From positions 1-46,340 of the forward strand of contig JAPOUL010000002.1 in assembly GCA_026708685.1 (NCBI GenBank): 46,340 bases of DNA, given 5' to 3'. Positions 1-46,340 of this stretch are shown here, one piece after another. The DNA is from Bacteroidota bacterium. GTDB lineage: Bacteria > Bacteroidota > Rhodothermia > Rhodothermales > Bin80. Below the pieces are notes generated by a model, which was given only the letters and a program-made list of their open reading frames with translations, did no database searches and was not told the DNA's origin. Within the stretch, counting starts at the first letter, position 1; the number at the start of each line of letters is the position of its first letter. The position numbers and the translations under genes are program-made.

Positions 1-165
1 ACCCTTCAATTCTTCGCGCATCATTGCCATATCACCCTTCAATTCTTCGTGCATCTTTGCCATATCACCCTTCAATTCTTCGCGCATCTTTGCCATATCA
101 CCCTTCAATTCTTCGTGCATCTTTGCCATATCACCCTTCAATTCTTCGCGCATCTTTGCCATATC
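1..165. repeat. Five tandem copies of a 33-bp repeat
   Basis: Units begin at 1, 34, 67, 100 and 133, and a degenerate sixth starts at 166. Each is 33 bp and encodes 11 residues on the minus strand, so copy number can change without a frameshift. Units 2 and 4 carry cgtgcat where units 1, 3 and 5 carry cgcgcat. This suggests that a 66-bp pair was duplicated. Unit 1 also has a tca/tct difference. The array touches the window edge, so more copies may follow. Confidence 0.95.
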
Positions 166-315
166 ACCCTTCAATTCTTTCCGAAGATCTTCTGTAGCCT
201 TCTGAAAGTGATCAAAACGCTTGTTCACACTCGCAGCTACGCGTGAAATATGTATGAAGATGCCCAATCCGAGCCCAAACAGAGTAACGATAATAGCGAT
301 AAATTCAGGGTTCAT
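1..315 (-). CDS. Membrane-anchored coiled-coil protein with 11-residue repeats (3' end beyond the window)
   Basis: The reading frame opens with ATG at 315 and stays open to base 1, so the C-terminus lies outside the window. It starts MNPEFIAIIVTLFGLGLGIF, a single hydrophobic segment at about residues 4-22. A basic stretch follows (ISRVAASVNKRFDHF), then a charged helix. From about residue 47 the protein consists of repeated units of DMAKMREELKG, in which R alternates with H. The heptad-like spacing and lack of proline point to a long coiled coil behind one N-terminal anchor. I do not recognise a named family. The layout resembles small anchored coiled-coil proteins that form oligomers at the membrane. 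Function is unknown. The repeats are so alike at DNA level that copy number may vary or be misassembled. Confidence 0.75.
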   Translation of the reverse strand, partial: MNPEFIAIIVTLFGLGLGIFIHISRVAASVNKRFDHFQKATEDLRKELKGDMAKMREELKGDMAKMHEELKGDMAKMREELKGDMAKMHEELKGDMAMMREELKG

Positions 316-667
316 TCGTATAAGAATTTAAGTTGAAACAATAAGGTTAATGAAAAACAGGTTCAACCATTGAAATCAAAAGATGTTCCAACTCCTCGGT
401 GATCAGCATTGGTAAAAATACTCATCATAACACACCTGACAGCTCGTACCAAATGATGATATAGGCAGTCAAGATCAAACGACCAATCAGAAAGAGAAAA
501 TGATGGAATTCAAAGGTACACAAGAAGTCGACCAAATTGCGTAGAATTGTAGATTGGCACAGTAGAGTATGGTTGTTCATGTGAACAATCACTGCTGAAG
601 AATCAGCACACATTCTACCCTTATCAAGAACAATCAATCCCCTTTCCAATGTTTCAACCTTACATCA
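316..667. other. Non-coding stretch, no gene supported
   Basis: This lies between the start of the coiled-coil gene and the dehydrogenase remnant. It should hold the promoter of the leftward coiled-coil gene. The only open frame of note (425-649, minus) has no recognisable content or start signal, and I do not call it. No clear terminator or RNA was seen. Confidence 0.5.
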
Positions 668-880
668 TCAAAGAACAACACTCACACCAAGAGTAGGAAT
701 TTCGTAGCGGCCGTCTGAATCAGGTAATACGGGAGGATCGGCATCCCAGGCATAGGTTTCGGACATCAGATCAAGCTCACTTGCCATCGCCTCATCCCAT
801 GTAATGATCTTACCTGAGTACGATGCCATCCGACCTAAAATTGCACTCATGGTAGCAATCACGCCATTCTCTGTATTTCA
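668..880 (-). pseudogene. C-terminal remnant of a Gfo/Idh/MocA-family oxidoreductase
   Basis: The minus-strand frame reads ATMSAILGRMASYSGKIITW, then DEAMASELDLM and WDADPPVLPDSDGRYEIP. This matches from memory the last 60 or so residues of Gfo/Idh/MocA dehydrogenases of Bacteroidota and planctomycetes, which end in a WDADPP...DxxGRYxxxxPG pattern. The NAD-binding Rossmann domain and catalytic part, about 350 residues, are missing. In-frame stops lie just upstream, about 20 bases before the first matching residue. A good AGGAGG ribosome site followed by ATG at about 876 opens a different frame that ends quickly. The piece is a decayed relic of a sugar or inositol dehydrogenase-like gene, not a working enzyme. 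The family call is from recalled motifs, not a search. Confidence 0.65.
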
Positions 881-1105
881 TATTTATCTCCTCCTGCATT
901 AATATCCACAAAGAACTCATCATGATTTTGTAATAAGGATGAGGGCTAAACTTGCTGTTATGTTTGTTGTGTGAATCTCACTTAAGAAGTATAAATCGCA
1001 TAGAGAATAGATCCAAGTATCTCGTGAAAAGCCTAGGAAACGCGATCCATGCAATCAGACATGTGCCTCTGCACTGACTGATCATTCAGTTCCATCAGCC
1101 TATTC

Positions 1106-1531
1106 TCATGTACACACCGAATCGCAGTTGGACGATTGGGATGGTGCATCAATCCGGGTAATGCGGTATTTTCGCATGCGAATGGCACCGAGCGATCGCT
1201 CATCATCAAATGGAACCCAGAATAACCCTTCCACATCCCCAGTCTTTATTTCCAATGGCTTCATCGTTCCCTCTACATCCGCAGAAGTCATTCCTTCGGG
1301 GGATTCAAAGACGATCGTAAATCGATACTCAATAGGATAGTCATTCTGGTTTTGTAACATCATCACAACACCATCATTGATGGCATCCGCCTTTGGATAA
1401 AAAACATATAGGAAACGTACACCTTCATAAACTACGAGCTCTTTCCATGCATGATCCCCTGGGAACTCTTGGGCAACCGTGGTCTGAACCATCAAAATGG
1501 CTACCCATCCAATCATCAACATTCGTATCAT
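1106..1531 (-). CDS. Small secreted protein of unknown function
   Basis: This 141-residue protein opens with a signal peptide: MIRM, a hydrophobic core ([11 protein letters not shown]) and a likely cleavage after TTVAQ near residue 21. The rest has a beta-rich look, with phrases such as [17 protein letters not shown] and [10 protein letters not shown]. It suggests a compact Ig-like or beta-sandwich domain in the periplasm or at the cell surface. No family is recognised. Its ATG overlaps the last 4 bases of the transketolase gene, so the two are probably translationally coupled. It is the last gene of the VKOR-DsbA/tkt operon. Co-transcription with a disulfide-forming protein fits an exported product, but only one cysteine pair (near the C-terminus, NCDSVC) is available. 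Function is open. Confidence 0.65.
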
Positions 1532-3516
1532 GATGTAGAATGGAGTGCGTCTCTGGCAACCTCGGCTACATGCTCCGTCGTAAAACCAAACTGCTCAAAG
1601 AGTACGTTTCCAGGAGCAGAAGCTCCAAATCGATCCATCGTAACCATATGAGTGGCATAACGATCCCAACCCAAAGAAACAGCCGCTTCAACGACCACGC
1701 GAACCGCAACAGACTTTGGCAGAACTTGCTCTTGGTAAGTCTGAGACTGCATAGCAAATAATTCCCAGGATGGCATACTCACGACTCGGGTTGGAATGCC
1801 CTCCGATTCCAGAATGGAAGCTGCTCCTACCGCATATTGTAACTCGCTACCCGTTCCAATCAATATAACCTGAGGCATAGATTCACTTTCTCGTGTAACA
1901 ATATAGGCTCCCATACCAACCTGATCCAATTGGCCAGTAAGTGCAGGAACGGACTGACGCGTCAAGATCAATGCTGTTGGTCCGTCTTGCCTCACAATGG
2001 CTTCTCTCCACGCATGACGGGTTTCATTGGCATCAGCAGGTCTCAAGAGGAGTAGATTGGGGATCGCCCTCATTGACATGATCTGTTCAATCCCCTGATG
2101 CGTAGGGCCATCCTCGCCAGTACCAATAGAATCATGCGTAAAAATGAAAATGACAGGAATCCCCATCAATGCACTCAAGCGTATGGACGGACGCATGTAG
2201 TCACTAAACACCAAGAACGTAGCACAGTATGGCCGTAATCCTCCATACAAAGATAGCCCATTACTGATCGCCGCCATCGCATGCTCACGAACACCATAAT
2301 ACACATAGCTCCCTGATGGATCTTCACTAGAAAATGCCTGTTGGTGTTTTCCTTTTGTTTTGTTGGAACCCGTAAGGTCAGCAGAACCCCCAATCAAACC
2401 TGGGACTTTTTCAAGAAGCACATTCAGAGCAAGCCCACTGGCCGCTCGCGTAGCCATTGGACGATCCATATCAATCTGGTTGAGTATCTCCGACCAATCC
2501 TCTGGCAGGGAACGCCGGCGAATGGCCTGTAATTCTTTGAATTTCTCAGGATATGATAATTCATACTTTGCCCTGAGAGAATACCACTCTTCTTCATGCT
2601 TTGCCCCAGACTCCGTGCTATCCATGAATGTGGATACTTGGGGAGGGATAAAAAAATCTGTGTCAGAGGTCCATCCCTGAGACTGCTTGGTCAAAGCAAC
2701 CTCATCAGATCCTAATGGGGCTCCATGAGATGCAGCGGTCCCTGCTTTATTGGGACTCCCATGCCCAATCGTGGTACGAACACAAATCAGCGATGGCTGA
2801 TCGGTGCAATTACGGGCCTCTTGAAGTGCATCTCTAATGGCTTGAAGATCGGTGCCATCAACATAAGGGATGACCTGCCACTCATAAGCCAAAAATCGAT
2901 TCTGAATATGCTCTGTTGAACAAAGATTCAGTGCACCATCAATCGTGATTTGATTGTCGTCCCATAAATAAATCAGCTTGCCCAAACCCAGATGGCCTGC
3001 CAACGAGGCTGCCTCATGGGAAATCCCCTCCATGAGATCACCATCCGAGATAATTCCGTACACATAGTGATCAATAATCGTGGCATCCTCCTGATTAAAT
3101 CGGGCTGCAAGATGGGACTCTGCAATAGCCATACCCACCCCATTACCAAAACCCTGCCCAAGAGGCCCCGTTGTGGTTTCGACCCCTGGAGTAGATCCGT
3201 ATTCAGGATGGCCTGGAGTTTTACTCCCCCACTGTCGAAATTTCTTGATCTCATCCAACGGAAGATCATAGCCCGTCAAATGCAAGAGAGCATAAAGAAG
3301 CATAGATCCATGCCCGGCGGAAAGCACAAAACGATCACGATTCAACCACTGAGGATCTTTAGGGTTATGACGCAGAAATTCTGTCCACAAAACATAGGCC
3401 ATCGGAGCAGCTCCCATTGGCATCCCTGGATGACCACTCCGTGCACATTCCACGGCATCCACTGCCAACATCCGTATGGTGTCAATGCAAAGGCGATCAA
3501 GATTCTTTTTTTTCAT
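1528..3516 (-). CDS. tkt: Transketolase
   Basis: This is a 662-residue thiamine-diphosphate enzyme, the normal length for bacterial transketolase. It moves two-carbon ketol units between sugar phosphates in the pentose phosphate pathway, and also supplies erythrose 4-phosphate for the aromatic pathway encoded elsewhere in the window. The N-terminal ThDP domain shows the family's [30 protein letters not shown] and [14 protein letters not shown], with the GDGxxxEG...N motif as [13 protein letters not shown] and [10 protein letters not shown]. The middle domain carries [20 protein letters not shown] and [18 protein letters not shown], and the C-terminal domain follows. The start MKKKNLDR is 3 bases after the upstream VKOR-DsbA stop, consistent with an operon. 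Nothing odd is seen. Related dehydrogenases and DXP synthase share the fold, but the motifs are those of transketolase. Confidence 0.97.
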
Positions 3517-3519
3517 TAA

Positions 3520-4743
3520 TTATATATTGCGTTTTGCCTGTTCAACGAAACTCTTCAGACATGTCAGACTCCGACTTGAACTACTGATTCGCTGACCATT
3601 GATAATAATGACCGGTACACCCGTAAATCCCATTCCTTCAAAAAACCTTCGGGTTTGTACGGTATAATTTGAATACTCACGCCCCTGTATGGCACGCCGA
3701 AAATCCCCCACATTCAAATTTAACTCCTCTGCAAATTGGGCTAACATGTCAAGCGATAATCCCGTTGTAGGAGACTGATATTCAAAGACCATGTCTAACA
3801 TCTCTAAAAAGACTCCATGATCGTTAGCATAATAGAGAGCGGCAATTTCGTCTAGGGAATACGTAGGACCACCGACAATGGGAACAGGCTTAATGACAAT
3901 ACGAACCGAATCAGGATACGCTTCGGCAAGTGCTTTAACGCTTGGATGTACTGCTTTGCAATGATTGCAGTTAGGATCCAAAAATTCCATCACCAGAATG
4001 GGGGCATCCTCTGGACCAATAAAGGGATCAAAATCCATCACGATCTGCTCCAGATTGTCGAATGGTGGAGAATCTTGAGCGTACATACATAGCGATGGAG
4101 TGGCATCTTCCTGCATAGCCGCTAGCGCAACAGCTTCCTCTTGATTGGCCGATACCACGGAGTAATCCAGCATCAGAACGCCAAGAAGAAGAGCAGCAAC
4201 TGCTCCATGGAAGATGTACTCTCGCCCAACCTCATCTTGATCTCGCTGAAATGAGGATCGCTTGAACAATCCAAAGAAGGTAAACCCAGCAATCAAGGTG
4301 ACAATGGTAAACGAGTACAGACATAATTGACACCATCCATCAATGGCAGTAGCCTGAAGAATGGTCAAAAAGAGGGAATACACCCATCCCAAACTCACGA
4401 TCGCTGCACGCACTTTGAGGAATACATTACGCAGTCCACTCAAATTATGAGTGATCAAAATGCAACTCAGACCAATCAGTGCATAGAACCCGAATCCCCA
4501 CCATGCACTCGGAATACCCAATGGAGCAGGATCATTAGCAATGACTCCGATACAGTTGGATCCAACCCCACAGAGGGGATCATCAGAACTACTGCCCCCC
4601 TCCCCATACCACAGTGCTATGTGGAGGGTCAATCCGATTCCTGTAAGTGCGAACACATAGAGAACGCGTTCAATCACTTTGCGATATGCCAGTAAAGCCA
4701 TCCGTTTGTTTCTTAATTCTCGTAAATTTATGAAATCTGCCAA
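3520..4743 (-). CDS. VKOR-DsbA fusion, disulfide-bond-forming membrane protein
   Basis: This 407-residue protein joins a vitamin K epoxide reductase-like domain to a thioredoxin/DsbA-like domain. The VKOR part has four or five membrane helices (about residues 24-45, 82-98, 112-134, 140-160) with the expected loop cysteines C58 and C64 and the active CQLC at 138-141. A further helix near 179-195 leads to the exported thioredoxin domain, whose active motif is CNHC at 259-262 after FLDPN, with the cis-proline region near FTGVPVIIINGQ. In such fusions the thioredoxin part oxidises substrate thiols in the periplasm, and VKOR re-oxidises it with quinone, replacing DsbB. It is the first gene of an operon with tkt and a small secreted protein. 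Its promoter shares the palindrome region with trpE. Confidence 0.92.
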   Translation of the reverse strand: MADFINLRELRNKRMALLAYRKVIERVLYVFALTGIGLTLHIALWYGEGGSSSDDPLCGVGSNCIGVIANDPAPLGIPSAWWGFGFYALIGLSCILITHNLSGLRNVFLKVRAAIVSLGWVYSLFLTILQATAIDGWCQLCLYSFTIVTLIAGFTFFGLFKRSSFQRDQDEVGREYIFHGAVAALLLGVLMLDYSVVSANQEEAVALAAMQEDATPSLCMYAQDSPPFDNLEQIVMDFDPFIGPEDAPILVMEFLDPNCNHCKAVHPSVKALAEAYPDSVRIVIKPVPIVGGPTYSLDEIAALYYANDHGVFLEMLDMVFEYQSPTTGLSLDMLAQFAEELNLNVGDFRRAIQGREYSNYTVQTRRFFEGMGFTGVPVIIINGQRISSSSRSLTCLKSFVEQAKRNI

Positions 4744-4781
4744 TGATTTTATCCTTCACGGTGGAACAAAAAACCCAATCG

Positions 4782-4806
4782 TTGAAAATCATGCAATGAT
4801 TTTCAA
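4782..4806. promoter_or_regulatory. Perfect 25-bp palindrome in the divergent VKOR-DsbA/trpE promoter region
   Basis: TTGAAAATCAT and ATGATTTTCAA are exact inverted repeats around GCA. The site lies 20 bases before the trpE start and 38 bases before the divergent VKOR-DsbA start, inside an 83-bp intergenic space. The short spacer and lack of a following T-run argue for a dimeric repressor site rather than a terminator. The binding protein is unknown. It could control either gene or both. Confidence 0.6.
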
Positions 4807-4826
4807 ACTCATGCGTATAATTAGCC

Positions 4827-6320
4827 ATGACACTTCAAGAATTTCATTCCATAGTTGAAGCACAACGTTCAGAAAATGGCGGGGGCTTTATTGTCCCCGT
4901 CCATCGCCGTTTAAGTGCTGATCTTTTAACTCCCGTCAGTGCATTTTTAGCACTCAGACAACACAGTCAAGGTGCATTCCTTCTGGAAAGTGTTGAGGGA
5001 GGTGAAAATATAGCACGTTATACGTTTCTGGGTTGTAATCCGTACCGTATTGTACGAGCGAATGGGCATGATGTCACCATTGAGGATACTCGGTCTGGGA
5101 AAATGTCCACAGATTCCGAATCTGATTTATTTGAAGTGCTTCAACGCTTCATGAATGAGTTTGTGGAGGTGGAACTTCCTGAACTGCCTCGCTTGCGTTG
5201 TGGAGCCGTTGGCTATGCAGGATACGATTGTGTCCGCTTGATTGAACACCTGCCGCATCCACCACCAGACGATCTCCACCTACCCGATGCAATCTGGGGA
5301 TTCTACGATACCCTAGCAGCCTTTGATCGAGTAAAACATCAAATTGTACTCATTGCTAACGCTTTCGTAACATCTGAATCTAACCTTGACCATGTATTCC
5401 ATCAGGCAGTTGAACGCCTTCATGATTTGGAACGCGATCTGCGTTCTCCATTTGAAAACCCCGAATCCGTACGCTTGGACTCCGAACATCTGACTTCAAA
5501 TGTGGAGCGAGAAGATTTTGAATCTATCGTCAAGGAGGCAAAAAAACTCATCTATGAGGGTGATATTTTTCAGGTCGTGCTTTCTCAACGATTCTCCCTT
5601 TCCTTTAAGGGAGACTCCTTCAATCTATATCGTGCCTTACGACAGATCAACCCCTCACCCTATCTATTCTACCTTGAACTGGACGAAGTGACTTTGATCG
5701 GCAGCTCCCCCGAAGTACTCGTGCATGTAGAAGGTCAGCGGGCGGAACTGCTTCCCATTGCGGGTACCCGACCACGAGGAAAAACCCTTAAAGAAGATGA
5801 GTCTCTGGCCGAAGATCTTCTTTCCGACTCTAAAGAACGTGCAGAGCATCTGATGCTCGTTGACCTTGGGCGCAATGATCTTGGACGCATCAGCAAATTA
5901 GGGAGTGTCTTGGTTGACCGCTATGCCTACATAGAACGGTATTCCCATGTGATGCATATTGTGAGTGCTGTTTCTGGAGAACTGCGAGAGGGCATCAATG
6001 CCATTGATGTCCTTCGAGCGTGTTTCCCGGCTGGAACGGTGAGCGGTGCCCCAAAAGTAAGGGCCATGGAAATCATTGACGAGCTAGAATCCACCCGCCG
6101 CGGTGTCTACGCGGGTGCAGTGGGATATATTGGGTTTTCGGGTAATATGGATATGTGTATCGCCATCCGTACGATGGTCGTGCAAAAAGATCAAATTTAT
6201 ATTCAGGCGGGTGCTGGCATCGTCGCAGATAGCGTTCCTGCCCTTGAATTTGAAGAAACAAAAAATAAAGCAAAAGCACTTCAACAGGCGTTACTCGCCG
6301 CTGCCGATGGTATCCTGTAA
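4827..6320 (+). CDS. trpE: Anthranilate synthase component I
   Basis: This is a 497-residue chorismate-utilising enzyme. With the TrpG glutaminase subunit it turns chorismate and glutamine into anthranilate, the first committed step to tryptophan. The N-terminal part holds the feedback-inhibition element LLES within GAFLLESVEGG. The C-terminal chorismate-binding domain shows DIFQVVLSQRF, SPSPYLFYLE-like NPSPYLFYLELDE, PIAGTRPRGKT, DLGRNDLGRIS, HVMHIVSAVSGEL and FPAGTVSGAPKVRAMEII, all diagnostic. ATG at 4827 gives the usual TrpE N-terminus, with SADLLTPVSAFLALR placed as in relatives. It opens the operon that continues with two unknown genes, trpS, trpG, trpD and trpC. A palindromic site lies just upstream. 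I saw no leader peptide or attenuator. A PabB or pyochelin-type role is unlikely given the neighbours. Confidence 0.97.
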   Translation: MTLQEFHSIVEAQRSENGGGFIVPVHRRLSADLLTPVSAFLALRQHSQGAFLLESVEGGENIARYTFLGCNPYRIVRANGHDVTIEDTRSGKMSTDSESDLFEVLQRFMNEFVEVELPELPRLRCGAVGYAGYDCVRLIEHLPHPPPDDLHLPDAIWGFYDTLAAFDRVKHQIVLIANAFVTSESNLDHVFHQAVERLHDLERDLRSPFENPESVRLDSEHLTSNVEREDFESIVKEAKKLIYEGDIFQVVLSQRFSLSFKGDSFNLYRALRQINPSPYLFYLELDEVTLIGSSPEVLVHVEGQRAELLPIAGTRPRGKTLKEDESLAEDLLSDSKERAEHLMLVDLGRNDLGRISKLGSVLVDRYAYIERYSHVMHIVSAVSGELREGINAIDVLRACFPAGTVSGAPKVRAMEIIDELESTRRGVYAGAVGYIGFSGNMDMCIAIRTMVVQKDQIYIQAGAGIVADSVPALEFEETKNKAKALQQALLAAADGIL

Positions 6321-6428
6321 AATGCTTAAATTTATAGAGAACACCTATCCTGTCAGTGGAGACATTTCTCTGCCTGATGATAGATGTAGCATACATCATC
6401 CGTGGACATCATTGTTTCCTTTTTCTTC

Positions 6429-7040
6429 ATGAAACCACCCCTCAGAATCAAGTCTAGTCAAATCCGCAAGAAGAATTCAAAACAGAATTCTTCCCATCTC
6501 CAACTGGTGAATCCCCCCAGAGGAAATTCTTTTCGTGAAATTGTTCCGAGTGGATTTCCAGGTGTCATTCCCAGTATCATTGGATTCTATGGAGGGTGCC
6601 AGTATTTCTTACATCATGTTCCTAATGCCTCAGAACGTGATCTTTCTGATCCAGAGTTCATCGAAAAACGTCTGAAAGAATCCCCGTCTGAAATAGCTAT
6701 TTTTAACAATGCGATTCATGATCTTTCAGATTGTTATGCTCAGATTGATGGAGTTAACTTATCCAGTGATGATCCATATATATCTGATCAATTTGAAAAA
6801 ATGTTCTATTACACAAAGTCTGACTTTAACATAGAGTATTTTCTGGATCAAGCATTCATTTCATTTTTAAATCACTACGCACACAATTTAGCTAAGGAGA
6901 TTGCTGATCTACAGACGGGAGATATCGTAAAGATAGATTTTACATCTATTGAAAATTGTATTCACTACGATGAAATTCCTGAGGGTCTCCTTAATTCTAT
7001 GTATATCATGGATGTTGCCACTAGGAATCTGAATCAATAG
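6429..7040 (+). CDS. Hypothetical protein inside the trp operon
   Basis: This open frame encodes 203 residues from ATG at 6429. An upstream ATG at 6402 would add MDIIVSFFF, which looks less likely. After a basic, disordered-looking start, the sequence contains EIVPSGFPGVIPSIIGFYGG, then an acidic mixed helical region with few basic residues. I do not recognise a family. It is noticeably more AT-rich than trpE before it and trpS after it. It sits 108 bases after trpE and 76 bases before the next gene, on the same strand, so it is probably transcribed with the operon. No membrane segments, signal peptide or metal motifs are evident. It could be an inserted accessory gene. Its product is likely expressed, but its role is unknown. 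Confidence 0.55.
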   Translation: MKPPLRIKSSQIRKKNSKQNSSHLQLVNPPRGNSFREIVPSGFPGVIPSIIGFYGGCQYFLHHVPNASERDLSDPEFIEKRLKESPSEIAIFNNAIHDLSDCYAQIDGVNLSSDDPYISDQFEKMFYYTKSDFNIEYFLDQAFISFLNHYAHNLAKEIADLQTGDIVKIDFTSIENCIHYDEIPEGLLNSMYIMDVATRNLNQ

Positions 7041-7116
7041 GCATCCAAATGATCGTTCAATCCTGTCGATTATTCCTTCACCTCATCTAAGAGCTTATTT
7101 AAACTGACTCTCAATC

Positions 7117-7593
7117 ATGACGATCAAGGACATTAAATCAGCCATCCTAAAAAAGGGATGGGCTGGAAAAACCCTCAGCCGTCAAGAAACGGCTCATCGG
7201 CTCAATCCACTGATTGAGGCACATGTGAAATTAAAGCACTCGTACAGCAGTCTGGTAGCTCACCTTGCCTCAGAAGAACCTCTTCAGGAATTGGAAGTCA
7301 TTCTCAAGACACAACGGCTTGATATTGGAAAACTGAAAGAGCTAGTGTTTAGCTGCGGTGAAACCGCCTTTAATGGTACATCTTTGGAACCCGAGTCCTT
7401 TTCATTGACAGTATCATCGCCCATCGCTGAATTACGAGGACTTGAGAATGAAGTTCGCGAATTACTTGATGCTGAACGACCGATTGAACATCAACTTCGC
7501 TCCGAAGCAGTATTGACACGCTTGCGTACCAATAGTGATGCCCGTTTATCCTTTCTCCGAAAATACGCTCGACTTGAATCTGCATTGGTGTAA
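7117..7593 (+). CDS. Hypothetical helical protein upstream of trpS
   Basis: This 158-residue, mostly helical, charged protein has no signal peptide or membrane span. It opens MTIKDIKSAILKKGWAGKTL. Its middle holds QELEVILKTQRLDIGKLKEL and its end AELRGLENEVRELLDAERP, which suggest paired helices. Codon use and composition match trpS better than the preceding AT-rich gene does. The stop is followed within 6 bases by the preferred trpS start, so the two are probably coupled. I recognise no family. The tight link to trpS suggests a lineage-specific gene kept in the tryptophan operon, but I infer no function. Confidence 0.65.
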   Translation: MTIKDIKSAILKKGWAGKTLSRQETAHRLNPLIEAHVKLKHSYSSLVAHLASEEPLQELEVILKTQRLDIGKLKELVFSCGETAFNGTSLEPESFSLTVSSPIAELRGLENEVRELLDAERPIEHQLRSEAVLTRLRTNSDARLSFLRKYARLESALV

Positions 7594-7599
7594 TTGTTG

Positions 7600-8616
7600 A
7601 TGTTGGAATATCCATTTACATCAGGTGAAACCGTCGTGGTCTCGGGAATTCAATCCTCTGGGGCATTGCACATCGGCAATTATTTCGGTGCTATCCGACA
7701 GCATATTTCGCTCCATCACCAACATCCCTCCTACTATTTTATTGTGAATTATCACGCCATGACCACCGTGCGTGATCCCAATGCCCTCAGAGCCCATACG
7801 ATTGATGCGGCGATTACCTATCTTGCCCTAGGGTTTGACCCTTCCAAAGGGAATTTATTTGTGCAAAGTGATGTTCCTCTGCTGAATGAGTTGACATGGA
7901 TTTTTTTCTGTCTCACTCCTGTCTCTCAGCTTGAAAAAGCCACATCGTACAAAGATAAAGTCACCCAAGGGCTATCTGCCAACTGTGGACTGTTCAATTA
8001 TCCGATCCTTCAGGCCTCCGATATTCTCATCTATGGAGGGACTATCGTTCCAGTGGGTGCTGATCAGAAGCAGCACATAGAAATTGCCAGAGATACCGCC
8101 CAGCGCTTTAATCGCACATGGTCACCCGATCAAGACTTATTTCCTCTGCCAGAGTCGTATATTATGAAACAGGTCGCCATCGTTCCTGGAATAGATGGAC
8201 GAAAGATGTCTAAAAGCTATAACAATACGATTGGCATTTTTGATGAGGGCAAAACACTCAAACGTCGAATCCAACGGATCGTCACCGACTCAACTCCCCT
8301 TGAAGATCCCAAAGATCCCGACACCGACAATGTGTTTGCACTGATTCGATTGTTTGCCTCGGATGAACAACAGTCCGAAATCAGAGAAGCCTATCTCCAA
8401 GGAGGTTACGGGTATGGACATGCAAAAAAGGTACTCATTGAACTAATGACAGAGTATTTTGCGGATGCACGCGATAAAAGAAGAGAGTTACTGAATGATC
8501 TTGATTATGTACAAGATGTTCTACAAGAAGGGGGCAACAATGCACGTGACCGTGCAGAAGCTTGTTTGGATAAAGTGCGCGAACTCACTGGACTCATGAC
8601 CACGTATTCGGTTTGA
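7600..8616 (+). CDS. trpS: Tryptophanyl-tRNA synthetase
   Basis: This class I aminoacyl-tRNA synthetase of 338 residues charges tRNA-Trp with tryptophan. The HIGH-type signature is HIGN in SGALHIGNYFGAI near residue 20, and the KMSKS loop (KMSKSYNN) is at about 202-206. Other family marks are NYHAMT, FVQSDVP, YPILQASDIL and VPVGADQKQHIEIARD. ATG at 7600 is preferred; two TTG codons at 7594 and 7597 could also start it but would leave no space after the previous stop. It overlaps trpG by 4 bases. A synthetase gene within the biosynthetic operon is unusual and ties charging of tRNA-Trp to tryptophan supply. The cognate tRNA-Trp gene is at the far right end of the window. Confidence 0.96.
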   Translation: MLEYPFTSGETVVVSGIQSSGALHIGNYFGAIRQHISLHHQHPSYYFIVNYHAMTTVRDPNALRAHTIDAAITYLALGFDPSKGNLFVQSDVPLLNELTWIFFCLTPVSQLEKATSYKDKVTQGLSANCGLFNYPILQASDILIYGGTIVPVGADQKQHIEIARDTAQRFNRTWSPDQDLFPLPESYIMKQVAIVPGIDGRKMSKSYNNTIGIFDEGKTLKRRIQRIVTDSTPLEDPKDPDTDNVFALIRLFASDEQQSEIREAYLQGGYGYGHAKKVLIELMTEYFADARDKRRELLNDLDYVQDVLQEGGNNARDRAEACLDKVRELTGLMTTYSV

Positions 8617-9188
8617 TTTTTGTCATAGATAATTACGATTCATTTACCTACAACCTTGTCCAGCTCATTGGTTGTACGACAGATGCCATTCGTGTAGAGC
8701 GCAATGATGCTCTTACAGCGGACGAGATTCGTACATTGAATCCCGATGGAATTGTCATCTCTCCTGGCCCCGGAAGACCTGCGGACGCTGGGATTTGCAA
8801 TCAGGCTGTTGCCCAGCTTGGAATGACGATCCCGATTCTTGGCATTTGCTTGGGGCACCAGATCATTGGAGAAGTCTTTGGTGCCCAAGTGACCTATGCT
8901 CCAAGCCTAATGCATGGCAAGACCAGTATGGTCAAGCATCATGGAGGCGATCTCTTCAAGGGGGTGCCTGATGTCTTTGAAGCAACTCGCTACCACTCGC
9001 TGGTATTAGACCCCGATTCCATTCCCGATAGTCTGGAAGTCACAGCAACCACCTATGAAGGCGTGGTCATGGGAGTCCGCCATCATACCTATCCCATTGA
9101 GGGGGTTCAATTTCATCCTGAAAGCATTATGACAGGCGTTGGATCAACACTACTGTCCAATTGGCTTGCCAAAATCGGAGTGGAGTGA
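8613..9188 (+). CDS. trpG: Anthranilate synthase component II (glutamine amidotransferase)
   Basis: This 191-residue class I glutamine amidotransferase releases ammonia from glutamine for TrpE. The N-terminus IFVIDNYDSFTYNLVQ is classic. The catalytic cysteine is in GICLGHQIIG, with the oxyanion loop SPGPGRP, and the catalytic His-Glu pair is in GVQFHPESI. The start is a TTG whose last two bases belong to the trpS stop (TTGA), so translation is probably coupled to trpS. No ATG or GTG is available near the conserved N-terminus. The next gene, trpD, begins on the last base of this stop. In many bacteria this subunit is shared with para-aminobenzoate synthesis, and that may hold here, since no second copy is visible. 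Confidence 0.95.
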   Translation: MIFVIDNYDSFTYNLVQLIGCTTDAIRVERNDALTADEIRTLNPDGIVISPGPGRPADAGICNQAVAQLGMTIPILGICLGHQIIGEVFGAQVTYAPSLMHGKTSMVKHHGGDLFKGVPDVFEATRYHSLVLDPDSIPDSLEVTATTYEGVVMGVRHHTYPIEGVQFHPESIMTGVGSTLLSNWLAKIGVE

Positions 9189-10201
9189 TGACAAGATACT
9201 TACAGATTCTTGCTAAGTGTGATTTTCTATCGGCCGATCAGGCTGCGGATGCTATGCATATCATGATGCAGGGCACTGCAGATCCAACTGAGATTGCCGG
9301 ACTGCTTATGGGGATGCGAGCTCGCGGGGAATCCGTTGAAGAACTCACGGCGTTTGCCAAGGTGATGCGTGAGTACTTTGTCCCAGTTTCGTTTCATCAT
9401 CCGAATACGATTGATGTCTGCGGTACAGGCGGAGATGGCAGTCATACATTTAACATCTCCACGGCGGCCGCTCTGGTCTGTGCAGGTGCTGGAGTTCCCG
9501 TAGCAAAACACGGCAATCGAAGCGTATCCTCCAAATCAGGAAGTGCAGATGTTCTTGAAGCCTTAGGGGTCAATGTTGATCTGAGTGCAGAAAGTGTTGC
9601 AACGTGCATAGAGGAAGCTGGCATCGGATTTATTTTTGCCCGTCATTACCATCCAGCGATGCGTCATGTGATGCCTGTTCGAGCAAAGCTGCGTGCTCGC
9701 ACAGCCTTCAATATTCTGGGACCTCTCTGCAACCCCGCATCCGTTCAGCGACAAGTGATTGGAGCCTTTAATCTGGAAACAGCACACACCATCGCATCCA
9801 TCATGCATAACCTCGGATCCGAACATGTCCTCACTCTCCATTCCGATGACGGGCTTGATGAAGCCTCTATTGCTGCTCCTACGACTGTCGTTGAATACCG
9901 TTTAGAAGATGACCATCCAAAAACCTATCAAATTTCGCCATCTGATTACGGACTTTCAACTGCCGAATTATCCACTCTTATCGGAGGGGACGCTCATTAT
10001 AATGCCTCCACGATCCGTTCTGTCCTGTCAGGCGATCCTGGGCCCTGTCGTGATGTTGTTGTCTTAAATAGCGGATTAGGATTATGGGTATCGGGCCTCT
10101 ACTCAAGTATGGATGAAAGTATTTTAGCTGCCCAAGGAAGTATCGATTCTGGAGCAGCCCATGAACGACTCCAAAAACTGTGTGAACTGAGTCAGGGATG
10201 A
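9188..10201 (+). CDS. trpD: Anthranilate phosphoribosyltransferase
   Basis: This 337-residue enzyme joins anthranilate to phosphoribosyl pyrophosphate, the second step of tryptophan synthesis. Signature elements are VCGTGGDGSHTFNISTAAA, KHGNRSVSSKSGSADVLEALG (PRPP and metal binding), FIFARHYHPAMRHVMPVR and RTAFNILGPLCNPA. ATG at 9188 shares one base with the trpG stop (TGATG). A TTG at 9161 would extend it into trpG and is unlikely. The gene ends in a 4-base ATGA overlap with trpC, so trpG, trpD and trpC form a coupled block. Length and motifs are normal for the family. Thymidine phosphorylase is related but lacks the anthranilate-site residues seen here. Confidence 0.96.
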   Translation: MTRYLQILAKCDFLSADQAADAMHIMMQGTADPTEIAGLLMGMRARGESVEELTAFAKVMREYFVPVSFHHPNTIDVCGTGGDGSHTFNISTAAALVCAGAGVPVAKHGNRSVSSKSGSADVLEALGVNVDLSAESVATCIEEAGIGFIFARHYHPAMRHVMPVRAKLRARTAFNILGPLCNPASVQRQVIGAFNLETAHTIASIMHNLGSEHVLTLHSDDGLDEASIAAPTTVVEYRLEDDHPKTYQISPSDYGLSTAELSTLIGGDAHYNASTIRSVLSGDPGPCRDVVVLNSGLGLWVSGLYSSMDESILAAQGSIDSGAAHERLQKLCELSQG

Positions 10202-11004
10202 CGATCTTAGATCGTATTGTAACGGATGTGAACTCTGCTCTGAGCCATCGGAAGCGGCGTGTGTCCTTGCAACAATTACAGGATGAAATAGAAATCCAAG
10301 TACCACCTAAAGATTTTCATGCCTCCTTAACCAAACCCGGAATTCGGGTGATTGCCGAAATCAAAAACCGATCTCCCTCCAAAGGAGTTTTAAGAAGTGA
10401 CTTCAGTGTACTTGACTTGATGATTAGCTACACGGTCGCATCAGCTGCCGCCATCAGTGTCTTAACCGAGGAACAACACTTTGGGGGATCCCTGAATCAC
10501 CTCCGTATCGCAAGCCGTGATTCATCTGTACCAATTATAAGAAAAGATTTTATTGTGGATCCCTATCAGATCTACGAAGCACGTGCCAGTGGTGCTGATG
10601 CCATTCTGCTGATCGCCGCCATCTTAGACAAGAACCAACTTGATGAACTCCATAGCCTTGCAACAGAATTGAAGATGGCATCTTTAGTAGAGGTGTATGA
10701 TCCCGTTGAATTGGAAAAAATTGATTTTTCGAGAATCAAAATTCTAGGGGTCAACAACAGAAACCTGCATACATTCAAGGTCGATCTCAATCATTCTTTA
10801 CGTATCTTTGAACTCATTGACGATCACATCACAAAGGTCGCTGAAAGTGGAATGAAGTCTGGTCAAGACTTGGCATATCTCCATCAGAGAGGAGTTGATG
10901 CCTTCTTAATTGGTGAGACCTTGATGCGTTCGAAACAGCCTGGCTTGGCATTAACCCTCTTGATTGACGAGACTGAAAAACTTCTTGAAGAGGCATCCAA
11001 TTGA
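10198..11004 (+). CDS. trpC: Indole-3-glycerol phosphate synthase
   Basis: This 268-residue (beta/alpha)8-barrel closes the ring of carboxyphenylamino-deoxyribulose phosphate to indole-3-glycerol phosphate. Diagnostic sequences are VIAEIKNRSPSKG (catalytic E and K), AAISVLTEEQHFGGSLNHL, IIRKDFIVDPYQIYEARASG, DAILLIAAIL, LVEVYD, ILGVNNRNLHTF and VAESGM, with the phosphate site near FLIGETLMRS. The start overlaps the trpD stop by 4 bases (ATGA). It is monofunctional, with no fused TrpF barrel. No trpF, trpB or trpA follows, so the last steps must be encoded elsewhere. It is the last recognisable gene of this operon. Confidence 0.96.
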   Translation: MTILDRIVTDVNSALSHRKRRVSLQQLQDEIEIQVPPKDFHASLTKPGIRVIAEIKNRSPSKGVLRSDFSVLDLMISYTVASAAAISVLTEEQHFGGSLNHLRIASRDSSVPIIRKDFIVDPYQIYEARASGADAILLIAAILDKNQLDELHSLATELKMASLVEVYDPVELEKIDFSRIKILGVNNRNLHTFKVDLNHSLRIFELIDDHITKVAESGMKSGQDLAYLHQRGVDAFLIGETLMRSKQPGLALTLLIDETEKLLEEASN

Positions 11005-11492
11005 GATGATTTGTTACGGGTTGATTCCCATATCAATTCTTTGGAACATCTATACGTAGGATTCCCTATAACCTTACCAATGCAGTTCCTAACAAGCATC
11101 ATTTGATGAATACAGTTCAGCATAACTCTGCAGAGCGTGTACCTGTAGAAGAAAATACCAAAGATGTCGTTTTAAGCAACGATATTACTGTTCAACTTTC
11201 TACTGTAACCGAAACCATTTCACGGAGAACGGAGTCCTCCTGTATCACAGTAAATGAAGCATCTTGAGTCTTTTGCAAAACATCCGCATTTCAGCAGAAA
11301 TATTGCCCCAGAGCAATCTTGACGCATTTTTTGAATTGCAGGTAGGTTTTCATTAGACCTCACAATAGATTGAATTTGTAGCCTATATGATTCATGCGAT
11401 TGAAATATAACCATGATAATATTGTGTGGCACAAGCTCTCTTAACTTTTCTTGTTGACGATCTCCTCATATTTCGTTATGACTCATAACACA
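11005..11492. other. Non-coding or decayed stretch after trpC
   Basis: About 490 bases hold no gene I can defend. A 53-codon frame starts with ATG at 11106 (MNTVQHNSAERVP...) and ends at 11267; it has no recognisable domain and I leave it uncalled. The right part, 11430-11492, contains what looks like an eroded continuation of the HicA-like frame that follows. No convincing hairpin terminator for the trp operon was seen. Confidence 0.5.
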
Positions 11493-11723
11493 TCAAACGA
11501 ATTGCTCAAATTGTTTTCTGTGAAGGTTTACCTGTTTTGCCATGTTTAGAACCAGATAGTCGCTCAAATCTTCGGGATGACTGCCGTGACTTAAACGAGT
11601 TCGTATCTTGGATAAATCTCCATTTATATTTTGGTAGACTAATACAATATGATGGCCTTTTTTCCTTTGCAAGAATCCCTTTCTCAGCAAGGAAGATACT
11701 ACCTTTCGCTTTGATAAAGCCAT
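11493..11723 (-). CDS. HicA-like small basic protein, possible toxin; 3' end probably eroded
   Basis: This 76-residue basic protein starts MALSKRKVVSSLLRKGFLQR and carries GHHIVLVY, then IRTRLSHGSHPEDLSDYL and MAKQVNLHRKQFEQFV. The pattern of a GF turn, a GHH/GDH strand and an (I/T)SHG loop is that of small HicA-like, dsRNA-binding-fold proteins known to me only as uncharacterised. It begins 2 bases after the end of the larger upstream gene, the usual spacing of a two-gene toxin-antitoxin unit. The frame closes with TGA after QFV, yet beyond the stop it still reads CVMSHNEI, another stop, then GDRQQEKL. That resembles the CPLSxEEY...L tail seen in relatives, so the gene may be recently truncated. 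The toxin function is inference. Confidence 0.45.
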   Translation of the reverse strand: MALSKRKVVSSLLRKGFLQRKKGHHIVLVYQNINGDLSKIRTRLSHGSHPEDLSDYLVLNMAKQVNLHRKQFEQFV

Positions 11724-11725
11724 TG

Positions 11726-12196
11726 TTAAATAAGTCGGTAAGTATCCACGAGATGTTTTCTGAGTTGTAACGCACCTTGTGTCATTTTCTGGGTGTCTCC
11801 CAATATATAGAGTTCCCATGAAATCACTAGGACTGCCTCAAATGCATCTTTGAGTTCCTCCAGAGATTCTTCTGTAATAGACATTTCCAAATCTTCTGAC
11901 TCAATCGTAAGATAATTACCACATTCCGATCTAAGAGCATTCAACACAACGCATTCTCTACGCACGAGATCACTATCCGAATCAAATGGCACACTATTAA
12001 TGACAATTTTCGATTCTGTTGAATTTCCCAGCTCTTGTAAAATTAGAACACCAGAACTCTCTTGACTAGATTTGTCGACCTTCAGTGGATTGAAAAGATC
12101 CAGTGAAACATCTTCAGGATGCTTGGAGGTAGCAACACTGGCAATATTTTTACTCTTCTGGATAGGAGCAGATGTCTTTTCTGAATAGATACTCAT
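11726..12196 (-). CDS. Hypothetical protein, possible antitoxin partner
   Basis: This 156-residue acidic protein has a serine-rich, disordered-looking first third. It then has a compact end: YLTIESEDLEMSITEESLEE, LKDAFEAVLVISWELYILGD and KMTQGALQLRKHLVDTY. The acidic character and the strand followed by EELxxxFEAVLxxxWExY helix suggest an antitoxin-like domain, loosely like HicB. No DNA-binding motif is obvious. It precedes the small HicA-like gene by 2 bases, and antitoxin-first order is common. The evidence is the gene pair and general features only, not a recognised family. The surrounding 1.5 kb is decayed, so it may not be functional. Confidence 0.45.
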   Translation of the reverse strand: MSIYSEKTSAPIQKSKNIASVATSKHPEDVSLDLFNPLKVDKSSQESSGVLILQELGNSTESKIVINSVPFDSDSDLVRRECVVLNALRSECGNYLTIESEDLEMSITEESLEELKDAFEAVLVISWELYILGDTQKMTQGALQLRKHLVDTYRLI

Positions 12197-12289
12197 TAGA
12201 AAATCTGAGGATCAATTAAACATATGCAAGAAATCTTACTTTGAACTTTATTTTAGTTCAAATACTACTCTTTGCAGTGTAGTCATAGA

Positions 12290-12513
12290 GTCGAAAGGTC
12301 AGGGGCGGGAAACAAGTGTGGATATACGAGCAAAGACAATCACAAGACTCAAAGTAAGTTTACGTGTATGGCTTGTGGCCTAGCGAATCACGCAGACCTC
12401 AAGGCATTTGCGAATGTATTACAGCCTCTGGATGTGGGGCATCTGCATGTGGAGGATCGTTCTCGTTAGGGACTCCTATGAGCCGTAAAATGGATCTATC
12501 AGTAGCTAAATGA
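12290..12513 (+). pseudogene. Frameshifted C-terminal remnant of an IS605/IS1341-type tnpB
   Basis: The plus-strand frame reads KCGYTSKDNHKTQSKFTCMA, then CGLANHADLKAFANVL. This is the zinc-ribbon end of TnpB (OrfB) proteins, which normally read CSxCGYxxKDNRKTQxxFxC, then CGxxxNADxNAAxNI. The first cysteine of the first pair is lost (AGNKCG). Near 12437 the homology moves to another frame, which gives GASACGGSFSLGTPMSRKMD before a stop at 12513, matching the typical TnpB tail with GTPxxREQD. The RuvC nuclease domain, the rest of the gene and any tnpA are absent. I could not identify the element's right-end hairpin. Confidence 0.8.
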
Positions 12514-12604
12514 CTTATTTCTTTTGGATATAATTCTCAATGCCATGATCGTTAATGAATGAGGAAATCCCGAACCTTATGACTCGATTTCTTCATTGGT
12601 GCAA

Positions 12605-14356
12605 TTAAATCTTTCCCGAATCATTGATGACCAAAAAGGATCCCATCACTAATGCATCCATTTGCGTATTCTCGAAGCAGTTCACGGCATCAATTGGAGA
12701 ACATACAATCGGTTCACCCCGTACGTTAAAACTGGTGTTGATGAGCACTGGACATCCAGTGAGGGTTTCAAATTCTTTTAGGAGCTGATAAAAGAGTGGA
12801 TGATCTCGTTGGTTGACCGTCTGAACTCTAGCAGAACCATCCACATGCGTTACGGCCGCAATAGGAGAAGTGATATGCTTCTGCTTGTCTAATCCTTCTC
12901 CACTGACCCCTGCATCCTTGACCTGAGCCGTTAGAAGCATATAGGGACTATCGGTCGTGAGTTCAAACCACTGACCAACCCTGTCTTCCATGACGGCTGG
13001 AGCAAATGGACGGAAACTTTCACGGAATTTAATGGATTGATTCACATGTTTCTGCATGCAAAGATACCTTGGATCTGCCAAGATACTTCGATTTCCCAAG
13101 GCTCTCGGACCAAATTCCATCGGACCCTGAAACCAACCAATCACCTTTTGATCGTTCAGTAACTGGGCAACGCGTCTACATAAGGTCTGATCATCAAGTT
13201 CTTCAAAGGACAGGGATGCCTCCTCCAGTGTATTACGAATCGCATCCTGATCAAAGGAAGGGCCAAGTCTGGCTCCCTTCATGGAATCAGAACTCTGAAT
13301 CTGGCGGGGAAATCCACCATAGTGATGCCATGCCATAAGGGCGGCCCCCAATGAGCCTCCAGCATCCCCTGCAGCCGGCTGAACCCACAGTCGATCACAT
13401 ATCCCCGCATTCAGAAGCTTTGCGTTCGCGACACAATTCAAAGCCACCCCGCCAGCCATACAGAGATTTTGCTCACCTGTACTACTCATGGCATGCCGTG
13501 CTATGCGTAGTACAGCCTCTTCAATGACCACCTGAATCGATCGGGCAAGATCCATCTCTTTTTGTGTAATCGGAGATTCTTGAATTCGGGCAGGGCCTCC
13601 AAAAAGTTGCTCAAAAGCATTTGAATGCATCCGCAACCCCCATGGATAGGCAAAGTACTTGAGATTACATCGATACGAGCCATCCTCGTTTAAGTCAATC
13701 AATTCATCCCGAATGGTCTGCACATAGACTGGCTCTCCATACGGGGCAAGCCCCATGAGTTTATATTCCCCCGAATTAACGCGAAATCCGCAATATCCAG
13801 TAAATGTGCTGTACAACAAGCCCAGTGAATGAGGAAAATGAATCTCCTTATGAAGGCTAATATGTGCCCCTGATCCAATTCCAATAGAGGTGGTTGCCCA
13901 CTCCCCTACTCCATCGGTGGTTACAATGGCTGCTGATTCAAATGGAGATGGAAAAAAAGCACTTGCGGCGTGACTTTCATGATGTTCACAGAACAATAAC
14001 TGACCATCAAATCCAATCTCTTTACGGAGAATCTCTGGAATCCAGAGATTCCGTTTGAGCCACACCGGCATCGCCATCAAAAATGATCGAATCCCGCGTG
14101 GTATGGTCGCTACATAAGTTTCAAGAAGCCGCTCAAATGTAAGAAATGGTTTGTCATAATAGGCAATCGAAGTAAGATCCGCCGCAGTGATCCCTGCATG
14201 TTGCAGACACCATGCGATGGCATTAACAGGCAAGGAAGCATCATGTTTGATGCGAGTAAAACGCTCTTCCTGAGCAGCAGCGACAATCTCACCGTCTTTC
14301 AATAAACATGCTGCTGCATCGTGATACCAACAACTGATTCCAAGAATGTAGGTCAC
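12605..14356 (-). CDS. Carbamoyltransferase of the NodU/CmcH family
   Basis: This 583-residue enzyme of the NodU/CmcH group transfers carbamoyl from carbamoyl phosphate, through a carbamoyl-adenylate, to a hydroxyl on a small molecule or sugar. The N-terminal Kae1-like domain shows ILGISCWYHDAAACLLKDG, AAAQEERFTRIKHD, CEHHESHAASAFFPSPF, VTTDGVGEWAT and NSGEYKLMGLAPYG. AGGVALNCVANAKL and the C-terminal domain GWFQGPMEFGPRALGNRSIL, INTSFNVRGEPIV, complete the family pattern. Its start overlaps the valS stop by 4 bases, so it is co-transcribed with core genes even though it looks like a tailoring enzyme. No antibiotic, nodulation or sugar cluster is next to it. The acceptor substrate cannot be told from sequence. 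Confidence 0.93.
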   Translation of the reverse strand: MTYILGISCWYHDAAACLLKDGEIVAAAQEERFTRIKHDASLPVNAIAWCLQHAGITAADLTSIAYYDKPFLTFERLLETYVATIPRGIRSFLMAMPVWLKRNLWIPEILRKEIGFDGQLLFCEHHESHAASAFFPSPFESAAIVTTDGVGEWATTSIGIGSGAHISLHKEIHFPHSLGLLYSTFTGYCGFRVNSGEYKLMGLAPYGEPVYVQTIRDELIDLNEDGSYRCNLKYFAYPWGLRMHSNAFEQLFGGPARIQESPITQKEMDLARSIQVVIEEAVLRIARHAMSSTGEQNLCMAGGVALNCVANAKLLNAGICDRLWVQPAAGDAGGSLGAALMAWHHYGGFPRQIQSSDSMKGARLGPSFDQDAIRNTLEEASLSFEELDDQTLCRRVAQLLNDQKVIGWFQGPMEFGPRALGNRSILADPRYLCMQKHVNQSIKFRESFRPFAPAVMEDRVGQWFELTTDSPYMLLTAQVKDAGVSGEGLDKQKHITSPIAAVTHVDGSARVQTVNQRDHPLFYQLLKEFETLTGCPVLINTSFNVRGEPIVCSPIDAVNCFENTQMDALVMGSFLVINDSGKI

Positions 14357-17016
14357 GTTTCTTCCCAGTAGGCCAAACTGGCACGCAACTGATCAATTTC
14401 TGCCTGAGCATCCGACTCCTTCTTTCGTTCATGTTCCACCACATGAGACGGTGCATTTTTGACAAATTTTTCGTTCTGAAGCTTTTTCTGTATCCGATGA
14501 AGAAATGCTTCCCTTTGAGTTAATTCCTTGCTCAATCTGTGAATCTCCTCTCTGGGATCCACCATGCCCTGTACATAAACCGCAGCAGATCCAACAACTG
14601 CAACGGTACTCTGTGGCGGCTTCGCAAGATCTACCCCTGCCCGTAACGACTCTACCCGTGCAAGACGACGAAAATACTTCTCATGTGTCAACAGCACTTC
14701 GGTCATCTGATACTGATCATCTGAGAGGCGAATAATCACCTTGACAGGCTTTCCTGGAGCAACTCCATATCTACTTCGTAGATTCCTGATTGCTGTAATC
14801 ACTTCCTGAATGAATTCAAATTGTTTTGAACCCATGGCATCCCTCTCTTGGGTTGCTACGGGCCATTTCGATACCATGCATGCCTCTCTCTCTGCACGCG
14901 ATCGGAGCCGATGCCACAAGTCTTCAGTGATAAATGGCATAAATGGATGCAAAAGTTGGATCAATTGCTCATAGATTTCGATCGAGAGTGCAATAGTATG
15001 ATCGGACATGTCTGAACCCGATGCAGGCTTGACCAACTCTAGATACCAGTCGCAAAAATCACTTCGAAAGGTCGTGTATAACAGATTCGCTGCCTCATTG
15101 AGCCGATACCGCGTCAGGGCTTCCTCCACCGATTCAATACACTCGGACAGACGTGTCAGCATCCAACGCTCCACTAATTCTAACTCATCCAAAGGGCGGG
15201 TTCTATGATAGTCATTACCCGACTCAATGAACCGACCAAACACGTGAAAAGCATTCCAGATCTTGTTGGCAAAGTTGCGTCCCATCTGAAAACCAGTCGG
15301 ATCCAAACGGATGTCCTGCCCTTGGGCACAAAGAATCGTGAGGTAAAACCGTACGGCATCTGCACCGTACTGCTCAATCAATTCAAGTGGGTCAATCCCA
15401 TTGCCTAAACTCTTGGACATCCATCTCCCATCTTTGTCTTTGATCATTCCCGTGATAAAGATATCCCTGTAAGGGACCTTCCCCGTTAAATAAAGCGATG
15501 CCATGATCATACGAGCAATCCAAAAAAACAGGATGTCATAACCCGAAACAAGTACATCTGACGGGTGGAAATACTTTAAATCAGCCTGTGTATTTGAATC
15601 CTCATTGGGCCAGCCAAGGGTTGCAAATGGAAAGAGCCACGAAGAGAACCATGTGTCAAGGACATCCTCGTCCTGCACCATGCCCGGCTCGGGCTGCTCA
15701 ATGGAAACGACAAATTCACGAGTTTCGACAATGTCCCCATTTTCATCGGTATAATACCATACAGGGATCCGATGCCCCCACCATAACTGACGGCTGATGC
15801 ACCAATCACGGATCTCGTCCAACCACCGAAAATACTCGTTCTCCCAACGCTTCGGATAGAATTTGACCGTTCCATCTCTGACGGCCGCGATGGCTGGCTC
15901 TGCCAATGGCTTCATACTCACAAACCACTGACGAGATAGTAGCGGCTCAACGATCGCCTTGGAGCGTTGAGAAATAGGAACGGTGCTCTTGTAAGGAACG
16001 ATTTTCTCAATGAAGCCTCCCGCCTCCAAATCCTGAACAATCAACTCACGTGCTTCAAAACGATCGATCCCTTGATACTTGCCACAGTGATGCGTAAGTG
16101 TTCCATCCTCAGCAATCACACTGACCGCTTCAAGTCCATGACGCTGCCCTACCTCAAAATCATTCTTGTCATGTCCAGGGGTGATCTTCAAAACACCCGT
16201 TCCAAATTCCTGTTGTACATAATGATCTGCAATCACCGGAATCTGCCGATCCGAGAGCGGCAGATGAACGAATTGACTGACCCGATGGGTATACCTTTCG
16301 TCGTTTGGGTTGACGGCAACAGCTACGTCTCCAAGCATGGTCTCTGGACGAGTCGTTGCCACAATAATATTTCCAGATCCCTCTACCATGGGATAGCGAA
16401 TGTACCATAAAAATCCATCTCGCTCCACATTGTCCACTTCTTCATCGGACAAGGCGGTTTGATCAACTGGACACCAATTGACCAAGTAGTGACCACGATA
16501 GATGAGTCCTGCCTCGTACAACTGGACAAAGACGGTCTGGACGGCCTTCACATACCCCTCATCCATGGTAAAACGCTCTCGAAGCCAGTCACATGAATCC
16601 CCCAGTCGTCGTTTTTGTTGTAGAATACGATCTCCGTACTCGTCCACCCACTCCCAGATTTTTTCAACAAAATTCTTACGCCCTAAGTCAAAGCGTGTCT
16701 TTTGTTCGGTCTTTTTCAGTTCTCGCTCCACAACGTTCTGTGTTGCAATTCCTGCATGATCTTTACCCGGCATCCACAGTGCTTCTCTTCCCTGCATGCG
16801 ACGCATGCGCGTAAGTGCATCCTGAATGGTATCCTGAAGTGCATGTCCCATATGAAGTGCACCCGTCACATTCGGGGGCGGCATCATGATGGTATGGGGA
16901 GCACGACCTGTCGAGCGATCAGCAGAAAAGAAACCATTGGATTCCCAGTACTCGTACCAGCGAGACTCGGTTACCTTTGGATCATATGGTGCTGTGCGAC
17001 CTTTTGAGTCAGACAT
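14353..17016 (-). CDS. valS: Valyl-tRNA synthetase
   Basis: This 887-residue class I synthetase charges tRNA-Val. The HIGH signature is HMGH at residues 55-58 in PPPNVTGALHMGHAL. The editing domain has ATTRPETMLGDVAVAVNP, and the catalytic core ends with WCISRQLWWGHRIPVWY and DVLDTWFSSWLFPF. The KMSKS loop reads WMSKS at 532-536, with tryptophan in place of the first lysine; the codon TGG is at 15421-15423. The anticodon-binding domain and a C-terminal coiled-coil arm (HRLSKELTQREAFLHRIQKK) follow. Start ATG at 17016 lies 15 bases after aroC. Length fits the Bacillus/Thermus type rather than the longer E. coli type. The loop change is the only oddity; the remaining MSKSLGN is intact. Confidence 0.97.
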   Translation of the reverse strand: MSDSKGRTAPYDPKVTESRWYEYWESNGFFSADRSTGRAPHTIMMPPPNVTGALHMGHALQDTIQDALTRMRRMQGREALWMPGKDHAGIATQNVVERELKKTEQKTRFDLGRKNFVEKIWEWVDEYGDRILQQKRRLGDSCDWLRERFTMDEGYVKAVQTVFVQLYEAGLIYRGHYLVNWCPVDQTALSDEEVDNVERDGFLWYIRYPMVEGSGNIIVATTRPETMLGDVAVAVNPNDERYTHRVSQFVHLPLSDRQIPVIADHYVQQEFGTGVLKITPGHDKNDFEVGQRHGLEAVSVIAEDGTLTHHCGKYQGIDRFEARELIVQDLEAGGFIEKIVPYKSTVPISQRSKAIVEPLLSRQWFVSMKPLAEPAIAAVRDGTVKFYPKRWENEYFRWLDEIRDWCISRQLWWGHRIPVWYYTDENGDIVETREFVVSIEQPEPGMVQDEDVLDTWFSSWLFPFATLGWPNEDSNTQADLKYFHPSDVLVSGYDILFFWIARMIMASLYLTGKVPYRDIFITGMIKDKDGRWMSKSLGNGIDPLELIEQYGADAVRFYLTILCAQGQDIRLDPTGFQMGRNFANKIWNAFHVFGRFIESGNDYHRTRPLDELELVERWMLTRLSECIESVEEALTRYRLNEAANLLYTTFRSDFCDWYLELVKPASGSDMSDHTIALSIEIYEQLIQLLHPFMPFITEDLWHRLRSRAEREACMVSKWPVATQERDAMGSKQFEFIQEVITAIRNLRSRYGVAPGKPVKVIIRLSDDQYQMTEVLLTHEKYFRRLARVESLRAGVDLAKPPQSTVAVVGSAAVYVQGMVDPREEIHRLSKELTQREAFLHRIQKKLQNEKFVKNAPSHVVEHERKKESDAQAEIDQLRASLAYWEET

Positions 17017-17031
17017 GGATGATCGATTGAT

Positions 17032-18216
17032 TCAAGGGCGATAAGGATAATGTTCAAGCATTTCATCAAGGCTATCGGCTCCGTACTTATCCAACAGTGC
17101 ATTGGCAATCACCCATGCCACCGTTGCTTCGGCAACCGTGGAAGCCGCTGGTACACTGGTAACATCACTTCGCTCATATCGGGTGGGCTGGGGCTTCCCC
17201 GATTCCAAATCTACCGTTTCAAGTGGTTTGATCAAGGTGGGGATTGGCTTCATATAACCACGTACAATTACGGGCATCCCATTGGTCATTCCTCCTTCTA
17301 AACCTCCTGCATGATTGGTACGACGTTGATACTGCTTCGCGGCATCCAGATAGATCTCATCATGGACGGTGGAGCCTGGCCTTGAGGCATTGGCGATCCC
17401 AGAGCCAATCTCCACTCCCTTCTGGGCTTGAATGGAAAGGATGGCTTGTGCAAGCTGCCCACTGAGTCTTCGGTCCCAGTGCACATACGATCCCAATCCT
17501 GGAGGAGCTCCCGTTACGATCACTTCATAGATACCACCTAATGAATCACCTGATCGTTTCACATCCGTAATATGCTCCACGCTCGCTTGACTCAGTTGAG
17601 TATCCATCATGCGAACCTGACTCTGGTCCGCTTGCCGACTGATGGACTCTGCCCCCTTCAGGAGAATTTCATCTCTCTGCTGAATATATTCCACTTCACT
17701 TTTCCATCCCACCTCACCAATACGCAGAACATGGCTACCCACTTCAATGCCAAACTGCTTGAGTAATTGACGGCCAAGCGTACAACATGCAACCCTGATG
17801 GCTGTCTCTCGAGCACTTGCACGGTCAATGACGGGCCGAATATCGTTGAACCCATATTTCCGCACACCTTCCAAATCTGCATGACCGGGACGTGGTAAGG
17901 TTATCGGGGCAACACCTTCGCCATCACCATCCACAGCCATTACATCTGGCCATCCACTTTTGTCCTTTTTAAATGCTGCATTATCCAGTCGCATCGAAAT
18001 CGGACTAGCGATCGTCTTTGAAAAACGAACACCAGAGTAGATATGAATGAGATCCTGTTCAAATTTTGCTCGGCCACCACGACCAAACCCAAGCCATCGA
18101 CGGGCAAGCTGGTGATTAATGATCTCTGCAGTGAGCGGAACTCCGGCAGGCATCCCCTCAACTATCCCGATCAGTGCCTCTCCATGGGACTCACCAGCCG
18201 TAAGATAACGTAACAT
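17032..18216 (-). CDS. aroC: Chorismate synthase
   Basis: This 394-residue FMN-dependent enzyme converts 5-enolpyruvylshikimate 3-phosphate into chorismate, the substrate of TrpE at 4827. Family signatures are GESHGEALIGIVEGMPAGVP near the N-terminus, RRWLGFGRGGRAKFEQD, GVRFSKTIASPIS, PRPGHADLEGVRKYGFNDIR, RASARETAIRVA and GGLEGGMTNGMPVIVRGYMKP. The C-terminus has TSVPAASTVAEATVAWVIAN. It is a little longer than the usual 360 residues because of segments in the middle, and no key residue seems lost. ATG at 18216 gives the standard MLRYLTAGESHG start. It lies between the protease gene (11-base gap) and valS (15-base gap) in a tight operon. Confidence 0.97.
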   Translation of the reverse strand: MLRYLTAGESHGEALIGIVEGMPAGVPLTAEIINHQLARRWLGFGRGGRAKFEQDLIHIYSGVRFSKTIASPISMRLDNAAFKKDKSGWPDVMAVDGDGEGVAPITLPRPGHADLEGVRKYGFNDIRPVIDRASARETAIRVACCTLGRQLLKQFGIEVGSHVLRIGEVGWKSEVEYIQQRDEILLKGAESISRQADQSQVRMMDTQLSQASVEHITDVKRSGDSLGGIYEVIVTGAPPGLGSYVHWDRRLSGQLAQAILSIQAQKGVEIGSGIANASRPGSTVHDEIYLDAAKQYQRRTNHAGGLEGGMTNGMPVIVRGYMKPIPTLIKPLETVDLESGKPQPTRYERSDVTSVPAASTVAEATVAWVIANALLDKYGADSLDEMLEHYPYRP

Positions 18217-18227
18217 CTCTGTCTATA

Positions 18228-19751
18228 TCACTGATCCAAACTATGCACGATCACCATGCGATTCACATTCCATTGATCCCGTATCGAAAACCTTGCAACC
18301 TCTTGAATATTTTGTAATTCTTTGAGTGCATCCCTGACCGAATTAATTTTCTGTCCATTAATATGCTCTAATAATACACCCTCTTCAAGGTATTCAATGG
18401 AGGGCTGGCGAGTCACTCTCTGAATAATGACACCTTCCAATTCTCCGTAGACGGTCTCATCTTCTTCAAACTTATCTCTTAAGACCACTCCCCATTGATC
18501 TAAATACTGGGCCTGCATGATCTCACGGGTTGGTCGATACCCCATTTCGAGGAGCCATGAAGCTACCTGTGGATGATCCTGTCCAAGGAGCATCAGATTG
18601 AGAGTGTCAATCTTTCCACTCCTCCAGTAGGATACTTGGGCTTCAGAATAGGGGCGTTTCTGTAAGATGGCACTCAGGAGCTGGTTCGGTTGATCAATTG
18701 CATGACCATCAATCTCAAGGATCACATCGCCAGGGCGAAGTCCAGCATTATCTGCGGCTCCCCCTTCAAAGACCTGATCCAAGAATACACCCTGAACCGA
18801 GTTCATGCCAAGTGCACTTGCAAACTCTGCATCTACATTGGTGGGCATCACTCCCATAAATGCACGGCGGAATTCTCCAAATTCAATCAAATCCGTGACA
18901 ACCCGAATAGCAAGGTTCACAGGAATGGCAAAACCGTATCCTTCATAAAATCCACTGTTGGTCACAATGGCTGTATTGATTCCAATCAGCTCTCCATGAA
19001 GATTCACCAGCGCACCGCCAGAGTTTCCAGGATTGATCGCAGCATCGGTCTGGATAAAATCCTCTACACCAAAATCGGAATCAATAATATTCATTGATCT
19101 CCCCATTGCACTCACAATCCCTGCAGTCACAGTAGAATTGAGTTGCAGTGGATTACCGATCGCAAGCACCCAATCCCCTAATTGTAACGTCTCTGAATCG
19201 CCAAGCGTCATGGCGGGGACAGTTTCCTCTGAATTCAAGACCACTTGGATCACAGCCAGATCTGTTGCACGATCCACTCCGACGGTATAGGCTTCAAATT
19301 CTCTCTTGTCGGCAAACAAAACCTGTAACTTGCGGGAATCTTCTACCAGATGATAGTTGGTAACAATATGCCCTTGGGGGGTGATGACAACCCCACTCCC
19401 CTCATTCTCAACCATCTCATCCGAGTCAAAGGAAGACCATAGATGTGTATGCCAGCCCGACTCACTGCTTACAGAGACCACTGATGGGACTGCACTGTTG
19501 GCTACATTACGAAATGCCGTACTGAGACTATACGATGATGAAGATATAGCAGGGTTCTGCCCAACGGAGTCCGATCGTTCTACGAGGCGGATTTCGGCAA
19601 GCGGCATCGCTCTTTGATCAAAATTGACCACCATCATCGCGATGACACCCGTCAGGACTCCAATGGTGAGGAGGCATACCCCAATGACGGAAAGCAACGC
19701 TGGGCGTGAACCCCATGAAACGCTTTGAAGTGAACGAATAACAGACATCAA
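18228..19751 (-). CDS. HtrA/Deg-type serine protease with PDZ domains
   Basis: This 507-residue envelope protease has an N-terminal membrane anchor (about residues 18-42), so the body is periplasmic. The trypsin-like domain keeps the full triad: H134 in TNYHLV, D164 in RATDLAVI and S244 in [12 protein letters not shown] domain follows (about residues 300-395: [29 protein letters not shown]). A second, less typical PDZ-like region (about 430-505) contains [19 protein letters not shown] and [16 protein letters not shown]. The layout is that of DegP/DegQ/DegS-like quality-control proteases. Two PDZ regions favour DegP/DegQ, while the uncleaved-looking anchor resembles DegS. The neighbours are an acyltransferase upstream (12 bases) and aroC downstream (11 bases). 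Confidence 0.93.
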
Positions 19752-19763
19752 CGTAACTACGAT

Positions 19764-20543
19764 TTAGGCATCCACTTGTTCAGAAAGTGAAAGAATTGCC
19801 TCTCTCGCAACATTTGCAATTTCCCTGCGATTCATATTGGATATGTTGATATCTGGACCTATGCATAATTGAATGTCTAACCGTCGGAACCCTGCTATAT
19901 GAATGACTTGGCGGATAAATGAATGGTGCAGCTTGCCATCTGTGCCAAGTGTTAGAAATGTTCTTCCCTCTTGACCACCAACATTTTTTCCATTCACTCC
20001 TGTAACACTAATAAAGATGGGCTGTAACTTTCCCTGATCGAAATCAATTAAACTTTCAAATGCTCCCGTCTTAAATGGCAAGAGCGTGATTCCATCACTA
20101 ATTGTCCCTTCTGGAAACACCACAACAGATGTAGCCTGAACAAGACGCTGTCTAACTTGGGATGCAAAGGTTTTGGCTTCCCCTTTCCTGCGGCGATTCA
20201 CTAAAATCATGGCGTAGGTTTGGGAAATCCAACCAATGAGGGGCCAACGAGCGATTTCAGCCTTCCCGGCAAAGCTAGCATCCATTTGAGAGGATAATAT
20301 AATTGGATCAAAAACCGTCAAGTGATTACTGACTCTGAGTGTATAGGGAGACAATTTTACATTTCTGCTCGCACTTACATGAATGTTGCAGATACGGCAT
20401 ACATTGCGGGCAGCGACTCCCTGCCGCATCATTCTGTAGGGTAATCGCTCATTTTTAGGTTGAAACCAGACACCTATACTTGTAAGTATGCATCCAATGA
20501 TCGTTACAATAAATGAAAGAATAAAACGCCACCAGATACGCAT
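19764..20543 (-). CDS. 1-acyl-sn-glycerol-3-phosphate acyltransferase-like protein
   Basis: This 259-residue PlsC-family protein has an N-terminal hydrophobic segment (about residues 5-26). The acyltransferase motif HxxxxD is H74-LTVF-D79 in VSNHLTVFDP, and the second motif is VVFPEGTISDG near residue 148, with PLIGWISQTY and ILVNRRRKGE between them. PlsC adds an acyl chain to lysophosphatidic acid at the membrane to make phosphatidic acid. The motifs do not exclude a related lysophospholipid or ornithine-lipid acyltransferase. It is the first gene of the minus-strand operon leading to htrA-like, aroC, valS and the carbamoyltransferase. The promoter should lie in the 461-bp divergent region upstream. 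Confidence 0.88.
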   Translation of the reverse strand: MRIWWRFILSFIVTIIGCILTSIGVWFQPKNERLPYRMMRQGVAARNVCRICNIHVSASRNVKLSPYTLRVSNHLTVFDPIILSSQMDASFAGKAEIARWPLIGWISQTYAMILVNRRRKGEAKTFASQVRQRLVQATSVVVFPEGTISDGITLLPFKTGAFESLIDFDQGKLQPIFISVTGVNGKNVGGQEGRTFLTLGTDGKLHHSFIRQVIHIAGFRRLDIQLCIGPDINISNMNRREIANVAREAILSLSEQVDA

Positions 20544-21004
20544 AAAGTACGAATGGATGAATGATGATTCAGTACTGTTTGAACTTTTTTGTGAATTAAG
20601 AGTGCCCTTTCATCTTGTACGAGAGTGAGCCCAGTAGGGATGAAACGATTTGTAACCTCCATTCCGTACGGTGATCGCTTCTCACAGCATCAGTGTATCG
20701 ACTGCAAATGCAACTCAACAGCCATCGTTGTAGATTAGAATCTTACATGAGATTGAACGAATTTACTGAAAACTGAGGCAATTACTTCTTTTATCTGAGA
20801 ATTTTATACAACTCTCATTTAATCTATTCTACACCAATCCAGTTCGACAGATTGATGATTCTCTCCATTGGGAGAAGAGTGAACTAAATTGAATCTTCAT
20901 CGTTAACGCAGTAAATTCACTCCTTTCGGTCTTATGCCGTGAAAAAAATGATCTTCACATTAAGTCTGTAAGGTTAAATTTTTTTGCATTAGTATTTGTA
21001 ATTT
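20544..21004. other. Divergent intergenic region between plsC-like gene and ATPase gene
   Basis: These 461 bases separate two divergent units and must hold both promoters. I found no open frame with recognisable content. The last 60 bases before the ATPase gene are very AT-rich and include TAGTATTTG about 10 bases before its ATG, loosely like the Bacteroidota -7 element but too close to be convincing. A short hairpin (TCTCC-ATTG-GGAGA) lies near 20862-20875. Confidence 0.5.
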
Positions 21005-22393
21005 ATGAAGATAACCGTTCAAAATTTAGGGATTTTGAAGGAGGCCATGTTTGAGTTGGGTCATCTAACTGTGATTTGTGGGCTCAACAATACTGGTAAA
21101 ACATATGCTACTTATGCTCTTTACGGTTTTTTGGAAAACTGGCGAGGCTTTCTAAAAGCAGATGTTTCTGGTAAAGAAATTGATGAGATTATTGATAACG
21201 GCGTAGGACGAATAGATATTGCCCAACATGTTCAAAAGGCAAAAAATATCCTTGCCAAAGGTTGCCAGAGATATACTAAGGAACTACCCAGAATTTTTGC
21301 ATCTGATTCCAAATACTTCTCCCATGCTAAGTTTCATTTGGATTTGGATCAAGATATTGCCTCTATCCTGCATCCCCCTTTTGAGCGAAAATTGCACTCT
21401 AAAAAAAGTGAACTTCTTTCATTTAGTAAGCCTGAAGGGATCGGTACACTTGACATTTCACTTTCTGCTGATCATGGCAATTTTGACTTGCCAAGGAGGA
21501 TGATCAAAGATGCGATCATTGATGTTCTTAACGAAATACTCTTTAAGCGATACTTACCGAGGCCATTTATTGCCAGTGCAGAGCGCACGGGTGTAGCAAT
21601 CTTCAGTAAAGAGCTTGACTTTGCCAGAAACCGATTACTTGAAGAAATGGCTAGAAGTAGCAAGGGTATTGATCCCTTGGAGTTACTCTTTAGGTCTTAT
21701 AATGATTATGCTTGGCCCGTCAGGTCCAATGTAGATTTCACTAGAAGAGTGATAGATATTACTAAACAAGATAGCTTTATTGCTACGAAGTATCCACATA
21801 TTCTGAATCTATTCCGTGACATTGTCGGTGGTGAGTATATTACAGGAAGTAATAATTCGGTCTATTTTAAGCCTTCAAAGAAAAACCTTAAACTAACCAT
21901 AGGAGAGAGTTCTAGTGCTGTAAGATCCATGCTGGATATTGGTTCTTATCTCCGCCATATCGCTCAGCCTGGCGATTTGCTCATGGTGGATGAACCAGAA
22001 CTAAATTTGCATCCCGAAAATCAACGTAAAGTAGCACGACTTTTTGCTCGCCTTATAAAACTTGGAATTCGTGTATTCATCACGACCCATAGTGATTATA
22101 TCATTAAGGAACTCAATACACTGATCATGCTCAATCAAGATAAACCACATCTCAAGCAAATTTCCAGCAGAGAAGGCTTTGAAAATGAAGAGTTAGTTGA
22201 CGCAGAGAAGGTAAAGGTATATATCGCCGAAAAATCTTTACTCAAAACGAAGAGCACTAGCAAAAAGAGAACTATGCATCCATCACTCGTGGAGGTGGAA
22301 GTGAGTGATGACTATGGAATTGATGCTCGTAGCTTTGATGTTGTAATCAATAAAATGAATGAGATTCAAGAGGCCATTGTGTGGGGAGATTGA
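21005..22393 (+). CDS. OLD/AAA-type ATPase, probable first component of a two-gene defence system
   Basis: This 462-residue ABC/AAA-like ATPase of the RecF/OLD style has Walker A GLNNTGKT at 26-33, a signature-like ESSSAVRS, Walker B LLMVDEPELNLHP with D329-E330, and the histidine loop TTHSD with H362. The middle 270 residues, between Walker A and Walker B, are a helical insertion. There is no TOPRIM domain at the C-terminus, unlike OLD or GajA, so nuclease activity would have to come from the partner. The next gene starts 2 bases after its stop. Proteins of this type act as sensors or motors in systems such as Septu, Gabija, PARIS and AbiL, but the partner here matches none of those effectors. 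The region is more AT-rich than its surroundings. The defence role is inferred from architecture. Confidence 0.85.
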   Translation: MKITVQNLGILKEAMFELGHLTVICGLNNTGKTYATYALYGFLENWRGFLKADVSGKEIDEIIDNGVGRIDIAQHVQKAKNILAKGCQRYTKELPRIFASDSKYFSHAKFHLDLDQDIASILHPPFERKLHSKKSELLSFSKPEGIGTLDISLSADHGNFDLPRRMIKDAIIDVLNEILFKRYLPRPFIASAERTGVAIFSKELDFARNRLLEEMARSSKGIDPLELLFRSYNDYAWPVRSNVDFTRRVIDITKQDSFIATKYPHILNLFRDIVGGEYITGSNNSVYFKPSKKNLKLTIGESSSAVRSMLDIGSYLRHIAQPGDLLMVDEPELNLHPENQRKVARLFARLIKLGIRVFITTHSDYIIKELNTLIMLNQDKPHLKQISSREGFENEELVDAEKVKVYIAEKSLLKTKSTSKKRTMHPSLVEVEVSDDYGIDARSFDVVINKMNEIQEAIVWGD

Positions 22394-22395
22394 TC

Positions 22396-22977
22396 ATGAG
22401 CTCAGACATTAATATTCTCAAAAGATTGATCATTAAAAATGTTCTGGTGCCTGTAAGTAAAAACAACTACGACAAATACTTTCTCGTACTTAATGATTAT
22501 GGAAGATCATCTAGCTATCACATAAAAATAGTCAACTTACCCGAAGAGACAATTGCAATAAAAACTGATCGGTTTCCATTTACAAAAAAGATATTTAGAT
22601 GCAATAATGGCGAATGTAAAATGGCAGATTATGTTGTAATTTCTAATGACTTAGATCAAAAGTGGATCATCTATATTGAACTCAAACTTGGGAGTAACGG
22701 TAAGCCTAAACAGATTATACAGCAACTGGAAGGATCCAAGTGTTTTATCCATTATTGTCGTGAGGTTGGTAAAACGTTTTTACATGAACCCGAGTTTCTT
22801 GATCCTACGAATTATCAAGAGCGATATATTAGTGTGAAAAATATTGGAGTGGCTAAAAGATCTTCCAATATCCTAACAAAGCCCGGTGTACATGACCATG
22901 CCAGCAACATGCTTCGTATAAGTGCTCCCCCTCCAAAAGGGATTCGATTTGAGCAATTAATAAATATAGACGGTTAG
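22396..22977 (+). CDS. PD-(D/E)XK nuclease-like partner of the ATPase
   Basis: This 193-residue protein starts at ATG 22396, 2 bases after the ATPase stop; a GTG at 22381 inside the ATPase gene is the alternative. It carries what looks like a PD-(D/E)XK nuclease core: D78 in CKMADYVVIS, then E95-L-K97 in WIIYIELKLG, followed by a helix with glutamines (KQIIQQLEG). The spacing of 17 residues between D and ExK fits the fold, and the ADYVV...IYIELK pattern is common in small proteins next to AAA ATPases. It is probably a metal-dependent nuclease, or a degenerate one used for binding, and acts with the ATPase. No DNA-recognition domain is seen. The C-terminal 60 residues are basic and may bind nucleic acid. 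Confidence 0.65.
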   Translation: MSSDINILKRLIIKNVLVPVSKNNYDKYFLVLNDYGRSSSYHIKIVNLPEETIAIKTDRFPFTKKIFRCNNGECKMADYVVISNDLDQKWIIYIELKLGSNGKPKQIIQQLEGSKCFIHYCREVGKTFLHEPEFLDPTNYQERYISVKNIGVAKRSSNILTKPGVHDHASNMLRISAPPPKGIRFEQLINIDG

Positions 22978-23183
22978 TATATCCAAAGAGTTTCGCCTTC
23001 TAAGAGTACTTGGATATCAAAACCCAATTTCTTGATCTGAATAATAAGCCTGATTAGATTCAAAACATGTAGACCCCAAATCCTTCCGAAGTGAGGCAGA
23101 TTGATGAAAAACTGATCCTTACCCAGCAACAGATATTGAATTCCTATGACACGCCCACATAATTTAATCGGTGCGGTGTCATA
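22974..23183 (-). other. 69-codon open frame without a start, possible gene remnant
   Basis: On the minus strand, right after the methyltransferase stop and in another frame, a stop-free run reads APIKLCGRVIGIQYLLLGKD, then QFFINLPHFGRIWGLHVLN and ends LLEGETLWIY. It contains no ATG or GTG, so it is not a complete gene. The amino-acid make-up looks protein-like. It may be a lost C-terminal extension of the methyltransferase reached by a frameshift, or a fragment of another gene. No family is recognised. Confidence 0.3.
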
Positions 23184-23916
23184 TCATTTTTACCATAGAA
23201 GATTTTAGATGCTTTTGTCCATGACGCTCAAAAAGCCATGCGGTGTAAAGGAGCCCACTCCAATAAGATCGAATGAGATGTAGCCCTGAATCCTGACAAA
23301 TCTGCAGAATTCTATCTGAACTTGCATAAGCAATTCCACGATCCAATCGACTCAGAAGCCGCTCTTTCTTCTTGCCTGTATACCCCCTATGATCCATAAA
23401 ACGTTTCCATGCACCATAAAATAAGTTGAAATAGGGATCCGACTGATCCCCATGCAAGTCAAATAATACGACCGTCCCATCGGGCTTTACACGCTCAGTC
23501 ACGCTCTGCATAAGAGCATCTTTGGATCCGTCATCCGGTAGAAAATGCATGACATTGATGATCGTAGCTGCATCAAACTGAATGTCTGGATCAAGCTCAT
23601 GCGTGTAACAATGATGCAATTGAACACGGGAGGAAATCTCCATTTTTCCCGCTACTTTTTTTTTTTTAATGATACGGCGACCACCGAGATCTACACAATC
23701 AAATGTCCATTGATCTTCTGCTGAAGCGAACACTTCAAGTTCCTTACCAGTACCACAGCCTACGATCAGTATCTTGGCCCCTTTGTCTAGCCGTTCCTGT
23801 AAGAGCGATAATGTGGCAATGAAAAGTTCATCATACCCAGGAATCACTCGGCTGGCAAGTTCCTTGTACTCTTCACCATAATCTCCGTCAAAGTTAAATG
23901 CTTTCGGATCTTTCAT
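23179..23916 (-). CDS. Class I SAM-dependent methyltransferase (sequence partly replaced by adapter)
   Basis: This 245-residue protein has the class I methyltransferase core. Motif I is ILIVGCGTGKELEVFA near residue 55, motif II is the acidic strand end FDCVD, then INVMHFLPDDGSKDALMQSV and VKPDGTVVLFDLHGD. It resembles CmoA-like and Methyltransf_25 proteins that use S-adenosylmethionine; the substrate is unknown. Residues corresponding to 23656-23696 (VDLGGRRIIKKKK) are not biological: the DNA there is an Illumina P5 oligo plus a T-run. The frame stays open across it and the length is normal, so the artefact probably replaced a similar length of real sequence, perhaps one like VDxSxEMIxxAxKK. 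Treat these residues as unknown. It is divergent from msrP across 49 bases. Confidence 0.8.
   Translation of the reverse strand: MKDPKAFNFDGDYGEEYKELASRVIPGYDELFIATLSLLQERLDKGAKILIVGCGTGKELEVFASAEDQWTFDCVDLGGRRIIKKKKVAGKMEISSRVQLHHCYTHELDPDIQFDAATIINVMHFLPDDGSKDALMQSVTERVKPDGTVVLFDLHGDQSDPYFNLFYGAWKRFMDHRGYTGKKKERLLSRLDRGIAYASSDRILQICQDSGLHLIRSYWSGLLYTAWLFERHGQKHLKSSMVKMI
23656..23696. other. Illumina P5 flow-cell oligo with poly-T linker (assembly artefact)
   Basis: Twelve Ts (23656-23667) are followed by the exact 29-base Illumina P5 sequence (23668-23696), which begins AATGATACGGCGACC and ends GAGATCTACAC. The flow-cell-bound P5 oligo itself carries a T linker at its 5' end, so both parts match. 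No chance or biological explanation fits a 29-base identity. It lies within the methyltransferase gene. Confidence 0.97.
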
Positions 23917-23965
23917 GTATCTTTACCAAGTTTTGGTTGATTGTTGTTCATTAAACTCTTGAAAC

Positions 23966-24994
23966 ATGGCAAATGTTATTTTATCACCGAGTTGGGCACT
24001 TAAAGAAAGTGTATGTACCTCCCAATCTGCTTATACGAACCGTCGTAAGTTTGTTAAGTCCCTTGGATTGGGAGCCATTGGGCTTGCTACTCTGGGAGGA
24101 TGTACGGCCAATAGCCAGAATACGATCGGTGGTCCGTTGGATAAGATCCCCGAAAATGCTCCAAGGGATGGCTACCCCGCCGCAAGAAATGAAATCTATC
24201 AGGTTCCTGAGCGCGATTTAACGGAACGCCTGCTCGCGTCTTCCTATAATAATTTTTATGAATTCATTAATCAGGGAAACTTAAAACTGGTATGGCCTCT
24301 GGTGGACGATTACAAACCGTTTCCATGGACCTTGGATGTTCGCGGGCAAGTTGATCAAAAACAAACTTGGGATTTAACTGAGTTGATCAAGTCCATGCCT
24401 CTTGAAGAACGGATCTATCGATTCCGATGTGTTGAGGCATGGTCCATGACGGTTCCTTGGACAGGCTTTCCCCTTGCAAGCCTCATCAAGAAATGCAACC
24501 CTAACTCATCGGCCACTCATGTTCAATTCACATGCGTTTCACGCCCTGATGAATTGCCAGGTCAGAAGAAAGCGACTTGGTACCCTTGGCCTTATTTTGA
24601 AGCCTTGAGAATGGACGAAGCCATGAATGAACTTGCCTTTGTTGCAGTTGGCATGTATGGAGAGCCCCTACCCAAGCAGAATGGCTCCCCTCTACGGTTA
24701 GTCCTCCCCTGGAAATATGGCTATAAAGGACCCAAAGCGATTACACATATAGAATTCACCCGCAAACAGCCAGATACTTTCTGGAATAAGCTGCAACCCC
24801 GCGAATACGGCTTTCTCTCTAATGTGAATCCGAATATTCCACATCCTCGATGGAGTCAGGCATCCGAACGATTGCTACTCAGTGAAGGAGTTGAAAATCG
24901 TATTCGTACCCAATTATTTAATGGATACAACGAGTGGGTCGGTGAATTATATCCCGATGAGCCCAGAACGCCATCGGGTCCAATCATCAGGTAA
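23966..24994 (+). CDS. msrP: Protein-methionine-sulfoxide reductase catalytic subunit (MsrP/YedY)
   Basis: This is a 342-residue molybdopterin enzyme that repairs oxidised methionines in periplasmic proteins. A twin-arginine signal is present (TNRRKFVKSLGLGAIGLATL, near residues 24-43). The mature part shows YNNFYEFINQGN, FPWTLDVRG and the molybdenum-ligating cysteine in YRFRCVEAWSMTVPWTGFPL. FTCVSRPDELPGQ, YPWPYFEALRMDEAMNELAF, NGSPLRLVLPWKYGYKGPKA and PREYGFLSNVNPNIPHPRWSQ complete a near-perfect family match. The usual partner, the haem membrane protein MsrQ, is not beside it; the next gene is convergent and unrelated. It may be orphaned, or use an msrQ elsewhere. A MOSC-domain gene lies 1.2 kb away, but that is no evidence of a link. 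Confidence 0.95.
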   Translation: MANVILSPSWALKESVCTSQSAYTNRRKFVKSLGLGAIGLATLGGCTANSQNTIGGPLDKIPENAPRDGYPAARNEIYQVPERDLTERLLASSYNNFYEFINQGNLKLVWPLVDDYKPFPWTLDVRGQVDQKQTWDLTELIKSMPLEERIYRFRCVEAWSMTVPWTGFPLASLIKKCNPNSSATHVQFTCVSRPDELPGQKKATWYPWPYFEALRMDEAMNELAFVAVGMYGEPLPKQNGSPLRLVLPWKYGYKGPKAITHIEFTRKQPDTFWNKLQPREYGFLSNVNPNIPHPRWSQASERLLLSEGVENRIRTQLFNGYNEWVGELYPDEPRTPSGPIIR

Positions 24995-25441
24995 TCAACT
25001 GTCTTCGTTGCTGAAGGAACGATTCCAAAAAAAAGCGAGGACGGCTGATAATAGGGCTCCTATCAAACTGATCCCCATTTGTGATGCTGCTATAAGCCAG
25101 TGAGCGGGCATCAGTTGGTCTATAACAACTTCTTGAGGTGCACCCGGCTGGACATACACTTTCAGAGAATCCTGCCCCTTTACCCGAAACCATAATGATT
25201 GAGGGAGGGACATCCGTTTATGCTCAATCGTTTTCCCGTCTGGAAGAATCACCCGCAGGTGAATATATCCGTAAGTCACATCTGCACGATTGGTGGTATC
25301 AAAATCCTCTACTTTTGCAATCGCAGATATTCCATCATTCCATGTACTGCGTAACTGTGTAGCAACCATCCCTTGATTCACGGAAAGCCCCGTTAATACT
25401 ACGGGAATGATCCAAAAAATTCGTGCAATAGTACGAACCAT
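24995..25441 (-). CDS. Small two-helix membrane protein, DUF3592-like
   Basis: This 148-residue protein has one membrane segment at each end (about residues 7-22 and 112-137). Between them lies an exported or cytosolic beta domain with KVEDFDTTNRADVTYGYIHL, RVILPDGKTIEHKRMSLP and DSLKVYVQPGAPQEVVIDQL. This two-helix layout with a small beta domain, including a phrase of the type V.Y.P..P....D, recalls DUF3592 proteins. The match is by architecture only. Its stop abuts the msrP stop, so the two genes are convergent. It lies 12 bases after the HNH gene on the same strand, so they are probably co-transcribed. Function is unknown. Confidence 0.65.
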   Translation of the reverse strand: MVRTIARIFWIIPVVLTGLSVNQGMVATQLRSTWNDGISAIAKVEDFDTTNRADVTYGYIHLRVILPDGKTIEHKRMSLPQSLWFRVKGQDSLKVYVQPGAPQEVVIDQLMPAHWLIAASQMGISLIGALLSAVLAFFWNRSFSNEDS

Positions 25442-25453
25442 CTAATGAAATAC

Positions 25454-25963
25454 TCAGGTTAAAAATAGATATGGTTTCCATGTCTCTTCCACCGATCCAA
25501 CATAATCACGAATAAACATGACATGGCTGGGCCGAAAGGGTTTTCGCAGCAGCTTCATATTCGCTTCTTCTGGAGTGCGATCACCTTTACGGTTGTTACA
25601 TGAAATACAAGCTGCCACAAGATTCGTCCAGTGGTCTTTCCCGCCTCTTGACTTTGGCAGTACATGATCAACCGTTAACGATTCCCTTTTGCCGCAGTAT
25701 TGACAACGATGTCCATCTCTTCTAAGAACATTTTTTCGAGATAGCATGATGTTTCTGTATGGGACGCGGACATACCCTCGAAGCCTTACAATACTTGGAT
25801 ACGGAAGTTTGATGGAAGGGGAACGTAGATAAAAATCTGGAACAGACTCCACCAGATCCGCTTTATTCAAATGAACAAGGACAATTGCTCGGCGCACCGT
25901 ACACACTGTAAGTGCACTGTAATCATGATTCAGTACAAGCACATGCGGGCTCATGTTATCCAA
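25454..25963 (-). CDS. HNH endonuclease-family protein
   Basis: This 169-residue protein has an N-terminal half typical of a common Bacteroidota/Chlorobi HNH family (HVLVLNHDYSALTVCTVRRA, then IVLVHLNKADLVE). The HNH core follows: RRDGHRCQYCGKRESLTVDH and VLPKSRGGKDHWTNLVAACI, then SCNNRKGDRTPEEA. Both CxxC pairs (CQYC, CISC) and the catalytic HNH residues are present, so zinc and metal binding should be intact. Members are annotated as HNH endonucleases, but no cellular role is established that I know of. The gene stands alone, without a methylase or ATPase partner, so a restriction role is not indicated. It probably heads a two-gene unit with the downstream membrane protein. Confidence 0.9.
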   Translation of the reverse strand: MDNMSPHVLVLNHDYSALTVCTVRRAIVLVHLNKADLVESVPDFYLRSPSIKLPYPSIVRLRGYVRVPYRNIMLSRKNVLRRDGHRCQYCGKRESLTVDHVLPKSRGGKDHWTNLVAACISCNNRKGDRTPEEANMKLLRKPFRPSHVMFIRDYVGSVEETWKPYLFLT

Positions 25964-26225
25964 TGATTGGATACCGTAAGCACCAGATACAAACTTGTTG
26001 TTAAAGTGGTAGTGAAGGTATCAATGTATAATATGGAATTTCATTCCATGTGTCATTCAATGGATTGGGTGTGTCTCAATTCGTTGATCAAGGCTGTTAG
26101 AGACACCAATCAATGCGATGTAATTTTCTGCAAGTCAACCTTTAACAAAAAACGTCAAGTATACCTATCATGGATTCGGTTTGTTCACCAATAGTATTAA
26201 AGATCATCTCCCATTAAACAGATCT

Positions 26226-27020
26226 TTACTGCAGAACCTCCACCATATTGCCCCGCTCAATCCTACCTGTATTTTCAGGGATCATGTTGATCCCAAAATA
26301 CACATTGGTATTTATTTTTCTAAATTGGTTGAGGGTCCGCAAAGGCTCTTTACCTTGGGATGCCGTGTCCTGATCAACAGTGGTGATCAGGCATCGTTTG
26401 CAAGGCTTGATCACTTGAAAAATGACTTCTCCGATTTGAATTCGCTTCCAGTCATCTTCTGCAAACGGATGGTTCCCGCTTACGACCACATTCGGTCTAA
26501 AACGCCCCATTGGAAGCGGTACATCCAGTCTATTATTCAACTCTTCTAAGGATGCTGTTGTAGTGCATAGCAAAGGAAACCCATCCGCAAAGGAAACACT
26601 AGCTCCCAGCTGACAATCCGATGATGTGATTCTTCTTGAATTTGAATCATGCATATATACAAGACGTAGGGTATGTCCTAAAACATGACTCAGCCATGAG
26701 TTGATAGGATCATCTGCAACCCGTGCAATTACGGTATCATCCCAAATCGTGACTGAAACCGTCATAGCAGTCCTATAAGGAATTTCCGTTAGTATTGCTG
26801 TCTGGCCGGGTGCCGTCAATACGAGCTGCCCAGATAACTGTGGAACAGCCTGAATGAGTGATAATCTCGGAATTTCACGCTGAGTAATAAACCTGTCATT
26901 CTCATCAATCATCATCCAACGGCGATCTCCCTCCAGCCCCCAGGGATGCACTTGAGAGTATAGGTGAGTGACGCGATGGGTTGATTTAACGGGATATGTA
27001 TAGATCTCTTCTAAGATCAT
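26226..27020 (-). CDS. MOSC-domain protein (YcbX-like)
   Basis: This 264-residue protein starts with the MOSC N-terminal beta-barrel (EEIYTYPVKSTHRVTHLYSQ, GLEGDRRWMMIDENDRFITQ). The MOSC domain follows, with MGRFRPNVVVSGNHPFAEDD, WKRIQIGEVIFQVIKPCKRC and ITTVDQDT. The cysteine in KPCKRC matches the conserved MOSC cysteine that binds the molybdenum cofactor in mARC and YcbX. Such proteins reduce N-hydroxylated compounds together with a ferredoxin or flavin partner. There is no fused ferredoxin domain, so the electron donor must be separate. It is divergent from the nucleobase permease across 105 bases; N-hydroxylated bases are known YcbX substrates, so a link is conceivable but unproven. Confidence 0.92.
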   Translation of the reverse strand: MILEEIYTYPVKSTHRVTHLYSQVHPWGLEGDRRWMMIDENDRFITQREIPRLSLIQAVPQLSGQLVLTAPGQTAILTEIPYRTAMTVSVTIWDDTVIARVADDPINSWLSHVLGHTLRLVYMHDSNSRRITSSDCQLGASVSFADGFPLLCTTTASLEELNNRLDVPLPMGRFRPNVVVSGNHPFAEDDWKRIQIGEVIFQVIKPCKRCLITTVDQDTASQGKEPLRTLNQFRKINTNVYFGINMIPENTGRIERGNMVEVLQ

Positions 27021-27125
27021 CCAACAAAATGTTGAGACATAAAAGTTTTTGTAGAGTTACAATGGAAATCTTGACCGTTCACAATCCTGAATGATCACTA
27101 TCTTGGCTAAATCAAGCAATTCATC

Positions 27126-28880
27126 ATGAATCCAACAGATGCTTCATCCAACGTTGAAATTTTATACGAACCTCATGAGAGCCCGCCGTTGTCCTTGACC
27201 ATTGGTCTTGGTTTCCAGTTGGTTATACTCAATATCGGAGGAATCGTGTTAACGCCTGCTATCGTCATTCGTGCAGGCGGAGGAAGTGCAGAGTACCTTG
27301 CATGGGCTGTTTTTGCTGCAGTGATCATTAGTGGTGCCTCCACAATTCTTCAGGCCTTGGGCAAATATAGAATTGGGGCTGGCTATGTTTTAATTATGGG
27401 TACATCTGGGGCATTTATCGGTGTTTGTATCAGTGCAATGTTGGATGGTGGACCTGCACTCATGTCCACCTTGGTCATCATTTCTTCATTAGTTCAGATT
27501 ACCTTTGCAAGAAAGCTGTCTAAATTCAGACGCATTCTAACTCCAGCCGTCACGGGCACCGTCATCATGCTGATTGCAGTAACCGTAATGCCTATTTTAT
27601 TTGATATGATGGCACAAGTACCAGAAAATGCCACTATTTCTGGAGTTGCCACGAGTGCTGGCGTTACCCTGTTGGTGACAGTTCTCCTAGCGATCAAAGC
27701 ACGGGGTTTCCTTCGCTTATGGTCTCCAATGATTGGAGTAGTCATTGGAGCCATCGTTTCAGCATTTTTTGGATTATACAATATTGAGATGGTCCAAGAA
27801 TCGCAATGGTTTGGATTCCCAAGTGGTGGATGGCCAGGATTAGATCTAACATTTGGACCTACCTTTTGGGCATTTTTACCAGCCTTTATCTTTGTGACCA
27901 TTATAGGTGCAATTGAAACCGTTGGCGACTCAATTGCTATTCAGAAAGTATCTTGGAGAACTCCTCGTGCACCTGATTTCCGTACTGTTCAAGGTGCATT
28001 GTCAGCAGACGGGATTGGCAATTTTCTATCAGGAGTTGGCGGGACGATTCCAAATACAACCTATTCCACTGCAGTATCCGTAGTTGAACTCACGGGTGTA
28101 GCATCCAGAGCTTGCGGTGTTGCCATCGGAATCATCTTGCTTGTGATGTCGGTGAATCCTAAATTCCTATCCATTATTTTGGCGATCCCTGATCCCGTCG
28201 TTGGGGCATTTCTGACTGTATTGATTGCAATGCTCTTCGTGTTGGGAATGAAAATTGTTGTTCAAGATGGAATTAACTATCGCAATGGCCTCATCTGTGG
28301 AATTTCGTTCTGGATAGGCGTCGGGCTTCAGAACGGTGTCATTTTTCCAGAATTTTTTGATAACTTTGCAGCTGGAACCTTTGAAAATGGAATGGTCAGT
28401 GGTGGACTCGTTGCCATTCTTCTGACCATCTTATCGGAATTCACCCTACGTAGACGGAAACGTTTCCATACACAGCTCAATATTTCAGCCCTTGATGAAC
28501 TTCAATCCTCTACTGAGAAATTTTCAAAACAACATTCATGGAGCAGAGATTTTACCCTTCGCGTAGAAGGTGCTTTAGAAGAGGCATTACTGATCCTATG
28601 TAAACAGACCGAAGAAAATAAAGGAGACGGAGTTCTTGAACTGATCATCTCAGACGAACCATCCTTCGCAACTTTAGAATTTTTTGCAGGCGATACTAAA
28701 GAAAATTTAGAGGATCGGATTGCTCTTATGGGGTCGGACATTTCAACGCCAGATGTGGAAAGAAATTTCTCCATTCGTATGTTAAAACATCTGACGGCAT
28801 CGGTGCGCCATGAGCGTTATCATGGTACCGAGATCCTCACTCTCAAAGTGCACAAATCCACCACTACTGAAAGAATTTGA
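27126..28880 (+). CDS. NCS2-family nucleobase permease with an ATPase-like C-terminal domain
   Basis: This 584-residue protein has an uracil/xanthine permease body (about residues 1-440) with some 12-14 membrane helices. Family features include GLGFQLVILNIGGIVLTPAI, GTSGAFIG, AIETVGDSIAIQKVS and GVGGTIPNTTYSTAVSVVELTGVASR (written here as two overlapping motifs, GVGGTIPNTTYST and VVELTGVASR). It should import a purine or pyrimidine with protons or sodium. After LRRRKR near 448 comes a soluble tail of 135 residues with ALEEALLILCKQ, LELIISDEP and FSIRMLKHLTASVRHERYHG, then a final strand (EILTLKVH). The order helix-strand-helix-strand recalls the GHKL/RsbW-like ATPase fold. The tail is cytosolic if the topology is normal. 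Its role, perhaps sensing or regulation, is unknown. Confidence 0.9.
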   Translation: MNPTDASSNVEILYEPHESPPLSLTIGLGFQLVILNIGGIVLTPAIVIRAGGGSAEYLAWAVFAAVIISGASTILQALGKYRIGAGYVLIMGTSGAFIGVCISAMLDGGPALMSTLVIISSLVQITFARKLSKFRRILTPAVTGTVIMLIAVTVMPILFDMMAQVPENATISGVATSAGVTLLVTVLLAIKARGFLRLWSPMIGVVIGAIVSAFFGLYNIEMVQESQWFGFPSGGWPGLDLTFGPTFWAFLPAFIFVTIIGAIETVGDSIAIQKVSWRTPRAPDFRTVQGALSADGIGNFLSGVGGTIPNTTYSTAVSVVELTGVASRACGVAIGIILLVMSVNPKFLSIILAIPDPVVGAFLTVLIAMLFVLGMKIVVQDGINYRNGLICGISFWIGVGLQNGVIFPEFFDNFAAGTFENGMVSGGLVAILLTILSEFTLRRRKRFHTQLNISALDELQSSTEKFSKQHSWSRDFTLRVEGALEEALLILCKQTEENKGDGVLELIISDEPSFATLEFFAGDTKENLEDRIALMGSDISTPDVERNFSIRMLKHLTASVRHERYHGTEILTLKVHKSTTTERI

Positions 28881-29493
28881 TTTTTTGTTCCAAGTAGTGA
28901 ATATCATGTTTTTACGGAAGTGCCTCTTTATCATCTTAATCCATGATGGAAACCACTCCCATGGAAGCTTGATAAAAGCAGCTATGGCAAAGTATTGATT
29001 TCCGAATTCAAATTTGGATCCTGTACATCACATCCATCGTGTGAGATAGAACCCAACTTACAGTCCATTAACCTGATTGTTGAAATACTTAATGAAAAGC
29101 CTTCAGCCAAACCACCCCGTAATTCTAACAATGTGTGACTGGTACTTCATGTCGACATTTCTTCTAAACAGCGGAGGCTGTGCAAAAGTCTATGAAAACT
29201 TGATTTAAGATTCAATTTTGGGTAAATGTAGATGGTTGTAATTAAATCTTCCACCTTTATATATGGAAGTGGTGGCTACTACATTTCAATAAAATCAAAG
29301 AGAATGACATGATGTGGACAGTTTCGTTTATTCTCATTAGAAATTTTGTCTGGTGAGAGGCTTACTTTTTAGAGCACCCACACGGCCACATTATCCCAAT
29401 ACATTTGTTTAACCAAGAACACACTTGGTTTGACAATGTGTTGCTATGAAAACCACAAAATGACTCTGTTCAGCAGAGATATATTGCGTTTAT
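28881..29493. other. AT-rich non-coding region with decayed sequence
   Basis: About 610 bases downstream of the permease show no gene. A short hairpin AACCAAG-N6-CTTGGTT lies at 29411-29430, without a T-run. A G-rich/T-rich part near 29150-29300 looks like worn-out mobile or coding sequence, but I could not match it. Confidence 0.5.
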
Positions 29494-29735
29494 CTAACTA
29501 CTCCCAGAAAAAATAATTGCAACAGAAATGACCAATCCTGCGAATCCAAATACCCCAATCAATCAGTTGTACTTTTTGTCCTGAGACTTCAACCTTTCTT
29601 CCATCACTTCCCTGAATGACTTCAGCTCAGATTGGTACTGTGAAATGAGATTTGATGATGCCACTTTCCAATGAGTTCAGTGAGTTCGTATGCTTCGTCC
29701 AGATCAAGCTTGGACTTACGAGAAAATGAGAAATT
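29494..29735 (-). pseudogene. Remnant of a small coiled-coil protein with C-terminal membrane anchor (CCDC90/DUF1640-like)
   Basis: The minus strand first reads KLDLDEAYELTELIGK, then, after a frame change near 29680, ASSNLISQYQSELKSFREVM and EERLKSQDKKYN, a TGA stop, and in the same frame LIGVFGFAGLVISVAIIFSG. This makes a helical coiled coil followed by a membrane anchor with one stop codon and one frameshift. That is the layout of CCDC90/DUF1640-type proteins, which also start with a LDTxEAYExL-like element. Two disruptions in 80 codons mean it is not functional. It sits directly downstream of the three-gene membrane module. Confidence 0.5.
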
Positions 29736-29838
29736 CGAGAAAACTCTAAATTTGAATCTTGATCTTCCATGACTCAGATATACCGCTTTCTCTTACAAAC
29801 TAGAGTGATAGTTTCAATCATCATCCTATCTTTGATAA

Positions 29839-30789
29839 TCATTCACATGGACCAGATGGAATATGCTCCCAAATAGGCTGATCACCCATGATATATGAAA
29901 AGTAGTCGTCCCAGAAAGACATGAATGGACCTGTTTGCTGAATTTCTCCCGCATCTCCACATCTATTTAGTAGAAAAACAGTTGTGGTTGCGGTTTTTTC
30001 AGGAAACCCATAACCCCGGCGAATCTCATCTTTTGCACCCTCAAAATCTGGTATTTCTGAATCATACATATCAATTAAAGATGAATTTTCCAGCATGTCA
30101 GAAACAATATACAATTGGTCGATTTTCTCATCATCAACAATATAATCTATTGATTTAAGGGTTTGAAGTATCGGAGAATCATCGCTTGGCTGAGTTTTCA
30201 TTAGATTGCTAAGATGATCTTCAAATGCTGTTGTGAAAGTGTCTTGCCCTCTAATATAATCATCCACTGCTCCACGATACTCGTCTCCCGATATACATTT
30301 CTCCCGTCTACACTTGCTCTCGGGATCACACTGCAGGCGTCGATCAGGATCAAGTTCGAAAACTGGTCCTTCCAGAACTACAGTACTCAATGGTTCTATA
30401 TTCTTCAATTTTGTAATGATAACTTCCATAGGATGATAATACTCAATTGATAAAATTCTTTTACCGATTTCACTTTGAGCAATGCGAATTGAATAGTCAG
30501 GAATCTCGCTAGAAGCGTCAACAACTATCACTGCACGAATTCTGTTTCCGCTTTCAATTTGTGGACATTGTTCATGATTCTCATCATCTAGTGGGTAATC
30601 AGGAGGCAGAGATTGAGAATGAATGGTACTACTTGAACCACAGATCAAGATGAATACTAATAGAAGAAATTTATAGTTGCAGAAGAATTGATGTGTACTA
30701 ATCCTTAAACATTCACCATGATTGATGAAAGGATTAATGGATAATTTGAGTATATAGAAGATACTCAATATTGATCTTTGAATACTCAT
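29839..30789 (-). CDS. Exported protein with a von Willebrand A-like core, third gene of an unknown membrane module
   Basis: This 316-residue protein has an uncharged segment (FLLLVFILICGSSS, about residues 42-55) preceded by a long basic/neutral leader, so it is exported or anchored. The body starts a Rossmann-like domain with RAVIVVDASSEIPDYSIR. It later has LSTVVLEGPVFELDP, a strand-loop QLYIVSDMLENSSLIDMY and TTTVFLLNRCG near the end. The DASSE and SDMLENS elements are what von Willebrand A-like domains use for metal binding, though the first motif is not the full DxSxS. Several cysteines (CDPESKCRREKC) may form disulfides. The ATG overlaps the upstream stop by one base (TAATG), so it is made together with the membrane protein before it. 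I know no named family. The domain assignment is by pattern only. Confidence 0.7.
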   Translation of the reverse strand: MSIQRSILSIFYILKLSINPFINHGECLRISTHQFFCNYKFLLLVFILICGSSSTIHSQSLPPDYPLDDENHEQCPQIESGNRIRAVIVVDASSEIPDYSIRIAQSEIGKRILSIEYYHPMEVIITKLKNIEPLSTVVLEGPVFELDPDRRLQCDPESKCRREKCISGDEYRGAVDDYIRGQDTFTTAFEDHLSNLMKTQPSDDSPILQTLKSIDYIVDDEKIDQLYIVSDMLENSSLIDMYDSEIPDFEGAKDEIRRGYGFPEKTATTTVFLLNRCGDAGEIQQTGPFMSFWDDYFSYIMGDQPIWEHIPSGPCE

Positions 30790-32327
30790 TAAGACTTCTT
30801 GGTTATGGGTCCAAAACTTGAGACTTGATCTATATAATTTTGGTAAATTTCTTCCAGATCAGTAATCTGATTACTAATTTCTTGGTCTCTCTGTTGCGTA
30901 ATTATCAAGGCTTCTTCTTGAGAACACAAAAAATCTGTGCTTGATGTGATAAACTTATCCCAGCCTGGTCTCCAATTCTCATCCCAATGGGAAGGTGCAG
31001 GAGTCAATTTGGGGCGAACTTCAATATTTGCTGTTCTGTAAACACAAATTGAATCTATACATGCATTTTCGATTTCCATGATCAGTTGGTTTGCTTGGGT
31101 TGAAAAGTTATCATAGTTTGTTATGACCATTTCTCGCATATCAACAAAATTGATCCGAGATGCCTGCAGGTTTTCATGAATACGGTTGTATTGAGTTTTG
31201 AGATTATTGATAATCGTTTCATGTTCAGCATTCCATTCAGTAATTGACCGGTTATGGTGCCGAGTCTTTTCCCCATATTGAAAATATTCATCATCGCTTT
31301 TCCAAGCCAACCACATGGTTGCCGCTAATAAAATAATTCCGAGTATCGTTAAAAAGTAAGAATGGAGTTCATTTAGCAATAAAAATTTTCTAAACAACAA
31401 GGTAATTGCTTGTTCGCTGGGGCTATTAGTTTCTATTGATATTCCATTGCTTACTCCTTCACGCGGAGTTGAAGTAATGCTATCTAGGATATCCGTTTGG
31501 GGAGTTTCAACATTCGTGGTTTCGGAGGTTGACTCTGTTGGATAATCTGGATCCAGAGCATCTCTGTAATGTCCAATTCCAAGATTGAAAAGAATTGTTG
31601 ATATTCCCAATACGAAGAAAATTGTTTTTGAAGTTAATCGAAGTGCATCTGCTTTATGATAAAATGCACGAAGACATTCAGATGAAATGATTCCAGATAC
31701 CGTATTGAATGCTGAGACCAATAGTACTGTAGCTATAATCCCCATGAAGGTGGAATCACTATCTTGGGAGGATAAGAGACCAAACATCAAAATACCCACC
31801 ACCAATATTACTCCACCAATCATCAAAAAATAATTTGTTCGATTGTCTGGATATTCAGCCTCACGCCCTAGATCATTCTTCTCTTTGAACTGTGTTAGAT
31901 TGTTTAAAGAGTCAAAAGCCTTGTTTCCCATTTCAAGCAGAGTAGAGCGGCGACTTTCTATAATGTCAGAAAAAATAATTTTGGGGGTCTCCGTGGGAAG
32001 ATCATAGTCCAAATCTGCATTTTCCTCTGAATTCAACTCAATCTTAATAAGATTAGGGTGAACTTTTTGACGTTCAAGGGTTATAGCGTCTTTGTAAGCC
32101 GACATAGTATCTATATGTAAACTTTTCATTTTATTATGAACTTGTAATTCTACAATGTCAAGGCCCTTGTGTGATTTTAGTGGCTGACTTTTTATTCCAC
32201 GCTCTCTACCCGTAGTTTCTAACTGGGGATGAGAGGCAAGTCCATGATTTTTTAAATCATCAAGATTTTTCTTGACTCTATCAAATTCTATCATTCTTGT
32301 ACCAATGAATACGTGATTAATGCTCAC
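30789..32327 (-). CDS. Four-helix membrane protein with coiled-coil ends, second gene of an unknown module
   Basis: This 512-residue protein has a soluble N-terminal part of about 165 residues, then three membrane helices (about 170-190, 193-213, 233-252). A 75-residue loop follows that begins with FNLGIGHYRDALDPDYP, then a fourth helix (about 330-350) and a long helical C-terminal part. The loop motif is shared with the preceding gene's product. So are KSHKGLDIVELQV in the N-terminal part (KEHEGFDVTELKV there) and YRTAN near the C-terminus, so the two are paralogues. If both ends are cytosolic, the loop faces the periplasm, where the exported partner would be. Start GTG at 32327 is given; ATG at 32294 is an alternative. 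It is AT-rich and of unknown family. Confidence 0.75.
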   Translation of the reverse strand: MSINHVFIGTRMIEFDRVKKNLDDLKNHGLASHPQLETTGRERGIKSQPLKSHKGLDIVELQVHNKMKSLHIDTMSAYKDAITLERQKVHPNLIKIELNSEENADLDYDLPTETPKIIFSDIIESRRSTLLEMGNKAFDSLNNLTQFKEKNDLGREAEYPDNRTNYFLMIGGVILVVGILMFGLLSSQDSDSTFMGIIATVLLVSAFNTVSGIISSECLRAFYHKADALRLTSKTIFFVLGISTILFNLGIGHYRDALDPDYPTESTSETTNVETPQTDILDSITSTPREGVSNGISIETNSPSEQAITLLFRKFLLLNELHSYFLTILGIILLAATMWLAWKSDDEYFQYGEKTRHHNRSITEWNAEHETIINNLKTQYNRIHENLQASRINFVDMREMVITNYDNFSTQANQLIMEIENACIDSICVYRTANIEVRPKLTPAPSHWDENWRPGWDKFITSSTDFLCSQEEALIITQQRDQEISNQITDLEEIYQNYIDQVSSFGPITKKS

Positions 32328-32375
32328 AGAAACGAGTCTGCCGTAACAGAAGAAGAAAAAGTAATCTGGTATCTA

Positions 32376-34004
32376 TCAATCATTTTTATCTGATGTAGAA
32401 CCTTGATGAGGTTTTGTTTCGATACACTTGCATAGAGAGTCCACATTTTCAAGTGCCTCTCTATAGGATGGATCAAGCTGACCTTCAATATATCGTAACT
32501 CTTTATCATATAGAGCCTGAGCATGTTCTGGAGAACACAGTCCTAAGTCACCAGGATCTTCAAGTATCGCCCAATTGAGAATTGTTTTATGATCCCATAT
32601 TGACGATACATTTGAGACATCTTCTCTGGCAAGACGGTTGGCTGTCCTGTAAAATTCTAATGCTCGTTCACAACTATGAGACACTTCATCAATGTTACCA
32701 TGATAGTCTTTATGCTTATCCTGAATATTTCGGAGAAGCCTTGATGCTAGTTTATAATCCTCTATAATGGAAGGCATAAATTCCTCTACATTAGAATTAT
32801 CATCTCCACTGCCCACCGTTTCGTCAAGTAGATTCAAAATTGATTGGTGATCTTCCAGGGTTGATGAGGATGTTAATTTTCTTCTAGCATCCATATAAAT
32901 TGTATCAAGATCTGCACATAAAGACATGCATTCCTTTTCTAACTGATTCTTTGCATCTTGGAATAGACGTTGTTTCTTTGCATGTTCAGGGTAGCCTGGG
33001 AAAATATTTCTCCACTTAAAAATAGCAAAAAGAATAAACCCTAACCCAAGTAAGAAGAATGCATATGCTTCAAACTCCGCCAACTTGGCTTTCTCATTCA
33101 ATAACAAACAGAGTGCTTCCTGACTGTAAGGATTATAACCTGGAAACATACACTCACCCGAGTCCGGGTAATCAGTTGAGATCGCATCTCTTAGATGTGC
33201 AGCACCCAAATTAAAAATTAAAGCTGTGATCGAAAAAACAATTAAACCAATCACACTCCAAACCTTAAGATGCGTCTGAACATGATATAGATATTTCCAG
33301 CAACTCCTTATGATTAATGCTAATATCAATACATTAACTATGCTGATCAGAAGTGCCTCTGCTACGAAATCATATAAACCACTGCCGCCATATTGCTCAG
33401 AAAAAAACCAACCATTAATAACGCTCTCAATGATTAAGACTAGTGCAAGCCATAGCCAAGGTCTGGTTTTGGCTAACTTTCCCTGAGGAAGATCTAAATC
33501 ATGATTCAATTGATTCGTCTCCTTGAATGCCTGATACTCTTTTTCAGCATCACATGCTCTGATCTTCTTATTTTCTATGACATTTTTCTTCCTCATAATC
33601 TTGGATTCCATGTCCGAACGGGCTTGGTTTACCAAGATTGAATGATCGTCTTCAGTAGAATGGTCTGAATTGTTATCGGAAGGAAAAAGTCGAGGATTCA
33701 AAGACTTCAACTTGGAAATAAGGTGCATCTGATCACGCCTATATCCTTTTGTTTCGGCATCTATGAGACGTTCATATGCTTTAACAACCTTTAATTCGGT
33801 GACATCAAATCCTTCATGTTCCTTAGGAGGCATATCTTTCCTACCATTGATTTCTCCTTGAGCAATCAGTGCCTCCACACCTACTTCAGGATCTTCGGAG
33901 ATAGCTTCCAATTCAATCGAAAAAATATACTTATCTGATTGCGAATCAGAATTTTCATCCCTACGAAATGGATTGAAATATCTAATGATATCTTGGAACT
34001 TCAT
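32376..34004 (-). CDS. Four-helix membrane protein, paralogue and first gene of the unknown module
   Basis: This gives 542 residues from ATG at 34004. A TTG at 34079 would add 25 residues but would place a palindrome inside the gene, so it is less likely. A soluble N-terminal half carries KEHEGFDVTELKVVKAYERL. The membrane part has helices around LALVLIIESVINGWFF, ALLISIVNVLILALII and VIGLIVFSITALIFNLG. The motif FNLGAAHLRDAISTDYP (33165-33215) lies at the end of the third helix, then a loop with two cysteines, a fourth helix (FFLLGLGFILFAIF), and a long helical tail with ERALEFYRTANRLA. It is followed after 48 bases by its paralogue. No enzymatic motif is evident. A sensor or scaffold at the membrane is possible but unproven. 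Confidence 0.75.
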   Translation of the reverse strand: MKFQDIIRYFNPFRRDENSDSQSDKYIFSIELEAISEDPEVGVEALIAQGEINGRKDMPPKEHEGFDVTELKVVKAYERLIDAETKGYRRDQMHLISKLKSLNPRLFPSDNNSDHSTEDDHSILVNQARSDMESKIMRKKNVIENKKIRACDAEKEYQAFKETNQLNHDLDLPQGKLAKTRPWLWLALVLIIESVINGWFFSEQYGGSGLYDFVAEALLISIVNVLILALIIRSCWKYLYHVQTHLKVWSVIGLIVFSITALIFNLGAAHLRDAISTDYPDSGECMFPGYNPYSQEALCLLLNEKAKLAEFEAYAFFLLGLGFILFAIFKWRNIFPGYPEHAKKQRLFQDAKNQLEKECMSLCADLDTIYMDARRKLTSSSTLEDHQSILNLLDETVGSGDDNSNVEEFMPSIIEDYKLASRLLRNIQDKHKDYHGNIDEVSHSCERALEFYRTANRLAREDVSNVSSIWDHKTILNWAILEDPGDLGLCSPEHAQALYDKELRYIEGQLDPSYREALENVDSLCKCIETKPHQGSTSDKND

Positions 34005-34033
34005 ATCAATAATCAAAGATAAACGATGAAGTT

Positions 34034-34057
34034 CCAATACAGTATCCACTGTATTGG
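34034..34057. promoter_or_regulatory. Perfect palindrome upstream of the three-gene membrane module
   Basis: CCAATACAGT and ACTGTATTGG are exact inverted repeats around ATCC, ending 30 bases before the ATG of the first gene of the module. No T-run follows, so a protein-binding operator is more likely than a terminator. As the module carries no obvious regulator, the binding protein is unknown. Confidence 0.5.
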
Positions 34058-34193
34058 CCAGAAAACTGACACTGACCAATCAGAGGCATGCGTGTCAATA
34101 AATGAATTCTCCTCAGTGTATTAGGAGGAGTGAAAAAGCGTGGGAAACAGAGGGCAACAAGGGAGGAAAAACTCTCACAGAGTTTTAGTTGAG

Positions 34194-34232
34194 ATGGGGG
34201 GAGATCAAATCGAAATACCCCCCCCCATTTTT
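34194..34232. terminator. GC hairpin between rpoC and the membrane module, possible terminator
   Basis: ATGGGGGG (34194-34201) pairs with CCCCCCAT (34221-34228) around a 19-base loop. On the plus strand five Ts follow directly, but no plus-strand gene is nearby. On the minus strand it lies 165 bases after the rpoC stop and may help end the rpoBC transcript. Smaller hairpins TGAGGT-TTC-ACCTCA (34234-34248) and GATTCC-N6-GGAATC (34251-34268) lie closer to rpoC. None is a textbook terminator for the minus strand. Confidence 0.35.
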
Positions 34233-34395
34233 CTGAGGTTTCACCTCAATGATTCCTTCAGGGGAATCACAATAAGTCTGAGCGTCAGAAGGCATGAGCA
34301 TCAACATAGATTGGCACATAGAAATCCAAATATACAACTCAGCTGCATAATTACAAAATCAACACTACCATAATCTCCTAATTTGAGCAATCAGA

Positions 34396-37300
34396 TTAGA
34401 TCTTCAGTTCCAATGCAGGCTTGATTTTGCGGATCGGAGGTCGACTTGATGGTGCACCATCTCCCGAAATGGCATGTTCAACATCGGCACCAATGGCTGC
34501 TTGAAGCTCCTCCAACTCAGACTTAGAACCGACAACAATGTCACGAAACTTGCGCTGCCCCGTACCAGCTGGAATCAAGTGGCCAACGATCACATTCTCT
34601 TTCAGCCCATACAAAGGATCTACCTTTGCATTGATAGCAGCATCGGTCAAGACCTTTGTCGTTTCTTGGAACGAAGCGGCAGAGATAAAGGAGTCGGTCG
34701 CAAGGGCTGCCTGTGTAATGCCCAAAAGAATGGGCTCACCAACAGCAGGATTCGTCTCACGCACGGTGACCTCACGTAAATCTCGACGCTTCATCTCGGA
34801 ATTGACTTCCCGCAACTGGCGGCGATCTACAAGAGATCCAATCCGTAATCCAGACTCACCTGCATCAGTGACGACAAACTTGTCGTACAGGTCGTCATTG
34901 AGTTCTTCAAGCTGGAATCGGGCAATGTCTTCCTCTTCAAGTAACTTCGTATCACCAGGATCGGTAATGCGAATCTTCTGCATCATCTGACGTACTATTA
35001 CCTCAATGTGCTTGTCATTGATCGCAACACCCTGTAACCGATAGACCTCCTGAATTTCATTCACAAGATACTCCTGCACGGCACGTGCACCTTTGATCCG
35101 AAGAATATCACGTGGAGAGATTTGTCCATCTGAAAGGGCATCTCCAGCAGAAACAAGATCGCTATCATTGACCAAGATATGTTTCTGGAGAGAAACGAGA
35201 TACGTTTTCGTATCTAACCCATCCCGACTGGTAACAATGACCTCTTGGGCACCTCGCTTACGCCCACCAAAACTGACGATTCCATCAATTTCGGTGACAA
35301 CCGCTGCATCGGTGGGAATACGAGCTTCAAAAAGCTCTGTCACACGAGGCAGACCACCGGTGATGTCACGAGTTCTAGCTGACTGTCTTGGAATTTTGGC
35401 AAGAACCTCCCCAGCCTGTACTTGATCGCCCTCATTGACCTGCAACCGAGCACGAACAGGCAGTGGATATTCCCGATATTGATTATGGTCCATAAAGACC
35501 CGTAACGCAGGAGTCAATGAACGCTCACGGGTCTCAATAACAACCTTCTCTTTACGTCCGATAAACTTGTCAGATTCTTCTCGTAAAGTAGTCCCGTCAA
35601 TGATATCGTGGAATTGGATAGAACCAGAAACCTCCGACAAAATGACACTATTGTAAGGATCCCAACTCGCAAGAACAGCCTCTTTCTCAATGGTGTCTCC
35701 ATCGGATACAAGAACCTCAGCACCAAAGGGAATCAAGGAGGCAAACAACTGACGATTTTCTTCATCCACAATCCGAATCTCTCCCTGACGTGTCAAAACA
35801 ACCTCCATAGGACCATTGGAACTGTCGTAGGAAACCGTACGTAGGTTTTCATACACCACTTTCCCAGCAAACTTGCTCCGAATGGCACTGTCTGCCTCAA
35901 TGCGACTCGCCGTTCCACCAACATGAAATGTTCGGAGTGTCAACTGTGTACCAGGTTCACCAATCGACTGGGCGGCTACAATACCAACCGCTTCACCGGA
36001 CTCAACCAGTCGACCTGTACCCAGATTACGTCCATAACATAAGGAGCATGTACCCCGCTTGGCTTCACAAGTAAGAACCGAACGGATCTCAACTTGGTCA
36101 ATACTGGTTTCAGCGATATGCTTAGCCCTACCCTCATCAATCACTTCATTAGCCCTTACAATGAGATCATCTGTCAATGGATCGCGCACATCGTGGAGGG
36201 ATACCCGACCTAAGATCCTGTCCGCCAAGGGTTCAACCACAGTCTCATTATCCTTCAGAGCACTGATCGCAATCCCGCGCAGAGTGCCACAGTCAAACAT
36301 CGTGACCGTCACATCCTGAGCCACATCAACAAGACGGCGGGTCAGATAACCAGCATCCGCTGTTTTCAGTGCTGTATCAGCAAGTCCCTTTCTTGCACCG
36401 TGAGTGGAAATAAAATACTCCAGTACAGACAGCCCCTCCTTGAAGTTGGAGACAATGGGGTTTTCAATAATTTCACCTGCAGAACCCACCAGACTTTTTT
36501 GGGGTTTCGCCATCAATCCACGCATACCACCCAACTGACGAATCTGCTCCTTGGAACCACGAGCACCAGAGTCAGCCATCATATAGATCGCATTAAAACC
36601 TTCCTCATGCTCCTTCAGAGTGTTAAATAACACCTCCGAAACACTGTTATTGGTTCGAGTCCAGATATCAATGACCTTGTTATAGCGCTCATTATCGGTA
36701 ATGTATCCCTCTTCATAATTGGAATGAGCCGTCGCAACTTCAGTAGCGGCCGAATCAATCAGATCCATCTTTTCATCAGGGACCACAATGTCAGCCAAAG
36801 AGAAGGTTAAACCAGCAGTCGTCGCTCGCTGGAAACCAGCTCGCTTGATTTCATCCAGAAAATGGACGGTCTGAGGAAAATCAGTCGTATTGAGTACTTC
36901 GCCAATGATGCGTCTGAGATTCTTTTTGGTCAGTACATCATTAATAAAGGGAACGCCTCTGGGAACAGCTTCATTAAAAATGACACGCCCTGCCGTGGTC
37001 TCAATGGATTCTCCACTATCTAAGCGAACCTTGATCTTTGCATGCGTTTCTACCTGACCATGATCAAATGCCTGACGCACTTCAAACGTAGATGCAAAGT
37101 GCATGCCCTCACCCTTGCAACCTGAACGGGATTTCGTTAGGTAGTACAGTCCTAATACCATGTCCTGAGTGGGGACTGTAATCGGTCCACCATGTGCAGG
37201 GGAAAGGATGTTATGGCTTGATAACATCAAGATCATGGCTTCCATGCATGCATCATATCCCAATGGGACATGCACTGCCATCTGGTCACCATCAAAGTCC

Positions 37301-38718
37301 GCATTGAATGCCGTACATACCAGTGGGTGAAGCTGGATCGCTTTCCCTTCGGTCAGTACTGGCTGAAATGCCTGAAAACCAAGGCGATGGAGCGTTGGGG
37401 CACGGTTCAGCATTACAGGATGTCCCTGAATTACTTTTTCCAGAATATCCCATACTTCCGATGTACGTTTATCCACCACCTTTTTCGCACTCTTAACCGT
37501 TTTTACAATGCCTCGCTCAATAAGCTTTCGAATGACGAATGGCTTAAATAATTCAACAGCCATTTCTTTGGGAATCCCGCACTGATGGAGATCCAGTTCG
37601 GGACCAACAACGATCACTGAACGACCTGAATAGTCAACGCGTTTTCCAAGCAGATTTTGACGGAACCGTCCCTGCTTGCCCTTGAGCATGTCCGAAAGAC
37701 TCTTTAATGCCCGGTTTGAGTCGCTCCGCACTGCATTGATCTTACGTGAATTATCAAAAAGACTATCAACAGCTTCTTGAAGCATCCGCTTTTCATTGCG
37801 TAAAATGACCTCTGGTGCCTTGATGTCAATCAACCGCTGAAGCCTATTGTTGCGAATGATCACTCGACGGTACAGATCATTGAGATCACTGGTGGCAAAC
37901 CGTCCACCTTCAAGCGGAACCAATGGTCGCAGTTCGGGAGGAATGACAGGAATGACACGCAGTACCATCCACTCAGGATAGTTGTCCATACGACGGTTCG
38001 CATCACGAAATGCTTCTACAACCGTCAGACGCTTAATGGCTTCGGCTTTGCGCTGCTGACTGCTCTCTGTCTTGATCTGAAATCTCAACTCATGAGAAAG
38101 CTCTTCCAGCTGGAGACGCTTGAGCATGAACTCAATGGCATCTCCACCAATCATCGCAATGAATTTATCTGGGTCATCGTCGGAGAGACGGTTGTTGTCC
38201 TCACGAATCTTGTAGAGAATTTCGTAATATTCCTCTTCTTTGAGAAGCTGATTATCTTCTATGCCATGCTCGGCTGCAGAACCAGCTTGAACAACGATAT
38301 ATTCTTCATAATAGACGACCTTCTCAAGTTTCTTCGCCCGCAAATTCAATAAGTGACCAATCTTGTTTGGATTGGTACGGAAATACCAGATGTGAACGAC
38401 GGGCACCGACAGGGCTATATGTCCCATCCTCTCGCGGCGAACACTTTTCTGAGTGACCTCTACCCCACAACGATCACATATGATTCCTTTGTATCGGATT
38501 CGCTTGTATTTACCACAATAGCACTCCCAGTCTTTGACTGGGCCAAAAATTCGTTCACAGAATAGTCCATCCTTTTCAGGCTTGAAACTACGATAGTTAA
38601 TCGTTTCAGGCTTGATCACCTCCCCATGACTACGATCCAGAATCGTCTCTGGAGAAGCAAGATTGATGGTGATTGAAGAAAAAACTTTACTCTGTGAAGA
38701 GGTTCTCCCGTATGGCAT
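34396..38718 (-). CDS. rpoC: DNA-directed RNA polymerase subunit beta'
   Basis: This is the 1440-residue largest subunit of RNA polymerase, which forms the clamp and half of the active site. The N-terminal zinc ribbon is CYCGKYKR...CDRCGVEV. The catalytic magnesium site [15 protein letters not shown] is intact, as are the switch and bridge-helix regions ([31 protein letters not shown]). The second zinc site follows in [19 protein letters not shown], with [20 protein letters not shown]. The C-terminal part is complete ([20 protein letters not shown]). The length agrees with Bacteroidota/Rhodothermota beta' with a moderate insertion in the trigger-loop region. It starts 48 bases after rpoB in the same operon. 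The gene has no unusual base composition and looks functional. Confidence 0.98.
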
Positions 38719-38766
38719 AATTGGTCAACCGAATTGTTAATTGAATAGGTAGTGAATCCTCTGCTA

Positions 38767-41700
38767 CTAGTCAAGTGCCACTTCAAGACCAAGGCCCTGA
38801 AGCTCACGGACAAGAACATTGAAGCTCTCTGGGATACCAGCTGTCGGCATGTTCTCACCCTTTACAATGCTTTCATACGCTTTTGAGCGACCATGAACAT
38901 CATCACTCTTATAGGTGAGCATTTCCTGTAACACATGCGAAGCACCGTAGGCGTACATGGCCCAGACCTCCATTTCACCAAGCCTCTGTCCACCAAACTG
39001 AGCTTTCCCTCCTAATGGCTGTTGGGTGATGAGACTGTATGGGCCGATAGAACGGGCATGAATCTTGTCATCAACCAAGTGGCTGAGTTTCATCATGTAG
39101 ATTTGTCCAACCGTTGTTTTCTGGTCAAAGGGTTCTCCCGTCAGGCCATCATACAATTGCGTTCGTCCATCAACAGGCAAACCAGCTGCTTCCATATTCT
39201 CAATCAGGTCCTCCATCGTAGGACCATCAAAACTAGGTGTAGAGAAGCGTTTACCAAGCTTCTCGCCAGCCCACCCTAGAAGGGTTTCATAAATCTGGCC
39301 AAGGTTCATGCGTGAAGGAACCCCAAGCGGGTTAAGAATAATATCCACAGGTGTTCCATCTTCAAGGAAAGGCATGTCTTCAACGGGAACAACCCGTGCA
39401 ACCACCCCCTTGTTTCCATGCCTCCCTGCCATCTTGTCTCCAACCTGAATCTTGCGTTTTTTGGCAATATAGACCTTCGCCAACTGGACAATACCTGGAG
39501 AAAGCTCATCACCCATCTGGGCCTGATGACGCTCGCGCTTCGCCTTGTTATTGATTGATTCCAATGTACGCGTGTAATTGAAAAAGAGTTGTTTCAGGTT
39601 CTTGTTGGTTGCACGTCTTCCTTGGACGGAGAAGTTAGGATTCAACTCATAAGGTTGTACATCCTTGAAGTCATAGCTGAGAATCTCCGCTCCAGATGGG
39701 ATCATGATTTCACCATCTTTTGATTCAACATCCACACTGGCGACACATCCCTGCATCAAATCGACGAACTTCGTGGTAAAGTCGTCATTGAGTTTCTCAA
39801 GTTCCCGGTCAAACGCATTCTCAATCTCAGCAAGAAGTTGCAATTCGCGTTTTTTTGATTCAGGATCAGAACTGCGCCGACTGAACAGTTGGGTATCGAT
39901 CACCACACCATTCATCCCTGGAGGTGCTTTCAGAGAAGCATCCTTCACATCTCCTGCCTTATCTCCGAAGATAGCACGTAGGAGTTTTTCCTCAGGAGTT
40001 GGATCGGTCTCGCCTTTAGGTGTGATCTTACCAACAATAATATCACCAGCTTTCACCTCAGCACCAACCCGAACAATTCCTCGCTCGTCCAAATCTTTTG
40101 TAGCTTCAATGGAGACATTCGGTATTTCACGAGTCAGCTCTTCCTGACCACGCTTGGTCTCACGAACTTCCAGTTCAAAGGACTCAATATGGACCGAAGT
40201 AAAGACATCTTCCTTTACAAGACGCTCGGAAAGTACAATGGCATCTTCAAAGTTGTATCCACGCCAAGGCATGAATGCAACTAGAACATTTTTACCGAGA
40301 GCCAGCTCCCCGTTTTGAGTGGCAAATCCGTCGGTAAGCACCATCCCATTGTGGACTTTCTGTCCCACCTTCACAATGGGCTTCTGATTGATACACGTAT
40401 CTTGATTCGTTCGCCGAAACTTTGTCAACGAGTATTCCTTTACAGGATGCTCAAAGGTCACCTTCCGCTCCACAATCGATTGCTCATAACGAATCACGAT
40501 CCGTTTTGAATCCACATACTCAACGACACCATCCCCCTCCGCAATGATGGCAGCACGAGAATCTCTGGCAACGCGTCCCTCCATGCCTGTCCCAACGATG
40601 GGGGCCTCTGCCCGTAACAGTGGAACCGCCTGACGTTGCATATTTGAACCCATCAAGGCACGGTTGGCATCGTCATGTTCAAGGAACGGAATAATCGAGG
40701 CGCTGGGCGAAACAATCTGATTCGGAGAAATATCCATAAACTGAATCGTCTCCGGCCTCTCAGATGGAAACTCTCCTCGGTGGCGGCAGCGCACTAAATC
40801 ATTGAGAAAGTTTCCTTTATCATCTATTTGAGAGTTGGCCTGTGCAATGATGGCTTCATCCTCTTCCTCCGCAGAAAGATAGACAATTGAATCGGTGACC
40901 TTTCCGTCAACGACCCTCCGATACGGCGTTTCAATAAAGCCAAAGTGATTAATTCTCCCATGCACACACAGCGAAGAAATCAGTCCAATATTCGGACCCT
41001 CTGGAGTTTCAATGGGGCACAGCCGTCCATAGTGAGTGTAATGAACGTCCCTGACCTCGAAACCCGCACGCTCTCTGGTCAACCCACCAGGGCCCAATGC
41101 AGACATTCGGCGCTTGTGAGTCAATTCTGCCAGTGGATTGGTCTGGTCCATGTACTGGCTGAGCTGGTTGGTACCAAAGAAGGTGTTGATCACACTGGAG
41201 ATGGTTTTGGAATTGACGAGATCCTGAGGGGTCAGCGAATCAGCATCTCTCGCATTCATGCGTTCACGGATGGTTCGGGCCATACGGCTCAATCCGGTAG
41301 AGAACTGCTGTCCTAACTGCTCGCCAACCGTGCGGACCCGTCGGTTACTCAAATGATCAATATCATCAACCCCTGTCTGCTCCGACCGTAATTCAAGCAA
41401 CTTTCGGATAATGCAGATGATATCCTCCTGGGTCAATGTAACCGTTTCCGAAGGCACTTTTAAGCCAAGGCGTTTATTGATTCTGTGACGACCAACTGCA
41501 CCCAGGTCATAGCGTTTCTCATTAAAGATGAGGCGGTCAAGAATGTTTTTTGCGGCCTCTGAATCTGGAGGCTCCGTATCTCGAAGAACACGGTACAACT
41601 CCTCCAATGCCTCGCTCTGGCTACTGGATGGATCACGCCGAAGCGTTTTGACCAGAGTACTGGTGTCTAATGTCTCTTCTTCATCTTCCTCATGCAGGAT

Positions 41701-42768
41701 ATAGAGCCGATCAATCTTGTAGTCATGCAAAGCCTGCCAATCTTCTTCAACCAGAGTATGATCAGCGGGAAGGATGATTCGATTGATGGTTTCTTCGATA
41801 ATTTCACCCGTTTCCTGATTGATGTACTCTACTGAATCACCCGTATCCTGATCAATGTGTTCAATCATCTCGCCGGTCTGGCGATCTGCAATCTCTAAAA
41901 ACTCACCCAAGTCACGAGTGATGTAATCAATCTTAAATCCTGTCTCTCGCTCTTCATACCCAAGGAGTTCCCCCGACTCTTCATCAAACACCCGAATAGG
42001 AGTGACTTTCATCGTCACATTAAAAGCCAGCATGGATCCGATGGCTTTCTTGAAGCTCTTTTTGGTATGAACACTCACCCCCTCAGCAAGATTGAAGAGA
42101 CGAATGACCTCATCGGTCTCACCAAACCCCATAGCACGAAGCAACGTCGTGACGGGAAGCTTGCGCTTGCGATCAATATAGGCCCACATGACATTCTGCA
42201 CATCGGTCGTGAACTCAATCCACGACCCCCTGAATGGGATAATACGTGCAGAAAAGAGTTGGGTACCGTTGGGATGGACCGCCTGACTGAAGAAAACACC
42301 AGGGCTGCGATGCAATTGGGAAACCACCACGCGTTCTGCACCATTAATGACAAAGGACCCATTGGGAGTCATGGCAGGCAGATCCCCAAAATAGACATCC
42401 TGCTCAACAGATTCCTCTGCTTCGTCCTCATCTTCATCTTCCTTCGCCGATAGCCTGAGTGTTGCTTTAAGCGGAATGGAGTAATTCAGGCCCTGAGCAA
42501 GACACTCCTCAATGGAATGCTTTGGTCCACCCAATGAGTAATCAATAAACTCAAGGATATAGCGACCCTTGGTATCCTCAATCGGAAAATGGGTTAGAAA
42601 TATTTGCTGCAATCCAGTGGAGTCGCTACGCTGATCTGGAGCAAGCTTAGACTGCACAAATTCTTCGTAAGATTCAAGCTGAACCCCCAGAAAATCTGGA
42701 TAATCCAACACGGAACGCGAGCGAGAAAAGTTCACGCGTGCCGCATGCTGACCATTCTTAGTGGACAT
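38767..42768 (-). CDS. rpoB: DNA-directed RNA polymerase subunit beta
   Basis: This 1333-residue subunit forms the other half of the polymerase active site. The rifampicin region is complete and wild-type-like (GTNQLSQYMDQTNPLAELTH, KRRMSALGPGGLTRERAG), as are EVRDVHYTHYGRLCPIETPE and GPNIGLISSL. The C-terminal part has GRHGNKGVVARVVPVEDMPF, LNPLGVPSRMNLGQIYE and FGGQRLGEMEVWAMYAYGAS. Within the beta lobe insertion, 41788-41886 encodes three tandem 11-residue units of the form (D/N)QxTGExIExI. Some 60 residues of acidic sequence also follow. The gene is preceded by rplL across 84 bases and followed by rpoC. Confidence 0.98.
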   Translation of the reverse strand: MSTKNGQHAARVNFSRSRSVLDYPDFLGVQLESYEEFVQSKLAPDQRSDSTGLQQIFLTHFPIEDTKGRYILEFIDYSLGGPKHSIEECLAQGLNYSIPLKATLRLSAKEDEDEDEAEESVEQDVYFGDLPAMTPNGSFVINGAERVVVSQLHRSPGVFFSQAVHPNGTQLFSARIIPFRGSWIEFTTDVQNVMWAYIDRKRKLPVTTLLRAMGFGETDEVIRLFNLAEGVSVHTKKSFKKAIGSMLAFNVTMKVTPIRVFDEESGELLGYEERETGFKIDYITRDLGEFLEIADRQTGEMIEHIDQDTGDSVEYINQETGEIIEETINRIILPADHTLVEEDWQALHDYKIDRLYILHEEDEEETLDTSTLVKTLRRDPSSSQSEALEELYRVLRDTEPPDSEAAKNILDRLIFNEKRYDLGAVGRHRINKRLGLKVPSETVTLTQEDIICIIRKLLELRSEQTGVDDIDHLSNRRVRTVGEQLGQQFSTGLSRMARTIRERMNARDADSLTPQDLVNSKTISSVINTFFGTNQLSQYMDQTNPLAELTHKRRMSALGPGGLTRERAGFEVRDVHYTHYGRLCPIETPEGPNIGLISSLCVHGRINHFGFIETPYRRVVDGKVTDSIVYLSAEEEDEAIIAQANSQIDDKGNFLNDLVRCRHRGEFPSERPETIQFMDISPNQIVSPSASIIPFLEHDDANRALMGSNMQRQAVPLLRAEAPIVGTGMEGRVARDSRAAIIAEGDGVVEYVDSKRIVIRYEQSIVERKVTFEHPVKEYSLTKFRRTNQDTCINQKPIVKVGQKVHNGMVLTDGFATQNGELALGKNVLVAFMPWRGYNFEDAIVLSERLVKEDVFTSVHIESFELEVRETKRGQEELTREIPNVSIEATKDLDERGIVRVGAEVKAGDIIVGKITPKGETDPTPEEKLLRAIFGDKAGDVKDASLKAPPGMNGVVIDTQLFSRRSSDPESKKRELQLLAEIENAFDRELEKLNDDFTTKFVDLMQGCVASVDVESKDGEIMIPSGAEILSYDFKDVQPYELNPNFSVQGRRATNKNLKQLFFNYTRTLESINNKAKRERHQAQMGDELSPGIVQLAKVYIAKKRKIQVGDKMAGRHGNKGVVARVVPVEDMPFLEDGTPVDIILNPLGVPSRMNLGQIYETLLGWAGEKLGKRFSTPSFDGPTMEDLIENMEAAGLPVDGRTQLYDGLTGEPFDQKTTVGQIYMMKLSHLVDDKIHARSIGPYSLITQQPLGGKAQFGGQRLGEMEVWAMYAYGASHVLQEMLTYKSDDVHGRSKAYESIVKGENMPTAGIPESFNVLVRELQGLGLEVALD

Positions 42769-42852
42769 GGAGGCCTATGGGCTGGTTGTAGATATGTTGA
42801 CAGCAGTATTCAAACTGCCAAGAGAGAGTTTGATTTGGTTGGAAGCCAATCC

Positions 42853-43233
42853 TTAATTGAGTTCAACTTCGGCTCCTGCAGCCTCAAGTCGTGATTTTAA
42901 TTCATCCGCCTCTTCCTTGGACGCTCCTTCCTTGATGGGAGCGGGTGTGCTGTCCACCAGGGCTTTGGCCTCTTTAAGACCTAGTCCAGTGATGGCTCGT
43001 ACTTCCTTGATCACACCGATCTTGCTACTGCCAAAGCCCGTGAGCATTACATCAAATGCCGACTGCTCTTCCTCAGCAGCATCACCACCTCCAGCTGCAG
43101 CAGGAGCGGCAACGGCTACTGCCGAAGCAGCGGGCTTAATGCCATATTCGGTTTCAAGAATGGAGGCAAGGTCACTCGCCTCTTTGATGGTTAAAGACAC
43201 TAGCTCTTCAGCCAGCTTATTCAAATCTGCCAT
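42853..43233 (-). CDS. rplL: 50S ribosomal protein L7/L12
   Basis: This 126-residue acidic stalk protein binds elongation factors. An N-terminal dimerisation part ([20 protein letters not shown]) and an alanine/glycine-rich hinge with [13 protein letters not shown] lead to the conserved C-terminal domain with [40 protein letters not shown] and [14 protein letters not shown]. The length is normal. It follows rplJ after 73 bases, as in nearly all bacteria, and precedes rpoB. Confidence 0.98.
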
Positions 43234-43306
43234 GAGTCAATAAAAGGGTTTTCCAGCGACGGTCTCAGCGATCAGGCTGCGCCGCAGATTAAGGGTTAAC
43301 GGCTGT

Positions 43307-43837
43307 TTAGGCCTCGTTTCTATGCTGTAATGATTCAATGATTGCCAGTAGATTGCTCCCAGATGATCCAAGAGCAGAGACAACATGTTGAATCGGTGAA
43401 AGGATGAGGGTGACAACTTCACCCAATAATTCATCTTTAGATTTCAGAGATGCCAACGCATCAATTTGACTACCTTCATAAAGATCGCCATCAATAATGG
43501 CGGCTTTAAGGACAGGAAGATCCTGTCCAGATGATTTTCGAAAAGCCTTGATGGCTCGTGCAGCTGCACTTGGATCCAGAGAGAGAGCTACTGCCGTGGG
43601 GCCAGTCAGATAATCATAAGAGGATTCAAATCCTCCCACGGTTTCCATAGCACGCTTGAGTAGCGTATTTTTCACTACCCTGTACTCTACACCAGCGTCT
43701 CGAAGCATCTGTCGCAGTTGACTGACTTCAGCCACATTGAGTCCCTTGTAATCCGTGATGTACAGGGAGGGATGATCAGAGAGCTTCTCATTCAACAGTT
43801 CAACAACCTGTTCTTTTTGAACTCGAGTAACGGACAT
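43307..43837 (-). CDS. rplJ: 50S ribosomal protein L10
   Basis: This 176-residue protein anchors the L7/L12 stalk to 23S rRNA. The N-terminus is typical (TRVQKEQVVELLNEKLSDHP, SLYITDYKGLNVAEVSQLRQ) with RDAGVEYRVVKNTLLKRAME and the C-terminal L7/L12-binding helices with LGEVVTLILSPIQHVVSAL. ATG at 43837 is 5 bases after rplA. In many bacteria L10 with L12 represses its own leader; the 73 bases between rplJ and rplL are too short to show that here. Confidence 0.97.
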   Translation of the reverse strand: MSVTRVQKEQVVELLNEKLSDHPSLYITDYKGLNVAEVSQLRQMLRDAGVEYRVVKNTLLKRAMETVGGFESSYDYLTGPTAVALSLDPSAAARAIKAFRKSSGQDLPVLKAAIIDGDLYEGSQIDALASLKSKDELLGEVVTLILSPIQHVVSALGSSGSNLLAIIESLQHRNEA

Positions 43838-43842
43838 CAGAC

Positions 43843-44553
43843 TTATCGGACAAGGTGAATGACTTCGGAGGAGGCAATCGGTACGGCAGGTCCCATTGTT
43901 GTAGACAGTGTAATGGACCGCACATAGGTGCCTTTGGAAGAAGAAGGCCGTAGCCTCATGACTTCAAGCAAGAATGCACGTACATTCTCTTCCAGTTGGG
44001 ATGCCGTGAAAGATGCACGACCGACTGCTGTATGAAGATTCCCCTGTTTATCAACTCGAAAGTCAATTTTCCCAGCCTTGACCGCCTGAACAGCACTGGC
44101 CACATCCATGGTAACGGTTCCACTTTTGGGGTTGGGCATCAAGCCTCTTGGTCCGAGGACACGCCCCAGACGACCTACTTTGGACATGACATTCGGGGTG
44201 GCAATGATGACATCAATGTCGGTCCAGCCTTCCTGGATTTTCGTTACATAATCATCTAGCCCGACATGATCTGCTCCCGCAGATTGTGCCTCTTCATGCT
44301 TATCTTCACTGGCAATCACTAGAACACGAACGGTCTTTCCAGTACCATGCGGCAGAGCAACACTACCACGCACCATCTGGTCAGCATGACGGGGATCTAC
44401 ACCTAAGCGAAGATCAATATCAACGGATTCATCAAATCCCGCTGGATTGATTTTTTTGAGAATACTGGCCGCCTCTGTTACAGTGAATGGTCCTGAACCA
44501 GATTCGCGAACCGCCTTCAACGCATTGGAATAGCGCTTACCTTTTTTTGCCAT
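43843..44553 (-). CDS. rplA: 50S ribosomal protein L1
   Basis: This 236-residue protein binds the L1 stalk of 23S rRNA. It has [10 protein letters not shown] near the start, then [60 protein letters not shown] and [13 protein letters not shown], which are diagnostic. The length is normal. It follows rplK after 65 bases and precedes rplJ by 5 bases. L1 often regulates the rplK-rplA operon through a leader in front of rplK; the leader here is long (see 45060-45398). Confidence 0.98.
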
Positions 44554-44618
44554 ACTGGCGATGAGTCAATGATAAGAGAATTACGCTGACGCGAAGCATG
44601 ATCGCGCCAAATCAAAAT

Positions 44619-45059
44619 TTATGCAGGCTGATCGGTGACAATGATCCCCATAGATCGAGCAGTGCCCGCAATCATGGCAGCTCCTTTATCCACATCAAAG
44701 GCATTCAAATCATCCATTTTCTTCTGAGCAATATCACGACAGATATCCCAAGTAACGGTGCCGACTTTATTACGAATAGAGTCGTCGGCCCCCTTGTCAA
44801 TCCCAAGTGCCTGCAATAAAAGAACTGCGGCAGGTGGGCTCTTGACGATGAACGAGAACGATTTGTCAGGATAAACACTAATCACCACGGGCAACACTAA
44901 ACCCATACGATCTTTTGTAGCAGCATTAAACTGGTTACAAAAGTCCATAATGTTTAAACCGTACTGGCCAAGAGCAGGACCAATCGGTGGAGCAGGGTTT
45001 GCCTGACCAGCCTTCACCTGAAGTTTAATGAGATATTCTACGGGTTTCCCAGAGGCCAT
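44619..45059 (-). CDS. rplK: 50S ribosomal protein L11
   Basis: This 146-residue protein forms part of the GTPase-associated centre. It has [56 protein letters not shown] and [14 protein letters not shown], all standard. ATG at 45059 gives [18 protein letters not shown]. Its upstream region is unusually long (339 bases to the nusG stop), while the two genes are normally within a few bases to about 100 bases of each other. It probably has its own promoter. Confidence 0.98.
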
Positions 45060-45398
45060 AATGGATGATAAAATGTGGGCAAAAAATCAGCATAGCCCAT
45101 TGATATGCACAGCAAACAATAAAGTTCCCAAAATTTTTGCAAAATTTAAGATTTTTTTATATTTTGCAAAATTGAACACCAGAAATGCTATCTGATGGTG
45201 CTGAGAGATGACTTTCCTGATCCAGAAATTTGAAGTCTCTCAACCAAAAGAATACTCGTCCATGATCCAATTGGGGGATAAGCCCAAAAGAGAAGCACTC
45301 TGGAATACGTTCAGTCTGGATTCAAAAAAACAAACTCTTCCAACAGTCCAGAGAAAGTGACTTCAAACGATCTTACAAAGAGCCACCGATCGCATTGA
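45060..45398. other. Long AT-rich spacer between nusG and rplK
   Basis: The spacer contains two copies of TTTTGCAAAA (45135-45144 and 45162-45171, centres 27 bases apart), an AT-rich tract between them, and several TCTGGA/TCCAGA inverted repeats near 45300-45355. No gene is open. It may hold the rplK promoter and an L1-binding leader, but I could not pick out an L1 site. Confidence 0.55.
45114..45172 (-). promoter_or_regulatory. Candidate rplKA(JL-rpoBC) promoter with twin TTTTGCAAAA sites
   Basis: Reading on the minus strand, ATTTTGCAAAAT and TTTTGCAAAA are followed by TATTGTTTG at about 45122-45114. That is close to the Bacteroidota pattern TTG-N(about 19)-TAnnTTTG, with the TTG in the second palindrome and about 17 bases between. 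The spacing is one to two bases off consensus, so this is a weak call. Confidence 0.35.
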
Positions 45399-45971
45399 TC
45401 AATCTTCGGGCACAATCTGTAAATAATCCAGCTCAACGGGAGTCTTGCGTCCAAAAATGGAAACCATGACACGAATCTTCATCTTGTCAGGATAGACATC
45501 ATCCACCACTCCCGAGAAATTATTGAAGGGGCCATCAATCACACGGATCTTGTCGCCAGTAGCAAAAGGAATGTCTGGGCGATCGCCAGCCTCCCGTGCC
45601 TCATCAAGACGACCCAGTATCCGGTTGATATCTTCTTCTAGCAGGGGTTCAGGGTGATCGCGAGAGGGCAACCATTTGATCGCCTCTCGTTTTTGTTTGA
45701 AAATCTGTTCCTTGAACACATGCTTAAGCTGCTTATCCAGAGCCACCTTCACAAGCATATAACCCGGAAAATCTGTTTTTTCACGGGTGCGCTTCTTGCC
45801 TCCCTGCATGACAAAAACATTCTGGGATGGAATCAGAATCTCTTCTAGCTGATCAATGAGTCCTTCGCGTTCAACAATATCAATGATGTACTCCTTCACC
45901 TTTTTCTCATGTCCAGAAAAAGTCTGTAGAGCATACCATCTAAACTGAGTAGCCGCACGAGATGAATGCAT
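45399..45971 (-). CDS. nusG: Transcription termination/antitermination protein NusG
   Basis: This NusG is 190 residues from ATG at 45971 (MHSSRAATQFRWYALQTFSG). The ATG at 46007 would overlap secE by 23 bases and is not preferred. The NGN domain has WYALQTFSGHEKKVKEYI, IPSQNVFVMQGGKKRTREK, FPGYMLVKVALDKQ and the C-terminal KOW domain has GDKIRVIDGPFNNFSGVVDD and GRKTPVELDYLQIV. It binds beta' and modulates pausing and Rho action, and links transcription to translation through S10. It lies 13 bases after secE. Confidence 0.96.
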   Translation of the reverse strand: MHSSRAATQFRWYALQTFSGHEKKVKEYIIDIVEREGLIDQLEEILIPSQNVFVMQGGKKRTREKTDFPGYMLVKVALDKQLKHVFKEQIFKQKREAIKWLPSRDHPEPLLEEDINRILGRLDEAREAGDRPDIPFATGDKIRVIDGPFNNFSGVVDDVYPDKMKIRVMVSIFGRKTPVELDYLQIVPED

Positions 45972-45984
45972 ATTCTCTTCTCTG

Positions 45985-46182
45985 TTAACCTGGATATACG
46001 ATATCAAGAACGTAACTGATCACACGGTCTGCACCGAATATAAACAGTGCAAGGACAAAACTGGCAACCAGAGTGATGACCGTGTGACTGATGAGTTCTC
46101 TTCGCTGCGGCCAGCTGGCCTTGCGCATTTCGGTTGCCACCTCATCAAGGTAGGTACGGACTTTTGAAAATATTTTTTTCAT
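45985..46182 (-). CDS. secE: Protein translocase subunit SecE
   Basis: This 65-residue single-helix SecE clamps the SecY channel. It has the conserved amphipathic start (RTYLDEVATEMRKASWPQRR) and one membrane helix (VITLVASFVLALFIFGADRV). The short, single-helix form is typical outside gamma-proteobacteria. It lies between tRNA-Trp and nusG, the usual place. Confidence 0.95.
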   Translation of the reverse strand: MKKIFSKVRTYLDEVATEMRKASWPQRRELISHTVITLVASFVLALFIFGADRVISYVLDIVYPG

Positions 46183-46195
46183 AGAATTAAGATGC

Positions 46196-46271
46196 TGGCA
46201 CGGGTGGTAGGACTTGAACCCACAACCTGCGGTTTTGGAGACCGCCGCTCTGCCAGTTGAGCTACACCCGT
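46196..46271 (-). tRNA. tRNA-Trp (CCA anticodon)
   Basis: A 76-base cloverleaf on the minus strand runs from ACGGGTGTAGC to a CACCCGT acceptor arm, a G discriminator and encoded CCA (46196-46198). The anticodon arm GCGGTCTCCAAAACCGC reads CCA in a CTCCAAA loop, and the T arm contains GTTCAAGTC. It lies between tuf and secE, where tRNA-Trp is found in many bacteria. It is the substrate of the TrpS encoded at 7600. Confidence 0.97.
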
Positions 46272-46281
46272 TTGTGAATGG

Positions 46282-46340
46282 TTAATCAAGAATACTCGAA
46301 ACAACACCTGCCCCAACGGTCCGTCCACCTTCTCGGATCG
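46282..46340 (-). CDS. tuf: Elongation factor Tu, C-terminal end (gene continues beyond the window)
   Basis: The last 18 codons of EF-Tu, IREGGRTVGAGVVSSILD and a TAA stop at 46282-46284, match the near-invariant end of the protein. The rest lies beyond the right edge. tuf followed by tRNA-Trp and secE is a standard arrangement. Confidence 0.95.
   Translation of the reverse strand, partial: IREGGRTVGAGVVSSILD

Follow-up and report, generated by a model that had tools for sequence, protein, structure and literature searches.

An Illumina P5 sequence with its T linker inside a bacterial methyltransferase gene, interpreted as in-register replacement of native bases

Introduction

The Illumina P5 sequence occurs in public assemblies most commonly as untrimmed adapter. 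A scan of the GTDB species genomes and IMG/VR returned at least 237 placements; among the matches listed, P5 is followed directly by TruSeq sequence in 135 of 237, directly by Nextera sequence in 70 and by an index plus TruSeq in six. These 211 adapter-followed placements lie mostly near contig ends. The other 26 of the 237 listed have no recognised adapter behind P5, and about a dozen of the matches listed are internal copies with genomic sequence directly behind P5, usually after a run of 10 to 13 T and, in several comparable cases, after exactly ten. A corresponding scan for P7 revealed comparable internal copies at four loci (L268, L274, L296 and L314). To our knowledge, the T10 linker is carried only by the oligonucleotides grafted to the flow cell and not by library PCR primers.

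Internal phage matches in Acinetobacter TAC1, Escherichia HMD-P3 and Paenibacillus Pd_22F were rejected as full-adapter joins, which belong to another class, and the Klebsiella virulence plasmid CP058799, a listed match, was left out of the comparison. The 39-mer formed by T10 and P5 had no match in complete genomes of E. coli, nor did locus L160 match E. coli. No description of a same-length oligonucleotide replacement was found in the open-licence papers of PubMed Central, and an in-register overwrite of this kind may be undescribed so far. Here, we analyse one such site in a Rhodothermales draft genome and compare it with parallels in other genes and viruses.

Results

The window is the whole of contig C42 (46,340 bp), from a draft genome of 3.83 Mb in 170 contigs that is 99.6% complete. 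The features at and around the site are as follows.

23668 to 23696, plus strand: exact Illumina P5 29-mer, the only copy in the genome
23656 to 23667, plus strand: run of 12 T, of which 23658 to 23667 are taken as the T10 linker and 23656 to 23657 are probably native or carry-over
23658 to 23687, plus strand: about 30 probably foreign bases; residues 77-87 (LGGRRIIKKKK) are unlike relatives, with no gap
23688 to 23696, plus strand: probable priming seed, the last nine bases of P5 (GATCTACAC), whose reverse complement GTGTAGATC occurs in relatives
23179 to 23916, minus strand: class I SAM-dependent methyltransferase gene of 245 aa that carries the artefact (open reading frame, Pfam Methyltransf_12, 16 relatives)
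23966 to 24994, plus strand: molybdopterin-binding oxidoreductase gene (Pfam PF00174), which anchors the contig join

The original prediction of twelve Ts and an exact P5 29-mer within a methyltransferase coding frame was borne out. The 29-mer, AATGATACGGCGACCACCGAGATCTACAC, has no second copy in the genome even when two mismatches are allowed in its first 21 bases, and 100 shuffles of the window gave no match with up to three mismatches. Immediately 5' of it lies the T run, which is the sole A/T homopolymer of nine or more bases in the window and of which ten bases fit the linker of the surface-grafted form. Neither P7 (up to two mismatches) nor the TruSeq adapter core AGATCGGAAGAGC was detected in the genome, and other 14-base pieces of common Illumina oligonucleotides were absent elsewhere in the window. 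Genomic sequence stands directly behind P5, with no read-1 primer or index, and the site, at 23.7 kb, is about 23 kb from either contig end. A sample of 393 further genomes of the same phylum contained no linker plus P5. The P5 feature is a sequencing artefact and carries no biology.

The gene itself is an ordinary methyltransferase. Its translation contains ILIVGCGTGKE, with the VGCGTG motif, and matches the Pfam Methyltransf_12 profile with an E value of 3.8e-11, compared with 1.9e-14 for a clean relative. The minus-strand frame stays open through the oligonucleotide, where it reads FDCVDLGGRRIIKKKKVAGK, so that, as had been anticipated, an unbroken 245-aa product includes a false segment. 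A codon alignment with 16 relatives, which belong to its genus, family or order and are 43-71% identical, is gap-free around the site for every one of them. Of the 60 residues on either flank, the nine same-genus relatives share 43-47 to the left and 38-41 to the right, but only 0-2 of 10 in the segment GGRRIIKKKK; FDCVDLGGRRIIKKKKVA stands in the window where relatives have FDCVDPSQAMIEYSRQVA and similar sequences. Because the flanks are gap-free and only LGGRRIIKKKK has diverged, the alignments show that native bases were swapped one for one by the 39-nt oligonucleotide T10 plus P5, with nothing inserted. The artefact is therefore not the added piece that had been envisaged, and the domain length looks normal because a replacement keeps it. 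The proposed comparison with relatives was the check that brought this out. Residue-level claims, which had been declared unsafe for the whole gene, are so for the roughly 11 false residues 77-87; only these need be ignored.

The boundaries of the foreign sequence were estimated from the gene strand, on which the artefact reads GTGTAGATCTCGGTGGTCGCCGTATCATT followed by ten As. All 16 relatives encode V/I-D-P at 23688-23696, and several same-genus relatives (L006, L007 and L009) carry GTGTAGATCC at the position of the oligonucleotide, with GTGTAGATC at the same codons. The first nine gene-strand bases are therefore probably native and would be the priming seed, as judged for the Bin80 species from relatives at about 70% protein identity. 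About nine of the 39 oligonucleotide bases would thus be common to the native sequence, which leaves about 30 probably false bases, and the tenth gene-strand base is probably already oligonucleotide. The original prediction had taken 41 bases as foreign and all of GTGTAGATCT as the genomic match to the P5 end; the oligonucleotide and nine of those matching bases hold, the full foreign length and the tenth base probably do not. The two As that follow A10 and precede GTAGCG could be the end of a CAA or AAA (Q/K) codon, as in relatives, and 23656-23657 are probably native. Alternatively, they may be signal carry-over, for which Klebsiella phage Marfa offers a parallel: there, an additional A takes the position that is G in phage EI.

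A link across the site had also been called unsafe. A single homologous protein matches both halves of the methyltransferase in register, and among the 16 loci from relatives, 14 have the oxidoreductase gene (67-88% identity) adjoining the methyltransferase and one more has a weak fragment. The contig join across 23656-23696 is therefore sound, although the residues at the site are not.

Adjoining the methyltransferase on its other side, 21005-22977 (plus strand) holds a two-gene cassette of an AAA_15 ATPase and a small partner. The PADLOC profiles PDC-M47A (E=6e-198) and PD-T4-4_A (E=3e-153) match the ATPase and PDC-M47B (E=3e-55) matches the partner, making the cassette a candidate anti-phage defence pair. 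The methyltransferase loci of the relatives contain no clear match to it, save one weak ATPase fragment. A tRNA gene (46199-46271, minus strand; Rfam) lies at the contig end.

Comparable P5 replacements are present in other genes, for which solved structures (XerD, AspB, RmlA) or a plasmid homologue (TauE) served as comparators. XerD (L123), AspB (L060) and RmlA (L169) show no gap in the oligonucleotide segment against the structures, and block length is kept in 80 of 80 RmlA-type sequences. For UraA (L129), the alignment is interrupted by a gap of two residues immediately ahead of the oligonucleotide and otherwise holds. In a TauE-like gene (L058, 3361-3389), P5 replaces a segment of the same length as in the plasmid homologue, without any T run. 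The overwrite in xerD lies on the reverse strand at 5662-5690; a native motif matching TTxIYTHV could share up to 17 bases with the 3' end of P5, and xerD is likely a hot spot. On contig L119 (3590-3661), a P5 copy stands beside a run of N, and the native seed GAGATCTACAC with its following bases is repeated just upstream on the same contig; this is a scaffold duplication around a mispriming site.

Two of the P7 cases, L268 and L296, have near-identical clean copies for direct comparison, and in them too an oligonucleotide with its linker has taken the place of native sequence of the same length. Viral contig L268 and the near-identical L476 agree at 249 of 250 bases on the left and 250 of 250 on the right (499 of 500 flanking bases), and differ at 17 of 34 positions, all within T10 plus P7 and without a gap; only the last seven P7 bases match the native sequence of L476 uninterrupted. 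L274 and its counterpart L480 share TACGAGAT, eight bases of the P7 end, and length is again kept. L296 is phage Marfa (RefSeq NC_048798, also MN044033; L473 is NC_048798.1, 96270-102070), in whose portal gene exactly 34 bases are replaced compared with the clean phages HMGUkp2 and AmPh_EK29. Of the P7 end, 13 or 12 bases are also present in the native sequence of these phages, and in Marfa native sequence resumes where the As end. The 34 bases of Marfa recur unchanged at the corresponding position of phage EI (MN106245), which differs from Marfa elsewhere. The P7 replacement makes a stop codon, which would explain why the Marfa record annotates a ribosome-binding site and no portal CDS, and why the EI portal gene is annotated in two pieces; the overwrite has thus probably cost a RefSeq phage record its portal annotation. 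The recurrence in Marfa and EI is perhaps not fully independent, since similar CPT-type feature names suggest that a laboratory or run may have been shared.

Discussion

We propose, with a probability of about 85%, that a surface oligonucleotide misprimed within a cluster and that the mixed cluster was then read as a single sequence. The original prediction had likewise named a P5 flow-cell oligonucleotide with its T linker, primed where a few genomic bases match the 3' end of P5, and our data agree with that account. In this model, the surface oligonucleotide 5'-T10-P5-3' would anneal by its 3' end to the genomic match, some 9 nt long and reading GTGTAGATC on the gene strand, while the template is already amplifying in a cluster, and would be extended. 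The cluster would then mix two kinds of strand that are identical up to the priming point: truncated strands that end in the P5 complement and ten As, and full-length strands that carry native sequence. A read from the right-hand end would yield native sequence, then 39 oligonucleotide bases from the commoner truncated strands and then, once these run out and the native signal returns, native sequence again in register, a path that the assembler would accept. The mispriming on the flow cell and the mixed-cluster reading are inferred; together they would account for the precise length and boundary as well as for two phages being hit at one site. Under this model, read 2 alone should contain P5 artefacts and read 1 alone P7 artefacts, as the truncated strands would not carry the other primer site. 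It does not predict L058, where the T run is missing. Elsewhere in the genome, four sites share 11 nt with the 3' end of P5 and yet are clean, while the seed in the window is only 9 nt, so seed length alone is not decisive.

Mispriming could instead have occurred during library preparation, if enrichment PCR extended a P5 primer on the genomic site and the resulting read tails, of P5 complement and linker, were laid ungapped over native reads by overlap-consensus assembly or polishing. Such a consensus would likewise keep register, and L187, in which P5, an i5 index and partial Nextera sequence run into genomic DNA, contains most of the Nextera i5 primer and indicates that library-stage mispriming of the full PCR primer occurs too; L187 itself, however, appears to be out of register. 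Assembly by k-mers depends on reads that span the junction between A10 and native sequence, and separate molecules yield none. Contigs L060 and L058 have SPAdes- and MEGAHIT-style names, and the Marfa assembly was made by SPAdes from 250-base MiSeq reads of a TruSeq Nano library, with 119-fold coverage (PMC6639630). As SPAdes placed native sequence directly after A10, junction reads must exist and, at that coverage, were probably numerous. We therefore consider an origin at the library stage unlikely for the site in the window.

Two further explanations carry far less weight with us than mispriming of either kind. An untrimmed adapter at a fragment end, joined by chance to another contig so that the halves are not truly adjacent, would be in keeping with the 211 of 237 listed placements that have TruSeq or Nextera sequence behind P5; it is very improbable here, where the read-1 adapter is missing, both contig ends are distant, and the reading is refuted by halves that form one gene in register and by the conserved synteny. 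That the segment is real biological sequence, or was engineered into the organism, might be argued from the open reading frame and normal gene length. Against this stand an exact synthetic 29-mer with its linker, its absence from the 393 other genomes of the phylum, replaced residues that follow the conserved Asp of the methyltransferase fold, and identical letters in unrelated genes and viruses, and we regard a biological origin as scarcely credible. Flow-cell mispriming thus remains our preferred reading.

Taken together, the artefact represents a recurring type of error that leaves open, protein-like frames and reaches reference databases. Because gene length and often the frame are kept, it passes as protein, with peptides such as NDTATTEIYT and VDLGGRRIIKKK for P5 and FFFKQKTAYEI for P7. 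Since genome length is unchanged, neither adapter trimming nor length checks would catch it. We lean, by a little, towards a systematic and sequence-directed substitution error, in which any site that matches the terminal 7-17 bases of either oligonucleotide can be overwritten in register, by exactly 39 bases for P5 and 34 for P7 and despite high coverage, with natural hot spots such as the XerD motif codons (TTEIYT). The general lesson is that an oligonucleotide can overwrite sequence at constant length and leave a fixed signature; this signature is exact and searchable, so a screen of public databases could begin immediately.

Compared with known systems, the site in the window shares the P5 letters, the T linker and its place in a public contig with ordinary Illumina adapter read-through. 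Ordinary read-through, however, keeps TruSeq or Nextera sequence and lies near contig ends, whereas the window site is internal, has genomic DNA on both sides and replaces bases one for one. The xerD (L123), rmlA-like (L169), uraA-like (L129) and aspB-like (L060) cases carry the same kinds of peptide letters, NDTATTEIYT or VDLGGRRIIKKK, and differ from the window in host, gene and seed length. Like the portal genes of Marfa and EI, the window site consists of T10 plus a surface oligonucleotide, at the same length as the native sequence and with a native match at its 3' end. Unlike them, it has P5 instead of P7 and a seed of about 9 instead of 12-13 nt, and its methyltransferase frame stays open where theirs meets a stop codon.
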